This document shows positions 1 through 64,000 of a stretch of 64,000 nucleotides of DNA, piece by piece. A model generated the notes under the pieces. That model had not been told where the DNA came from and did not search any database. It saw nothing but the letters and a program-made list of their open reading frames with translations. The stretch lies in assembly GCA_020543525.1 (NCBI GenBank), contig JAHYIO010000002.1, positions 1 through 64,000 on the forward strand, given 5' to 3'. The DNA comes from Coriolopsis trogii. Its lineage: Eukaryota; Basidiomycota; Agaricomycetes; Polyporales; Polyporaceae. A program made the translations under genes and the position numbers. Every line of letters starts with the position of its first letter. Position 1 is the first letter of the stretch.

Positions 1-26
1 AACCCTAACCCTAACCCTAACCCTAA
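1..26. repeat. Telomeric repeat tract at the chromosome end
   Basis: Four AACCCT units plus AA open the window, the C-rich strand of the TTAGGG telomere used by most filamentous fungi. The C-rich strand read 5' to 3' inward from position 1 is the orientation expected for a left chromosome end. The tract is only 26 bp, so the assembly probably stops inside the telomere. Confidence 0.95.
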
Positions 27-145
27 AGGACCCCTTGTCACCAAGATTCCGAGCAACGGTTGGCCGGCTATGGCCCAAACTATTTTGTCACCTCTGAACC
101 TTGGGGCAAAGTTCACGGCGCATAACACTAGTGTGTTGTCATTCC

Positions 146-264
146 GGGTTCTGTGAGGATTGTTCTTCACACCTCCCGTTGGCACCTACCTCTCTCCCTC
201 TCTCGCATATCTCGCGTATCTCGAACCTCTGGGTTCTGTGTGGATTGTTCTTCACACCTCCCGT
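146..264. repeat. Two 34-bp direct repeats beside the telomere
   Basis: The segment 146-179 recurs at 231-264 with one mismatch, separated by 51 bp of CT-rich sequence. The pair lies in the presumed 5' region of the first gene. It produces overlapping short open frames in several frames, none of which looks like a gene. Confidence 0.8.
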
Positions 265-420
265 CTCGCCCTCTGCCGATTTTCGCTGTTCGTACGTGCT
301 TATCTCGCGATTCCATTGCCCATATGTCACATAGCTCACCTTGCTTGCGCACAGGATATTCTGCTTGTGTCCTCGTCCGACTGTCCATTTCCCTCGCTTG
401 CTCATCCGACCATTGAAAAT

Positions 421-3400
421 ATGGAGCTGTCTACTCTGTAAGTTGCGACACTTGTGAGAATATATATCCGCATGCTAAACTGTCCACAGGCAAAACTACC
501 CGCTCAAGCGCCTCTTCTTCCAAGAGGACAACTCTATGTTCGTCCTCATCAACCCATCCGAGATTGAGTCTTACCCCGGAATGATTCTCGAGTGCCCGTA
601 CGATGGTGGCGCATCAGGTCGAGACCTGCGCAAGGCCCTGTGGGTGAACAAGAAGTGCCCGGAGCTCGCATACATGCTCCGATCGTTTGACATCGAGAAT
701 CAATGGATGGCTCAGGTTGGCGTCAATGTCAAGAAGCTTGAGTTTGAGCGGTATGGGAATGGCGTGCGCATGAAGAAAGACATGCTCGACAACTGGGACC
801 GCGTCGAGAAGGCTCTCCTTTGGCTCAGCGAGACTCTTTTCGCAGCCCTCCCGCCGTCCCCTGCCTCGAAATTCCCTCTCGATCCTTTCTGGCCCCTCCC
901 CAGAGAGTACAAGTATCAATGGATCCATCCTCACAAGACGGCCGCGCGCATTGCAGCTGTGCGCGCGCGAGACGCCATGGGTGTGCTTGCAGCTCGGTGC
1001 ACCCTCGCGATTGCCCTGACGAAAACCCTCCTCCCTCCTCCGCCTGCCCACTATCCTCCCTCCTGGGTACAAATCATCATGCCCAAGGTATCCGGCAACT
1101 GGCTCACCATTTTCCAGAACAGTTTCATCCCCGACCTATCTCCCGGCATCCGCGTTGGTGCATATTGCTCCATCACGAAAGACGAGCGCCGGTTGTGCTG
1201 GATCGACCACCTCCCCGTGATGGCTGCTGTCGGCCTCCCCATCTACATCGAGGTCCCCCGTTCCGAGCAATTGTTTGAGACACTGTTGGATCAGCCCTGG
1301 TTCCAGAGTATCTGTAGCTCTGGCCAGCAACACTACATACCTGCTCCTCGTCGTTTACCAAATGTCGACCCCGCCAAGGTCGCTGCCAATTCTGTGTATG
1401 GCTTGGCTCGCACGTTCCGCTGGGACCGGTTAAAACCCAGGTTCGATTTCCAACTGGCAGTTCCCCAGAGCAGTGAAGGCCCTTTGCCAGTCCCAGGCGA
1501 CGCTCCACCCGCTCAAGATGCACCAGCAGTCGCGGACATCCCGCACGGCAAAGGACAACGGCCGGGGGAATCCTATGCGGAATTCTTCAAGCGACGAGAG
1601 GAAAGGGCAAAGGACATCATGGCGCAAGAGTCGGACACGGCGCGGGCTGCCCGCCTCGAGCGGGAGCAGGCGAACGCTGCGTTCAAATATCCCCCCCATA
1701 AAATTCCCATCTTCCTTTGGGTAGAAGTCGGCGAGATCGACCCGAACGTCAACCCGGACTTCCTTGAAAAGGATTATCGCCAACTTGTCGGGAGGCGCAA
1801 GCGAGAAGAAATCTGGCACCAGTATACTGTCAAACAGAAACGCTACGACTCTTTCCACAACGAGTGGGATATCTGTCCGAAGTTGTGCCCTGATGACGAG
1901 CTATCCGACGACCACTCCGACGACGAGTTCTACGCCCCGTTGACCTTCGCACCCCTGGCCCAGCCGCTCATGAATGGTCCTCCAACCGCGACCTCTTTTG
2001 TTCACCCGACGGCTCCGCCTGTGCCTTCGTCATCTCACGCTGAGCAGCCACTTCCATCCAACTCCAAGTCGAGAGCTGAGGGGAAGTCGTCGGGAGACAT
2101 GTCTGCGCCCTCGTCGGTACCTGTCGCGGAGGCCACGGAGGAAGGGGAAATCCCTACCTTCCTCATGGCATCATTTGGCTATGACTTGAGCGAGTTCAGT
2201 CAGGCCGACACCGTCAACTTCCTCCCGAAGTTCGATTCCGCGTCCGAGCTCTTCTGTCAGCGCTATGGAGTGCTCCCTCTCGAGAATCCACCGGCTGAGT
2301 GGTTTGAAAACGACTACACCACCGAGCTCCTCCGCAAATCCATTGGGTACCTCCGCTCGGACCGAGAAGATGGTGGTGTTTTTGCGGTCAATGAGGCGTA
2401 CATGATCTGCTTTGGAGCCTTCATCGACGGTCTCCTCAAGAAGCCTCCCGCAATCCCCCCTGCTGTCTGGGACCTCCATCCAGACAACGAACAGAACATC
2501 CTGCGCGCCGGGCTTATACATCCTTCCCTGCAAGTTACCAGGAGAGAACTGTCGAGGAATTCGTGGTACTTCCTACGCTACACCAACGACGAGGTCCTGC
2601 AACTGGACTGGGAGCTCATAGTTCCTCATGCGGCCACCGTGGTCACCCTCCTCCGTGTGCATAACATCGACAACCGCCAAGAAGCCGCAGAGTACCTCGT
2701 CAGCAGAGGTATTCCGTTCCGAACAATCTATCAGCCCGATCACAGGACACCGATGAACCTCAGGCCCGCCCCCCCAGTGACACTTGGATGGCGCGCAGAC
2801 AGCATGTCTCTCAATGCGTACGACTACACGTTATACGAGAGGCGGGTTTACGACCTCCTTTCGGGTCCGAAAGGACGTGCTGCTTTGCTCCGGGGAGGCA
2901 TTGTCTGGAGGATAGCGATGGAAGTCATGCATGGCGGGCTGGTTGACGCAGCGGTCGATGGGCCTTCGCAGGACGTCTTTGTGTATGGCGAGACGTTCCG
3001 CCCAAACAAAGGCGACGATTGGTACGACGATGGGCTCACCGCAGACGAGATTTCTCTCATTTGCGGTGTCTACAAAGTCTGTTCCAGTACGTATCCTTTC
3101 CTTCATTCATTCACTATCGCTAACGAAACGAATGTTCTCCTCTTATGTAGATGCCCACAACACGCAGACGTCGGATATGTCGTGGTGGCCCCAACCTCAC
3201 TATTGGGACCGCGGCACATACAACAACGGGTTCTGGAGTCCCTGGGCCGAAGGCTGGTTCCTCGCGCGATTGAGCTCCATTCGCAGCAACGAGGCCAAAC
3301 TGTACGGGTCAAAGCTATGGGGAAAAAACCTCAAGTCCGCCAAGATTGCAGGTCAGGTCCGGGATGCGGTGGAGGACGCTAGCGTGCAGTTCCTGACCGA

Positions 3401-3428
3401 CCAACTCCGTGTCTTTGTGGTTGAATAG
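421..3428 (+). CDS. Telomere-adjacent uncharacterised 963-aa protein
   Basis: I do not recognise a named domain. The first exon is 421-437 (start MELSTL). A GT-AG intron at 438-489 leads into the long exon 490-3086, and an intron at 3087-3150 leads to the last exon ending in TAG at 3428. Both junctions keep the frame, giving about 963 aa. The protein is soluble-looking: a Trp-rich N-terminal half, a charged segment near residues 340-400, an acidic stretch ending in DDHSDDEFY, a Ser/Pro-rich linker, and a Trp-rich C-terminal part. There is no signal peptide or membrane segment. A long frame with two clean introns argues for a maintained gene, unlike the decayed genes further in. Its position directly beside the telomere suggests a subtelomeric family (inference). 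Confidence 0.75.
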
Positions 3429-4290
3429 GTGAGGTGCTTTGCCTATGTGTTACCATTTCTCCATACATTCAGACTGATGATTGTTTCCTCGTTGCTCTAT
3501 TATATCTTCAGCTAAGCATCAAGCGCCGTGCAGAGGTTGCATCTCGTGCTCGTGATATTGTACACTCGGACATGTATTCTCGAACATAATGTATCATAGA
3601 ATGTCTCTCGACAGATTCAATTTGTGTGCTATATCGACAATGGCATCCTCAACACACCACGCTCGATGCTGCTCTGGGTTGCCTCACCTGAAATGCGGAA
3701 CACCCACCAGCGGCGTCCAAGACGCCGCAGGTCCCGCATGTGTGCACATTGGATGCAAGGGTGCAAGTACCACTCCCAGAGGTGACGCGCAGAGTGCGTC
3801 TAGGACGCCGCGTGCCTCGCATGGAGCGAGGACGTGGGGGAGCCATGGCGGATGTGCCCGAGGGAGTAGAAGCGAAGCGCGGTGAGGGGCGTCTTGGACG
3901 CCCGGTTCAAAATGGTGTGATTCACACACATGCAATCCAAGCACACTGCCCGATCGAGTCTTACGACCAACTGAGTTCTACAGTCTGGGATCCCGCGTGC
4001 AGGCCCGCGGTGCAGGGCGTCCAGGACTCCCGCATCTCTGTGTGTTCCGCATTTCTCGGACCCCCGCGTGCCGGCCCGCGCTGCAGGGCGTCCCGGACTC
4101 CCGGATCTCTGCGTGATAAGATTGAGCAACTAGATAAGCGCGACCATGTCCCAGATAAGATAACTACAGTGTTAGAACCGCTGCATTAAGACATAAGAAC
4201 ACACTGATTACAATGTCACTCTATACAAGTAAGAAACAATAATCCTGCCATATTACTATATGAGTTACCTTTCAATGGTGTGATTTGATA
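3429..4290. other. Intergenic GC-rich repeat region, no gene
   Basis: No convincing coding region. The stretch holds several GGCGTC...GACGCC style inverted pairs near 3,713, 3,798 and 3,888, then the 71-bp tandem pair described separately, then AT-rich sequence. Confidence 0.6.
3992..4115. repeat. 71-bp tandem repeat pair, GC-rich
   Basis: A unit starting CCCGCGTGC at 3,992 repeats at 4,063. Both copies contain GCAGGGCGTCC and end in an ATCTCTG block. They differ at a handful of positions. No open frame is shared between the units. Confidence 0.7.
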
Positions 4291-4429
4291 TGGCCGCTGC
4301 TTAAAAGTCTAAGTTTGGCATTCACAGTGACAGAATATCTATACACCAAAGCATGCAAGTTGCATGCTTTGGTGTATAGATATTCTGCCATACTGAGAAT
4401 GCCAAACTTGGACTTTTAAGCAGCGGCCA
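4291..4429. mobile_element. 139-bp foldback palindrome (MITE-like)
   Basis: The left arm from 4,291 (TGGCCGCTGCTTAAAAGTC) is followed around 4,359 by its near-perfect reverse complement ending at 4,429. The arms are about 67 nt with a one-base centre inside GCATGCAA-G-TTGCATGC. The transcript would form one long hairpin. Termini TGGCCGCTGC / GCAGCGGCCA look like element ends. I could not find a clear target-site duplication, so foldback MITE is an inference; a palindromic assembly artefact is less likely because the arms carry small differences. Confidence 0.75.
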
Positions 4430-5753
4430 CGATCAGAGTGCAATGGGGGATTTATTGTATGCTGTTTGCCTATAACTGCTATTTCAATTCACTAACCAGA
4501 ATAAAATCCCAGTCCAGTATATAGATGAACCTAGTGTATTTGAGTATATAGACATAGTAAATCAGTATAAGTTGAGAATATATGCCTGTTTGCTATAGAG
4601 TGTAGATATGATGCTGCGTGAGATATTTTAATCTACATGAGTTGGTACCCATGGCTGTCTGTAGTATCTGTGTGACATACGTGGGACGGGGGTGGGAAAG
4701 TCTTATTTAAACCCTAAATTAGGGTTGTAAGACCCTACCCTAGGGTCTAATCTCAACCCAGGGACCCTCAGAATCTCTCATAACCCTCGACCGAACGCGT
4801 GGGGAAGTCGGCAGCGGGACGTTCATCTCGGACGAGTTGTATGTTCTTCGTGCCATTCATCGGCAGGAAGCAGACTCATATCGGTCGCCCGGGCAGTCCA
4901 GGCCGCATATATGAGCTCTGAGCTGAACGTGATGAAGGTGAGAGCCGGTGGACACTTGGGTCCTCTCCTCGAGCTCTGTCACACTCCAGACGCGTGACCA
5001 TCGACGCGTCTCAGGTCAGGTGCGTGTGACTCTGTGACGCGACGCGCTCTCTTCCGACGACCCTCTCTCTCTTTCTCTTGTCCATCACCGCTTCTCACCT
5101 GTTCTTTAGCCTGCGAACGACCACTCAGCGCAGCGACGATTGTATTTGCAGTCCTCTTTCAACGGACACGCCATTTGTGTCCTCTGCAATCACGTAACCC
5201 ACTACCACCCTCCCCCAACGGAGGCTAGCACGCACCAGCAAGACTAGTTCTCCTCTCGCTCTCTCGTAGTATTCTATATCTCAAGCAAAGACTGCCGTTG
5301 GCCCCAAAGAGCAAGAGAGACCGGTCCTATCTCTCAATTGCCAGCCGGGCTGCCAGCTCCCACTACCGCTCCAGCGGCTCGCAACCACTCTCTCTTCTCG
5401 CACACCAACCCGTTCTCGCATCCGACAAGTGCTAAACGACCTCCCCAAGACATCCTGACACGTATAATCCCGCATGCTCCTTCCCACACCCGTTCATCCC
5501 ATGGTCCTTGTCCACACATCGGGGCCCTACTCTCTGCTTGCTCTCCTCTCTTCCGCTAGACGACATGAGATATCGACCAACACTCAGTACGCGCCCCAAG
5601 CACCGGACTCGCAGGTCTCTCGTCACGTCCCGTACGCCTTCATCTCTGACAACAGCTACCGCATCTTCTCATCCATATTCCTCCTCTTGAACTCTTATAC
5701 TGCTGCTCTCAGTGACGCTCCTTATCGACGTCTACCCAACTCCGCATCCACCC
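4430..5753. other. Intergenic: AT-rich then CT-rich, no gene
   Basis: AT-rich sequence to about 4,700, then the 78-bp dispersed repeat, then pyrimidine-rich sequence with many CTCTC runs leading into the O-methyltransferase pseudogene. Short open frames here are in low-complexity sequence and I see no protein similarity. Confidence 0.55.
4710..4787 (+). repeat. 78-bp dispersed repeat with telomere-like motifs (copy 1)
   Basis: Begins AACCCTAAATTAGGGTT, itself palindromic and built from telomere-like heptamers, and ends CATAACCCT. An inverted copy with 4 mismatches lies at 63,913-63,990. Similarity stops abruptly at both edges of both copies. Confidence 0.85.
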
Positions 5754-7767
5754 ATGGCTCAGTCCTTTGCTACTCTCCGCACCCTCCACGCTGAGCTCGG
5801 GGCCGCACTCGACGACATCGAGGGCGTGTACTCGTCCCAATCCCCTCGTCTTGATGATCCCTCCCTCGACGTACCCTATTATGTGATTGCGCCCATCAAG
5901 CACTCCTCCGAACAAGACAAGGCTGAGGAGCTGCGTGTAGAAACCACCATTTTCGCAGCCATGAATCGCATCGTCGCTGCCTGCGCGTAAACAAGCCCTG
6001 GTTCTCGCTTATCGAGACAGTCAACGCAGTCAGATCATGTCCGTGTCGCACACTGTACTCATATTCATTGAATGTGCGCAGACGAACGTCGTGGCTACAC
6101 TGCAATTTCTGGAGGCTAGCAACGTCGTAGAGATACTCTGCGAGGCCGGGCCGTTGGGTCTCCACGTCGACAAGATTGCGCGCAAGGTGACAACCCTGCA
6201 TAGAGCAAAGACCAATGCGGACACCCCGGAGCTGGAACCCTCTAAACTGAGTACGTCTTTCCCAGTCACGGTTCTATACCACAGCTGACTGTTGTCTTAC
6301 ATGCACAGGTCACGTCTTGCGCATCCTTGTGACGTATCACTGGCTCAAGTAGGTCACTCCCGATGTCTTCACCAACAACCGCCTCTCCTCATATATCGAC
6401 TCGGGCAAGTTGTTTGAACAGCTCAAGAAGTTCTAGGCGTAATAGGTTCTGTTGTATCATACTCACCGTGTCCATAGTCCTGGATCCAAGTACGATGAGA
6501 CGGACGGTGTCGCCGCCTACTGCGGGACTGCATGAGTTTCTCCCTGCTCCTAGCGAGGACAGGAAATTGTTAACCTGCGACAGCGCAGACAAGCCGTTCA
6601 AGATCATGACCAACTTGACTAACTGGCTTCTCAATGACGGCGGCACAAAGTACGCGTCCGCGTTCAACTCCACCTTCAAGACGCCGCTCCAGTACTACTC
6701 CTGGATAGAAGAGCCCGGGAACGAACACTGCCTAGCAAGCTTCGGACACGCAATGCACGGCACGCAACAGTTTGAGATTGCAGAGAACATCATCTCTGGT
6801 GCATTCGTTCATGAGTGTGCATCCGCCCCGTGTTCTTGTTCGCACAAACGGGAAGCCATGCAAGAATAGACTCGCAGGGTGCGACGGCCTTGGCCACCGG
6901 AATGCTGACCGTGCGTGCAGGATTCCCATGGGCGGAGCTTCCCAAGGACTCGGTCATGGTCGACATCGGAGGCGGGATCGGCACCATCTCGCTCATCATC
7001 ACCGAGGCATATCCGCACATCCGCTTCGTCGTCGAGGACCACGCGCCCGTGTGCGCCATTGGACGTTCGGTGCGTCGTCTTGCTTGTGCTCTGGATGACG
7101 CACGGGTTGATGTTTGCCCGCTTGGGCGCCTCATAGCAGGCGTGGGGCTCGAAATACGACATCTTCGACGCGGGGCGCGTGACGTACCATGCGCAGGACA
7201 TATTCGCGCCCCAAGTGCCCTTTGACATCCCCAGCGTCGGCCAGATCGTTCATCCCGACGTCTACCTCCTCCGCACTGTCGCCCACAACTGGCCGGATAA
7301 GGAGGTCTGCGAGTGAGTGTCCCTGTCCGGCTTCTCGCTCTGGGCCTGGCCTGATGCACGTACAGGCTGCTGCAGCATCTCCGCACGGCTGCGGGCCCGA
7401 ACATGAAGCTGCTGTTGATAGACAACATGCTCCTGTACGCGTGCGTCGACGAGGAGAGCGGCAAGGACGAGGCGCTGGGCGGGGTATGCTTGCTCGTGCC
7501 CGAAGGCTCCCTGTTGCTCCCGAACCTCGGGCGCGGGAGTGCGACCGGGTATATCCTCGACATCCAGGTCAGTCTCGGTGGGGGTGTGGTGTTTGTGAAC
7601 GGGACTGATGTGTTGGACGTGTGCGGCAGATGCTGGGTCGGTTCAACGTGAAGGAGCGGACGTACCACGAGTGGGACGCGTTGACGCGCGAGGTGGGGTG
7701 GAAGATCATGCGCGTGAAGCGTGCTGTTGGCTCGTTGTTTGCGTACACAACTGCGGAGCCAATGTGA
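5754..7767 (+). pseudogene. O-methyltransferase pseudogene
   Basis: Pieces of a fungal SAM-dependent O-methyltransferase lie in order: an N-terminal segment from MAQSFATLRT at 5,754, the winged-helix region (NVVEILCEAGPLGLHVDKIA near 6,119-6,178), a segment near VTPDVFTNNRLSS, the Rossmann glycine motif VMVDIGGGIGT near 6,955, the RTVAHNWPDKEV segment near 7,270, and a C-terminus ending at 7,767. Introns of normal size can be drawn at 6,253-6,308 and elsewhere. The frame is closed by TAG at 6,350-6,352, where relatives have Glu, and again at 6,434-6,436. Functional relatives methylate hydroxyl groups of phenolic or secondary metabolites; this copy should be inactive. Confidence 0.75.
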
Positions 7768-8625
7768 GCACTGTTGTGGTGGTCGCGGGAATAGAGGGTA
7801 TTGTATAGACTGTGCGTGAATGTCATTTGGGGACAACTTAGGATCGCAGCTACGGATGTATATGAGGGACAGAATCCAGAAAGTCCAGTTTCAGTCAGCG
7901 CCTCCTGCATATGAGACGACGACGTTGGCGATCGCTGTTGTCATCCTCGCTCTCTCATTTGCTCGCTCGTGGTCTGTCCTATCCCCGAGGTGGCCGGCAT
8001 GGATCTCATCATCCATACCCTTGGCACCGCGCCCATGAGCCTTACTTAGACCTGCTCGTCCTTGCGTCCTGGTACCCACTCTCGCCGAGTCGGTCAATCA
8101 CACGCACGCTACCGGTACCGGCCATTTGGCAATGCTTTGCCCTCCTGTAGATCTTGAGCCACGAGTACATAATAGATTCAAGAGTGCCAATCAAAGCAAG
8201 ATAGCGGCACTCCAGGCAGTAGTGTACCAATTATGCTGGTGAGAGCTCCTAAGTTCAAACGAAGGCGCGGGCGCCAGATGCTGCGTCAGTGTGCAAAGCG
8301 CCCAATTTGAAGGTCAGATAGATTGAGCACATACCACTTATCAGATAAGATAAAGAGTCATGAGCACAAAAAATGGGACGGGCTCTCCTGCTCTCTTGCT
8401 CAATGTCGGTCATACACTTCCTCGCGCCCATCGCCTCCGTTAATCTCTTCAGTAGGTCTCGCATTCCCTTTAATCTTGATTCCAGCTCATCTGTCTGTTC
8501 CTCAGTCGCGCCTCCCATCAGGGATCAATCAGGCTCAGGAGCAGAATCATAGACTGCTGGATCTAGGGTGAGCACAACCCAAGCCATCCCCGTCACTGCA
8601 GTATCTCACGACTCAGCAGAGGACA
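7768..8625. other. Intergenic, no confident gene
   Basis: A minus-strand frame at 8,255-8,518 encodes an 87-aa peptide with a plausible helical start (ESRLKGMRDLLKRLTEAM), but nothing around it confirms a gene. The rest shows no coding signal. Confidence 0.4.
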
Positions 8626-9190
8626 ATGCTGGTCATTCACGGAAGCTCGGCTCTCTCTCTGTCTAAACGTGACGTCGTGTTGAAAAACATCCAGAAGGCA
8701 CTTCCACAAATCACATCCGTTGATGCTCTCTACCTCCATCTCGTCTCTTGTTGCACGGGCGACACTGGATTGGCCCTCGCGGAACCAGATTCCCCACAAG
8801 GAAATGTCCTGTTGCAACTTTTAGAGTATGGAGATCACTTCCAATTGCCTACCACTGTAGACGCTTTCCAAGACGGTCAGAATGTCGTCTATGTCCTCCC
8901 TCGACCAGGTTCGGTCTCCCCCTGATCAAGCAAGGCGACAGATATTGCACGCCTTTGCAACCTCGGCGACTATGTGGAAAGGCTCAAGCGTGGAATTGCC
9001 TTCGTGTTCACCACGAGCGATGGCTCCAGAATCACGTCCGACATCCTTGCCACTATAGCTCCCCTCATCCACGATCGCATGACTCAGACCGTTCAGCTGT
9101 CTCTCCCGCATCAAGAAGCAATCTTCAGCCACAAGGGAGCAAGTTCTCTGCGAACGATCGACCTTGTTTCTGGGCCATGCCATGGGAGGG
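8626..9190 (+). pseudogene. ADE6: N-terminal fragment of FGAM synthase with an internal stop
   Basis: The sequence from MLVIHGSSALSLSKRDVVL to about 9,175 matches the N-terminal domain of phosphoribosylformylglycinamidine synthase, the ATP-dependent glutamine amidotransferase of purine synthesis. The family hallmark PRPGSVSPW-SSKATDIARLC is present, but its Trp codon is TGA at 8,923-8,925, and the frame continues unchanged after it. Similarity runs through IHDRMTQTVQL and then ends, so only about 185 of roughly 1,350 residues remain. This is a truncated, dead copy; a functional gene must exist elsewhere if the strain is prototrophic. Confidence 0.85.
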
Positions 9191-9199
9191 AACGAAGGC

Positions 9200-9835
9200 T
9201 CAGATAGGCTGCGCGTTGAACAACCGGATCGTCATCTTCCCGCCTGCACACACCGCGATGGCCGCCCTCCAATCCGCCTCGGCATGCACATACCTCAATG
9301 CCTGCGGGTTCATCGACCCCACGCTCGACGCCGAGTTCGACCGCGGCCGTCCCAAGCCCAGTCCCAGGCCCGGGCGCAAGCCGCCCATCCCAGCAGCGGC
9401 AGCGGGGGACGGCGCCCACCCAATGACGAATGCGCTCGACAGCTTCACACCCTCCTGCGCCGAGAACTTGTCCCACAGGCGCGTGCGCACCTCCTCGAGC
9501 GGCGCCGCGCGCAACACCCGGAGGAGGACAATGCTCTCTTGCAGGACAGCCTTGAGCATGATGCTCCCCGACGCGAACGACGCGCCCGACGGACTTGTCA
9601 GTGGGGACCCGGCCATCATGCTCGGGTGCGCCGGCTGCTGATGCGGTGACGGCGACGGGGAGGGCAATGACGGTCGTGGGGTGACAGGTGGGGACCACGG
9701 GAGGTGGAACTGCTCCGGGGGCCGATCCCGGAACGGCTTGGGAAACCGGTCGGGGGTCGACACCTCCTTGTTGAACGGCTGCGCGGGCGCGGAAACGAGT
9801 GCAGGTGCGGGCTCGGAGGGCTGAGCATATATCAT
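9200..9835 (-). pseudogene. C-terminal part of a PB1-domain-like protein
   Basis: A minus-strand frame of 211 aa runs from a Pro/Ser-rich linker into a segment resembling a PB1 protein-interaction domain: LLRVLRAAPLEEVRTRLWDK, a Gly/Ser-rich loop, then EADWRAAIAVCAGGKMTIRL at the C-terminus. This arrangement recalls the end of NoxR (p67phox-like) or related scaffold proteins, but I cannot choose between them. The upstream part of such a protein is absent and the integrase-core gene begins just beyond, so I regard this as a truncated 3' fragment. Confidence 0.45.
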
Positions 9836-9886
9836 TGTACTTCACGATAGCATAGTCATTACAATAGCATAAACACCAGACTATAG

Positions 9887-11777
9887 CTAAGTATTGAGTT
9901 GCCTCAACCCTTCTAGGACTTTATCAAATACATCCCATGCCGTGGCGAGAGAGATTGTAGGGCAACCAAGACTGACGTAGACATCGTCTGCCATAGCCTG
10001 AAACTCGGGCGTGACAAATTCATATGCTGCCTTGCGTCCTTCCATACCACCGATAGACTGTCTCAATTCATGAACAATACCCATATCAACCCGTACAGCG
10101 CAGTTTACCGCATCTGGACGCACCGACGTTGGTGCCTCCCAGATCTGACGAGGTGATGTTCCAGATGGCAATAGCTTGTTGTTTTGGCGTCGTAGATGGT
10201 GATTGTTCCAGTAGGCTCGATATTCATCCAGGCGCTCTTGGAGGAGAGGGGGCCATAGCCAATTGAAGACATCCCTGAGCACAAATGACCTATCAGCAGA
10301 TGATTATGAAAGGGAGTCAAGGTGACCCATTACACTTGGAGTGGATCAACGGGATTGAAGTGCATCTTCGCACCTTCCAAGATCAGGTCACGAATGTTAT
10401 GACCTTCACCTTTTCGGAGCCATAGCCAGAAAGATTCGATAGGCGTATTGTGAACGCTGCGAACTGCCATGGACGAGGGCCATTCATCCTCTGTATACTC
10501 TGGTGCAGCGTGAGAGCTATGCACGATGTGTGCAGATGCCAGAGACTTGAGATATAAGGACTAATCAATCATTTTATGACTCACCGTAGAATCTGTTGGA
10601 ATTCAACAATTTTCCCAATCTCCGACCCATGATCGCTCACCACAGTCAGTGGGATACCTGGAAACGCGTTGGTAATAGGATTGTAGGAAGAACAGGAGTA
10701 GAGAATACGTACATCCATGTGCCTCCACCAGATCAAGAAAGAAATGACCACAGTTCTCAGGCAAACGGACATTGGGTGCGGTGATGAGGAGGAGAACAAC
10801 TGAGGAGAATTGATCCTTCCATGCGTATATCGGGAGTGTGACTTCACCAATTCGGAGGGCCTGCCTGGAGAGCTTCTCGTGGCCGTCAATATGGTGTTGA
10901 TGCCATGGGCCCAAGCAGTTGAGTGGAATTCTTGGCACCTCATCGAACTTGTGACCTGGGAAGCGCCTAGCGAACTCCTCGTCGTAGAGATCGTGCAGCA
11001 CCTTCCTCACTTCGTCTCTACACCAATATCAACATAACCAGCAGTTAGCTACAGGAAGGATGGATCACGACCGACCCTGTGCCTCACACTTGCAGAGATT
11101 GGGGACCTGATCCAGACCTACCTCGGAATGAATATGCCCTTGTTGGCAAGCCGCTGACGAACTTGGCCCACACCCCAGTTACCCTGCACGTCATCGAGCT
11201 TGATGTCCACAACAGCCTGTCGGCGTACAACCTGAGAATTCATGGCTGCTGCCGGCTTCTAGGGCGATGGGATGTCAAGGCGATGTCTGAGCTCGAATAG
11301 CTTTGTACGCCTGTAATGGCAGATCAGTACAGTAATGTATACACGCGCATGAAGCGACTGCGGGACTACTCACTGTATATGCAAGCCCATACCCCTAAGC
11401 CGGGCAAGTTGTTCAAAGGATGTCAGCCCAGCTCCATTATTCTCCTTCGCGAATTGTAAAAAGACTGCTCGTAGCTCGTCGTCGGGAGGGTCTGTAGCAC
11501 ATTCAGTCTTGCAACCTGGACACAGGTGGTAAACTTCCTCACAATTTTTTTCTCCCCATTGATTGTGTCCCTCGGGATTTGGCATCGCACACAGGACGTG
11601 AAGGAGATGAGGGGGAATGGGTACAGCCAAGGCAGCTGGACTGTGGTCCGTGTGGCACGTACAATTATATCTCAACATATCCCATGCTGTCAGTCTGCGA
11701 GTTCTTGAATCCCATGCAGCCCGTTCCTGTGGGACATTTGAATGGAATAACCTGGAGTTCTCTGACATTATTCCCAT
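9887..11777 (-). CDS. Integrase-core (DDE) domain protein, mobile-element gene
   Basis: A multi-exon minus-strand gene read from about 11,777 down to a stop at 9,887. Recognisable in order: an N-terminal segment with CPGCKTECATDPPDDELR, a helical segment (DDVQGNWGVGQVRQRLANK), then the catalytic core. The core shows GPWHQHHIDGHEKL (first Asp), VSDHGSEIGKIVEFQ (second Asp) and RSVHNTPIESFWLWLR (Glu), followed by the tail FNWLWPPLLQERLDEYR and ISLATAWDVFDKVLEGLRQ. The order matches the integrase-core family widespread in Agaricomycetes, related to retroviral/transposon integrases. Frames join across short introns and the DDE residues are kept, so it may be intact. I found no terminal repeats that define an element, and no partner gene. 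Confidence 0.7.
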
Positions 11778-12049
11778 GAATGTATCCCTGTCCTCTCATC
11801 GCTTATCGCAATAGGCACAGGAGGGGAGATAAGAAGACCGACAGTATATAGTGTGCGTACCTTACACCAGAGTGAACTCTCATGCCCGCTCTATTGGATT
11901 GCATCACATAGCTTTATTGTTATTTAAGAGCCAAAGCAACCAGCCTGCCAGTGTAAAGGAGCATTTTTTAACTATGCACGACAGCATCTGAGTAAAGATG
12001 GCAAGGAAGACGGGATGCCTTGATGCACCCACAGTGTCCCGAGTCCCTC
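11778..12049. other. Short intergenic spacer
   Basis: AT-rich spacer between the integrase-core gene and the 3' end of the SNF2 pseudogene. It is likely to hold the integrase gene promoter; no specific motif was identified. Confidence 0.4.
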
Positions 12050-14712
12050 TCAATCCTCGTCGCTCTGCGTCATATACTCGTCGTTGCTCACAACCATCTT
12101 CCGGGTGCTCCTGCTCCTCAACAGCGACGCCGGGCGGTCGTCCTTATTCATTGGGGTCAGCGCCGAGTCGTAGCCGCCTGAAGAGCCGTCAGCGCCAGCG
12201 CCTGAAGTAGAGGGAGCGCCGGGCAAACCGCTGCCAGCGATGACTCTCGCGAATGTCGTGTCGAACACCTTCTCCATCTTCTTGGCGTCGACGTACACCC
12301 ATGAGCCTTCCTGGTTGTAGGTGTGCACGTTGTTGAACATGAGTCGCATGTCCTCCTGGAAGTCGAGCACGCTCTTGTAGTAGTAAGAGCTGATGCATTT
12401 GCGGATCGTCAAGAGCGTGCTGGATGAGCTGGTAGTAATTGGGGTACTCCTGCAGAGGCAGTTAGCGCGTTGAAGACTTCGAGAGATATGCATAGTACGC
12501 ACCCGGTGGTCAGGAAGTTCGCGGAAGAGATCACTGCGCTTCCGGCCAGTCTCGGCTTTGTGCACTTCATTCAGTGCTTTCTTCATCCTCTCCTTGAGCG
12601 GCGGTGGTAGCTCCTGCTTTGTTGTACGATGTTTCTGGAAGGACAGCAGTGAAACGTGCGAGCGTTCATCGAGCAAAGCAAAGCTCACGCTATCACGATC
12701 ATCATCATTGTCATCAATGATGGATGGCGTCATAGAAGTCGACTTTCCACCTCCTGCGCGTTTACGCTTGCCGTTCAAAGGTGTGGCATCAAAGTCAGGC
12801 ATCTTGGCCTTGCCCTTCTTGCTCTTGCGACTACGAGGGGTCTCAAAGTCAGGGGCAGGAGAGCCGACAAATTCAGCATCCCTGATGAGCTTGTTCTGTG
12901 CCCTCTGCTCCTTCTTCTCCAAGGCCCGCGCCGAAAGCTCATGAATGTCTTCACAATCCTCCCAAGCCTGTACGGGGTACATGAACATGTATCCCAAACG
13001 AGCTGCCGGGAAACTCACCATTGCCCACTGGTCATCACTAAGACCGTCGTTGTAGTTCACAACGGTACGGCGACGGTGACCACAACCTTCCAACTCGTCA
13101 AGATCGACCGGCTCCGCGAAAGGCTCGTCATGCCGGTAGCAGTCTGGAAGTTCCTCGAGTTGCATGAGCAGCGGCGGAGGCTTACCCCGGTTCCCAGCAC
13201 GCCGCCAGTTCTCGAGTGCCTCCCGCTCCCGCTGCACGTCGATCTCGTGGAAGATGTCCTGCTCCTCGTCCAAACGTGCGATAATCTCAGTGATTTTGTT
13301 GTCATTCATGTCGCCCGCCTCCTCGTTCTCCTCTTCTTGGTCGGCTTTGAGGATAGAACGCTGTACCGCGGACTTGTCAGCAACGATCATGAATAGTTGG
13401 CAATAGAAGACGTACCAGGAACTCTTCCTGCTCTTCCTGAGTAGACTTGTTGTCGAAACAACCAGCCTAGATGACCTTGTCATCGATGTCAAGCTTGTAC
13501 CGTGCATGAGTGAACATTGCTTCCTCGATGCTCTTCTCCATAATGAACTGCAAGATATGGACGACCTTTGTCTGACCGATACGATGAGCACGATCCTGCG
13601 CTTGCAAGTCGGCGTGAGGATTCTAGTCACTGTCAAAGCTGGTAACAAGGAGTCCGATGTCAGCAATCACAAATGTATGTATACATTAACTACACAACTC
13701 ACATGAATGACTGTGTCAGCAGTCTGCAAATTGAGACCGAGACCACCAGCGCGGGTGGAGAGGATGAAAACCTTGTGCTCCGAATTCGGCGCGTTGAAGA
13801 GCGCAACATGATCTGCACGGTCCTCGGTCTTCATACCACCATCAAGACGTAGGTACTTCCAGCCCATCATCTTCAAGAAGTCCTCCATGATATCCATGAC
13901 CTTCGTCATCTGGAAGAAGATAAGCACCTATCACAATTGGGAGATAGTCAGCACTCAATCCGGAATCAGTACGCGAAACGCAGTTACTCTGTATCCAGTA
14001 GCGAAGAACTTTGGTAGAATTCTGTGAAGCAACTTGATTTTGCCCAAGCTACGGATGAGCTTGTCATCGATCATCGAGCCCGGGTTGATCTTGTCCTCGA
14101 CGCTCTCGAATAAGAAGGGATGCTGGCAGATCTTATGAAGCAGCATGAGCTCGTTGCTCAGACCTTTGACACCTCCAAATTTCCTGCCAATACTCGTCAG
14201 CCATGGTCTACACACATAACACCAGATTAACATGCGACGTCATACCCCTTGGAATCCTTCCCATCAGCGATCATCTTGTACTTCTTCATCTGCTTGTAAA
14301 GCTGCGACTAAAGCGCGCTCATCCGGATCTTGATCACCTTTTCCACCTTGTCGGGCAGCTCCGACTCGACGTCCTTCTTCTGAAGCCTCAGCAAGAATAG
14401 CCAGATCACCTTGTGCAACCGACGAATAATAAGCAGCGCCTCTTCTTCATTCAGCTCAATCTTGTCGCCTGTGCCTGAGTTCGCGATCGGCATATTGAAC
14501 CACTCGTCGAACGACTTTACCGAGTTGAACACCTTCGGGAGCGCAAAGTTGAGCAGCGCCCGGCAAGTTATTCTGCGATGAGGCGGTAGCGGAAGTGGTA
14601 GTACTGCGTGAGCATCTGGGCCAGTTTGCTCTGTGTGTTCGGCATCCGATGGCCCTCATCTGCGGATGAGGCGTGAACATAGTTTCGATAGTCTACCTCA
14701 GGGGGGAACGCA
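12050..14712 (-). pseudogene. STH1/SNF2: SNF2/STH1 remodeller pseudogene, C-terminal half
   Basis: Minus-strand remains of the catalytic ATPase of a SWI/SNF- or RSC-type complex. Reading from 14,668: [15 protein letters not shown] (DEAH-box motif), helicase motifs including ICQHPFLFESVEDK and [19 protein letters not shown], then [18 protein letters not shown] and [18 protein letters not shown]. These are followed by an acidic and basic linker, and a C-terminal bromodomain-like segment (SVLDFQEDMRLMFNNVHTYN) ending at 12,050. Damage is clear: the LTGTPLQNN motif region near 14,570 is mostly deleted, a Gln codon is TAG at 14,308-14,310, and further frameshifts follow. The N-terminal half lies at 20,447-22,754, separated by a CACTA transposon. 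Confidence 0.9.
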
Positions 14713-14715
14713 CCT
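14713..14715. other. Target-site duplication, left copy (CCT)
   Basis: CCT precedes the left transposon end and recurs at 20,444-20,446. Removing the element and one CCT restores, on the minus strand, a normal intron (GTGCGT...CGCAG) and the reading MIIDEGH of the SNF2 ATPase. Confidence 0.85.
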
Positions 14716-15054
14716 CACCGTGGCGCTCGTAACTGGTGATTTCCCCCTGTGGTGATCCGGCTTGTAACTTTCGATAATCACCGGAAACCTGTGAATATAG
14801 AAGGTTAGCATGTCTGTCCAAACCGTGAAAAATCAACAGCGAAATGAGACAACTTTCAGGCGTATTGAAATTCGCTGATAATATGGAATACACGGGGTTG
14901 CACCCCGTTTCTCGAGGCATGATGGGGATGGCACACCCTAGCTACGCTTGTACGGTGGCATAAACAGCATGTTTGATTACATACAACGGCATACAGCATA
15001 CGTTGGCATAGATGGTATATATACATGACATTGTGATATAGCGGGGATCGGTCT

Positions 15055-16526
15055 TCAAACCGGGAGCACAGTCGCAACACGGGGACGCTTTGTAGGAGAA
15101 GGATTGACAACCGCGACGTCCTCCTCTCCGTCATCCTCGTCCTCCTCGTCCCTCTGAGCACGACCACGTACCTTCCTGGTAATCTCACGTAATTCTTCTG
15201 CGTACTCAAGCTCCTCGTCATCCGTCCTCGTCGTCACCTCCTCTCCATCGAAATCCAGATCTTCAGCTTGCTCTTGTTGACTATCGGAATCCCGGCTGGA
15301 GGCACGTTGGTGTGTGCGGGACGGACGTAGAGCAGATGCTGCCTTGACGCGACCGAGAGGTGCATGGCCAGGAGTGGTTGCACGCCTGCGGACACGAGCT
15401 GATCCATCTCCTCCTGAGCCATGATGTGAGTCTTCGCCCTTGGATTTGCGACGGTTCGCAAGGAATTGGATGATGATCTGCGCAGTGGCCCAGTCGTTCT
15501 CGAACCGTTTAAGGTGAGGTTGCTTCTGGCGCGCCTGTCTCGAACGAGCCGCTCGGGTGAGTGAAGTTGCTATCTATAGACGACAGGTTACTCACGAGTT
15601 CGTATACAGCGCCGAGTTGCACTGGATCTTGCCTCCGAATCCCCTCGTCCTTGTTGATCTTCGACTTAACGATCAACTCTCGGACAGTCTGCTGTATAAA
15701 CGGGTAAGCATATGTGCAATACGCTACACTGTTCATCGACTTACAAGGATCTCGTTGTACTTCTTCTTGTTATCCTTCAGCTCCATGGCGGCTTGCAGGT
15801 GGAAGTCTTTGCCGAGTGTGCCAGCAGGTCTCGGAATCAGGGCTCGTTTGGCTGGAGCAACAACGGAGGGATCGTTCTGCAGCTTCAATAGTTCCTCCTG
15901 CGCTTTTTTGAGAGCCGCTTCCTGCTGCGCAAGTTGCGCTTACGAAGAGGTGAGTGAGAATTACTTAGGTGTGTGTACACACGGTACCTTTCAGAGCTGT
16001 TAGCTCGTCTTGCACTTCCTGCGCGACCGGCTCAGGTTCAGAACGTGCATGTCTAGTACCCCATTCTGGGTTCTCATTCACGTTCTCGAGGTGGGCATCA
16101 CCAGTGCCAGCAGCTTGCCCGGTCACTTGAGGAGGGGTTCCCTTGCCTCCAGGCTTGCCGACACGGGGCTCACCATGTGAATGATTGGTCTTGTCATTTC
16201 CCAGGGTGCTCGGAGCATGCCCTTGAACCTTGCGAGGCTTCGGGAGGCCCTTATTGGCTGTGGATGTGAGCGGCTCTGCCACGACATCCTGAGAAGGCAG
16301 CGGCAAGATACAATCCAGATCATCCGTACTGCACTCGTGTTCCATTACTTCCATGACTGCGTACCTTTGGGTCGTCATTCACCTTTCCTCTAGTTTTCCT
16401 CGCCTTTTTCTGACCCTGTCCATCCGTAGGTATACTTGTCTCCTTTGCAGCGGTAGTTGCCTTCTTGGTAGGAAGTTTACCGCCTTTGGGACCTGTCTGT
16501 CTGTTTTCCTGGTTGGTACGAGCCAT
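15055..16526 (-). CDS. CACTA accessory protein with a histone H3-tail-like N-terminus
   Basis: The gene runs from ATG at 16,526 (minus) to the stop at 15,055 in about five exons. The protein begins MARTNQENRQTGPKGGKL, close to the start of histone H3 (ART-Q, then a Lys/Gly/Thr-rich tail), and stays basic for about 50 residues. A Pro/Gly-rich linker and an acidic segment follow, then a coiled coil (AQLAQQEAALKKAQEELLKL), a conserved-looking block (KDFHLQAAMELKDNKKKYNE; RRQDPVQLGAVYEL; HLKRFENDWATAQIIIQFL), and an acidic/basic tail with TKRPRVATVLPV. I recall similar RFE-DWAT proteins in Agaricomycete transposons but know no function. It shares a promoter region with the transposase. Chromatin recruitment by the tail is inference. 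Confidence 0.65.
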
Positions 16527-16850
16527 GGAAAAGAGAGCACGTCGAGGATACGATATAGAGGAGGTTGTTGAGCGAGGTGAGGACTTAGCAACGGGCGACG
16601 AGCCTGAGGATGGGCATAGTGGCGTCCATGGTTTCCCACGGATCTGCCTCCTATTCGCAACTTGTACACCGTGCACGCTTTATCATCGATACTCTCTATA
16701 TATTCTTTGCTATCCACCCTGAGACATACACACATCTTGGGCCTGAGAACGTGACTGTCCACTCATACACTACCCCACAAAGCAAGAACACTCCATGGTC
16801 CGCCGTGAAGTTGAGAAGTTACTCCCGAAAGGTGCGAAGGTCGACTTTGC
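16527..16850. promoter_or_regulatory. Divergent promoter region of the CACTA element
   Basis: About 300 bp between the outward-reading accessory gene and the transposase gene. TATA-like sequence (CTCTATATATTC near 16,693) lies within it. Boundaries are approximate because the first transposase exon is uncertain. Confidence 0.4.
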
Positions 16851-19800
16851 ATTTCCCGCATGGCGTCTGAATCTGTGGATGCATTACAGTCCTACGGAAG
16901 GACAAGAAGATATCAGCTGGTGGTACAAGCAAAAAGGAGACATGCCCTTGCTGCAATAAGGTCTGCTCGAGGGCGACTATCGACCGGCACCGAAAGAAGT
17001 TAGTGGCACCCCATCTGCGAGCTACGCAAGCGTTCAAAGGGGCTGTTGAACGTATACGAAAACGTCGGCAGACACATCCAAGTGACGGGGAGGGATCTGT
17101 GGCAATAGCTGAAGCGGAAGAGCTGTTAACAGGTATGGGAGATGTCAGATTAGGTGCAGGCGCAGGCGAAGAGATTACGGACATTCCCATGGATGACAAC
17201 CCTCCGACGTTGGCTGGACCGTCGAACTGGCATATGGATGACAGCTTCCGAACAGAAGGGAGCCAGGACGGGGAGTCGAGTGTCCACGAGGCAAGCCCAG
17301 GACCTGAAGCTTTCTTGTTCTCGAGAAGGCAACCAGTACCTCAGGCAACGGTTGAAGACTATGAAAGCGACAAGGATGAGGAAGAGGACATTGACGATGA
17401 AGACATGGAAGATGTGGAGAATAGCGGTTGGAGTGACGATGAAGAGGATCCCGACTTGGATGACCCTTTCGCGGGTTTGGCTGCACTTGACCGCTTGTAC
17501 GAGCAATTCATGGGTGAGGTAGCCAGTATCGGTGTGTACCTGTACCTTTGCCCAATGCTTTGAACAAGAACTCATTGTCATTCAAAACAAGAGGATCGCC
17601 TACGTGAAGAGGATAAAGTCTTTCTACGTGCGTTCGCCTACAAGCTCCGACACCGGCTCACCAACGACGCTTTTGCCGACATCCCAAATGGCTTTCCTGT
17701 CGGAGACCTCCCCAGCCTTGCAAAGATCCGTTCACGGCTGGCGTTCTTGTCCGGAATCAGCCCCGAGTTCTATGACTGTTGCGTAGAGTCATGCATGGCC
17801 TACACCGGCCCACTGGCCGAGCTCGAGGCATGTTCGTATTGCAAGACAACTCGCTACGATCAGTACGGCAATGCACGGCAACAATTCACATACATACCTC
17901 TGACACCACGACTACTCGCCCACCGTCAACACCATGCAACGGCTAAGAAGATGGAATATCGAGGGAAATTCCAGCGCGACCCAGCTGGGGGTGTGCACGA
18001 TGTCTTCGATGGCGAGCACTATGCAGGTCTCAAGAACAAGCCGGTCGTGCTTGATGGACATCACCTCGGGCATCGGTATTTCGACGACGAACGCGATGTT
18101 GCCCTCGGCTTGTCGACAGATGGCTTTGCCCCTTTCCGGCGGCGCAAGAAATCTGCCTGGCCCATTATCGCATACAACTACAATCTACCACCCGAGATCC
18201 GCTTCCACAGAGAGTATATACTCCCGCTCGGTGTAGTTCCCGGGCCAAAAAAGCCCAAAGACTTCGACTCGTTTCTCTGGCCAGCCGTTCAGGAGCTCAC
18301 AAAGCTGGCAATAGGTGTAAAAGCCTTTGACCCACTTACCTCGAAGACGTTCCTACAACGGGCCTATCTCATCATTGTATCTGGCGACATTCCAGCGGTG
18401 TCTATGGTTATGCAAATGAAGGGGCACAACGGCATCGTGCCGTGTCGCATGTGCACCATCCGAGGACTTCGACCACCAGGAATCAAAGCGACCACTCACT
18501 ATGTCCCTCTCGAGCGCGCCCGACATCCTGCTGTACGTGCTGATCCAGATGCTGTCACGTCATACGACCCAGCCATGTTGCCTTTGCGTACACATGAGGA
18601 GATTGTTGCCCAGGGAAAAGAGGTGATGGAGGCAGAGACGGAAGCAGCAGCAGAGCGTCTCGCAAAGGAGTACGGCGTCAAGGGTTTGCCCCTTCTCACC
18701 TTCGTACCCTCGTTATCGTTCCCCGACTCCTTCCCCTATGACTTCATGCACTTGATCTGGGAGAATCTCGTTCCAAATCTTGTTCGTCTCTGGACCGGAA
18801 CATTCAAAGGGCTTGACGAAGGGACGCACTCCTACCAACTCAACCCGACTGTCTGGGAGGCTATTGGTGAAGCAACGGCTCGCACTGGCGACACTCTCCC
18901 TGCAATCTTTGGACCTCGTCTGCCAGACATTGCCAAGAACCATGGGAGTGTTGGAACTGCAGATGCGTGGTCTGTGTGGACGCTGTATGTTTCTCCGGTT
19001 CTTCTTCGCTCGCGGTTCCGGCATCAGCGGTACTACAACCACTTTGTTGACCTCGTTGAGCTGCTGCAACTCTGCCTCCAATACGATATAACCAAGGACG
19101 ACATCGAGACAATCCGGAAGGGTTTCATTGACTGGGTGACGATGTATGAGAGGTGCGTCCTTGCTACTTATCTATCTGACGCATGAGTTGACTCGGAGCT
19201 ATATTGACCTACCGCGCACCAGATATTACTACCAATACGATCCCGCAAGGCTCAGTGCATGCCCCGTCACCGTTCACGCGCTCCTTCACATTGCCGACAG
19301 CATTGTCAAGACAGGTCCAGTGTGGGCATCCTGGGCATTCCCGATGGAGAGATTTTGCGGGTGGTTGGGTGCACATATTGGAAGTCGTAGGTTTCCATGG
19401 GCGAACATCAATCGTCGTCTACTTGATACTGTCCGGCTATCACAAGTTCAGCTGCGCTACAACATGCCCGAACTCTCGATACGGCCACGTCCTCGGCCAG
19501 AAGATCCATCGATGCCCTCACGACTCGAAGAGCGCTTCCCAGGATGTGAGTAATAGCCAAGTCGTGTTCATTGATGACTATGAAGTTCCACCAAGCCCAG
19601 ATTCTGATCAAATCACTCACAGACCCTTCCTGTGTGCTCTCACGCCCATGTCGCCCGACCACTCTTGAGAGAGGCATCCGTGACAAAGTCATCGGGTGCC
19701 TGGTCACCCGATTCGACAAGCGGCCAGCAGTGGTGCGCTCCGTACTGCCCTCGTCCATTGAGCAATGGGCAAAGCTTCGGATTGTGCCTGAAGGCGATAC

Positions 19801-20285
19801 AATTCATGCGGCATCAATGGTCAAGCACTCTGGAGACTGCCGTGACCAGACGTATGTGCGAGTACGTCGCTCATACTAATGCAAGAAGTCGCTGCTAACG
19901 CATTTGATTCCTACCTCAGTACGAGACATTCGTTGACATCCACAGTGGGCGGAGGAACCGTCCACCGGAGTATGAGCTCCAGACTTTTTACGGTCGGCTT
20001 GAACATATCTTCGTTATTCATCTTGACACTCCGCAGACACTCGCGTCACTCGAACTTGAGGAGCCGACGAGGCTTGTCTTAGCAGCTGTGCGGACATGTG
20101 CAATCAGCAACAGCAACAGACGTCTAGACATCCACTATTACTCACAGTACGGTCACCTCTCGGTACTCGACATCCAATGCATCCAGTGTGGGGTTGGACG
20201 GGTGCCTGATTCTACGGGAGGAGGGTGGGGAATTGTAGATAGGAGTGGGGCTCTCGCGCGCGCGCTTGCTGTAGACGACTTGTAA
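16850..20285 (+). CDS. Tnp2-family (CACTA) transposase
   Basis: The first clear exon contains a Cys/His cluster CPCCNKVCSRATIDRHRK near 16,940-17,000, likely DNA-binding. Then come an acidic region (DESDKDEEEDIDDEDME type) to about 17,530, an intron, and the catalytic region: DPFAGLAALDRLYEQF before the intron, AYKLRHRLTNDAFADIP after it, a CxxC pair (EACSYCKTTRYDQ), PLGVVPGPKKPKDFDSFLWP, SGDIPAVSMVMQMKGHNG and CRMCTIRG. After introns near 19,150 and 19,540 follow YYYQYDPARLSACPVTVHAL, the FPMERFCGWL segment, DKVIGCLVTRFDK, and a C-terminus ending RSGALARALAVDDL at 20,285. This is the full order expected of basidiomycete Tnp2 transposases, and I saw no internal stop in the exons. The exact start codon was not resolved. 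Confidence 0.8.
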
Positions 20286-20446
20286 CGCAACATACAGGAC
20301 CCGAGTCTCTGAATCATTGGTTATACCGCGGAATCAGAATCACCGGAGGATCACTAGTTCGTATAAATCAGAAGGCCGGACCAGTGAACGCGCAATATCC
20401 TGGGTGCAACCGGCATATCTCAAGGGTATTTGGCGCCATAGTGCCT

Positions 20447-22754
20447 ATGATCATGTAGATCCACTTGACCCTGCTCAAGTGGTTCCGGTCCTTGATGATG
20501 TACTCGTACGTCGTCAGCACGACCTGGGAGTTGCCCATGCGCAGGGCCGTCTGCAGCACTTTACGCTGCGTCGGGTTGCCCTTGTACGCAATTGTCTTCA
20601 CGCTTGGGGCCCACTTCGCAAACTCACCCGACCAACAATGACGAGATACGGTCCATGTTGCTTCTTCGACTTGATGAGGAACGTGATGAGCGAGATGGTG
20701 TGGATAGTCTTCCCGAGACCTTCAGACGCTCCTTCGCAAGACATTCGGCCCACTTCTGCTCCTCCTTCTCCGTATGCGTGTGGAAGGATAGGACAGCTTG
20801 CCCAGACGTGTGATCCGTTCCTGCGCGGTCTGACCGACGGCGATGACTTCCCTGCTGTGCGCACAAATGACGCCGAGTTGCTCAATGTGCTTCTGCTTTG
20901 CCCGTCGCTCGCGGTCTGCCCGCTGTTTGCACTCAGCAGCCTCGGTGGCGCGAATATCCCGCAGTTGCACCTTCCATGTTCTCTGCAAGTCTGTCCGGTT
21001 AAGCGGCAGCAGTGACCCATGCATTAACCGCTCGGCAACCGATGCACGAAGGGCCCGCTGCTTGTCGATGACGCGCAGCGCCTTGAGCTCAATGAGAGCC
21101 CGGAGCTTGCCGTGCGTGTTCGCGGGAGGCAGGACGAGCTGCTCGAGAGACTGTGGCTCATTCACGTTGTCCTTGTCCTTGTGCGGCTCGTCCAGAGGGT
21201 GCTCAAGCCTGCCATCACCCATCACCGCAGGCATCGACTCGAGCTTGCGCATCCGGTGCTCGATCCGAGCATCGATGAATGCATTGCGCTCTTCGAGCAC
21301 TTGATGAGGGTCGATGAATGCATTGCGCTCTTCGAGCACTTGATGAGGGTCGAGTCCGGTGGGCATGATGGATGGAATGATGAGACGCTGCATGCGTGTC
21401 GCCCACATTGCTGGGCTCACCTTCGGATCGCGCTTGAGGTGTGAGAAGGGGTGGAGGTACACGTTGTAAGGGTAGATGCCCGAGTCGACATTGTCTTCAA
21501 GGAAGGGACCCTTGGGCATCTTGTCCGCATCGACGGCCATGTCTACCACCTTTTCCTCCTTCACTACTTCTGGTGGCGCCACCACCTCGGGAGCTGGGTG
21601 CTCAGCCCCATTGACGGGTGTCCCATTTGCGCTCTTGTGAATCTTCACAGCACTGTTGACAATTCGCGCATTGAGGTCGGAACCATAGAGCAGTGTCTAT
21701 GCTTGATTCGGGACGCGGATCGCTTGCTGTAGAGGTTCTGGGACGGGCAGGCCACGAGAGATGAGCTTGAAGGCGTGAATTTGGGCACGGAGGGTGCTGA
21801 TTTGGTCGCTGGTGAACGACACTGGGGTGCTCGACGCCGTGGGATATGGCTGATTCGGAACAGGACCTAAAGTCAGTGAGGTGCCGTTGGTGGTGGGTAC
21901 ACCATTCGCTAAGGGTGCCAGGGAAGCCTGCTTGGTGTGCATGATCTCCTTGTTCCACCCCTATGTGTAACAAGTAGTCTGTCAGCAACATTGCTAAGCA
22001 TATGATATATCATGGGAGGCACGATTAGTGTGAGTGGCATATACGAGAATAGAGAAGTAGGAGTCACTTCTAAACGGGTTCTGACTAGAATAGTGAAAGT
22101 GTAACTGGGGATGCAGACTAGAATTGGACCCGATACCTCCCACTTCCACTGCGCATCCCATTCCACTCGTCCACAGCACCACCCGTTGACTCACTACTGA
22201 TAGCTTCGTATCCGGAGTCGACTCTCATGGAGGGACGATTCTATTTCGGTTGGCAGACATGGCTATTACGATCATTGGTGGTGTTATCTGGGCGGGGCAT
22301 GGCACAACAGGTCTGTCACGTATGCGCATAATACACTCCATGCGACGGATGGAACAGATGGCGAATGGGAGTGCGACTCGCACATTGAAGATGTTGAGAG
22401 GGGATGTGGGGAGAAAGGCCGGAGGATAGAAGGAATGAGACTCACTTTGTCGCCGCTGGAACTCCTGGATAACCCTGATGATTTTTGCGAGCTCTTCGTT
22501 GTTTTGTGGTGTGGCGCCATTTGTGCAAAGGTAGTTGGCACGTTGCGTTGTGCGCAAGGGTGGCTGAGATGAGCGATGAAGTCAAAGAGGGATAACTCGT
22601 GCTGGAACGAGGACAGTTCACATACCTGGAGAAGCTGCTGCATGCGCTTGCCAACACTGGCATTGCTGACGTTGGGCGGGTGCTGGGCAGGGAGGTTGGA
22701 AAACTGAGGCTGAGGAATGGACTGAGGATTGGGGGCAATGTTTGGGGCGGCCAT
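20447..22754 (-). pseudogene. STH1/SNF2: SNF2/STH1 remodeller pseudogene, N-terminal half
   Basis: From ATG at 22,754 (MAAPNIAPNPQSIPQPQFSN) the minus strand carries a QLQ-like motif (SDQISTLRAQIHAFKLISRG), a DPHQVLEERNAFID region, and an HSA-type basic helix (RTWKVQLRDIRATEAAECKQ). The ATPase start GLGKTIHTISLITFLIKSKK and TIAYKGNPTQRKVLQ follow, ending at WIYMII where the CACTA element is inserted. The stretch between the HSA region and Walker A (normally well over 100 aa) is deleted: LAKERLKV runs straight into GLGKT. About 22 bp are missing after YLVIV, shifting the frame. A 39-bp in-frame tandem duplication is also present. The gene is dead regardless of the transposon. Confidence 0.88.
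21272..21349. repeat. 39-bp tandem duplication in the SNF2 pseudogene
   Basis: Two identical 39-bp units (21,272-21,310 and 21,311-21,349) add 13 codons in frame on the minus strand, repeating the DPHQVLEERNAFI block. Identity of the copies suggests the duplication is young. Confidence 0.9.
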
Positions 22755-23962
22755 TCCAGGGTCGATGGCGGCGACGCGCGAGCATCTTCAGTAGGGCGGA
22801 TGCATCCAGCCACGGAGGAGTCCGTCAGGATGGATGCATCTGAATGCATGCATGTTCTACTACAGATAGTCCGTCACAAGTTCAATTAGATACGCAGAGT
22901 AGTAGTCCTTATGTGCGTGAGCTACTAGTTAATTAGAGATGCGGTATCGAGCGCGGAGAAGCGATGGGCCCAGGACAGGAAGGATAGACACAGAGGTACA
23001 AGGTTGATCCTGCTCACCGTCAGATCCTCGTGGTCCAACTCCATCTTCCTTGCGACATTATTATATAAGAGATGCAGTATGAGAAGGTGAAGTACAGAGA
23101 AGGAGAGACAAGGATGAGGATGAGGAGGATGATACTCCTCACCATCCTGACCCTTGATGTTCATGCTGCCTCATGCCTCACTGCAACCAGATACAAGGGT
23201 GAGGAACAGATGGAGGGAAAAGCAATAGAAGGAGGCACAACAGAGAGAGACAAAAGAGACGTGGACGTATATTCCTCTCACACCTCATCACCGTCCTCAT
23301 GCTCCTGCTTGTCCTCTTTGCTACTCTCGACGTCCACTTCACTACCCTCCTTGCCAACCACATTGCACATCATGTCCTTGCCCGAGCCCGCCTTGCTGTC
23401 CTGCGCCATTGCGGCCCCCGTGTTCGTCGTCATAGTCGCGTTCGCCCATATTATCCCAAAGGCGTTGTTACAAGAGGCAGAACAAGAATAATGGAGCGGT
23501 AGAGAAGAGAGCGCAAGAAGGCAAGGAAAAGAAACCCAGCGAACAAGACAGAGAGACAGAGAGACAAGCGCGACAGAAAGCAAGAGGGCAAGAGAGAACC
23601 GGCGAGAGTCAGGGAGTAAGCGGAAGGTGGGAGGCGCCCAGGTGATCGCTATACAGGTCACGTGCGAGTCCGTCGCGCGTGCGGACCGGCATCCGACAGC
23701 GGATGCATCCAGGCGGACGGACGCCACCGTCTAGGATGCATCCATCCTACTACATATCTACGACGCGCAGATCTCGTGAGTGAACTGCAGTTGATCTAAC
23801 CTCCCCGTCGTCTCGACTGAAGCCCAACACTGCCATCCACTGACTCAGCACGTTGAACCTCCGCTTCCAGTTTTGAGTCATGTGGCCCAGACGCATCGCG
23901 AGTCGGTGGCGGCTCCGCGCGACTCACCACACCTTCAGTCCGTGACCACCACTACCGCAACA
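22755..23962. other. Intergenic between SNF2 and Ku80 remnants
   Basis: The divergent spacer holds purine-rich sequence (GAGAGACA runs near 23,520-23,600). The segment GGATGCATCC occurs near 22,786 and again at 23,705 and 23,738, a short palindromic repeat. Open frames here lie in low-complexity sequence and are not convincing. Confidence 0.45.
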
Positions 23963-26182
23963 ATGCCAGCAGAGCGAGCAGGGGTGCGTCGTGGTCCTCG
24001 AACGACAAGTGCGCTATCTGACAGTGCTGCAATCTCAGTACACAGTCACAATGTTCCTCGTGGACACGTCTAAATCCATGGGGAAATGCACGAGGTCAAT
24101 ATTGGAGGCGAGGACGGCGAGTCTGTAGTTATCGATATGACCAACCTTGAGTGGTCAATGCAGTATGTACAACTCAAGATACAAGAGATGGTGGGTTAGG
24201 ATAGGTCCCGCAACGTAGTGCACACCCATCTCAGAGCACAGACATTGACCATATATCGCAGATTTCCAATAGGCGCAAAACTGACAAATGCGGCGTGGTC
24301 ATTTTTGGGAGTGAAGGTGATCATATAGCGTAAGTATGCATAGAATATGAGGCTAACAGGCTACAAGAAACTAACAACATGATCAACGAACAGAGTGGCG
24401 GTTACAAACGTGTCAATGAGTACATTCCCATAGCTCAACCCAATTCTGACACACTTGCCAAGCTAAAGGCCCTGGAGCCTACGTGTGTGGCAGGAGACCG
24501 TACGCATCATATAGATTTTCTTCCTGCGGCGTGCCTCATATATGGACGCAGCTATTGACGCGCTCATTGTGGCTATCGAGACCCAAGACAGCTTCCTTGG
24601 AAACAAGAAGACCTGGACGTGCAAGATTGTCATCCTCACTGATAGCGAGAACCCGATGAAGTTTGAGGACTGGGAGGCCACAGTAAAGAAGATGAACACT
24701 CTCAACATCAGCTTGACAGTCGTGTAAGGCTACTCAGCGTGATTTTGCTAAGTAGTCGCTCACTAGTTGCTCACAGCTCGCTAGAGGTGTTGACTTCGAT
24801 GACGACGAGCTACCATTCCATGAAGAAAACAAGAGTCACATCAAGGTAGGCAGACACTTTCAGTCTCGACTTCCTGCACTCACGTATACTTTCAGAAAGA
24901 GAACGAGGTGTTCTATCACACTCTGACCTCCAAGCTCGACAATGGCGTTGTCGGGAATTGCGACTTTGCCATCCAAGAAATCTCAAGACCTGACGTCCGT
25001 CAAGTCAAGTTGACCGTGATGCCCACCATCCTACACCTTGGTGACACCCAGACGTCCGAAGACGAGGCTATCGAGATCATGGTCAGGATGAGCAAGTGCA
25101 CGGCATTGGTGCGACCAAAGGGGTGGAAGCGCTCTGCACGCCGCGATGAGACCACAAAAAATGCCACAGCCAGCAAACATAAGATAGTAGAGGATGGGGA
25201 CAAGGTCTCGTTCGCACAGTTGTGAATGCGTACCGACTACGTCCTCGAGCAGGACAAGGATGAGAAGAAGGTAAAGAGCGAAGAAGATGCGATGGATGTC
25301 AACGGCGATGACCCCACACACAGCTCGCCCGCAAAGAAGGAGGCAAAGGATAAGGAAGATGTTCATAGGGAGAAGGAGGACCTTGTACGAGGGTACAAGT
25401 ACAGAGCGTCCTTCGCCCCCGCACCCGAGGGAGGATTCCTGAAGTTGAAGATGCGCAAGGGTATGGACATTTGCGGGTTCTTCTCCAAGAAGAACTTCCG
25501 ACGCGAGCTCGCTATAGGTGAGGTATACTATGTGTGAGCAGACCCTTCCAGTCCGATGCAGCAAGTCGCCGTATCAAGTATCGTGCAGGCCATGTACGAG
25601 AAGGGCGTCGTGGCTTTTGCGTGGTGGATGAGCAGGGATGATATGGATCCCAAGATGGGTGTCCGGTTTCCCTCAGTATTCGAGGAAGTCGACTGCTTCC
25701 TATGGGTGCAGGTAGATCTTATGTCTCCGCGGTTATTGCGCAAGGCTGACACCAGCTGCAGATGCTGTTCACTGACGATATCCGCAATTTCCCTTTCGCC
25801 TCTCTTGAGACCCTCATCAACAAGAAGGGCGAGGTCGTCACAGAACACCCCTATCTCCCCACGAGCGAGCAGATGGACGTCATGGAGCAGTTTGTCGAGG
25901 CCATGGACCTTTCTGACACAGGCGAAAAGGATGAGGAAGGGTAAGTGCATGCATGACACCGCAGACACATTGTCTCACTACCTCTGATGCAGGAACCGCG
26001 AGCCTTGGTTTGACACACACCTGTTCTACAACCCGGCCATTCACCGGACAAAGCAGGCGCAGTTACACAGCACCATCGTCTCTGACCCCAACACGCACCC
26101 TCTACCTCCCCCACACCCTGAGCTCCTCAAGTACATCGAGCCCCCAAGACACATCCTCAAACGCGCCCGGGAAGCCACAGTG
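23963..26182 (+). pseudogene. KU80: Ku80 pseudogene, frameshifted and 3'-truncated
   Basis: Exon 1 (23,963-23,983) encodes MPAERAG and splices to YTVTMFLVDTSKSMGK, the von Willebrand-like start of the Ku80 subunit that binds DNA ends for end joining and telomere maintenance. One base is missing near 24,084, shifting the frame before MTNLEWSMQYVQLKIQEM. The rest follows through normal introns: ISNRRKTDKCGVVIFGSE, GGYKRVNEYIPIAQPN, DALIVAIETQD, the beta-barrel segment (RYGYKYRASFAPAP type near 25,395), FFSKKNFRRELAIGEVYYV, EKGVVAFAWW, and DNA-binding region residues up to PPRHILKRAREA near 26,180. The helical C-terminal arm and tail are absent, replaced by an unrelated gene fragment. One frameshift could be a sequencing error, but the missing 3' end is not. 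Confidence 0.85.
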
Positions 26183-26189
26183 GCATCCT

Positions 26190-27877
26190 GGTTGCTTCTT
26201 CCCACCCAACGAGCTCCAATGGCTCGACAACAATGTCAACCACCCTGAAGTGCAGGAACGCCTCAACTCCAACAAACGCAACTGCATCAAACTGGCCTCC
26301 GACCTCCTCGTCAAGATGCTCAGGAGCAAGTTGACGGTACCAGGGCCAGGAGAGTCTGAGGAGCACTACACCCAACGTGTCAGCAACGGCCACAAATCAC
26401 GAGAGACGGAGGAGCAATTTATAAAGCGATGGGAGGATCTCAACAAGGTGCGCTACGTCTTACGCATGTCGCCTGTCATACTCACTCTCCTTCAGCATGT
26501 TCACCAGTAGCTTCAAAACTGGAGGACGAAGTGGCTTCAACAGGAAGAGCAAGAGGCGAAGGTGAAGATAATAGCCCCCACGATGCCTGCCAAGCCCATC
26601 GAGCCTAAGATGCGTGCATACACAGGTTTGGATATCTTCGAAACCACCGCAGAGGCATCTACTTTGACAAGCTTTCCTCGTGTGCCCGATTTGAAAGGTA
26701 CAATGCGGCCTGGGATTGGTGCATGGAGCGCAGCTTGTAAGCGGGCGTGGGATGCACTGCCCGGTACCCGTCATGAGGCATTCAATGAAATAGCCAGAGT
26801 GCGAACATACGAACGCGCTCTGCAAGCTGCTGATGAGAGCCTTCCCGACGGATCCAACATAATATATGGGTGCGCCAATTCATAACCGATTGCGTCCCAC
26901 GATGAGTCCTCACGGTCCTCAGTTTGGGCGTAGTAATGGCAGGGTGGGTCGAGGGCTTCATCAAGATTGTCAGCTCGACGATGAACTGGGGAGGATTGCT
27001 GGTCACAGGCGGGAACAATGATAAGAGTGACACAACATACAATTGGTGAGTCTTCATAAGGCCTATGATTTGCACAAGCTGATGTGCAGAAGCAAATCGT
27101 TTGGAGTCAACCGCTATGGCAAAACATTTCTTGACGCACTGTGAAAATCGATCGGATGGAGCCACAAAGAGTTTGAAATCGTCTTCCTCAAGTGGCTAGA
27201 ACAGTGTCGACGATGTGCGTGGCATGATGCTCTCCTTGCGGACACTGCACTGACTTGGCAAAGCTTCCCCTGATGACATGACCCCCGGGGCAGAAGAGCT
27301 GAGGGACGCAGTCCTAGGTGAGCAAAATCTGAGCCCTGGAGGTACGGTATGCTTACTGAGATTCTCAGCCCACCGCACGCACAACGAAGCGACCGAGCAC
27401 AACCCTTGGGAGCTGACAACCTCCGCAACTCCAGACCCAAGAAGTGCGCAGGCGCTTGCACCCCCTCCCAACACCGTCGTACCCAACATTGCCAGTGGCG
27501 TGGACGGCGCCATGTCCTCGCAAGCAGGGACAGCGCCCTTGTCCGAACAGAACGATCTGCTTGGAGGACCTTGGTGGGTGGCACCCAAAGACCTAGCAGG
27601 CGCTAGTACGGCCGACGAGCAGCAGTACAATCTCATGGATGCTATGAGCTTGGATCATTCCATGCCCATCCAAGGCGGAGGCGAGTCTGCCGGTGCCTCA
27701 GCAGGAATAACTCGGGAGCAATTTCTGCTGAGTGACACTAGGGCCGGGTTGATCGCCGAAGAATGTATCGACAAGCATTTCGTCAGGCCCTTCAGGAGCC
27801 TCCTCACCAGCAAAGAACTGGGCGGAAAAAAACATGGGGCCCCCGGGAAAGGGCTGCTGGGCCGGCTGAGGAAATGA
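26190..27877 (+). pseudogene. Uncharacterised accessory gene A, 5'-truncated paralogue of gene D
   Basis: Not recognised. Immediately after the Ku80 remnant, and in another frame, a new protein begins without a nearby Met: CFFPPNELQWLDNNVNHPEV, then NKRNCIKLASDLLVKMLRS. After an intron come SAACKRAWDALPGTRHEAFN and EIARVRTYERALQAADE, then GWVEGFIKIVSSTMNWGGLL, GKTFLDALGKSIGWSHKEF and a Pro/Ser-rich tail ending LGRLRK at 27,877. The helical N-terminal pattern and the W-x-LP...EIAR-T block also occur in gene D (32,797-35,943), so the two look homologous. Loss of the 5' end exactly where Ku80 loses its 3' end suggests a recombination junction near 26,180. Confidence 0.5.
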
Positions 27878-28486
27878 GTGGCCCAACTGGTGCTCGGCCA
27901 CAAAGAGGGAGGCGTCGGCGTCTTGGTGGACCTCGCTCGGTTCAGGAGATTCGTCGCCGAACCGGTGCTCAGCGACAAAGGAGCCGTTGACGTCCTGGTG
28001 AGCCTCGCCCGGTTCGGGAGATTTGTCGCCGAACCGTTGCTCAGCGACAAAGGAGCCGTCGACGTCCTGGTGAGCCTCGCCTGGTTCGGGAGATTCGTCG
28101 CCGAACCGGTGCTCGGCGACGAAGAGGGAGGCGTCGGCGTCCTGGTGAGCCTCACCCGGTTCAAGAGATTCGTGGCCGAACCGGTGCTCGGCGACGAGAA
28201 GAGAGGCGTTACCGGCTACATTGTCCTCTTCGGGTGGAGGAAACGAGATGTCTGTCTCCAGCCCAACCGCTGGGAGGTCAGGCGTTTCGTCGCCAAAAAA
28301 ACCCTCGGCTCGGAGGAGCGAGGCACTGGCCTCTTCCCTTTGTGGAGCCGGCTCGGGGGATGCATCGGGAAAGAAGTCGTTGGCAATAAGTGGGCTTACT
28401 TGACTTGCGTCTGTGTGCGTCGCCCCTTGCTCGCTGGTATCCGTGCTGGTTGGGATAGGCGACCCGGAAACCTGAACCTCCTGCAT
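27698..28486 (-). CDS. Repeat-rich acidic protein (gene B), up to 262 aa
   Basis: Not recognised. The minus frame encodes an acidic protein built from about five 24-25-aa repeats of the form FVAEHRFGDESPEPGEAHQD. Degenerate relatives lie outside the array (LLRAEGFFGDETPDLP, FFPDASPEPAP, FFAGEEAPEGP, FFGDQPGPS). Spread of the FF-x-x-E-x-P motif beyond the DNA-level repeat supports this strand and frame as the coding one, because divergence has kept the protein pattern. The plus strand is also open through the same DNA (27,878-28,507), and the C-terminal part overlaps gene A antisense. The start is provisional; an upstream exon is possible. Confidence 0.45.
   Translation of the reverse strand: MQEVQVSGSPIPTSTDTSEQGATHTDASQVSPLIANDFFPDASPEPAPQREEASASLLRAEGFFGDETPDLPAVGLETDISFPPPEEDNVAGNASLLVAEHRFGHESLEPGEAHQDADASLFVAEHRFGDESPEPGEAHQDVDGSFVAEQRFGDKSPEPGEAHQDVNGSFVAEHRFGDESPEPSEVHQDADASLFVAEHQLGHSFPQPAQQPFPGGPMFFSAQFFAGEEAPEGPDEMLVDTFFGDQPGPSVTQQKLLPSYSC
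27884..28212. repeat. 72-75-bp minisatellite, about 4.5 copies
   Basis: Units begin near CCGAACCGGTGCTC and alternate between 72 and 75 bp by one codon. Period is a multiple of three, keeping frames open on both strands. Units differ by scattered substitutions. Confidence 0.85.
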
Positions 28487-29131
28487 ACACTGTCGAGCGT
28501 CAGGTAGTCAGTTAGTGGTTCGGCGTGATGCCAAGCTTATAGCTCACTGCAGCAACCATCTTTTCTCGCCAATTCATGATAGGGGACATTGGAAAGGTAC
28601 GGGCAATTGACGGGCGGTGTCCGGGCGGCGAGCGACCCGGTTGTGTAGCGCCAGTGAGCAGGTCGCTGAACCAGGGCTCCATCCGAGGAGTTGAGAGACG
28701 GCTGCCCGTCGTAAATTCACCGGGAAAATTGACGGCGTTATTTTCACTCTGGGGGTTGATTGTCGCTCCTTCACGGGACGGTGATGGCTGGAAATTGATG
28801 AACATGAATATTTGCGGCTCGGCTGAGAGAATAGCGCTTGGGAAACAAACCTGGGACATGTTTGGCGACGGGATGCTGCTGGTCGGTCAATGGGCTGAAC
28901 GAGCCTGAGTTTTTGTCCTCTGAAGAACCATGAAATTTGAACAATGGACGTGGAAGCCTTGGTCCGTGTGTGAACTTTATTGTCTGGGCCGGGCCGAGGA
29001 TACGAAATGGGCGTCTATTGGCATTATAGAGGTCTTCGGACGGAGACAACTGTCGCAACACAACGACTCCCATTTTTTCCCTCTCTTCTGCAGTGCTCTG
29101 CTTTCAATCTGCTCTCTGTCTTGCTGCACTC
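28487..29131. other. Intergenic between genes B and C
   Basis: Likely a divergent promoter region for gene B (minus) and gene C (plus). CT-rich sequence (TTCCCTCTCTTCTGC) lies shortly before the gene C start. No other feature seen. Confidence 0.4.
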
Positions 29132-31588
29132 ATGGCCTCCCGCAATGCTGCTCTCAACGAACTCGCTTTCCAGTGCCTTTGCGCCTGGAGGGAGCGTCCG
29201 GCATCCACCGACCCGGACCGGGCACAATGGGCTGTGCAATTTTCCAAATTGCTCAAATTGCTCCTAACCGCCCTTAAGGGCATCACGGCCCCAACCCTCG
29301 TGCCTCCTTTTGTCAACGCGGTCATCCATCAGAACAACGCCGCCTTTCAACAGCCTGGACGCCAAATAGATATCGACGCGATCAATCTGGAGACGGCCCC
29401 GGTCCGCATCGGGAAATGGTTCATTTTGGACCAGGAGTATCGCGAGCCGCCAACCGTCCAGGGCTGGTGGACACGGCCAGGCAAGTAGAACATTTATGTT
29501 ATCTTTGAGGCATGGCCAGAAAGAATGGGCGAGCCTTTTGTGGGTTTTGCTGATTGCATGGCCGCTTTTCAGCCGTGGCGCAACCTGCTCTCGCCGCTGC
29601 CTCGTCCTCCACGGCTCGGCCACCGGATGTCGGTTCGGCCTCCGTCTCCACCATGACGGCCGGGCCGAGTTTTCCCCATCCGCAAGCCGGTTCAAAGTGG
29701 CTGGACATTCTGAATGTCACACCGCCCAGCCGACGGGTCTCATCCTCCCAGGAGCTGTCCGACAAGTCAGTTCGGTTCGCGGCGACGCCCGATCCGAACG
29801 CACCACCCCCTCCTCCCCACCAACCCACTCCTACCGCATCTCAAGGCGGCCCGTCCACCACCGACGTGACAAAATTGATCTTAAAACTCCCGGGTCCAGT
29901 GGAACCTTTCCCCACTGTGGACATGCCGTCAACGCCGACTCCCAGCCGACGGCGACGTGCGAGCTCCCGGGCGGCCGCGGGCCGGGCCGATGAAAGTGAT
30001 GCCCCGACGTCAGCATCACAGGCCCCGGCTCCCGACCCGGCCAGCGCATCGGCATCCACTGGGATGAGGACGAGGTCACGAGCAGCGTCCTCCGCGGGCG
30101 CAGCACGCTCCTCGTCCTCGACAATGAGCAAGAAAGGCAGATCCCAGCGGTCCGCGACAGGAGCCGCCCACCGGTACCAGGAGGTCGACCTCCAGAAGCC
30201 GCTAGTAAACGAGTGGCGTCGTCCGGTGAGTGTTTTTTTCCTTTAGCTCTATCTTTTAACTGAGGTCTTTCCAGCCAATCAAATGTTCTCGTTGCGAACG
30301 CCGCAACCTCCTCTGCCTCGTCAACCTCGCCAACCGCTCAACATGCAACTGCTGCGCCCAGGGGAAGACGTCTTGTTCTTTCGCGCCGCAGCTACGCAAG
30401 GGGTCGAAAAAGTCAACATACTGACTGTATCGCTGGTTCAAGGACAAGTCCCTCCAACACCAGCATCCGAAGGAATACTCTGCGGATAGCGAGTTCTCAA
30501 CAGCCCCTGTCCCTGAGTGGTGGGAGAAGAGGTTTTGGAAGCTGTACGAGACAAACGCCAACGTTCCCGGGAGAGAGGTGGGCGAGCCGAAACTGCCCTC
30601 CACGAACACCTCGAGCAAAAAGTGGAAGAAATCCGGCTCGGTCTCGAGCGCGGTGAGCCAGGAGAGCCCATCCGTATGTGTTTTTTTTGGGTTCCATTTC
30701 CCGTTGTTAACCAGTTCATAGTCGTCCAAGATAGGCCCCGGCCCGGCCAAGCGTGCTCGTCCGACCCGGGAGATCATGGCGGTCGAGCCCGACGACCGTA
30801 AGTTTTTGTCCGGTCCGCTGTTTTTTTTGTTTTGTTCACTCTTATTGCCCGCAGGTGAATGGGACGACATCCCGGCCGTCGAGGATATGCACCCCCCTCC
30901 CCAGTCGCGCACAAGACGCACCAAGGCAGCCGCGACCTCCGTCAATGTCGGGAAGGGCTCGTCGTCTGCCGTCGCTGGCCCGTCAACGGCCCACGAGGAC
31001 GTTGAGGGTGAGGCTGCCGGGTCGGACGTCGATACCGAGCCGGACAATGTGTGGCGCCGCATCATGCGGCTGGAGGACGTGTCGACCTCGCTGCTCACCC
31101 AGGTCCTTCAACTCAAGGACAGGGTTAAGGCGCTGGAGGCCGAGAAAGTCGCCATGGAGACGCGGATTGTGGAGGAGCAGAAGCGTCAGTCGAGCGCCAT
31201 GGACGTGCTCATGGCACGTATTCTGGACCTGGAGGAGGGCCTCCCCACAACCTCTGCCGCTGCCAGCAGGCGCGCCCCCAGATCCTCCTTGCTGCATCCG
31301 TCCACTCCCGTCATGGCTTATGTCCCCTCCGACCCCTCGTCATCCCCTAGCCCGCAATCCAGGAAGGCGCGCCGCCACGCGAAGAAGGACAAGGGGAAAC
31401 AGCGGGCCCGTGCTTCCCAGAGCCTGTCCCCGGAGCCAGAGGAGGGGGTGGACAAGGAGTACGACATGACGGGGGTGCCTGAACCCCAGCCGGACTCCGG
31501 CCCGGATGACGAGGAGCTGATGCAAGTCGATCGCGACGAGGACAGGCAAGGCGAAGAGGCGACAACTGCCCAATATGATCGTAAGTGA
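29132..31588 (+). CDS. Cysteine-cluster and coiled-coil protein (gene C)
   Basis: Starts MASRNAALNELAFQC at 29,132. The first exon appears to splice with a GC-AG intron (AG|GCAAGT at about 29,480, acceptor near 29,571) into AQPALAAASSSTARP. A Ser/Thr/Pro-rich basic segment, including RSRRRRASSRAAAG-type runs, reaches an intron at about 30,222. Next is KCSRCERRNLLCLV...STCNCCAQGKTSCSF, six or more Cys spaced like fungal Zn-cluster or CxxC DNA-binding modules. After two more introns come the coiled coil (RIMRLEDVSTSLLTQVLQLK...ILDLEEG), basic and acidic tails, and QYD at a donor site. A TGA near 30,421 interrupts the frame after the Cys cluster, so it may be damaged. A downstream exon around 31,850-32,100 (PWQFIHYPMEPYAVQRFHRH) may belong to it. 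A DNA-binding cargo protein is my inference. Confidence 0.5.
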
Positions 31589-32796
31589 ATGTTTTCTTGT
31601 TATACTCACGAACTACCTGACCAAAGAGTCTTAGAATGATTGCCATCCTTGTGCGACGTAGGGGTTCGGATAAGTTCGGGTGAGCACTCGGACCGGTTAT
31701 TTCTTGGATCTTCTTGTTGCATGCTTCCCGGCTCCGTATTTTGTTTGTATCGTGTAATATATTGCAATGTTTTTTGTATGTTCATGCGAGTATAAGACCC
31801 ACCTACACTCTGAGTGCAAATGAACACGCCTTCGGTTCACAGAAACCGAGCCGAAGGGCGAGCCGCAGATTGACCTCACCCCCTCTCAATACTCAAAACC
31901 ATGGCAATTCATTCACTATCCCATGGAACCGTATGCGGTCCAGCGTTTCCACAGGCACTCCTTGCATTCCGGCTTCTTCTCCGTGGCTATGCGGCTCTGT
32001 GGCCTCTCGTCGCGGCCCGGCTCGGCTATCGGGTCGGTATGTCCATAAACCATCTCCCAGGCTTCGAAAGTCTTGTGTAATGTCGCGAACACTTTGCAAT
32101 GAGAAACGTCGACATCTAGTGGGACTGCATGTTTGATATTGGGCATGTATGAAGGTTACCATTGATATTCAGTGCTTGATGCCTGAAGTTTGTGGTAGGC
32201 ATGTCAAGGTCACGGAGCCCTTGGCAAGATTCATAAACAACTTGAAGATGATGGTGCTGTAGACACAGTCAAATTTGCCAACAAGGTCGGCAGAGCTCTC
32301 TGGCATCTGAACTGAGGATGGGTAGTCCTGCGAACAGGCAGCGGAAGTCCCGCCTTCCGATGCTGAAATTCGAGTTGATTTTGGCACTCCGGATCCAAAC
32401 GGTGACGTTTCCAGCCTCTGCGTCAATGACACTCAATGGCCGGCTCCCCTCTCCACCGCTATGCACTCCTGTCGTCTCGCCGGTCCGAGCCGGTACCGGA
32501 GAGCATCGGGATAACGATTGTGCCACCACCGCAATCACTCGACGTTACAGTACAACAGCAATAGCTGAAGCAAATGTTTTGTTTGCAGATGCATCCGCCA
32601 TGTATATCAGAATAGCAGCCGAAGATCGGGCCAAGCCAGTCGGGCCGGCCTTCGGGTCATGTACTCAAAGACATTCCGACAGGTGTCCGTGGAAGACACA
32701 ATGAGAGTACCACATTTGTGAGGGATAATGCATGGAAATACACGGACAGATACCACGTTGGACGAAGATGCAGCCACTATCCCTTCGGCACACGTT
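31589..32796. other. Region between genes C and D with a possible last exon of gene C
   Basis: Around 31,840-32,040 a plus-strand frame reads FTETEPKGEPQIDL then PWQFIHYPMEPYAVQRFHRH and looks protein-like. It could be a final exon of gene C ending near 32,102. The remainder (32,110-32,790) shows no coding signal that I trust. Confidence 0.35.
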
Positions 32797-35700
32797 CTAC
32801 ACCCTCTTGGCCTTACGGGCCGACCGACGCACAGGCTGATGGCTCTCCCCCTCAGATGCTCCCCCACGCCTTGCCTTCTTCTTGCCTGTCTTACCCTTCG
32901 CTGCGCCACCAGCATCCTCAGTGATGTCATTGCCGGTAGGTGTCTCGTCGCTCGGGGCATCAATTGCGGGGTCGGGTACCTGCGCGCCTACATTTGATGA
33001 TCCGGGGAAGGATGATGGTCCAGGTCCATCCATGGCAGGAGCCAATGAGGATGTCGCCGGGATCGTCGGATCCCCATCCGAGCCGCCGGCTGGTCGAGGA
33101 TCCTCAGGCACGGCCGTGATCCGCGCCGGCTGTTTACCTTTAGACTTTCCCGATGGTCCCCCTGATCAATGATGTCAGCGGGGAAAGTGCATCTGCCGTT
33201 ATCATGGAAAACTCACTTTTAGGTCTGTTAGCCCGTTGTCCACCGGTGGACGACAGATCCGCGTCGTCGTCACCCATAACCGCATTCTCGACCTCACCAG
33301 CCGATATCCCTTCGGACTCCACGTCATCAACAGACATGGGGTTTGGCAAAGAGGCACCTGCGTTATCACCTGTGGCGTTGGCCGTTGCACCCTGCCGCCT
33401 GGCCGACCTGGGCAGGACACCGGGACCAAAGTCTTCGCCATCCGGGCCGCGGTACACGGCCATCTTGCAAGCCGGAGCGAGGATGCTTTGGAGGTGAGTC
33501 CAGTCCGCTTGGCTGCGGCATATATATTCGGGTCCGTCGTAGGCTACTGGTTCCGACTCGTCGTTCTCGGTGTCGTTGACCCGGAACAAGTCGCGGATGG
33601 ATAGCGCCACAGCGAGGAGCCATCGCTGGAGCTCACCGGCCGACGATCGTGACGTTGGGACCCGGTCTCTCAGATGTTCCATCAGCTCGGTCCAGCTGCT
33701 CAGGCTCTGGTGAAACCGTGCCGGGACCGCATTGACGTCGTCCTGCCAGCTGACCCACCCGAGCATCCGGTCCTCTGGATTGGAAATGACAGTCGCACAC
33801 CTGGTAAGCTGAGCATTACAGGTCAGGTTCAACGTGTCGCGCTGGATGCCACTCCGATTTGCTCACCATATGCCGCCAAGACTCGAGCACTTGGTGGAAC
33901 TCGGGGAGGTTGCCCAGGCTGTAGAGGTAAGCGCATGGGTCCTCCATGTCGACGGCCCACATGGTCCCCTCGCATCGGGCTTGCGCAACCAACTCCGGGT
34001 CGGGAGGGAAAGGAACAGTCGAAGCAAGGGACGGGTCTGCGTTCGCGGCACCATGTTTAGCGGTCCTAGCTCGAGCTGCGCGAGCAGGAAGGCGACGAGT
34101 TGGACCCGGGGCAGTCGACGGTGCTGCAGCCGAACCACCCAGCATCTCGTCCGGGGTGTCGTCGCCGCTTGAGCCCCGGGTGGAGAAATGCCCCTCATCG
34201 GCCGAGCTATCGTCCACAACGTCCTTGGCTGGTCGCTTGCCCGAGCGACTCCGCCCACCCACCGCACCCTTGCCTTTCTTTCTTTTGGACCCGGCATGAG
34301 GCGCCTGCGGCAGTTCATCAGCAGCACCCGCAGCACCATCGGCAGGCACCCCCGATGGGTCGGCGCCATCTGCAGCACCCTTTGCGGTAACTGCAGCAGC
34401 GGCGGCAGCGGCTGCGGCCTTTGCAGCTTTCGGGGCTAAGCTCTTCATAGCACCTGCCTTCTTTGCGGCCCGGGATCCTTGAGGCCCTTGAGGTGGAGGT
34501 TGAGCGTCCTGGCCATACGTCGCTTCGATAAGCTCCGCTGATGAACCAACGGCGTAGTGAGTGAACCGAAACTTTCGTGCCTCCTCCCCAGGGAGCTTCT
34601 GACAAGCCTGAATCTCCGTCCACAACCTCGCAGACGTACGCGGCATATGCGGGGGGTCAGTAAATGTTTCCCCCAGGTCTAAAGGCACGAGACCCGGTTC
34701 AAAGAACTTGTTCGGATCCTTGCCGATGAGTTTCCACGGGACCTGGGGGTCGCTGCCCCGAGGGTAACCTTTGGCCAAACCTAGCATGCAAATCCAATTC
34801 AATGCGTGGAGCGACTGGGGGAAGATATGGCAGGCTCACCATACAAGGCCTTAAAGTACGCGAGGAGGTATTTCTTCTTGATCTCCGACCCGACGATGGG
34901 CCGGCCCGTGACCGGGTCGGTGTCGGGCAGGATAGGCCAGCCATCCTCGGTGTAGGGGATCTTTCCGATGGGCGGCGGGTCGGGTTGATCGTCCCCTTCG
35001 GCAGGGATGTCTTCGTACAAAAGTCTCATGTATTGGACGCACTTATCAGCCGGACCCTCAAACCAGCCGGGATACTTTGCACCGAAGGGCGGCAGATCGT
35101 TCTCCTTCAGAATCTGGCTGGTGTCTGATCTATGGGTCGGCTCGGGTGAGCTGCAATCGTAGGGAACGTAAAGTTTGCACATACTGCATGGTATGCGGGA
35201 TCCCCTTGTTGTCGTTGTATGTCAGGACAACGGTGCCAAAACACTTCGTCTGGTCCCACAGCATTTTGAGGAAGCCGTGCACCCAATGTGGTAGTCACTT
35301 CTTGATTAACCTGAGCAACATAAAATATGAGCTTGCCACGATTCTGCCCACGCGTCGAGCACAACTTACAGGAGCCGAACATTGTCCGGCGGCCCTTGGA
35401 GAGTCCAAGTACGAGCAATGTCCTCGTACCTGGTTTGCTCGGCTGGTGGTAACGCCCGCCACAGCGCGCTTCTTGCCTGGTTGAAGGCCGCCAATTCCTT
35501 CCCCCGTTTATGACCCGCATCGAGGACGACGGCCGGGTCTCTCCCGGCTTCCTCTTTGGCGAGAATCGCGTCGCGTTCGGCAACGATAGCCTCGTACTCA
35601 AGCTCTTTGTGCACCTCCCACCCGCTCCAGGTAATCTTCAGCTCCTTCGGCACCCGGTTGGCCCCAGTGTTCAGGTTCAGTTGGAACCAGGAGTTGATTT

Positions 35701-35943
35701 TCTTAAGGATCGGGTCGGTCGACGGCCCGGCCCGACGCATGCAAGAGCACTTACCGACTGAATGAAGCTACGCGCATATGGATCGTTGGCATCGCGCTCC
35801 CGCCCCTCAAGAATTTTTGTGGTCAGGGCGTTTTTCACCAAGGTCTTCTCGTTCTTAGACATGGTGAGCCACGACTCAAGGTGCTCCTCGAGATACTTCT
35901 GTTCCTTCTCGGTGAGCCCTAGGTCTTCAGCCACGGCGGCCAT
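32797..35943 (-). CDS. Uncharacterised large accessory protein (gene D)
   Basis: Not recognised. Starts MAAVAEDLGLTEKEQKYLEE at 35,943 (minus) with a helical N-terminal block, then an intron (GTAAGTGC). Exon 2 carries ERDAILAKEEAGRD, ARSALWRALPPAEQTRYEDI and ARTW. Later exons give a segment with NDLPPFGAKYPGWFEGPADK, PYTEDGWPILPDTDPVTGRP, and PRGSDPQVPWKLIGKDPNKF. A very Ala/Lys/Gly-rich basic and acidic low-complexity region follows (about 33,990-34,480), then LGNLPEFHQVLESWRHM, QSLSSWTELMEHLRDRVP, and a basic C-terminus RSARKAKRV ending at 32,797. The W-x-LPP...Y-x-x-IAR-W block faintly recalls an HMG box. It is divergent from the TET/JBP gene, 304 bp away, and paralogous to gene A. Long open exons suggest it is functional. 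Confidence 0.55.
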
Positions 35944-36247
35944 TGTGGTGGATTGTGCAGCAAAAAGGCGTATAAACAAAACAAAGCAATGATAATACCT
36001 GGCCCGGTCGTAGCCCTCGTCCTGATACTAAGTCATCCGGGCGGTGGGGCAGCTCGCGGGTCGTTGCCCGGATGAGGCTTTCGGGTCGGATGGGACCGGT
36101 CCGGCCATCGATACGGGCGGCAGAACAATGTGGCGATCCTCTCCTCCCGCCTCGCGCCAAGTAGGCACGCTGATTGCGCATCAAACCCTCCACACGACAC
36201 CTTATCACGCCACAGACTTGACGCGTGACCCTTGACCCTGCTCCGCC
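35944..36247. promoter_or_regulatory. Divergent promoter region, gene D / TET-JBP
   Basis: 304 bp separate the two start codons. An inverted repeat CATCCGGGC ... GCCCGGATG (36,033-36,072) and repeated GGTCGG/CCGG motifs lie in it. Shared control of the two genes is inference. Confidence 0.45.
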
Positions 36248-37547
36248 ATGGATGCATATCCCGCTGACTCTGGCGTGTTTCACGACCGTGTCTCTGCTCA
36301 TCTCAGAGACCTGGTACTTGCGCAAATCTGCGTAGTATCCAGTCCAACAGTTACCACAGGCATTGGCATATCAGACTGGACCGATGGACTGGAGGCCGAT
36401 CTCCAACGGGCGGCAGATGTGATTTCATCCGCGTGGAGCTACCCGGGTAGATATTTGATCGAGACTGCAGACGGCTCACAATCGCTGACCATCTCCCCGA
36501 TAGTTCCAGTGCCCTGGAATGCTCAAGATCTTGCAGACCAACTCTCCAAGCGCCCAAGCGGCTTGTGCATGGCCCTTGAGGACGCTTTGCTAGACACGTT
36601 CCCGCCCATGTGTGGTATTGAAGCTGTGCTTCAGAATAACTTTCCGCTCTTACGGCGGCCGGCCATACTTGTCGACCCGCAGAATCGCATCCTGCTTTGG
36701 TACCTGCCAGGGGTGTTAAGCTCTGAGCGTCAGGTGAAGCGAGCTGATTTGCAATAGCGCTGATGACAAATTAATCTTGAGTTCCAGGACGCCATGCTGC
36801 ACGCTACAGATGCGATCAAGGCTCAGTTTACTATTGGCCCGCCCACACACGATCCCGCGGTTAAGTGGCGGTCGGCTCCTACCTTTTACGGCCCGGGTCA
36901 CATATGGCAGTCCGGCCAGTGGCTCGGCAGTCCAGTCCAGTATCCGTGCGGGCACCAGGTGAGCCGCAATGAATAATTGACCGGACGACCATTCAAACGC
37001 GTGAATACTGCTGCAGGGCAAAGCCACCAAGCCAGGGCCATCTAAACAGCTTAATACGCCTGCCGGAGCTGTATGGTGCGACCGTATGAAGGAATCAGGT
37101 GCGCTGTGCAGCGCTCTGCTGTTTGTGACTCATCCGGCCCTGTACCGCGCGGCCCGGGTCACGATGGCCCGAGCCGCAGACGCAGCATCAACCGTGGTAG
37201 GAGAACATCACAGGCTGTGGCCTTCGGTATGGCACAGTACCCAAGTAATCATAAACCGTGAGACTCCCTTTCATCGAGACACCTCTGGCAAAGACACATG
37301 GTACGAGCTCCTCATGTCACTCGGAACGTGTTCCAAGGCAGCACTGGTCCTCCGGAACATCGGAATACAAGTCGGATACCTTCCGGGAACGGCGGTGTTG
37401 ATGTCCAGCCGGCTTATCCACCATGGGGTAGCCAAAGTTGAGCCGGACCGTATATGCTACACTTGGTACATGTCCGCTTCCTTACATAACAATTTCTCTA
37501 GCGAGGATGTGCCTTGGGTTACGCGGGACGAGCTATCCGGACCATAG
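36248..37547 (+). CDS. TET/JBP-family 2-oxoglutarate/Fe(II) dioxygenase
   Basis: Three exons (36,248-36,733; 36,788-36,958; 37,017-37,547) join in phase 0 to give 395 aa, all with GT-AG introns. The catalytic double-stranded beta-helix is in the C-terminal half. The iron ligands H305 and D307 lie in TPFHRDTSG and the distal His (H354 or H355) in RLIHHGVAK. The likely 2-oxoglutarate-binding R364 lies in DRICYTWYM. Fungal relatives of TET and trypanosome JBP oxidise the methyl group of 5-methylcytosine or thymine in DNA. That this one acts on 5-methylcytosine is inference from the family. The N-terminal 200 residues (MDAYPADSGVFHDRVSAHLR onward) are of unknown function. All visible catalytic residues are kept. 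The stop is 40 bp before the KDZ transposase start, and gene D diverges upstream. Confidence 0.85.
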
Positions 37548-37587
37548 TATACTCAACGCCGCGCTTGAATCGTCCTCTGTACTTGTA

Positions 37588-40500
37588 ATGCCTTTGCATA
37601 ACTCTATCATGACGCATCGTCCTCGTGCTACACCACATCCCGCATATCAGACTCTGACTATCGCCACCAAGACAACGAAAAGAGGCACCCAGCGTGTATG
37701 GACAGCCAGTGCAGCGGGAGCACCATCGGGGGCCCAGCGACGGGTGAGGAAGCCCAGGGAGCCCAAAGATGTATTGCCTACTTCGAACAACCCCGACTTT
37801 CTGGAGATGTCGGTTGGGGAATTCACCTTTGTAGGCCCACAGGTACATTGGTGTAATTGGGGATCCAAATGGGAGGTTGACGGGCCGGACCGCTGGAATA
37901 GAAGCCCAATGAGTACCAGCTTCTATGGCTGAGAGAATTCCAAGCCACGTACCTCCGCGAGCTGTACGAGAGGGAGGCCCAGCCTGAGGAAGACGACGTC
38001 ATGTGCGGGTGTGGGGGACCAGCACTTTGGCGTTGCCTCGACTGCTCTAGCCAACAGCCACAGTGTAGGAGGTGCTGCAAAGAGGCCCACTTTCGACATC
38101 CCTATCATCGCGTTGAGCAGTGGACTGGTACTCACTACCAAAAGTCAAGTCTTCGGTCCACGGGCATCCGTATCTACCTCGGTCACGGAGGAGAAGTCTG
38201 TCCGAGTCTCAGATGGACGGATGACACGAGCTGGAGACAACCGCACTCAACCGCACCCAGTGAACCTCCCGAGGTATGCATCCGTAATACTTGGGAGTGG
38301 CTCAAGCTCATCACTCTGTTAGCACGACGACAATCGCGCATCGTCACCCATCTCTGAACCGGGGCATGAATATCACTCCGAACCAGGGACGCCACCACCA
38401 CCCTCATCTCCATTGCCCGCCTCCTCTACGCCATCTAGTCCAGTGCTATCGTTAAGGTCTACTGCGAGAAACACACCTGTCAGAAGTTTGCCGAGACGTC
38501 TCCCCAGGCGCCCATCTGCCGGCCCACGGGTCGGGCCATCGGCCGGCCTGAGCATCACCCCCATGAAACGTTCCCAGCCAGAGGACTCCGACTCTGAGTC
38601 AGAAGACGACACCAACGTTTGTATGACAAGACAACGTCTGGAAGGGCCAGATGTAGAGGTTCCGGAGGAGAATATCCAGGACATACTGGAGGCCGAAGAA
38701 GACAATCCGGACGATGCCTACGGTGTGAAGTCGGACGACGCGGCTCACATGCCCGGCTCAGGTGGGGCACCGCCTGATGGGTTGAACCGAGTTTTCTCGG
38801 ACATGGAAGGCGACTACACCAAGGTAATGGTAGTTGTGGATACCTCAGGGGTGCACGAACTTCCAGTGGTATCCTGTGCGTGCCACGACTCCCCTCCGCT
38901 CGACATTCAGCTGTTACGGCTCGGCCTGTATCCGGCCACCACCGCAAGGCCCAAGACACTTTTCATGTTTCGGGTCCTGGACGACGTGCTGCTAACAACA
39001 GAAGAGTGCAAGACCTCGATACAAAACTACTACAACAAGCTGCGACATGTCACCGACGATCTCTTCCCACATTCCGTCCCGGTACGGCTGCCTTCCGGCT
39101 GACACATGCACCGACCCCACTTCTAACGTCTCAATTTCAGAATCGATACAGAGAGTTGCTACGTGTTTCACGACAGTGGAGAAACTTGAAGTCATGGAAA
39201 ACGAGTGGGGTTGGATATGAGGATCTGCTCCAGCCAGGGCGAGGGCAGTTCATCTTCCGGTGCCCGGCTTGTCCATGGCCGAACCGGAACATGAGGGACG
39301 GATGGAAGACCGACAAATGTTGGTAAGTTCGTCAGTGCTTATTCCGATGTTCATACTATACATTGGAACATACGGTGCAGGTGGAAGCATGCCGGCTCAT
39401 GCATGCTCGATGGCAACTTCGCTGCACAACATCAGCTTCAGAAGTATCCACAACTAGATGTGCGGTTCGCCGACGGGCATGGCTGCGCGGTTGCAGTTTC
39501 TCCCTTCAAGGAGCACCTGAAAACTGCTTTCCGAGTTCGACAGGTCAGTTGAGCCGGCCCGAAATCAGTCGGACCAATAGATGCTGATCGAGCCTGGCAG
39601 AAACTGGAATGCCATGAGCATCGCGCAGTCCTCGGATCGTCCACGGAGCGTGCCAAGCTGGCTGCAACTGGAATAGGGGCGGCAGTTTGCAGTCGTCATG
39701 GATTCTTCTATCCCCACTCATGTGTGGATTTTGACGCAGGCGAAGGGTCAGTGTGTTGACGTCAAGCATGACAGCCCGCCACTGACAGAGCACACAGTCA
39801 ACGACATATGGACTATGTCCTCAGCGAGGCCATGTCGTTCCTGGCCGGGCTGATGTTCCTCCTTGTGTTCTACGACATATGGTGCTTCTACTCCGTTCAT
39901 CTGCTCACCCGAATGGAGAAGAGCCCTGGCATATCAATTCCGGAGGGCCTCGTCGTTTCGGGTGGTATTGATCAGTTTCACGTCCATGGTCATAAGCGGG
40001 AATGCTACCCGCGGTACTCACCTCACTTTGTACCCGGAGCCGGAGTCCAAACCGGGGACATCATCGAAACACTCTGGGCTCCTCTGAACAAAATCAGCGA
40101 TAGCACACGTGGCATGTCGGCTGCGCACCATCAAGAGTTCAATGACGATTTCATGAACGATTCCAATTGGAACAAGCTCACCCGCCTAAGTAAGCATGCG
40201 CCCCCCACCCGAAAAATGTTCCGGCTAACGGTCTGAAAGCCGCATCTCTCGTGAAGAAGTGGCGAAATGCCGCAGAGGAGACACCGGGTGCCCAAGAGGG
40301 ATTTCACTCCATCACGGCCACATCTGACCCAAATGACGTGCGTGTATGGTTGCGGATGGCGAAGGAAGCGGCCGAGCAACGAAGACAGAACATCAAAGTC
40401 ATGGACATATACGACATGTCAGAAGACAGCCGTAAGTACTCTCCCCCTCTATTGCACGACGTGTCTTCACTGAGTCTTGGAGACAGTGCCCACAAGAAAA

Positions 40501-41909
40501 GAGATCGCTCTGGAGCTGACGAAAGAGGAGACCAAACACCCCTCTAAGCTGCGTGGAGCGGTTGCCTGGTTACAGACAGGCCTCAAGATTGAGGAGAAAC
40601 GGTACGAACAGTGATCTCATGGAGGTTATATAGCTGTATCTAACGAGAACTTGCACTGCAGTCTCGAAATAGCAGCCACCACCCGAAAACTTCGGTCTAC
40701 CTCGCCCACCAAGGACCATCTGGCTCTCGAGCAGATGCGCGTGAGGCTGCTAAGGGACATAGAGAAGTTCCATAAGGAGGCCAGCCAGTTTCTGCCAGCT
40801 GCAGCCCTCTCAACGGCATTATTCCTTCCGCCATCCACGAAATCACCGGGCGCTGGCTGGGATACGCTCAAGCCATCCGAGCCGGGGTCCGGCTCGGCCG
40901 GTGCTGAATCGGTCGACAATCATAGCGATGACGAGGACGAAGATCCACTCCCACAATCCAACCTGGAGTCCCATGCTGCTTCCAGCGCTGAGAACCAGCC
41001 GAGAACAGTGGGCGAATCTTCGTCTGCCACCACTGCACCTAATGCCACATCCACCCCTCGAAAGTCGACCGGTCCGGTACAGCCGTCGGAACGGATCACT
41101 ATCGGCCTGCCCTCGAATCTCGGACCCGCGTTGTGCGCTATGCATGGGCTACAAGACCTCGTTGTCAAAGAGCGGCGCCTTCGCGTGGGGCAGATGAACG
41201 ACGCCCTGCACGCAGTTCGCGTGGGTGTCGCCTACAAGTCTTTCCTCTACCGATCGTCTGTCCGACGGGCCACTTCGTACCGCGCACGCCTCCGAAGTTT
41301 TGACGAGGTGCATAACTCCAATCAAGACACGTTGGCACATGCCCGTCTGTATATGTGTGCTCGAACCTCCCTCATGAGTCTCTATGACGACAGCATTCCG
41401 GCGGATGCTAAGCTGAAGGAGGAGATGCTGGCTAAATATTGGGTCCTGGAGAAATCAGACCTCAAGGCCAACACAACCCTAATCGAACACGACGTCCGCG
41501 GTGTCTCGCACAAGCACCTCCCCTGGTTTTGGTCTCTTGACGTCAACATGGAAACAAAGGGCAGCGCCTGGATGGCAGAATATGAGTAGCCATCGTCTCT
41601 CTAGCATCCCGCAGCTCTGACCCGGGCCGGCTGACCACAGTGTACCGAGTTCTCTGGCTGAGAGCCCATGCAAGAAAGACGCAATGGGAGGAGGAGGTAG
41701 ACATTGTGAGTGAAGAGTTTTTCCGGACGGAGACCTCCTTCCAAAAAAATCGGGACGAGTGGCTGCAGCGCAAAGATTCATCGCTCGGCCGCGGTTATCG
41801 TGCCTGGGCATGCCGGCAGGCTGCTCTTTGGGATTCCCTGGCAATTCATGCCTCCAGAGAGTTTTCCGAGGCACAGCGTATTTGGAAAGCCCCCACTGTA
41901 TCCTTATAG
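37588..41909 (+). CDS. KDZ (Kyakuja-Dileera-Zisupton) transposase
   Basis: Start at 37,588 (MPLHNSIMTHRPRA; an in-frame Met also lies at 37,609). Exon 1 ends at 37,842 and exon 2 begins at 37,902 with KPNEYQLLWLREFQATYLRE. The N-terminal Cys/His module associated with KDZ transposases follows (MCGCGGPALWRCLDCSSQ...RRCCKEAHF...HPYHRVEQW, then SLRSTGIRIYLGHGGEVCPS). Further on are an acidic linker, DTSGVHELPVVSCACHDSP, QLLRLGLYPATTARPKTLF, and RCPACPWPNRNMRDGW. Catalytic-region motifs are MLDGNFAAQHQLQKYPQLDV (near 39,400), VFYDIWCFYSVHLLTRME, FHVHGHKRECYPRYSP and GDIIETLWAPLNKISD (near 40,060). The C-terminal helical region ends in VYRVLWLRAHARKTQWEEEV and WKAPTVSL at 41,909. Frames join across about ten introns without an internal stop, so the gene looks intact. 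The acid residues in LDGNF, YDIWC and IETLW are plausible DDE members. Confidence 0.85.
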
Positions 41910-42071
41910 TTCACTTTAGTATGTATGTTCTGAGTTACTCGGTTGAATCGCGGCTCGGATGGCGGCCCGGGCCACGGCCGGCGTTTACTTCGTGGGCCCG
42001 GCCCGCTGGTGACAAAGGCTACAGCTTCCGAAAGCTTATCCGCCCCATCTTGCCCTCCTACAATCATATCA

Positions 42072-42907
42072 ATGCCTCCACTCGCCGCCGATATTATGCT
42101 CTCGGAGTGCAGAAGGTTCGAACTCGAATGGATCGCCAACAAGATCGCTACCGCCTTCAAGGCCTATCCCGAACACCCATCGCAGATAACCAAACAGCGA
42201 TGGGGAACAGGCCTCGCAATAGAATGCGTAGGTCCCAAGATTCACCACTACTCAAGCGCGCCGTCACTAATTGTTTACTTTTACCAGTGGGACACCATAG
42301 CGGCCTACGGAATACACTGTACCGACAAAGCACTATCGCCTGCAGTGCCCACCGGGGCGACCCAGTCGGCTGATCCGGTGTTGCCAGCAATCATCACAGA
42401 GCTCCTACGTCATGCCGCATGGTGAGGACTCTCCATGTCAATCGCAATGGATGACCTGAACCTGGCGGCTTTCAAACAACTGGCTGAAGACGTCCCCGAG
42501 ATGAATGTTGAAATTCCTATGGTCCGAAGGTGGTGGGAGTGGCCCGAAGACGCCCAGAATGTTCAAATTGTGGAGGGTCATAGCTGGTGGCTGTCTCCTC
42601 CCGAATTTGTGGTGAGTTCTGATTTCTTGTTGGGGTACAGTTCGAGCTCATAGCCTTGTATACTCAGCCGCAGCCATTGCAAGGATATGCCTGGGATGTT
42701 GTTGATATAAACGTCCACCTCGATGCCATCACCCAAGCAACCGAGTCCATATTTGACAATTACGACACCCTTGTTCACGACCTCGCGATCATTACCGGCG
42801 AGGGCGCAGATGACAGCGAGGCCTCCCGGCTCGGAGACAGGATGGAGGCACAACAGGCGGAAGGGCACATGGAGGGCGCTGACGAGAACATCCAAACCCT
42901 AAACTAG
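42072..42907 (+). CDS. Small KDZ-adjacent protein (gene G)
   Basis: Not recognised. Starts MPPLAADIMLSECRRFELEW at 42,072, continues IANKIATAFKAYPEHPSQIT and YFYQWDTIAAYGIHCTDKAL, and reaches a donor at about 42,423 (ATG|GTGAGG). It resumes in VPEMNVEIPMVRRWWEWPED and VQIVEGHSWWLSPPEFV. After a second intron it ends in DAITQATESIFDNYDTLVHD and a Glu/Asp-rich tail at 42,907. It is on the transposase strand, 160 bp downstream, and lies between the transposase gene and the palindrome array. It is Trp-rich with no Cys cluster. A role in transposition is possible but unproven. Confidence 0.5.
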
Positions 42908-43089
42908 CACAGTGCCCATGTAACCGCATAGTACAACCATGGAAGTGACCACCGGAGTTGCCCAGCCGCACCAGGATGTGTCCGGCATACAGCCAATTCT
43001 GTCAAACCCACTCTGCCGCACATACCGCGCCCTCTAGGGGGGTCAGCCCACAGGGTCAGTCCGAGACAGGGCGCCAGCGGTCCGTCACA

Positions 43090-44135
43090 TCCGGGTCGGC
43101 TGGTGTACCCGCGGTTCGGTTGGTGCGGTGGGCAGGCAGCCACGCGGAACGCAGTGCACTGCTTTATGCCGAGCCGCGCGGAATGCAGTGCACTGCTTTA
43201 TGCCACGCTGCGCGGCGCACTGACACTGGAAGCGGCACCGACCGCGCGGCTCGGAAACCAAAGTCTTTGTACAGCCCGCGCGGGACACCCTCCCAGCGTC
43301 ATCCCACGCCTGTGCGGTACTTTGCCCAGCACCTTGCCAGCTCCACGCGGATCACTGGATCACCGCGGTCCAAAACGTATCTTCCACCAGGAGCATAGCA
43401 TGCCTGACCTACAAGTCGCTCCAGCAGCGTCGTCCGTGAAAGACTGCCAAGTCGGTGTCCATGGCGGTGGGGTAGATCCTCGTTCAGGAAGCTAAATTTG
43501 GATCACATGTCAATTCCATTGCTAGCGAGTATGGCCCAGACTTCCCTTTTAACCTCGCTCTTGCCATTGTGAGCGCATGACAATGTGAATCATGATGTGC
43601 ACTTGGCACGGTAAACGGCGAGGATAATTTGAACACCATATGGACCGGAAACATAGAACAGATGGCCGCGCGGCTCAAGCCATCCGAGCGGTTGTGCTCT
43701 CCGCGCGGCTCGGTCAACGACTTGGCGCCAGCGGTCCGCGCGGTTCGGGCGCACGAGAGGTCCAGAGTTTCCGCGCGGTACGAAGTCATACCATTGAAGC
43801 ACAGTTTGTTAGAGGCGCAATAAATGATGATTGCACAAGGGCCGCCCTGGGATACAAGGCGGACCATACCAGAACCTTATAGGAGGAGTGTGGGGTCGCA
43901 TCCGGGTCGGCTGGTGCACCCGCGGTTCGGTTGGTGCAGTGGGCAGGCAGCCGCGCGGAACGCCTTGCACTGCTTTATACCGAGCCGCGCGGTGCACCAA
44001 TCCCAGAGATGACACCGACCGCGCGGCTTGGACAACCAAAGTCAGGGTGAAGCCCGCGCAGAACACCATATCGGGCTTGCCGTCGGGCCGCGCGGTACTC
44101 ATCGCACCACATGGCCAACTCCGCGCAGGTCACCG
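43090..44135. repeat. Segmental duplication within the palindrome array
   Basis: The stretch from about 43,090 to 43,365 is repeated, diverged, at about 43,900-44,135. Both start TCCGGGTCGGCTGGTG and share the same order of inter-palindrome sequences (for example GTGGGCAGGCAG and TGCACTGCTTTAT). The first copy has one extra unit. Confidence 0.8.
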
Positions 44136-44745
44136 GACCACCATCTCCAATGCCGCTCGGTTCACCATCCTGACCATAGCTGTATATTATTTCCCACTCA
44201 ACACCCGCTTCCACAGGTCCCAAACGCTATGCCAGGACCCATATGCTCCGACGAACACAGGCCGTCCGTCCGAGCCGCCAAAGTAGCCGGCTGGCGAACC
44301 GCAACCCGACCCCTTACCCCCATCCCCCACCGCCCGCACTGCCTTGCACAGGCCCCATATGCCCTCTAAACCACACCTCCCAGCATGGGAGTAGCCTCCA
44401 TAACTCGCCCAAGGCGTCCGGACCCATCCACCTGCCTCCCGGCCCACAAGCCGCCACCCGGTCCCCCTGCCCGGACCGCTCCAACTCACCGTTTCACCCC
44501 TTGTGTTGCTTTAATATGCCCGGTAAACGTTGCATTGTCACTCACAGTGCCTACAGGGACTATGCAGGCAAATACAGACAGTCTACGACCACAGAACGCG
44601 TCCAGATCGCTCATAACACGGTCCCCCTACCCCGGACCACCACCCGATCACTCACCCATACCCGGTCCGCGCGGCTCACCATTATGCCTCCCGGCCAACC
44701 ACCCGTGCGGAACACCCCCCAGGTTCCCACGACCCGACCGCGCGG
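43107..44745. repeat. Phased array of CCGCGCGG palindromes, 33-35-bp period
   Basis: Thirteen exact CCGCGCGG sites start at 43,174, 43,242, 43,276, 43,666, 43,701, 43,736, 43,771, 43,951, 43,985, 44,019, 44,088, 44,667 and 44,738. One-mismatch sites fill the gaps at 43,140, 43,208, 43,343, 44,054, 44,121 and 44,703, and two-mismatch sites at 43,107, 43,310 and 43,918. Within each of the four clusters successive sites are 33-36 bp apart, while the 25-28 bp between them varies. The octamer is its own reverse complement and contains three CpG. Outside this block I noticed it only once, at about 37,149 in the dioxygenase coding sequence. Confidence 0.9.
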
Positions 44746-44814
44746 CACCGCGTGCCACGCCCACACAGTGCATTTGCACCGCCGAGGGACACAGTATACA
44801 GAGTATTTCTATTG

Positions 44815-45870
44815 AATCCAGTGCGTTCCTGCACTGTGATGCCATCCTTCTCATATTCATGAACATATGTACGAAGCTCTGCAGGTGAATCAGTGTGGCG
44901 AGCATCCCGGTCTGGAACGTGGGGAGGCTTGTTCATAAAGAGGCGCTGAGTAGCAATCTGATACTCCTCTAGAAGTGTTACCTGGCCAAGTAACGCTTCA
45001 TTGTTCATCTCCATGGCGAGATATGAGGGAAGAGACCTACGGGTATCCCATCCCAAACAAAATTAACATTGCCAGCGCCCTTGCTTGCATGCACATCGTC
45101 TGGTGTGGCATTGTCATACTGAGTAGAGATATCAAATATGCCTATGTGCTGTCACGAATGTCAGGTCTATATGGACGCAAATACATGCTAAACATCTCAC
45201 TGGTTTTGTGCGATTTCTGTAAGCGAGGTAAGCAGCAATGGTACGTCCGTCTTTATCACAGTACACGCGAGATGTTGCCGCCACTGGTTTTTGAACAAGC
45301 TTTTCTTCGCAGTAGCGCTTGAGTTCCTCCAGCCGCGATGTCTTGGCCTGCCTCACGAGTTCCTCTGTTGAGAGGGCAACGTGGAACTGAGGGGCTTCAC
45401 TCCAGAAGTGCTTCATTTTCTTCGCCGTTGCCTTGCGCCATGCGGTTTCTTGGGCTGTAGGACTCCTAACTCCATGGGCCTGACCGGGGACCTTAAAATC
45501 CGCTGCGCGGGGGGGAGGTATTTTGAGGTTCTTGTTCAGGACAGGCTAGAGCACTTGTTTCAGCACAAATATATGCAGTATATTATACAACATGCCTTTT
45601 TGGCCATCTGTTGAACAGAAGCCAATATTTCAGTTGTGGGGACATTGACCAGACTGTCAGACAACAACCCGCCTTTGCGTGCTTCTTCTTCAAACATTTG
45701 AGCATGACGGTGAGGTTGAGCAACTGTTGTGTGTGGGGTTGGCGCATGGCAAGCGTGCGATATTCGCAAAGGAAGCACGTGAATGGCGCGCCCTGCCCTA
45801 AATCATCCATGCATTCCACCCCAGCGATACAAACATGCCTGCAATGTCCAAAAGCACAAGATACAAGGCG
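44815..45870 (-). pseudogene. Unidentified protein remnant (gene H)
   Basis: Not recognised. Minus-strand protein-like segments lie in order: GVECMDDLGQGAPFTCFLCE (a Cys pair, possibly zinc-binding), then in another frame MFEEEARKGGLLSDSLVNVP and TTEILASVQQMAKKAC. After a gap come MKHFWSEAPQFHVALSTEEL, RLEELKRYCEEKLVQKP, RVYCDKDGRTIAAYLAYRN, IGIFDISTQYDNATPDDVHA and EMNNEALLGQVTLLEEYQIA, ending near 44,815 with ITVQERTGFNRN. Frame changes could be introns or damage; at least one change (near 45,715) has no obvious intron. No start was identified. Confidence 0.35.
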
Positions 45871-46559
45871 CAATGGCGATACAGTTTATCTATCTACCTA
45901 TACGGCCAGATTCGGTCAATTCCAACGTCTCGCTGCTGCAGACAACGACACTTTGAATTTCACCGAGTCTGGCCTGTTTCTGCTTCATCCTCCTCCCCTG
46001 TCCATCCATCCGACGGGCGAGCAACGATAAATAACTTGCTTCAATGCAGATCAAGAATGACCTTTGTCTGACGACGCAGACGCTGCGCTCAATGTCAGGT
46101 ACAGGGCACTGCTTGTGGAGCAGTGAGCCATCGACCCGACGCAGACGCTGCGTTCAAAGGATCTAGGCTACGAGAGTGTGCCATAGGCAGTTTGGAAGAG
46201 GGTGATGACCACGAGGAGTGGCCAAATCCCTGTCCTGTCCCAAGCGTGCCATCCTGTGCGCTGGCCAGAGCGACAAGAACGGTGCTATGGGGGGACATTG
46301 CACTAGAACAGACTCCAGTCAAACGCTGCGTGCACTCAGCGCGACGGAGAATGTCCCAGGTCCAAGCCTGACAACATCCAGAGAGAATGTGGGGACACTC
46401 AATCTCTGACTCTACATCTGAGGCCAGCAGCAAGCTGAATCGGCAAGCGGAACTAGCCGCGTTCCTATGCGGTGAACCGCACCCTATGTACACAGGAATA
46501 ATACCTGCATGGTGAAAAACCTGAGACAGCAAAAGACAAGAAGAAGCAATTATAAGTAG
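45871..46559. other. No gene seen; short repeats
   Basis: Contains a short direct repeat of GACGCAGACGCTGCG (near 46,073 and 46,138). A minus-strand open frame across it is not protein-like. Confidence 0.4.
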
Positions 46560-47062
46560 CATCACTCGCCTGGGCATGTCTCCGCCTCTCTGCCGATGTA
46601 ATCAGGTACACCCACCGGCTTGTCCGACAGCTTGAACGTGAACGTCGAGACGAGCACCGCAAGAACCACCTCTGCAGGACCGGACCGGATAGTCAGCGAT
46701 AGGTGCATACGAGCCGTGCCCAGTGGGACGCGAATAGGGCGAAGATGTACTCATCTCCAACTGCGAGAACTTGAAACCGCTAGCACCGGATCCAAATCAG
46801 CGCAGGAAGCTCTATAGATGCCCGACGAAGACTCACATGCATGCACGTCCGCCGCCCCAGAAAGTCATTCTAGTCGGAGGTGTATGAGTGATTTTCTGTG
46901 GTCATTCTAGGGGGAACATATGACGAACAGGTTGGAATACACCCCAGGGATCTTGGCGTCCACGACAGTTTCAGGCAGGGGCGAGAGCAAGTGCTCGGGT
47001 GTCCATTCGTAGGCATCCTCACCCCATAGCGCCTTGCTCATGTTCGAGGACATCACACTAGG
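46560..47062 (-). pseudogene. Cytochrome P450 C-terminal fragment
   Basis: On the minus strand, MSKALWGEDAYEWTPEHLL and SPLPETVVDAKIPGVYSNL match the region before the haem loop of fungal P450 monooxygenases. They are followed by FWGGGRACM (the cysteine haem-ligand motif), GFKFSQLEM, and EVVLAVLVSTFTFKLSDKPV near the C-terminus. The two segments before and after the haem loop are not joined by a convincing GT-AG intron, and a TAG follows VYSNLFVICSP. Only about the last 110 residues of a roughly 500-residue enzyme remain, so it is a dead fragment. Confidence 0.75.
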
Positions 47063-47113
47063 CCTAGGTGATGCTCAAAGACGTCAGCTACATGGGCTAC
47101 ACAGGAGAATAGC

Positions 47114-47560
47114 TCATATACGCACCCCCACGACAAATCCTGTACTGTGCTTCCTACACAGGTGGAGGGCATAGAGCGACTCCAAGCTATGCACGACAAT
47201 AAGCAGGCCCCAGCTGTACGTGAGAGCCCACGGCGGGAGATAGGATAGAAGGACAATAGCAGGCGTGAAGAACAATGAAGGTAATAGCGAGGCCAGTGAT
47301 TTCCACCTCGAGTCCAGCGTGAATGTGTCCACGTGTGGAGCCCAGACCTGCGTCCAAAGACCCTCTCAGTCGCGACCATGGGGAGCTAAATGTCGATGGA
47401 GAATAGAATGGAGACGCACCATGCCAAGTTCCTCCTCCGCCTCGCCCTTCATGTTGATCAGTCTCGGCTTCACCTCCTCGTATCCGGCAAGCGGAGGGTC
47501 GAACTCGATCCAGATGTACTTCGTTGTCGTACTACCCTTGACCTGGTAGGTGAGGTTCAT
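47114..47560 (-). pseudogene. DUF2470/DUF4499-type membrane protein fragment
   Basis: Minus strand: MNLTYQVKGSTTTKYIWIEF, then DPPLAGYEEVKPRLINMKGE and AEEELGM. After an intron comes WAPHVDTFTLDSRWKSLASL with two hydrophobic helices (FFTPAIVLLSYLPPWALTY and LLIVVHSLESLYALHLCRKH). From memory this is the second half of a DUF2470 domain followed by a DUF4499-like two-helix region, a fungal integral membrane protein of unknown role. The first half of the DUF2470 domain is not present upstream, where the aminopeptidase remnant ends, so this is a fragment. Confidence 0.55.
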
Positions 47561-47639
47561 GCTCTGTAGTTCCGGTCATACATTCAGCCCGACGCCTGTT
47601 GCAGTGAATGACAGGATTCCGAAGCATGTATGCGCACCT

Positions 47640-48755
47640 TGGTGTCAAACCCATCCGAGCCAATTGACGCCACCGAATTGGCCCTTTGTCTGAGATGATC
47701 GTCAGTGGTGTTCGAGAATGTCCGAGATATTCATGTCTCACCTGGACCTTCCTGACAGTGAGTGCAGATTCAATGCGCATGCCCCACTTGCCCGGGTTGT
47801 CTGGCATCCCGTCAGCTGTGTTCTCAGGCAATCGTAGTAGGGGGGTGGACTCACAGAATCCAGGCTCGTTCGTGAGCACGTGTCCCGGAACAAGGACCGT
47901 ATCGGACGAGAACAATTGGGGGCCCTTGTGAATGTTGAGGAGGGAGCCAAAGCCATGTCTGGTGCCATGCTATTCAAGCTGTGAGCCTTTGGAGCTCGAC
48001 ATACGAGCTTGACGGACATACCAGGTAGTTCAGGCCGTCTTGCCAGAGCGCCCTGCGTGCCAGCACGTCAAGCTTGGCACCAGACGTGCCCTCTGGGAAA
48101 ATGGCGGTGTCAATAGCGATCTGGACGATAAACAGTTCTTGTCAGCACCCGGCCTGCACACATGGGAGAGCACATACGTGGCCTTGGAGCACACGCATGA
48201 ACACCTCGCACTCCTCTGGTGTGGGTCGCCCGAAGTGGACAGTCCGCGTCGTGTTGCAGGTGCCGTCCCGGTACTGGCCTCCCGAATCGCTGAGAGTAGG
48301 AAACACGATGGAGATGAGATGCCATGATCAGGAGACAAACGGGAACGGGTTACTCACTTCAGATAGGGCGTGTCCCGGTCAATCATGCGCGCGGTCGCCT
48401 TGTGCGGCACATAGTGAGGCAGTGCTAGAACGCAGGCGGCCCAGTTAGACGCATTCAAGGGTGATGCTGCGAGGTGCGTACCAGCATTAGGGCCGCACGC
48501 CAAGATGTACTCGTATGCGAGACCCATATAGTGTTCGTTCTTCCAGCGGTACTCCATCAGCCGCCACGCAGCCTCATATTTGGTGATGTCGTAGCCCTGC
48601 AATATCTTCTGGTCGAGCCAGGCGAGCCAGCGCACGTATGCCGCGCCGTCCCGACGGTATGCTTTGTGGAGCCCGGCAATCTCAACCTCACTCTTGACAG
48701 CCTTCATCTCCTCGACATACGAAGGCAAGATGGTGTACCAAAAGCTCATCATCAT
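47640..48755 (-). pseudogene. Aminopeptidase P (Xaa-Pro aminopeptidase) pseudogene
   Basis: Minus strand segments match the M24 metallopeptidase domain: LPSYVEEMKAVKSEVEIAGL, HKAYRRDGAAYVRWLAWLDQ, GLAYEYILACGPNA, DSGGQYRDGTCNTTRTVHFG, PTPEECEVFMRVLQGH, HGTRHGFGSLLNIHKGPQLF, TNEPGF and GKWGMRIESALTVRK. Family members use two Asp, one His and two Glu to hold two metals. Here the second Asp (GTTD in relatives) is Asn and sequence around the HEGP loop is altered and shortened. The N-terminal creatinase-like domains are missing or unrecognisable upstream of 48,790. I judge it inactive. Confidence 0.75.
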
Positions 48756-49527
48756 GAGGCAGATTGCATAGGACGTCTGGGGCGAGATGATGATTCGATG
48801 TATGCGCTATACAGAGTAGAAACGCACCTGGCAGCGTCCTCCATCACTGGCCGCGCAATATCCTCCTTGGCAAGCTCCGCGACTCGGCTCAAATACTTAC
48901 CTTCGTATCCGAGTCCTGGAAGATGGCTGCACTTCTGTGCTTGGTGAAAGGTGTTTCCGCCCACTTGCATGGTTCGGAGAGTAGACGCACCTTCCCTTTA
49001 TCCTCCCACACCTCTGCTTTGCGTGCTGCCTGCTGAGAACTGCTGAATCAAGTCAGCTAGTGGGTGCGAGTCATCGGCCCGGGTGGCCCCTTGCGTCACC
49101 GTTTTGGGGGTGGTGTTCTTGAGAATATGAGCCCCGCTGGCTTAGACTCCTTGAGAGGGATCATGTCAGGTGGAGCTGCGGGAAATGGAGACAATCTTAC
49201 ATACGCGAACCAGACTCTCGCCCTGAGGCAGAGTCTGGGACAATGTTTGCTCAGGTCCATGGGTACAAATGTCTGTGCCACTGGCCGCAGCAGCGGCTGC
49301 GTTCTGGTTCTGGTAGGAGATCGCGGCGGTTGTGTTGAGTGTGATGTCTGCAGGAGCAGCGAGATCCAGTGACAGCGAGGGAAGGAGAGCGATGTTCAAA
49401 GGGACGGGAGGCACGGGCATTGGACGTGGCGGATCACGTGCCTGAGACGTGACCCTGTGTCCACGACTCGGACGGAAACCCTCGCTTACGCCTCCCAAAC
49501 TTCCGCCTCCTGCTATGACGGCTCATC
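48756..49527. other. Remnant or spacer upstream of aminopeptidase P
   Basis: A minus frame near 48,930-48,960 reads KWAETPFTKHRSAAIFQ and another AELAKEDIARPVMEDAA; they may be damaged upstream exons. A minus frame at 49,166-49,498 is Ala/Leu-rich and not identified. No confident gene. Confidence 0.35.
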
Positions 49528-49917
49528 ATGAATACAGTCAAGACTCCTGATATCTTGCGCGCCACCGCACAGTACGGCGTCGCTAATCGTATCATGGACC
49601 TGGGCATGTTCGACGTCACCCAGAATCCATGGCGCTGTGGCGAACTCTTCGATGCCATTGTCGCCGATCCTCCTTGTGAGTTGTTACACACTCATCGGAC
49701 ATCTGGCTCAAAGAGCCACATCTAGACGGCGTTCGTGCGGTTGCAAAACGTCTAGGACGCGTGCTAACATATGCACCATTTTGGTTTGAGGATCCCTCGG
49801 ACGCACAATCCAACCCCATCCCACCTGCACTGCACCCCGTCCAGGTCGCTACTCTCCGCACCACTCAACTTAAGTACCTATGGCGCTTTGGCATAGCCGA
49901 TGTCAGATACACTTGTT
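49528..49917 (+). pseudogene. TRM11: TRM11-like tRNA (guanine-N2) methyltransferase fragment
   Basis: Plus strand MNTVKTPDILRATAQYGVAN, then RIMDLGMFDVTQNPWRCGEL and FDAIVADPPY. The Tyr codon is formed by splicing across an intron at about 49,675-49,723. GVRAVAKRLGRVL follows, after which similarity is lost and a stop closes the frame at about 49,917. The DPPY motif is the catalytic motif of amino-methyltransferases and the surroundings fit TRM11, which modifies guanosine 10 of tRNA. Both the N-terminal THUMP-like part and the C-terminal sheet are absent, so this is a fragment of about 80 residues. Confidence 0.65.
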
Positions 49918-51479
49918 AGCGCCAACCATGGACAAGCAAAGGGCAAGAGTAGCTCGTCAGCACAGCCTACCCATCGAGACATCGTGGCCACAGCCATGCC
50001 CTAGGCAAAAAACCCCGCTTTCTCGCGAAGTTTAGTGTCAAAGTGGCTGATCACGGATTACAGTGCATACATCAATAGGGAATACATCATGGTCCAGTCG
50101 GTATAAAGCACGCTATTGTCAAGAGGAGCGGAGAATGAAGCGATCACCAGGAACAGACCCGTGCAATACGGCTGCAGTCGATATATGATACCATATGTGG
50201 TCGTGTTTGTATAAGTACCGGGTATGCGCATCCCTGCTCGTACTATGAGCCGTCCGTTCAGCAACCACCTTCACGGCAGAATAGCTGATACACGTACCTA
50301 ATGCAGGGAGAACACCTTCAGGTCAGCGATACAGAGATATTGCCAGCTGCCACAATTCGGCCTTAGTCGCACGAGGACCCGCTCGCCCCTCTACGAACAA
50401 AGAGGACATTGAACGCTCGAACACACAGGCCACTCTACCTCAAGGTGTGGCCACTCCTCCAGTAGCTCAGCTTCCAGGTCCTCCGTATCGCCATCGTAAG
50501 ATTCGGACGAGGCGCCCGGTGTGAACGTCCCAGGGGCCAGTCGGTCCACATCGTACGGCTCCTGTGTACGGGCCAGTTTAGCAACACATGAAAGTCATGC
50601 TAGGCCCAAATTTTCCGGGTGCAACATCGTGAGCGAGGCTATCTTTCTTGCACTTGGCTTGACGAATGCTAGATCATGGAGAGACCTTGTCTTATTGTTG
50701 TTTTGTCCAGTGGCGTCCGTGCTTGGCGACATGGCGGTAGCTATCTGGCAAAGAGGATTATTCAGAGTGTGCGTCCAGAACTCGATCGTGCAGATCGAGA
50801 GAGAGAGAGAGCAGGACTGTGGGCCAAGATGATGACTAACGTGGTGGCGGTGAGGGTATACACCAGTAGTAAAGGTATCTCTCGGAAGATAGTAGTGGTG
50901 GATCGAGAGGTATCCTGCGAGGGAGAGGGAGGATGAGAACAAAGATTGGTGAGATGAGATGATGGGCGACGTGTTGAACCCTCTTACATGCTTAACCAAG
51001 GAAGACGCCGCGGAGTGCTGCCTCCTGGGTGGCACAGTCACGTGCCCTACTCTACGCAGCACCCAAAATGGGTGGCACGACCGCTTACAAGGCAACCACT
51101 CTGCCTGGCCTGCGGTAGGCGTCCAGGGACGTATGCTTGAACCATCGTTAGACAACGGCAAGTCAACTTGCGACCACGGAGACCACATATGAATTGAAGA
51201 CTGATGAAAGAAGTCAGCGATCTAAGTGACTCGAACTATCAATAGATGCCGCTCACCATATCGGACGCTACCGCAGAAAGCCTCGATCAGCTGTAAACAC
51301 CGACGAACATACGCAGACAATGAGCACGGGCGGAATAGATTGTACAGACATAGTCTCTTCGTACACCGCAGTAAAAAGGGAATACATGGACGTTGGGATC
51401 GAGTCCACTCAAGGCTTCGCCTTGATATTGCTGACAATGAGACTCTGAATCCTCGGTTAGCTCTTCGTGATTCTGAGCA
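49918..51479. other. Intergenic with one possible small gene
   Basis: On the minus strand a small protein could run from MSPSTDATGQNNNKTRSLHD (about 50,758) across an intron to PYDVDRLAPGTFTPGASSE and EDLEAELLEEWPHLEVEWPV (about 50,440). The acidic C-terminus looks gene-like but I do not recognise it. A GA-dinucleotide run lies at about 50,795. A further minus frame at 50,058-50,264 is hydrophobic and unassigned. Confidence 0.35.
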
Positions 51480-53900
51480 GCAAGCAACCAAATGCCGTAC
51501 CTTGTAAGCCTGCACATCGCCGTCACGGTGCCATCCGCACAGACCTAGAGCTGCACCTCCGCGACACTCACAGAACTGGACAGAAGACTCTGACATACCT
51601 CCTTCGCAACGGATGTTATGAAGCGTTCGTCGTGCGAGATGAGGATGACACCCCCGTTCCATGCGCTCAACGCTGTCATCAGCGCATCGAGACCCTATGA
51701 TTGCATGAGCATCAGAGGACACCGGCAACCTCCACGTGGCGTACCTCCATATCCAAGTGGTTGGTAGGCTCATCAAGCAGCAACACGTGCGGTCTCTGAA
51801 GTGACAACACAGCGAACGTCATCTGCAGGCTACGTCTACATCAACACACTGTCCAACCACTGAGGACAAGGTCGCTCACCCCGTCATACCGCTGATCTGG
51901 AAGTTGCCAAGATGCTGGCGGTACTCCTGCTCCATCTTGCCCGGAAATTTGGACGCAAGGAACTGGACAGGCGACGTTGTCGGGATCAGGTTGTCGACGT
52001 GGTGTTGCGTGAAGTAACCTCTGATTGACACCACATCAGAAAATCAGGAACAAGAGAGAGACTTGACGAGAGGACGGATATCCGAAGACGACCATTTTGG
52101 CTGACATGTTCAGCCATCGGTTTGAGCTCTCCTGCCAGTAGCTTGATACTACAAGTCGCCGTCCCATCAGCGCTGTGATACAGTGACAAAGGTAGAGGCA
52201 AAGACTCACAGAATGGATTTTCCAGCACCGTTGGGACCGATCACAGCGATACGCGAGGAGGTGACCTCGTTCAACTGTGAGACTGGCGGCGAGGTCTTCT
52301 CTGCATCTGGGAACTTGAACGTCTCCGTATCCTCTTCCTCCGGTGGAGTGAGTTCTGGGAGCTGGGTCGGCACAATCATTGGAACACAACTCGACCTATG
52401 ACTGGGAAACATGCGAACCTTCTCTAAGATCTTGATCTTGGACTGAGCCTATGCAGCACAATTGGTGTTGTACCTCCACCGGTCGATGAATGCCTGCAAG
52501 TGCTTGCGGTACTCCATCTGTGTCTCGTACTCCTTGCGTAGATTGCGATCGCGCTCCGACTTCGTAGAGTATAACTGGGTGAAGTTGCTGATGAAACCAG
52601 ACATTCAAATAGAATAGCCTACGCATCTACTGAGATGGAGACTCACCCCTTGTAGTAGTCAAGACGAGCAGAGTGCATGTGCACGATATCTGTCGCCACT
52701 GCATCCCTACAATGCTACCGTTAAAACCCACAACGACGGAGATGATGATGGATACGCACAAGAACGCACGGTCGTGAGAGCTAGAAAACGAAGTATTCAG
52801 CATTGAGAGGTCGGTGAGACGGCTACAAGGCGACTCACACCACCAATAGTGTCCCCGGCCATGTCTGCAGGTAGTCCTCAAGCCACGGAAGGGCATTGAG
52901 ATCAACTATATACTGTTGAGCAACGGTGAGAATGTACTGCGGCACGTCTACTCACTGTGGTTGGACGGCTCATCAAGCAGGAGCAAGGCAGGTTTGACAA
53001 ACAATGCTCGTGCCAAGGCGAGACCCATGCGCCAACCTCCACTGAAAGACCTCGTAGGTCGCTTTTGGTCCTCTTCGCTAAAGCCGAGACCTTGCAGAGT
53101 ATTGAGATGTGGTTATTTCCGCTGTAAAGAGATCGTAAACCTACCAGCAAGCAGGGCCGCAGGTCCGCTCTCAGCATCCATGTCCGCAAGACGTGCATGC
53201 ACCTCCGTCAAACGCGTCGACGCCTCCTCGCGGGCATCCTCGAAGCGCTTGTCGTCGCCTTCGCCCTCGAGCTCCGTGAGTTTTGCGTTGAGTGCAGCTT
53301 CCTCGCGCATGAGAGTGTCTCTCCATACGTCCGCCTTGAGCACAGAGTCCAAAGCGAGCGTATCATCTCCGACAATCTGGATGTGTTTGTGAGCATATGC
53401 ACACAGAAGATGCAGGGTAATTGCTCGACGAACAATATAGTGATATGAGGGGGAATGGGGACATCACGCATAGCAATGTATCGGAGCAATGTCGATTTAC
53501 CGACACCGTTCTGACCGATGAGACCATATCGTCGGCCATATGCAAGAGTGAGGAACGCGCCGGACCTATTTATACGGAAATGAGCGGGTGGAAGCAACGG
53601 AAGACGGCACAGCTGCATACAAAATACGATTGGAACCGGAGTTGACGTCGATGTTCGTGAGGTGGATGTCCTTCGACTTGTTCTTTGACGCTGCTGCGTC
53701 CAATGGGTTGATCTTCATGAACATCTCTTCGTACGTTTGCTATCGCATACTCGTCTTAGCTTTCGTGTTGCAGTAGTGGGGCGAGGACTCACTTGTTTCC
53801 TGTGCTGGTCCAACAACTTGGAGCCCTCGTAGAGGAGAACATGTCGGTGGCTTCCCGCACATTTCCCTAGATTTCTGAACACAGAGGCCCAACGAAGATC
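51480..53900 (-). pseudogene. GCN20: ABCF3/GCN20-type ABC ATPase pseudogene
   Basis: Minus strand, in order: [20 protein letters not shown], Walker [126 protein letters not shown], second Walker A AVIGPNGAGKS, SQNGRLRI, LLLDEPTNHLD and ILISHDERFI. This is the tandem-ABC layout of the translational regulator GCN20/ABCF3. Faults: residues between QLNEVT and SRIAVIGPNG are deleted, the Walker A Thr is Ile, a Trp codon near the end is TAG (51,545-51,547), and a small deletion follows. It has no membrane segments, as normal for ABCF proteins. Ends are approximate. Confidence 0.85.
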
Positions 53901-55291
53901 GAACTGGGTAAGAAACGGACTATTCACAAACGTTCGAGCAGTGTCCGTAAGCCGTTTGCAACCGCATGGATGGGGCATGTATTGACGGATGGATCAACGA
54001 GCAATGCGCGATGGCGGTCTGTGAGAACGTCGCATGCGGGGAGTACGTCATGGCCCATGATATCAACCTCGTCGTGTTCTCATTCTGCTTCCACTGGTCT
54101 CTCGCACGTCCTTCTCCTCCCCCTTTACATTCTCGGCACTTGCCACACTCGTCACCGACCTACTCCCTGCCAATATATGCGCAATTTTGATGCACTTACC
54201 GGGTGGAAAGACGGCAACAGCGAGGAGAACGAGGGTTCTCCGTGTCCTTGTCCCTAGTAGTTGCTATCTTTCGCTACTTACCCTTGCCGTCCTTACTGGG
54301 ATCGTTGCCGTCATTGCACTAATCCAAGGCCTCGTATTTGATGCTTGTTAGCATAGCACCAGGGATGAAGCCAAGAGCGTGAGGGAGAGCGAGAGAGGGC
54401 GAGTGAGAGAGCACCGTCCAGAGTCACAAGCGCCCTACGAGCATAAGCGACCAAGCGATTAGCGCTTGGTGGGGAAGCGCGGGAAAAATTGATCCACGGA
54501 CGCCCCGCCAACCGTACTCCGGTCAAGACGGATTCAGAAGTAGTCAGAGAGATTCAGCAAGTAAGTCGAAATCAGTCGCGGCCAGAGCCGATCAGCAAAT
54601 CTCAGAAACTCAGTCCGGATCAGTTCCGGACGTTTTCCTGATGTGGGGGAGGGTTGATATCAGTCGACGTCGAGAGTCGAGACACCGGTTGCATACACCG
54701 GATTGGTACGGTCGTCGTGCCGGCCTGGCAGGCGACTTGAGAGAGGTCGGTGCCAGATACTACGCCCGAAGTCTGGTCGTTACCTTGTGGGCTTCGCCGG
54801 GTCAAGTGCACTCGAGCGAGAAGACTATCGAGCGTATACGATGGTGCGAGTGTGGAAAGCGACGCTGCTCAATGTGGCAAACTGACATGGCGCATTCGGC
54901 GAGCAGCGCGGCGCTGAGGATGTAATCTAGCATATCATCCGGCGGTAGTACGTGTGCTCATGGACCGACCCAAAGTTTGCTCGAGGAGTGAGCGCGAGAC
55001 GGGTGGTGGATCGACAGTGCGCGATTGGCAGCGAGCGCGTACGGTGCGGCTCGTCGCGCGCGCGATGGTCGACCATTCGTGATTCGGACAGATGCGATGT
55101 TGGCGGTGAATGGACAGAACATGTCGAATGCGAAGTGGGGGGGTGGTGGGCGTCTAGAGGGCTATTTAGGGCAGAAGTGGGACGAGGACAGACAAGATCG
55201 ATCGCCACGCGCGTCCAGCCATGTCTCGTCCACAACGCGTCCGTTTAAATCCTCCCCTCCCCTCCGTCCACCACCATCCCCCACACCCCCC
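53901..55291. other. Upstream region of GCN20 and FPPS remnants
   Basis: A minus frame near 53,820-53,870 (KCAGSHRHVLLYEGSKLLDQ) looks protein-like and may be an earlier exon of the ABCF pseudogene. From 54,100 to 55,290 I see only low-complexity and GAGAG-rich sequence with no gene. Confidence 0.35.
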
Positions 55292-56070
55292 ATGGCAGAC
55301 ACAAAGGCACAGAAACGCGCAAAGTTCGACGCCGTCTACCCCGTCCTCCGCGACGACCTCCTCGCCTACCTCAACCACGAGGGCATGCCTCACGACGCCA
55401 TCGCCTGGTTCCAGCGCGTACGTCTCCTGCCATCTCGTCCTCCACGCATCTCTCACCCCGCGCGCGCAGAACCTGGACTACAACGTCCCGGGCGGAAAGC
55501 TCAACCGCGGCATCTCCGTCGTCGACTCTGTCCACATCCTCAAGGCTCGCGCCTTGTCCGACGACGAGTACTTCAAGGCCGCTCTCCTCGGCTGGTGTAT
55601 CGAGCTCGTGAGTCCGCGTCCTGTTCCCTCTCCCCCCGCGTCTCCGACCACGGCGACCCAAACCCTCCCTCCGCGCGCGTTCCGGCACCTTCGCCATGCC
55701 CTTGCTCACGCTGACCTCCACATCAGCTCCAAGCGTTCTTCCTCGTCTCGGACGACATGATGGACCAGTCTGTCACCCGCCGCGGCCAACCGTGCTGGTT
55801 CCGCGTCGAGGGCGTCAGCTACATCGCCATCAACGACTCCTTCATGCTCGAGGGTTCCATCTACTACCTCCTCAAGAAGCACTTCCGCACCGAGCCCTAC
55901 TACGTCCACCTCCTCGAGCTCTTCCACGACGTGAGTCTTCCCTCTCCCGGTGCACACCACACTTCTGACACCCATCTGCAGACGACGTTCCAGACGGAGA
56001 TCGGGCAGCTGATCGACCTCATCACCGCGCCCGAGGACCACGTCGACCTGAGCAAGTTCTCGCTCGCAAA
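55292..56070 (+). pseudogene. ERG20: Farnesyl diphosphate synthase, 5' exons only
   Basis: Four exons read cleanly: 55,292-55,417, 55,470-55,607, 55,727-55,930 and 55,982-56,070. They encode [53 protein letters not shown] (first Asp-rich substrate motif), [37 protein letters not shown] and LSKFSLAK. Farnesyl diphosphate synthase makes the C15 precursor of sterols and prenyl groups. After the donor site GTGCGTG at 56,071 the remaining half, including the second Asp-rich motif, is missing; unrelated sequence follows. No stop interrupts what is present, so truncation is the main lesion. About 185 of roughly 350 residues remain. Confidence 0.9.
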
Positions 56071-56740
56071 GTGCGTGCTCTCGACTCGTCCTCTCACGCT
56101 CGCTCACCAGCCTACGCGCGCCGCGTGTCCCTGTGTCTGAGAGTGACCTGAGCGTGTGCCCCGGCGAAGGCCTGTATCGCCTCCCTCTGCTTGCGTTTCC
56201 GGTGAACTTGAGAATGTCCGCGCTGCCATTGACGGGGCGGACGTGGCGGGAATGCTTCATCGAGCGGGCTGCTGAGCCTCGCACGACGGCCCGGTGGGTA
56301 CTGCTGTGCCGTTCTCAATAGTGGTGGCGTTGCAGAGGTGCCTGCTATGTTGGTAGTACTAGCCCCGAACGGCGAGTACAGGTACGGGAAGGTACTAGGA
56401 GGTTAACATGGGGCATAGCGCCTCACCGGGCCGGGAGGAGAGGACGCTCGTGCTCTCGTCGGCGCCAGCTCTGATGGACCTCCTCGCGTACTCTTGTACC
56501 GTACTCGATGGCGCCTCCTCGTCGTCCACAGCCCGCTCTTCTCTCCAGCCGTCCTTCATCGCCCCTTCCGCGAGACCTGCGACCGCTCAAGCGAGGTCGG
56601 CGTTGGTGCAAGCGGCGGCTCGAAGACGGCGGCCAACAACCTGATGAAGTTGGTGTGCTGTGGACAACGGTTCTCCTCACCGCGAACCCTCAATTGAAGC
56701 ACATGTCGACTGTCCGATGACTGACGTGCTCAACTACAGG
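56071..56740. other. Junction region between FPPS and MFS remnants
   Basis: No continuation of farnesyl diphosphate synthase and no clear first exon of the transporter. The break between the two remnants lies somewhere here. Confidence 0.5.
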
Positions 56741-58104
56741 ATGGGATGTTGGCCTCATTCGCGGCGTCCTCTCCATCAAGTCCTTCCAGGACTACTTTGG
56801 CCTCGGCGGCTGGGGAGTCGGCATGGTCTCTGCCCTCGTCCCGACGTACGTGAGCGAATGTGCGCCAAAGGCCGTCCAGCTCGCAAACATCATCGGCACC
56901 ATGCTCTCCTGTACGTCCCTCTTTGCTACTCTCCCGTTGGTGTGCTGACGATCAGGCAGACTGGGTCAACTACAGCGCGAGCAAGGACCTGGCGTATGGC
57001 GAGATGCAGTGGCGTTCATCATGCAGATCATCCCTGGGGTCCTGTTTGTGCTTGCCATGCTCATCCAGCCCGAGTCGCCCCGCTGGCTCGCGGAGCACGG
57101 GAAGCTCGACCGCGCCGCTCGTGCGCTCGCGTTCTCGTCCGGGAAGACAACGGACGACGAGAGCGTGCAGGAGACGCTCCGGGAGATCCTCAGGAGTTTG
57201 AGGGCCGCGAGCGCGTCAGCATCTGGCTGCAGCTGAGGCTCATGGGCGAGAGCAGGTCGATCGCGCACCGGTGCTTTATTCGTGAGTGTCACGAGGCGTG
57301 GCAGACGAGTGTGACTGACAGGTTTTCTAGCGTCGCTCGTCATGTTCTTCCAGCAGTGGACGGGCACGAACGCGATCAACTACTACTCGCCCCGGGTACG
57401 CTCCTCTCACTGTTTGCTCTGCACCATCTCGTCCTCTTCGTCTAGAACTTTGCCTCGCTCAGTGTCTCTGGCCAGAACGCGGGCCTGTTTGCCACCGGCA
57501 TCTACGGCGTCGTCAAGGTCGTTCGTCGCCGTCGGGACCACGCTCGCCATCGCCGTCGAGTCCTTTGGACGCAAGAACTGCCTCATGCTCGGCGGGCTCA
57601 TCCAGGCGGTCACCATGCTCTGGATCGCCGGCTACTCGTCCCGGCACACGGGCAGGGGCGTCGACGGCGCGAGCTACGTGAGCATCGTCACCGTCTACGT
57701 CTACGCCATCGGATACTGCATCGGTGCGTCCCCTCTGCCATCGCCGTAGACTCTCCGGGTTGACTCGCTACCAGGGTGGGGACTGGTGCCGTGGGTCGTC
57801 GCGAACGAGGTTGTCCCGAACCACGTCCGCACGGCGGCGATGTCCGTCGCGGTCGGCGTCAACTGGCTGGCTGTTCTCGTTCACGATCTCGAAGATCACG
57901 CCGATCCTGCTCGCGGACGTCGGGTACGGCACGTTCCTCGTGTTTGGGTGCGCGTGCGCGGTGAGGAGCGTGGTGGAGATGAGGACGGAGGCGGAAGAGA
58001 GGGAGAGGAGGGGAGGGGAGGATGGTGAGAGTGCGTCGGATGTGAAACAGGCGGAGGTTGAGCAGGAGGAGAATGTTGCCCGGCTGCCGGTGGAGAGTGT
58101 GTAG
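56741..58104 (+). pseudogene. MFS sugar/quinate-type transporter pseudogene
   Basis: Plus strand from GWDVGLIRGVLSIKSFQDYF, then directly GWGVGMVSALVPTYVSECAP. Relatives have some 60 residues (two membrane helices) between these, so there is an internal deletion. LANIIGTMLS, WVNYSASKDLAYGEMQW, FIMQIIPGVLFVLAMLIQPE and SPRWLAEHGKLDRAARALAF follow, then FFQQWTGTNAINYYSP and NFASLSVSGQNAGLFATGIY. The end is GYCIGWGLVPWVVANEVVPN and a hydrophilic tail finishing at 58,104. This is the sugar porter family, which imports hexoses or quinate. A small deletion after EMQWR shifts the frame, and the first helix is missing. It should be non-functional. Confidence 0.8.
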
Positions 58105-58350
58105 GGTAGCTGTGTACGTGGCTAGCCCGAGCACGATGCGTGCGAGTATCTCGACCATATGTATGATGGATCATTGAATTCTATGTCAGTTTTTCATTGT
58201 TCATACTGACTGTTGACTACATCCCATGCCTCCCCGGCCGAGCATGCAGACAGGCTGGGCGCCTGTAGACTTGACCGTCTTACTTGCGGCTTACATAAAC
58301 ACATTCCCCAGTGACGCCGCCCCCAAACCAGAGTTTACTGTCCAACCACG

Positions 58351-61300
58351 ATGGATGCCAACCTCCCCGCCGACCTTGCGCAAGGCTCTGTGACTGACAC
58401 GGACAGCAAGAAACGTCGGCCTAGCTCGGACGCATCGGTCGCTGTCACAATGGTCAAAAAGTCTCGCACCCAGGCTGAGGAACAGGACTCGTCTTCTGCT
58501 CAACATGAGGCGACGCTACCGTTTCCAGAGTCTCAAGACGCAACGCATTCGCGCTTTTCCGCAACAGAGCTGGAGGAGTGGCAGAACGACCCTGTATTAC
58601 AGCGCGAAAAGGGGCTGCCCGACGCCTACTACGATAAGTACATGGCTCTTTCTCTCATAGTCACGGTCGTCAATCGGAAGAAACCTGGTGTATTCAACAA
58701 GGAATACGAGGCCGGGGACTCTCTAGCACTCCGTGAACTTGTGAACCGCAACCCGTCATTGTCTACGATGCTGGAACAGCGCGATTTCAAGGGTGTCATG
58801 ACTTCAGGCGAGTCCTGCTCTTTCTCGCCCTACCGCCAGTCTAACTTGGTTATAGGTCTTCTCTTGGCGTCTTCCCACAAAAACCAAGCCCAGAGCCAAC
58901 CTGCCCCACACCCCTCGCGAGGTACGTTTCGCCCTTTGTACATGACCGGTTAGTCGGATCATGGCCAGGGTACTCAAGTTGCTGCCAGATGTGATGGAGA
59001 AAGCCTGGAAGGTCCCATTCACTGGCAACGCTCACGCCATTCTCGCCGCCAATCTTCGACGAATGTACCTCGCCTCCGTGAGCAACCCCGTGGTATCTGC
59101 GAACGATCGCACGTACATGAGCTATACCTCCATCATACAAAGCTCGGGTTCCGGCAAATCCAGAATGATTGATGAGGCCGCCAAAGACGTATTCACCATT
59201 CCGTTCAATATTCGGAAGGAGGAAGACACGCGGGGTGAGTGTTTTTGCCGTCAGCATATCATCGATGTCCTCAGATCATTCCATTTAGATGGCGCATGGC
59301 CTCTACCTGATAGCCGTATACGAGATTTGCTCGTTACAATGGGCCAAGGGAACTTGGACGAAACGCGGCTCTCTTCCAGATATCTCTGTTTCTTCCAAGC
59401 CGTATTCTTGGAGACTGCAGCAGAAGTCCGGCGCATATCTCAAGGCCATCTTCCGAACACGGACAATTTCCCGCTACGCTGGCACGAGCATCTCGACAGC
59501 AAGACTAATCGGGATGCGCTGTACGCTCGTATCGCACAGCAAGCGGTGCGTGGATAGGCTCATAGCGCATCTTCTCGTTCATTGACCCATCACTGCTCCA
59601 CTGCTCAGGATACATTCGTAGCGCAGTTCGCAGGGAGGGAAAATCAAGATCACGTGCACGATCACGAGCGTATCGCTGAAGACACGAAGAAAGCGTTGAG
59701 GGTTCTCGTGTCTCTCGTCTGCGAGTGTTCCAACCGCGTCAATGCCACTGTCCCGGAACCCGCTTCAGGCTCTACGGTCGACAACCCCGACATGATTGGA
59801 TCTCTCTCCGTGCTCATCTACTTTGATGAGGCACATGTACTGGCAACGACCTCTCTTGGGCTTGTCGGGAAACTGTGCCTTGATGTCCTCGTACAAACAC
59901 TGGATACTTTCCAACGCCAGGGTGCATTCACCGTACTGCTGTCGACTCAGTCGAAACTCGAATACCTGGCACCATCCTCTTCCTATGCTCGCTCCGCACG
60001 ATACCGTGAGCTTGTCGATTGCATGCATGCCCCAATCACAGAGACGCCTTTTGACTGTTTTGGCACAAGCAAGCTCAAACCGTCGTCCCTCCGCGCTGGC
60101 AGCATTAGCAAGGTGGAGTTCATGGCGCAGTTTGGACGACCTCTGTGAGTGTGATTGTCATCTCTGGGTTCGAATGTGTGCTCATCTAATTCCAGCTGGA
60201 AGTCGATGCTAGCGCGTTACCAAACACATGCAAGCACGAGCGAAGACGTCACAATGGCTTCTGCCTCTGTGCCCGTCAACGTACGCGAGAGGTTGATCGA
60301 CTTTGCCCGCTCGAAGCTCCTTTCGATGAGGTTGTTGACTGAACGACGGGAACACTATCAACAGCCTGCTCAGAGCGCCGTTCTCGATGCCCGGATCATG
60401 CTGTCCTACGAGGCCAGCCGTCGGTCCGCGCACGAGCGGGAGATGGAACTCGTAGCGAGCCACATGCGCACAGTCTACTCTATCCCTCGTGATCGCGAAT
60501 ACCTTCGGTCAGGCTACTCGTCGGAGCCTATTCTCGCGGAAGCTGCTGCGCGCCAGCTCGCTACATGGCGCCGACTCGAGCAAGGCAATGCGACCGGAGA
60601 ACCAGGGGAGCAGCGCACTCCGATTATGTTTAGCGACCCCGCGGTTGTCATACTGCAGCACAATCTTGAACATGACCTCCTTGCGCGCGGCGAGATAGGC
60701 GAGGCGGTGGGGCGTCTACTGCTCACCTTAGCCCACGATCGTGCGGCGGTAACGTCTCACCAAGGGGAACTGGGGGAGACGCACTTCAGTAATCCCATAT
60801 CCGTCGAGGCTTTCTTCAGAGCGCTCTTCCGAGACGAAGCTGCCGAACTCGTCTTGAACAGCGAACCGGATAATGAGCCTAACGGAAAGAGGCTCCGCGA
60901 CGTCTTCAAGGGCGCCGTCCTGAACTTCACGCACTTTGCGAAGTGGGCAGACGACTCGTCGTTGTCGGAGGATAGCGCTGCTGGATGCTTCATCCGACAC
61001 ATGGGTGTCATCTGCCGGAACAATGGCCCGCGTGTCGACGTCCTCATCCCCATCCTGCTTGATAGCCACGCCACGCTCGAGCCGGGAAACATGTCAGCCA
61101 TCTTGGTCCAGTTCAAGCTCCGAGAGAAGGCGGGCTCTATGTCTGCATACGCCATCGACGAAAAGGACATCCGGTTCTTCTCGCGTGGCGAGGAACCGGC
61201 GGATGGGCAGACACGTCGGCCGTACATCACCATGATCATGGAACTGGGCGTGAGGAACGCTCCGCCGCCGCTAGCACAGACGGCTACGAACCCGCAGTCG

Positions 61301-61774
61301 AAGACGGCCAAGAAGCGTGAGGCGAAGATAGCCAAGTCGACGCCAGCGGGCGAGGGCACGTCACGCCCGGATACCCCGCCTTCGCCTTCGACGGTTCGAA
61401 CTGGCGAGGCACCGGTACGCCGCTCGAAGCGCAACAAGAAAACTGTCCACCCACGGTACAGCATGTACGTTTACGGGTGCTCGCCCTCGGTGTACAGGGT
61501 CATAGAGGAGCAGGAGCGGCCGATATACAAGCAGATCATCCGTGCCGGTGACCTCCTTGGGGAGCACCCGCGTCAGGATCCCGACTCACTGGGTTTGGTG
61601 CGGAATCAGAAGCCCTTCTTTGCTCACGGGCACGCGAGCTGGCACTGGCTCAAAAGCGACAAGTTGTACACGGAGGAGCCGACAGCCATGGAAGATGACG
61701 ACCGCGGCGGTCTATACGTTGGAATTGATATCCAAGGCGACGACAGGGGAGATGAAGGAGCTGAGGCGGAGTAG
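58351..61774 (+). CDS. Crinkler-type P-loop NTPase with C-terminal nuclease-like domain
   Basis: Starts MDANLPADLAQGSVTDTDSK at 58,351 with a Lys/Arg/Ser-rich N-terminus (KKRRPSSD may be a nuclear signal). After introns near 58,812 and 58,920 comes the Walker A SIIQSSGSGKSRMIDEAAKD (about 59,130-59,190), then NTPase helices. Walker B SVLIYFDEAHVLATTS (near 59,808) and TVLLSTQSKLEYLAPSS follow. The last exon (from about 60,195) is 500 aa. Near its middle, HFAKWADDS, GPRVDVLIPILLDS and MSAILVQFKLREKAG resemble the Asp...Gln-x-Lys pattern of PD-(D/E)xK nucleases. A basic Ser/Pro linker precedes the C-terminus at 61,774. NTPase plus REase-fold is the layout of fungal Crinkler/CR effectors, whose members are expanded in Agaricomycetes; a role in conflict or symbiosis is inference. 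All exons are open. No signal peptide is apparent. Confidence 0.65.
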
Positions 61775-62311
61775 TCTGATTCTTAAACACTTGTAGTTTC
61801 ACACTTGTAGTCTGGGTGATTCGTACACCATATCCCCGACTGGATACATGTAGTTGTTTTCAAGTCGTTAGCATGTAACGGCCCCGCCGTTACGCGATGC
61901 CTCATGGTCACTCGTAGACACGGTCCCGTGATGTACTTATCTTTTCTGTAGACCGCGACGTCGCGCACGGACGCCCCTCGACTCCCTTTGTACCTGTTTA
62001 CCCCGCTCGTGGCCGCCACCATCGATAGCCCTCTCGTATATAGCCCTGTACGCGCCGGTTCGCGCCCCTCGTGGAATCAACACAAGTCTCGGGCCCCCTG
62101 CCCTCTCTCTCCATTAGTATTCTCCCCTTTGTCTGAAGTCTGGAGGCGTGCCTGTTTTCGGCGTCTGGGCCTCCGGGCGAGAGTACATCAGAAAATGCGA
62201 ATATCTCTTTTGGCTCCATCAGGCTCCTGACGGAGCCGGAGGAGCTCCGGAGATTTGCGATCTATCTTGATTTTGCATCTCCTGCCAAGTCCTCGACAGG
62301 AGATAGGTGGA

Positions 62312-62751
62312 TCCTGCAGGAGATGGGATTCTCCTGTGATGTAATCAACTGTCATAGGAATGCGAACTCTGTGATGTCTTTTGAAGGCTAGATCATGGCA
62401 CATAGATGACTAGAGTCTGTCCACAAAAGTAACAAGGAATCAGTCACCAATGCATCATTGTGACCATGCAAATTGTACTACTCAGTGTCTGCAGACAGAG
62501 CTCTCAACATACCTGTCCAGCCCTCCAGCCTTGAGCAGCAGTCAACATCATACTCTGCCTGTGGGATGGCAAACTATTCAAATGGTGATGTTCCAACAGC
62601 TTACTGCCGACCACAGGGGCACCAGTGTGTACTCTACTATGTACATGGCAGCTGGTCTCTGGCTATTTGCAGAGAGTAGTACAGAGATATAACTCTCCTG
62701 CAGGATGTTTGTCTCCAACGAGCTCCTGCAGGAGATTATACTCCTGTAGGA
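62312..62751. repeat. Cluster of TCCTGCAGGA palindromes
   Basis: The 10-bp palindrome TCCTGCAGGA occurs at 62,312, 62,696 and 62,724, with a variant TCCTGTAGGA at 62,742. Related CTCC/GGAG inverted pairs lie nearby (for example CCGGAGGAGCTCCGG at 62,234). These may be ends of one or two degraded foldback elements. Confidence 0.55.
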
Positions 62752-63186
62752 GTTCGACCCTCCCTGATGGGGCCATCAGAAATGTCAATCTCTCTTCGGA
62801 TCAAAAGGAGATCCGTCTCCTTCCGGAGCGGGCACTGTTTCCTAATGTATATTGCACATTGTTTCCGCACCACCTCTCGAATCAAGCCTGCAGATATAGG
62901 GATGGATAAAGGGTGAGCACACCTATTCAACCATGCTCACCACACGCGCAGAGGGCAAATTCTGAGAGAGATACAGCAAAATTAAGCTGCTCATCGTTGA
63001 AGGCATTGTGCATGCATATCTGATCAGATCCCGATCCCATCGGGGTGTGGACGGCGGCGCATAAACTGGCGCATGGTGGGAAAAATGTCCACTTTGTCCC
63101 TCTCGCAACATAGGGGAGCCTGCCAGAAGATTCATGCAAAGTCTGAGATCCCAAAAATACTGTCTGAGCTCTGAAGTCGGAAGCTA

Positions 63187-63255
63187 TCTGAGGCTGTCTG
63201 GAGGTCGTCTGGAGGGGTCTGAAACGTCTGACTCAGACCCTCCAGACACCTCAGA
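63187..63255. repeat. Imperfect 69-bp hairpin
   Basis: TCTGAGG-CTGTCTGGAGG ... GGGTCTGA pairs with TCAGACCC-TCCAGACACCTCAGA across a short loop. No flanking duplication was found. Confidence 0.65.
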
Positions 63256-63587
63256 ACTTGTGGAAAATTCTAATGTCTCGGTCTCTCTGCCCGTCTGCCG
63301 TCTGTCTCTCTTCCAAACTATCTGACCCGCTGCATCCCGGCCAGTCTCGGGGAATCTCTGAAACTCCTGCCACGTCCTGAGACTGCCATCAAGCCAAACA
63401 ATGTGGCGGCTGAGCCACATCGCTCGTTATGGTAGATTAGACGCCGCCCGACGGAATTTTGCCTCCTTCCATCATTCTCTCTCGATAACCGACCGTTGTT
63501 GGCCACACCTCCTCCTCATGTATCTCTCTTTAATATGATTTCAATTACACTTTACTTATGAATGATTATAGACTTGACCTAGACCCA

Positions 63588-63906
63588 TTGACAAGGGGTC
63601 TGTTATGTAGCCAGAATGCAGCAAAATCTATTGATACTCTTTGGGTCACAACATTTCTGCGGAGAAATGGCCTTGTCAATGCTTGTCAATGAATATTAGG
63701 TTACAGTCATCAAGATCATTGACAAGCTGTTTGTGGCTTAACTGCTGCTCGGATTCCTGTTGACAAGAGGTCAATCGTGTAGCCTGAATGTAGGGAAACC
63801 CAAGGGTACCCTTTGTGTGGCCATATGTCATGTTTCCATGGAGCAAACCTCTCATCTATGCTTGCCCATGCATCTAGAAGGTGCTGACAAAATCATTGAC
63901 AAGCTA
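63588..63906 (+). repeat. Diverged tandem pair, about 170-bp period
   Basis: Copy 1 (about 63,588-63,735) and copy 2 (about 63,759-63,906) both start TTGACAAG-GGTC, continue GTAGCC-GAATG and end ATCATTGACAAGCT. The middle parts are strongly diverged. Confidence 0.6.
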
Positions 63907-63912
63907 ATTCTT

Positions 63913-63990
63913 AGGGTTATGAGAGATTCTGAGGGTCCCTGGGTTGAGAATAGACCCTAGGGTAGGAGTTTACAACCCTAATTTAGGGTT
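63913..63990 (-). repeat. 78-bp dispersed repeat with telomere-like motifs (copy 2)
   Basis: Reverse complement of 4,710-4,787 with 4 mismatches in 78 bp. The outer edge is the AACCCTAAATTAGGGTT palindrome. The bases outside the two copies do not match as a target-site duplication. Confidence 0.85.
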
Positions 63991-64000
63991 AAAATATCAG

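Follow-up and report, generated by a model that had tools for sequence, protein, structure and literature searches.

What is a regularly stepped array of a CpG-rich motif doing beside a KDZ transposase gene? The window, by which we mean the whole 64,000-nt stretch analysed (the first 64 kb of contig C2 in a genome of 38.8 Mb, the one genome from which all array evidence comes), had been said in a preliminary description to hold 13 exact copies of a palindrome, CCGCGCGG, at steps of 33-36 bp. Counting revealed 14 exact copies, 13 falling within 43,174-44,745 and one elsewhere in the window, whereas 100 whole-window shuffles gave a mean of 1.6 and a largest value of 5. With up to one mismatch allowed, 21 sites lie within 43,107-44,745, forming 13 adjacent pairs spaced 33-36 bp apart; dinucleotide-preserving shuffles of this interval (n = 2000) yielded a mean of 2.36 sites (maximum 9) and at most one such pair, and uniform placement of 21 sites (10,000 trials) yielded a mean of 0.69 pairs (maximum 5). 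The reported copies and spacing therefore exceed both shuffling and uniform placement, and the array is far more regular than shuffled sequence (13 pairs as compared to a maximum of 1). The individual steps were also described correctly: 34, 34, 34 and 34 over 43,140-43,276, and 35, 35 and 35 between the exact sites of 43,666-43,771. Coding is rejected as the origin of the period, as it had been in the preliminary description, since the array mixes steps of 33, 34, 35 and 36.

By contrast, the suggestion that the sites occupy one helical face or phase of B-DNA was not borne out. A 34-bp step corresponds to 3.24 turns at 10.5 bp, and coherence of the site positions at 10.5 bp is absent (R 0.07 and 0.18), leading us to reject helical phasing on ordinary B-DNA. 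Coherence does appear at 11.4 bp, simply a third of the step length.

Table 1. Features of the window (positions count from its first letter; a dot marks a feature without strand).
Feature	Position	Strand	Details
Remnant of element	27741..44823	+	homology to C4:134000-161500 and C4:2004000-2013500 starts at 27,747/27,741
TET/JBP oxygenase domain frame	37005..37544	+	PF12851, E 7.9e-13
CxC2 cysteine cluster frame	38323..39099	+	PF18803, E 1.2e-21; treated as the KDZ gene's N-terminal portion
KDZ transposase domain	39400..40233	+	PF18758; stretches 39,400-39,744 and 39,772-40,233
A-type terminal region with CCGCGCGG array	43085..44823	-	tip at 44,823
Cluster 4	43140..43350	-	sites 43140, 43174, 43208, 43242, 43276, 43343; three with 1 mismatch
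Cluster 3	43666..43778	-	exact sites 43666, 43701, 43736, 43771; steps of 35
Cluster 2	43951..44160	-	sites 43951, 43985, 44019, 44054, 44088, 44121, 44153; three with 1 mismatch
Cluster 1	44667..44745	-	sites 44667, 44703 (1 mismatch), 44738; offsets 150, 114, 79 from tip
Putative TSD CGTTCCT	44824..44830	.	7 bp outside the tip; partner lost with the other end

To what does the array belong? A 201-bp query taken from the array end found 23 matches on seven contigs of the same genome, 20 of which fall into ten inverted pairs; the singles lie on C2, at C4:678,561 and at C4:1,413,158. The tips are of two kinds, A (CACTSGATTCAATAG-like) and B (CAGCCCATTCAGTAAG-like), beginning CACTSR.. and CAGCCC.. 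respectively over the 22 ends read and giving 5'-CA..TG-3' termini. A 7-bp TSD is exact in eight of the ten end pairs, agrees at 6 of 7 positions in the ninth and is absent from one; the partner of the end at C4:1,417,987 was recognised by its tip and TSD. These inverted pairs, shared tips and TSDs identify the array as the terminal part of a TSD-flanked DNA transposon. Several of the ends are the two ends of one copy and are thus not independent; the end analyses omit a partial locus (L027), the group counts omit L019 as a mirror duplicate of L020, and L024 was counted apart from the two groups. The pair pattern itself occurs at 198 places in the genome, those listed being on C2 and part of C4, and the reversed-motif control occurs at none. 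Since the arrays occupy both tips of TSD-flanked elements, plasmid-like replication iterons were rejected.

In the window, the array takes up ~1.7 kb at the right end of a truncated KDZ transposon, whose tip there, at 44,823, reads inward as CACTGGATTCAATAG. Its A-type region aligns with A ends elsewhere at 96-98% in two copies and 91% in a third, the similarity stopping at 44,823/44,824, and 933 bp of it can be aligned in inverted orientation to B ends in two other copies, with identities of 96.8 and 97.3%. A B tip was sought within the window and none was found; a stretch that spans ~3.6 kb in the complete copy and comprises the B end and its array is missing on the left. With one end gone, the window copy should not move by itself. 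The placement of the array beside a KDZ gene, as first described, was therefore right in that the array belongs to a KDZ element, but incomplete: the array is the tip of that element and is present at both ends of complete copies.

This two-ended layout was counted in the one copy that we read whole, C4:137,054-157,820 (20.8 kb). Exact sites number 20 in its left 1.8 kb and 29 in its right 3.0 kb, as compared to 1 in the 16 kb of interior, so in this copy a short motif is concentrated near both ends and rare inside, as in subterminal arrays. At either end the directional sites are grouped into several clusters, with 2-7 sites per cluster; steps within clusters are 33-36 bp, mostly 34, with one of 69, and clusters lie 180-546 bp apart. 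Smaller relatives of 4-6 kb retain sites at both ends, with 3 to 8 exact sites per end over the 1.65 kb read. Five of the seven inter-cluster distances in the 20.8-kb copy are near multiples of 34.2 bp, but 5.6% of jittered gap sets fit equally well, and a phase carried across the long gaps is not established.

The CpG-rich site had been described as a palindrome. Its conservation was upheld, but it is not a plain palindrome: the real site is longer and asymmetric. Of 106 distinct contexts read inward from the tip, some differing by single substitutions only, 102 show GNNCCGCGCGG. A G lies three bases before the palindrome at 45 of the 49 sites aligned inward in the 20.8-kb copy and, counted by distinct context in four sets of ends, at 45/48, 28/29, 23/23 and 6/6; a matching C on the palindrome's other side was sought in these four sets and found in none. 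Read outward, the window array accordingly has C at +3 in 11 of its 13 exact sites. The site, which contains three CpGs, is therefore directional, and arrays share one orientation relative to their own tips, a dense one-way arrangement of the VANC type.

The remnant in the window also contains recognisable protein domains. PF18758 scores over its cut-off at 39,772-40,233, and in the domain's other stretch, 39,400-39,744, one stop was read through (an intron or damage). When the TET frame is compared with the solved CcTet 7vpn, its HRD motif and an HG further along align. Ten further frames at 27-36 kb gave no clear family in Pfam, and an NCBIfam search of six frames gave no match. By TSD length, CA..TG tips, domains and TET gene, the element is Kyakuja-type, an assignment by features rather than phylogeny. 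TET+ Kyakuja DNA transposons of Agaricomycetes have been reported from Polyporales among five orders and share with our element 7-bp TSDs, CA..TG termini, a KDZ transposase and a TET/JBP gene (Kojima 2025, PMC12730594). Two Laccaria Kyakuja families were described there as lacking TIRs, a feature not seen here, where the ends match in inverted orientation over 933 bp at 97%. The terms "subterminal", "CpG" and "tandem repeat" are absent from the main text of that paper (PMC12730594), and in the literature searched we found no description of such an array; KDZ combined with subterminal gave 0 papers.

If the array were a private satellite, it should be missing beside other KDZ copies, as the preliminary description had pointed out. 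It is present: six of six family-1 KDZ copies have an array-bearing A end, and in all six a TET/JBP domain (PF12851) lies ~2.7 kb from KDZ, within the element. We counted at least 21 KDZ loci in the genome, eight with a TET domain nearby and 13 without. At C4:1,402,844, which has TET nearby, similarity is lost inside the KDZ domain and no array was found in the 6.2 kb read. A locus on C8 has TET, CxC2 and KDZ frames without stops, yet no array in 19 kb; A or B tips within two mismatches were likewise not found over C8:1016500-1035500 (L039, L040), and this is possibly a settled or domesticated copy. None of the six TET-less loci examined (of 13) carried an array at the one end read in each; these were five 6.5-kb downstream flanks and a nested copy for which the left boundary could be located, the nested copy and the C6 locus being one family, and true tips were located for two of the six only. 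CxC2 also occurs at two KDZ loci whose examined end is array-less, C6 and the nested C4:2143k copy, so that CxC2 alone does not predict the array.

Two observations on the TET-less loci can be added. The flank on C20 contains 11 one-mismatch sites in 6.5 kb where ~4 would be expected from the rest of the window; 0 of the 11 are spaced at 33-36 bp, and a degenerate array there was rejected. The nested TET-less element (C4:2141239 onward, L187) sits within a 34.5-kb array-bearing element and shares 99.96% identity with an element on C6 over 2.3 kb.

To ask which parts of the array persist, we compared four families of ends, of which family 2 is represented here by 4-6-kb copies only and families 3 and 4 by one locus each. 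Families 1, 2 and 3 have sites at common offsets from the tip (~79, 114, 150, 697, 764, 798, 832 and 866), and family 4 falls within about 5 bp of these, although two of its sites are badly decayed; because the family 4 tip was set by taking its outermost site as 79, that offset is not evidence there, and a later match to the family-3 end agreed with this placement to about one base. In cluster 2, family 1 is identical to families 2, 3 and 4 at 45/48, 42/48 and 37/48 site positions, as compared to 47/129, 54/130 and 54/130 spacer positions (36-42%). In the 11 x 9 comparison of ends between families 1 and 2, identity is 87.5% at sites and 36.7% at spacers, and is 21-52% once the site frame is shifted by 8-17 bases. 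The earlier picture of conserved site, conserved spacing and free spacers thus holds between families. The contrast appears mainly when family 1 is set against the others: in the outermost cluster, families 1 and 2 have most of their spacers in common too (24/24 site and 51/55 spacer positions), and between the close kin 3 and 4 sites are kept no better than spacers in cluster 1 (17/24 and 40/55) and hardly better in cluster 2 (41/48 and 102/130).

Together, these comparisons suggest that the array probably contributes to the movement of the element or to its escape from silencing. The reading that we favour, by somewhat more than an even judgement, is that it serves as a polar subterminal cis-acting binding region for the transposition complex of a TET/JBP-encoding Kyakuja-type KDZ transposon. 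An element protein (the CxC2-KDZ transposase or a partner) would bind the GNNCCGCGCGG sites cooperatively and in one orientation, and the proteins bound along the arrays would mark and pair both element ends before excision; at 34 bp (3.24 turns), neighbouring proteins would not lie on one face of B-DNA. Position, layout at both ends, polarity, site-over-spacer conservation between diverged families and retention in 4-6-kb relatives can be read directly from the copies. Numerous directional sites that lie at fixed distances from either tip and survive in shortened relatives are as expected of a transposition assembly region, and it is from this pattern that we infer protein binding, a candidate binder and a role in transposition. 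Counted against transposase binding are the CxC2-bearing loci with no array at the examined end, the C8 locus with TET, CxC2 and KDZ, and the comparison of families 3 and 4.

The nearest working analogues are the subterminal repeats of EnSpm/CACTA elements and the VANC21 motif arrays. The soybean CACTA/EnSpm TgmR* repeats are likewise short and lie close to the two termini of a large DNA transposon, and more methylation has been proposed there alongside loss of transposase binding (PMC4219821). That system differs in transposase superfamily, TSD and motif, and the arrays described here show a single polarity at each end, step regularly at ~34 bp and leave long intervals between clusters.

A second explanation, possible but in our judgement doubtful, is that the array counters silencing: its sites would bring the element's TET/JBP dioxygenase or a partner to the ends, where 5mC is oxidised, a VANC-like logic that may join transposase binding. 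VANC proteins belong to the VANDAL elements of Arabidopsis, and VANDAL21, which encodes an anti-silencing factor, resembles our element in its dense, same-orientation short motifs in non-coding DNA, in tandem arrays that vary between related elements (PMC5735166). VANDAL21 differs in that VANC targets vary between families (PMC5735166), whereas one site is common to four families here, and in that our element encodes a TET/JBP oxygenase. In favour of the anti-silencing explanation are the three CpGs in each site, a one-way orientation like that reported for VANC21 motifs, and TET together with an array-bearing end in 6/6 family-1 KDZ copies as compared to 0/6 TET-less loci examined (of 13; at the end read). 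On the other side, no VANC-like domain was seen in 20 frames scanned at E 0.1, a scan that short or split exons could escape. The C8 locus has TET and KDZ without an array, the link between TET and array spans very few independent lineages, and Agaricomycotina oxidation has been speculated not to be target-specific (Kojima 2025, PMC12730594).

The pattern of substitution bears on the same explanation. The 11 family-1 ends have 40 private substitutions, of which 28 are CpG transitions, CpG columns being 182 of 960, and the element ends therefore look methylated; this favours an anti-silencing role, although 17 of the 28 come from both ends of one old copy (C30), with 5 from the window copy. Outside its sites, the window copy differs at 8/128 CpG as compared to 4/760 non-CpG columns. 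Within family 2, site CpGs have changed about as often as other CpGs (47/486 and 61/594), and within family 1 about half as often (13/594 and 56/1408). Resident copies thus decay at CpG, with site conservation visible mainly between families.

Three CpGs per site and a TET gene in the same element make methylation control plausible, and we tentatively propose, as a scheme that is rather unlikely, that recognition of the ends is gated by methylation. Host CpG methylation would block the three-CpG sites; the element's TET/JBP protein would oxidise 5mC, and the transposase would then assemble. Fungal transposons carrying TET/JBP genes are known, and the function and targets of the enzymes are without experimental validation (Kojima 2025, PMC12730594). 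If gating were true, it would couple anti-silencing and transposition in one mobile element, a self-contained module in a fungus, and would explain why the TET gene is carried. Because the CpG-rich site is defined and its arrays have been counted at each end, it provides a concrete sequence for measuring binding, methylation and oxidation.

A host chromatin or CpG-binding factor that uses the array, leaving an insulated or hypomethylated element end, is improbable. A CpG-rich motif in elements with methylated-looking ends would suit such a factor, but an element-specific role better accounts for sites that are oriented by the tip at either end, lie at fixed distances from it and are almost confined to the element ends. 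A neutral tandem repeat or private satellite caught in the element by chance is largely refuted and very improbable: some adjacent units are near-identical tandem copies (43,138-43,215; C4:155,385-155,528), but array-bearing ends occur on seven contigs, and sites and offsets persist where spacers of family 1 are only 36-42% identical to those of families 2, 3 and 4.

Several minor observations accompany these results. A triple-pattern scan returned 14 stretches in viral and at least 118 in prokaryote contigs, which have no bearing on other fungi. A protein search with one gene near the start of the window returned 12 hits, the three named ones coming from Trametes and Ganoderma, so that the source is likely a polypore. 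The locus at C4:1411841-1417987 (L028) is a composite with inverted symmetry and three tips, two A and one B, and an ATCCCAG duplication surrounds its outer B and A tips. In the window, a 72-bp tandem repeat (4.5 copies, 27881-28209) lies inside a minus-strand frame at 27,701-28,507, and the stretch containing it is also present in two other element copies. Positions 1-26 are telomere-type AACCCT repeats, so the window apparently starts at a chromosome end.
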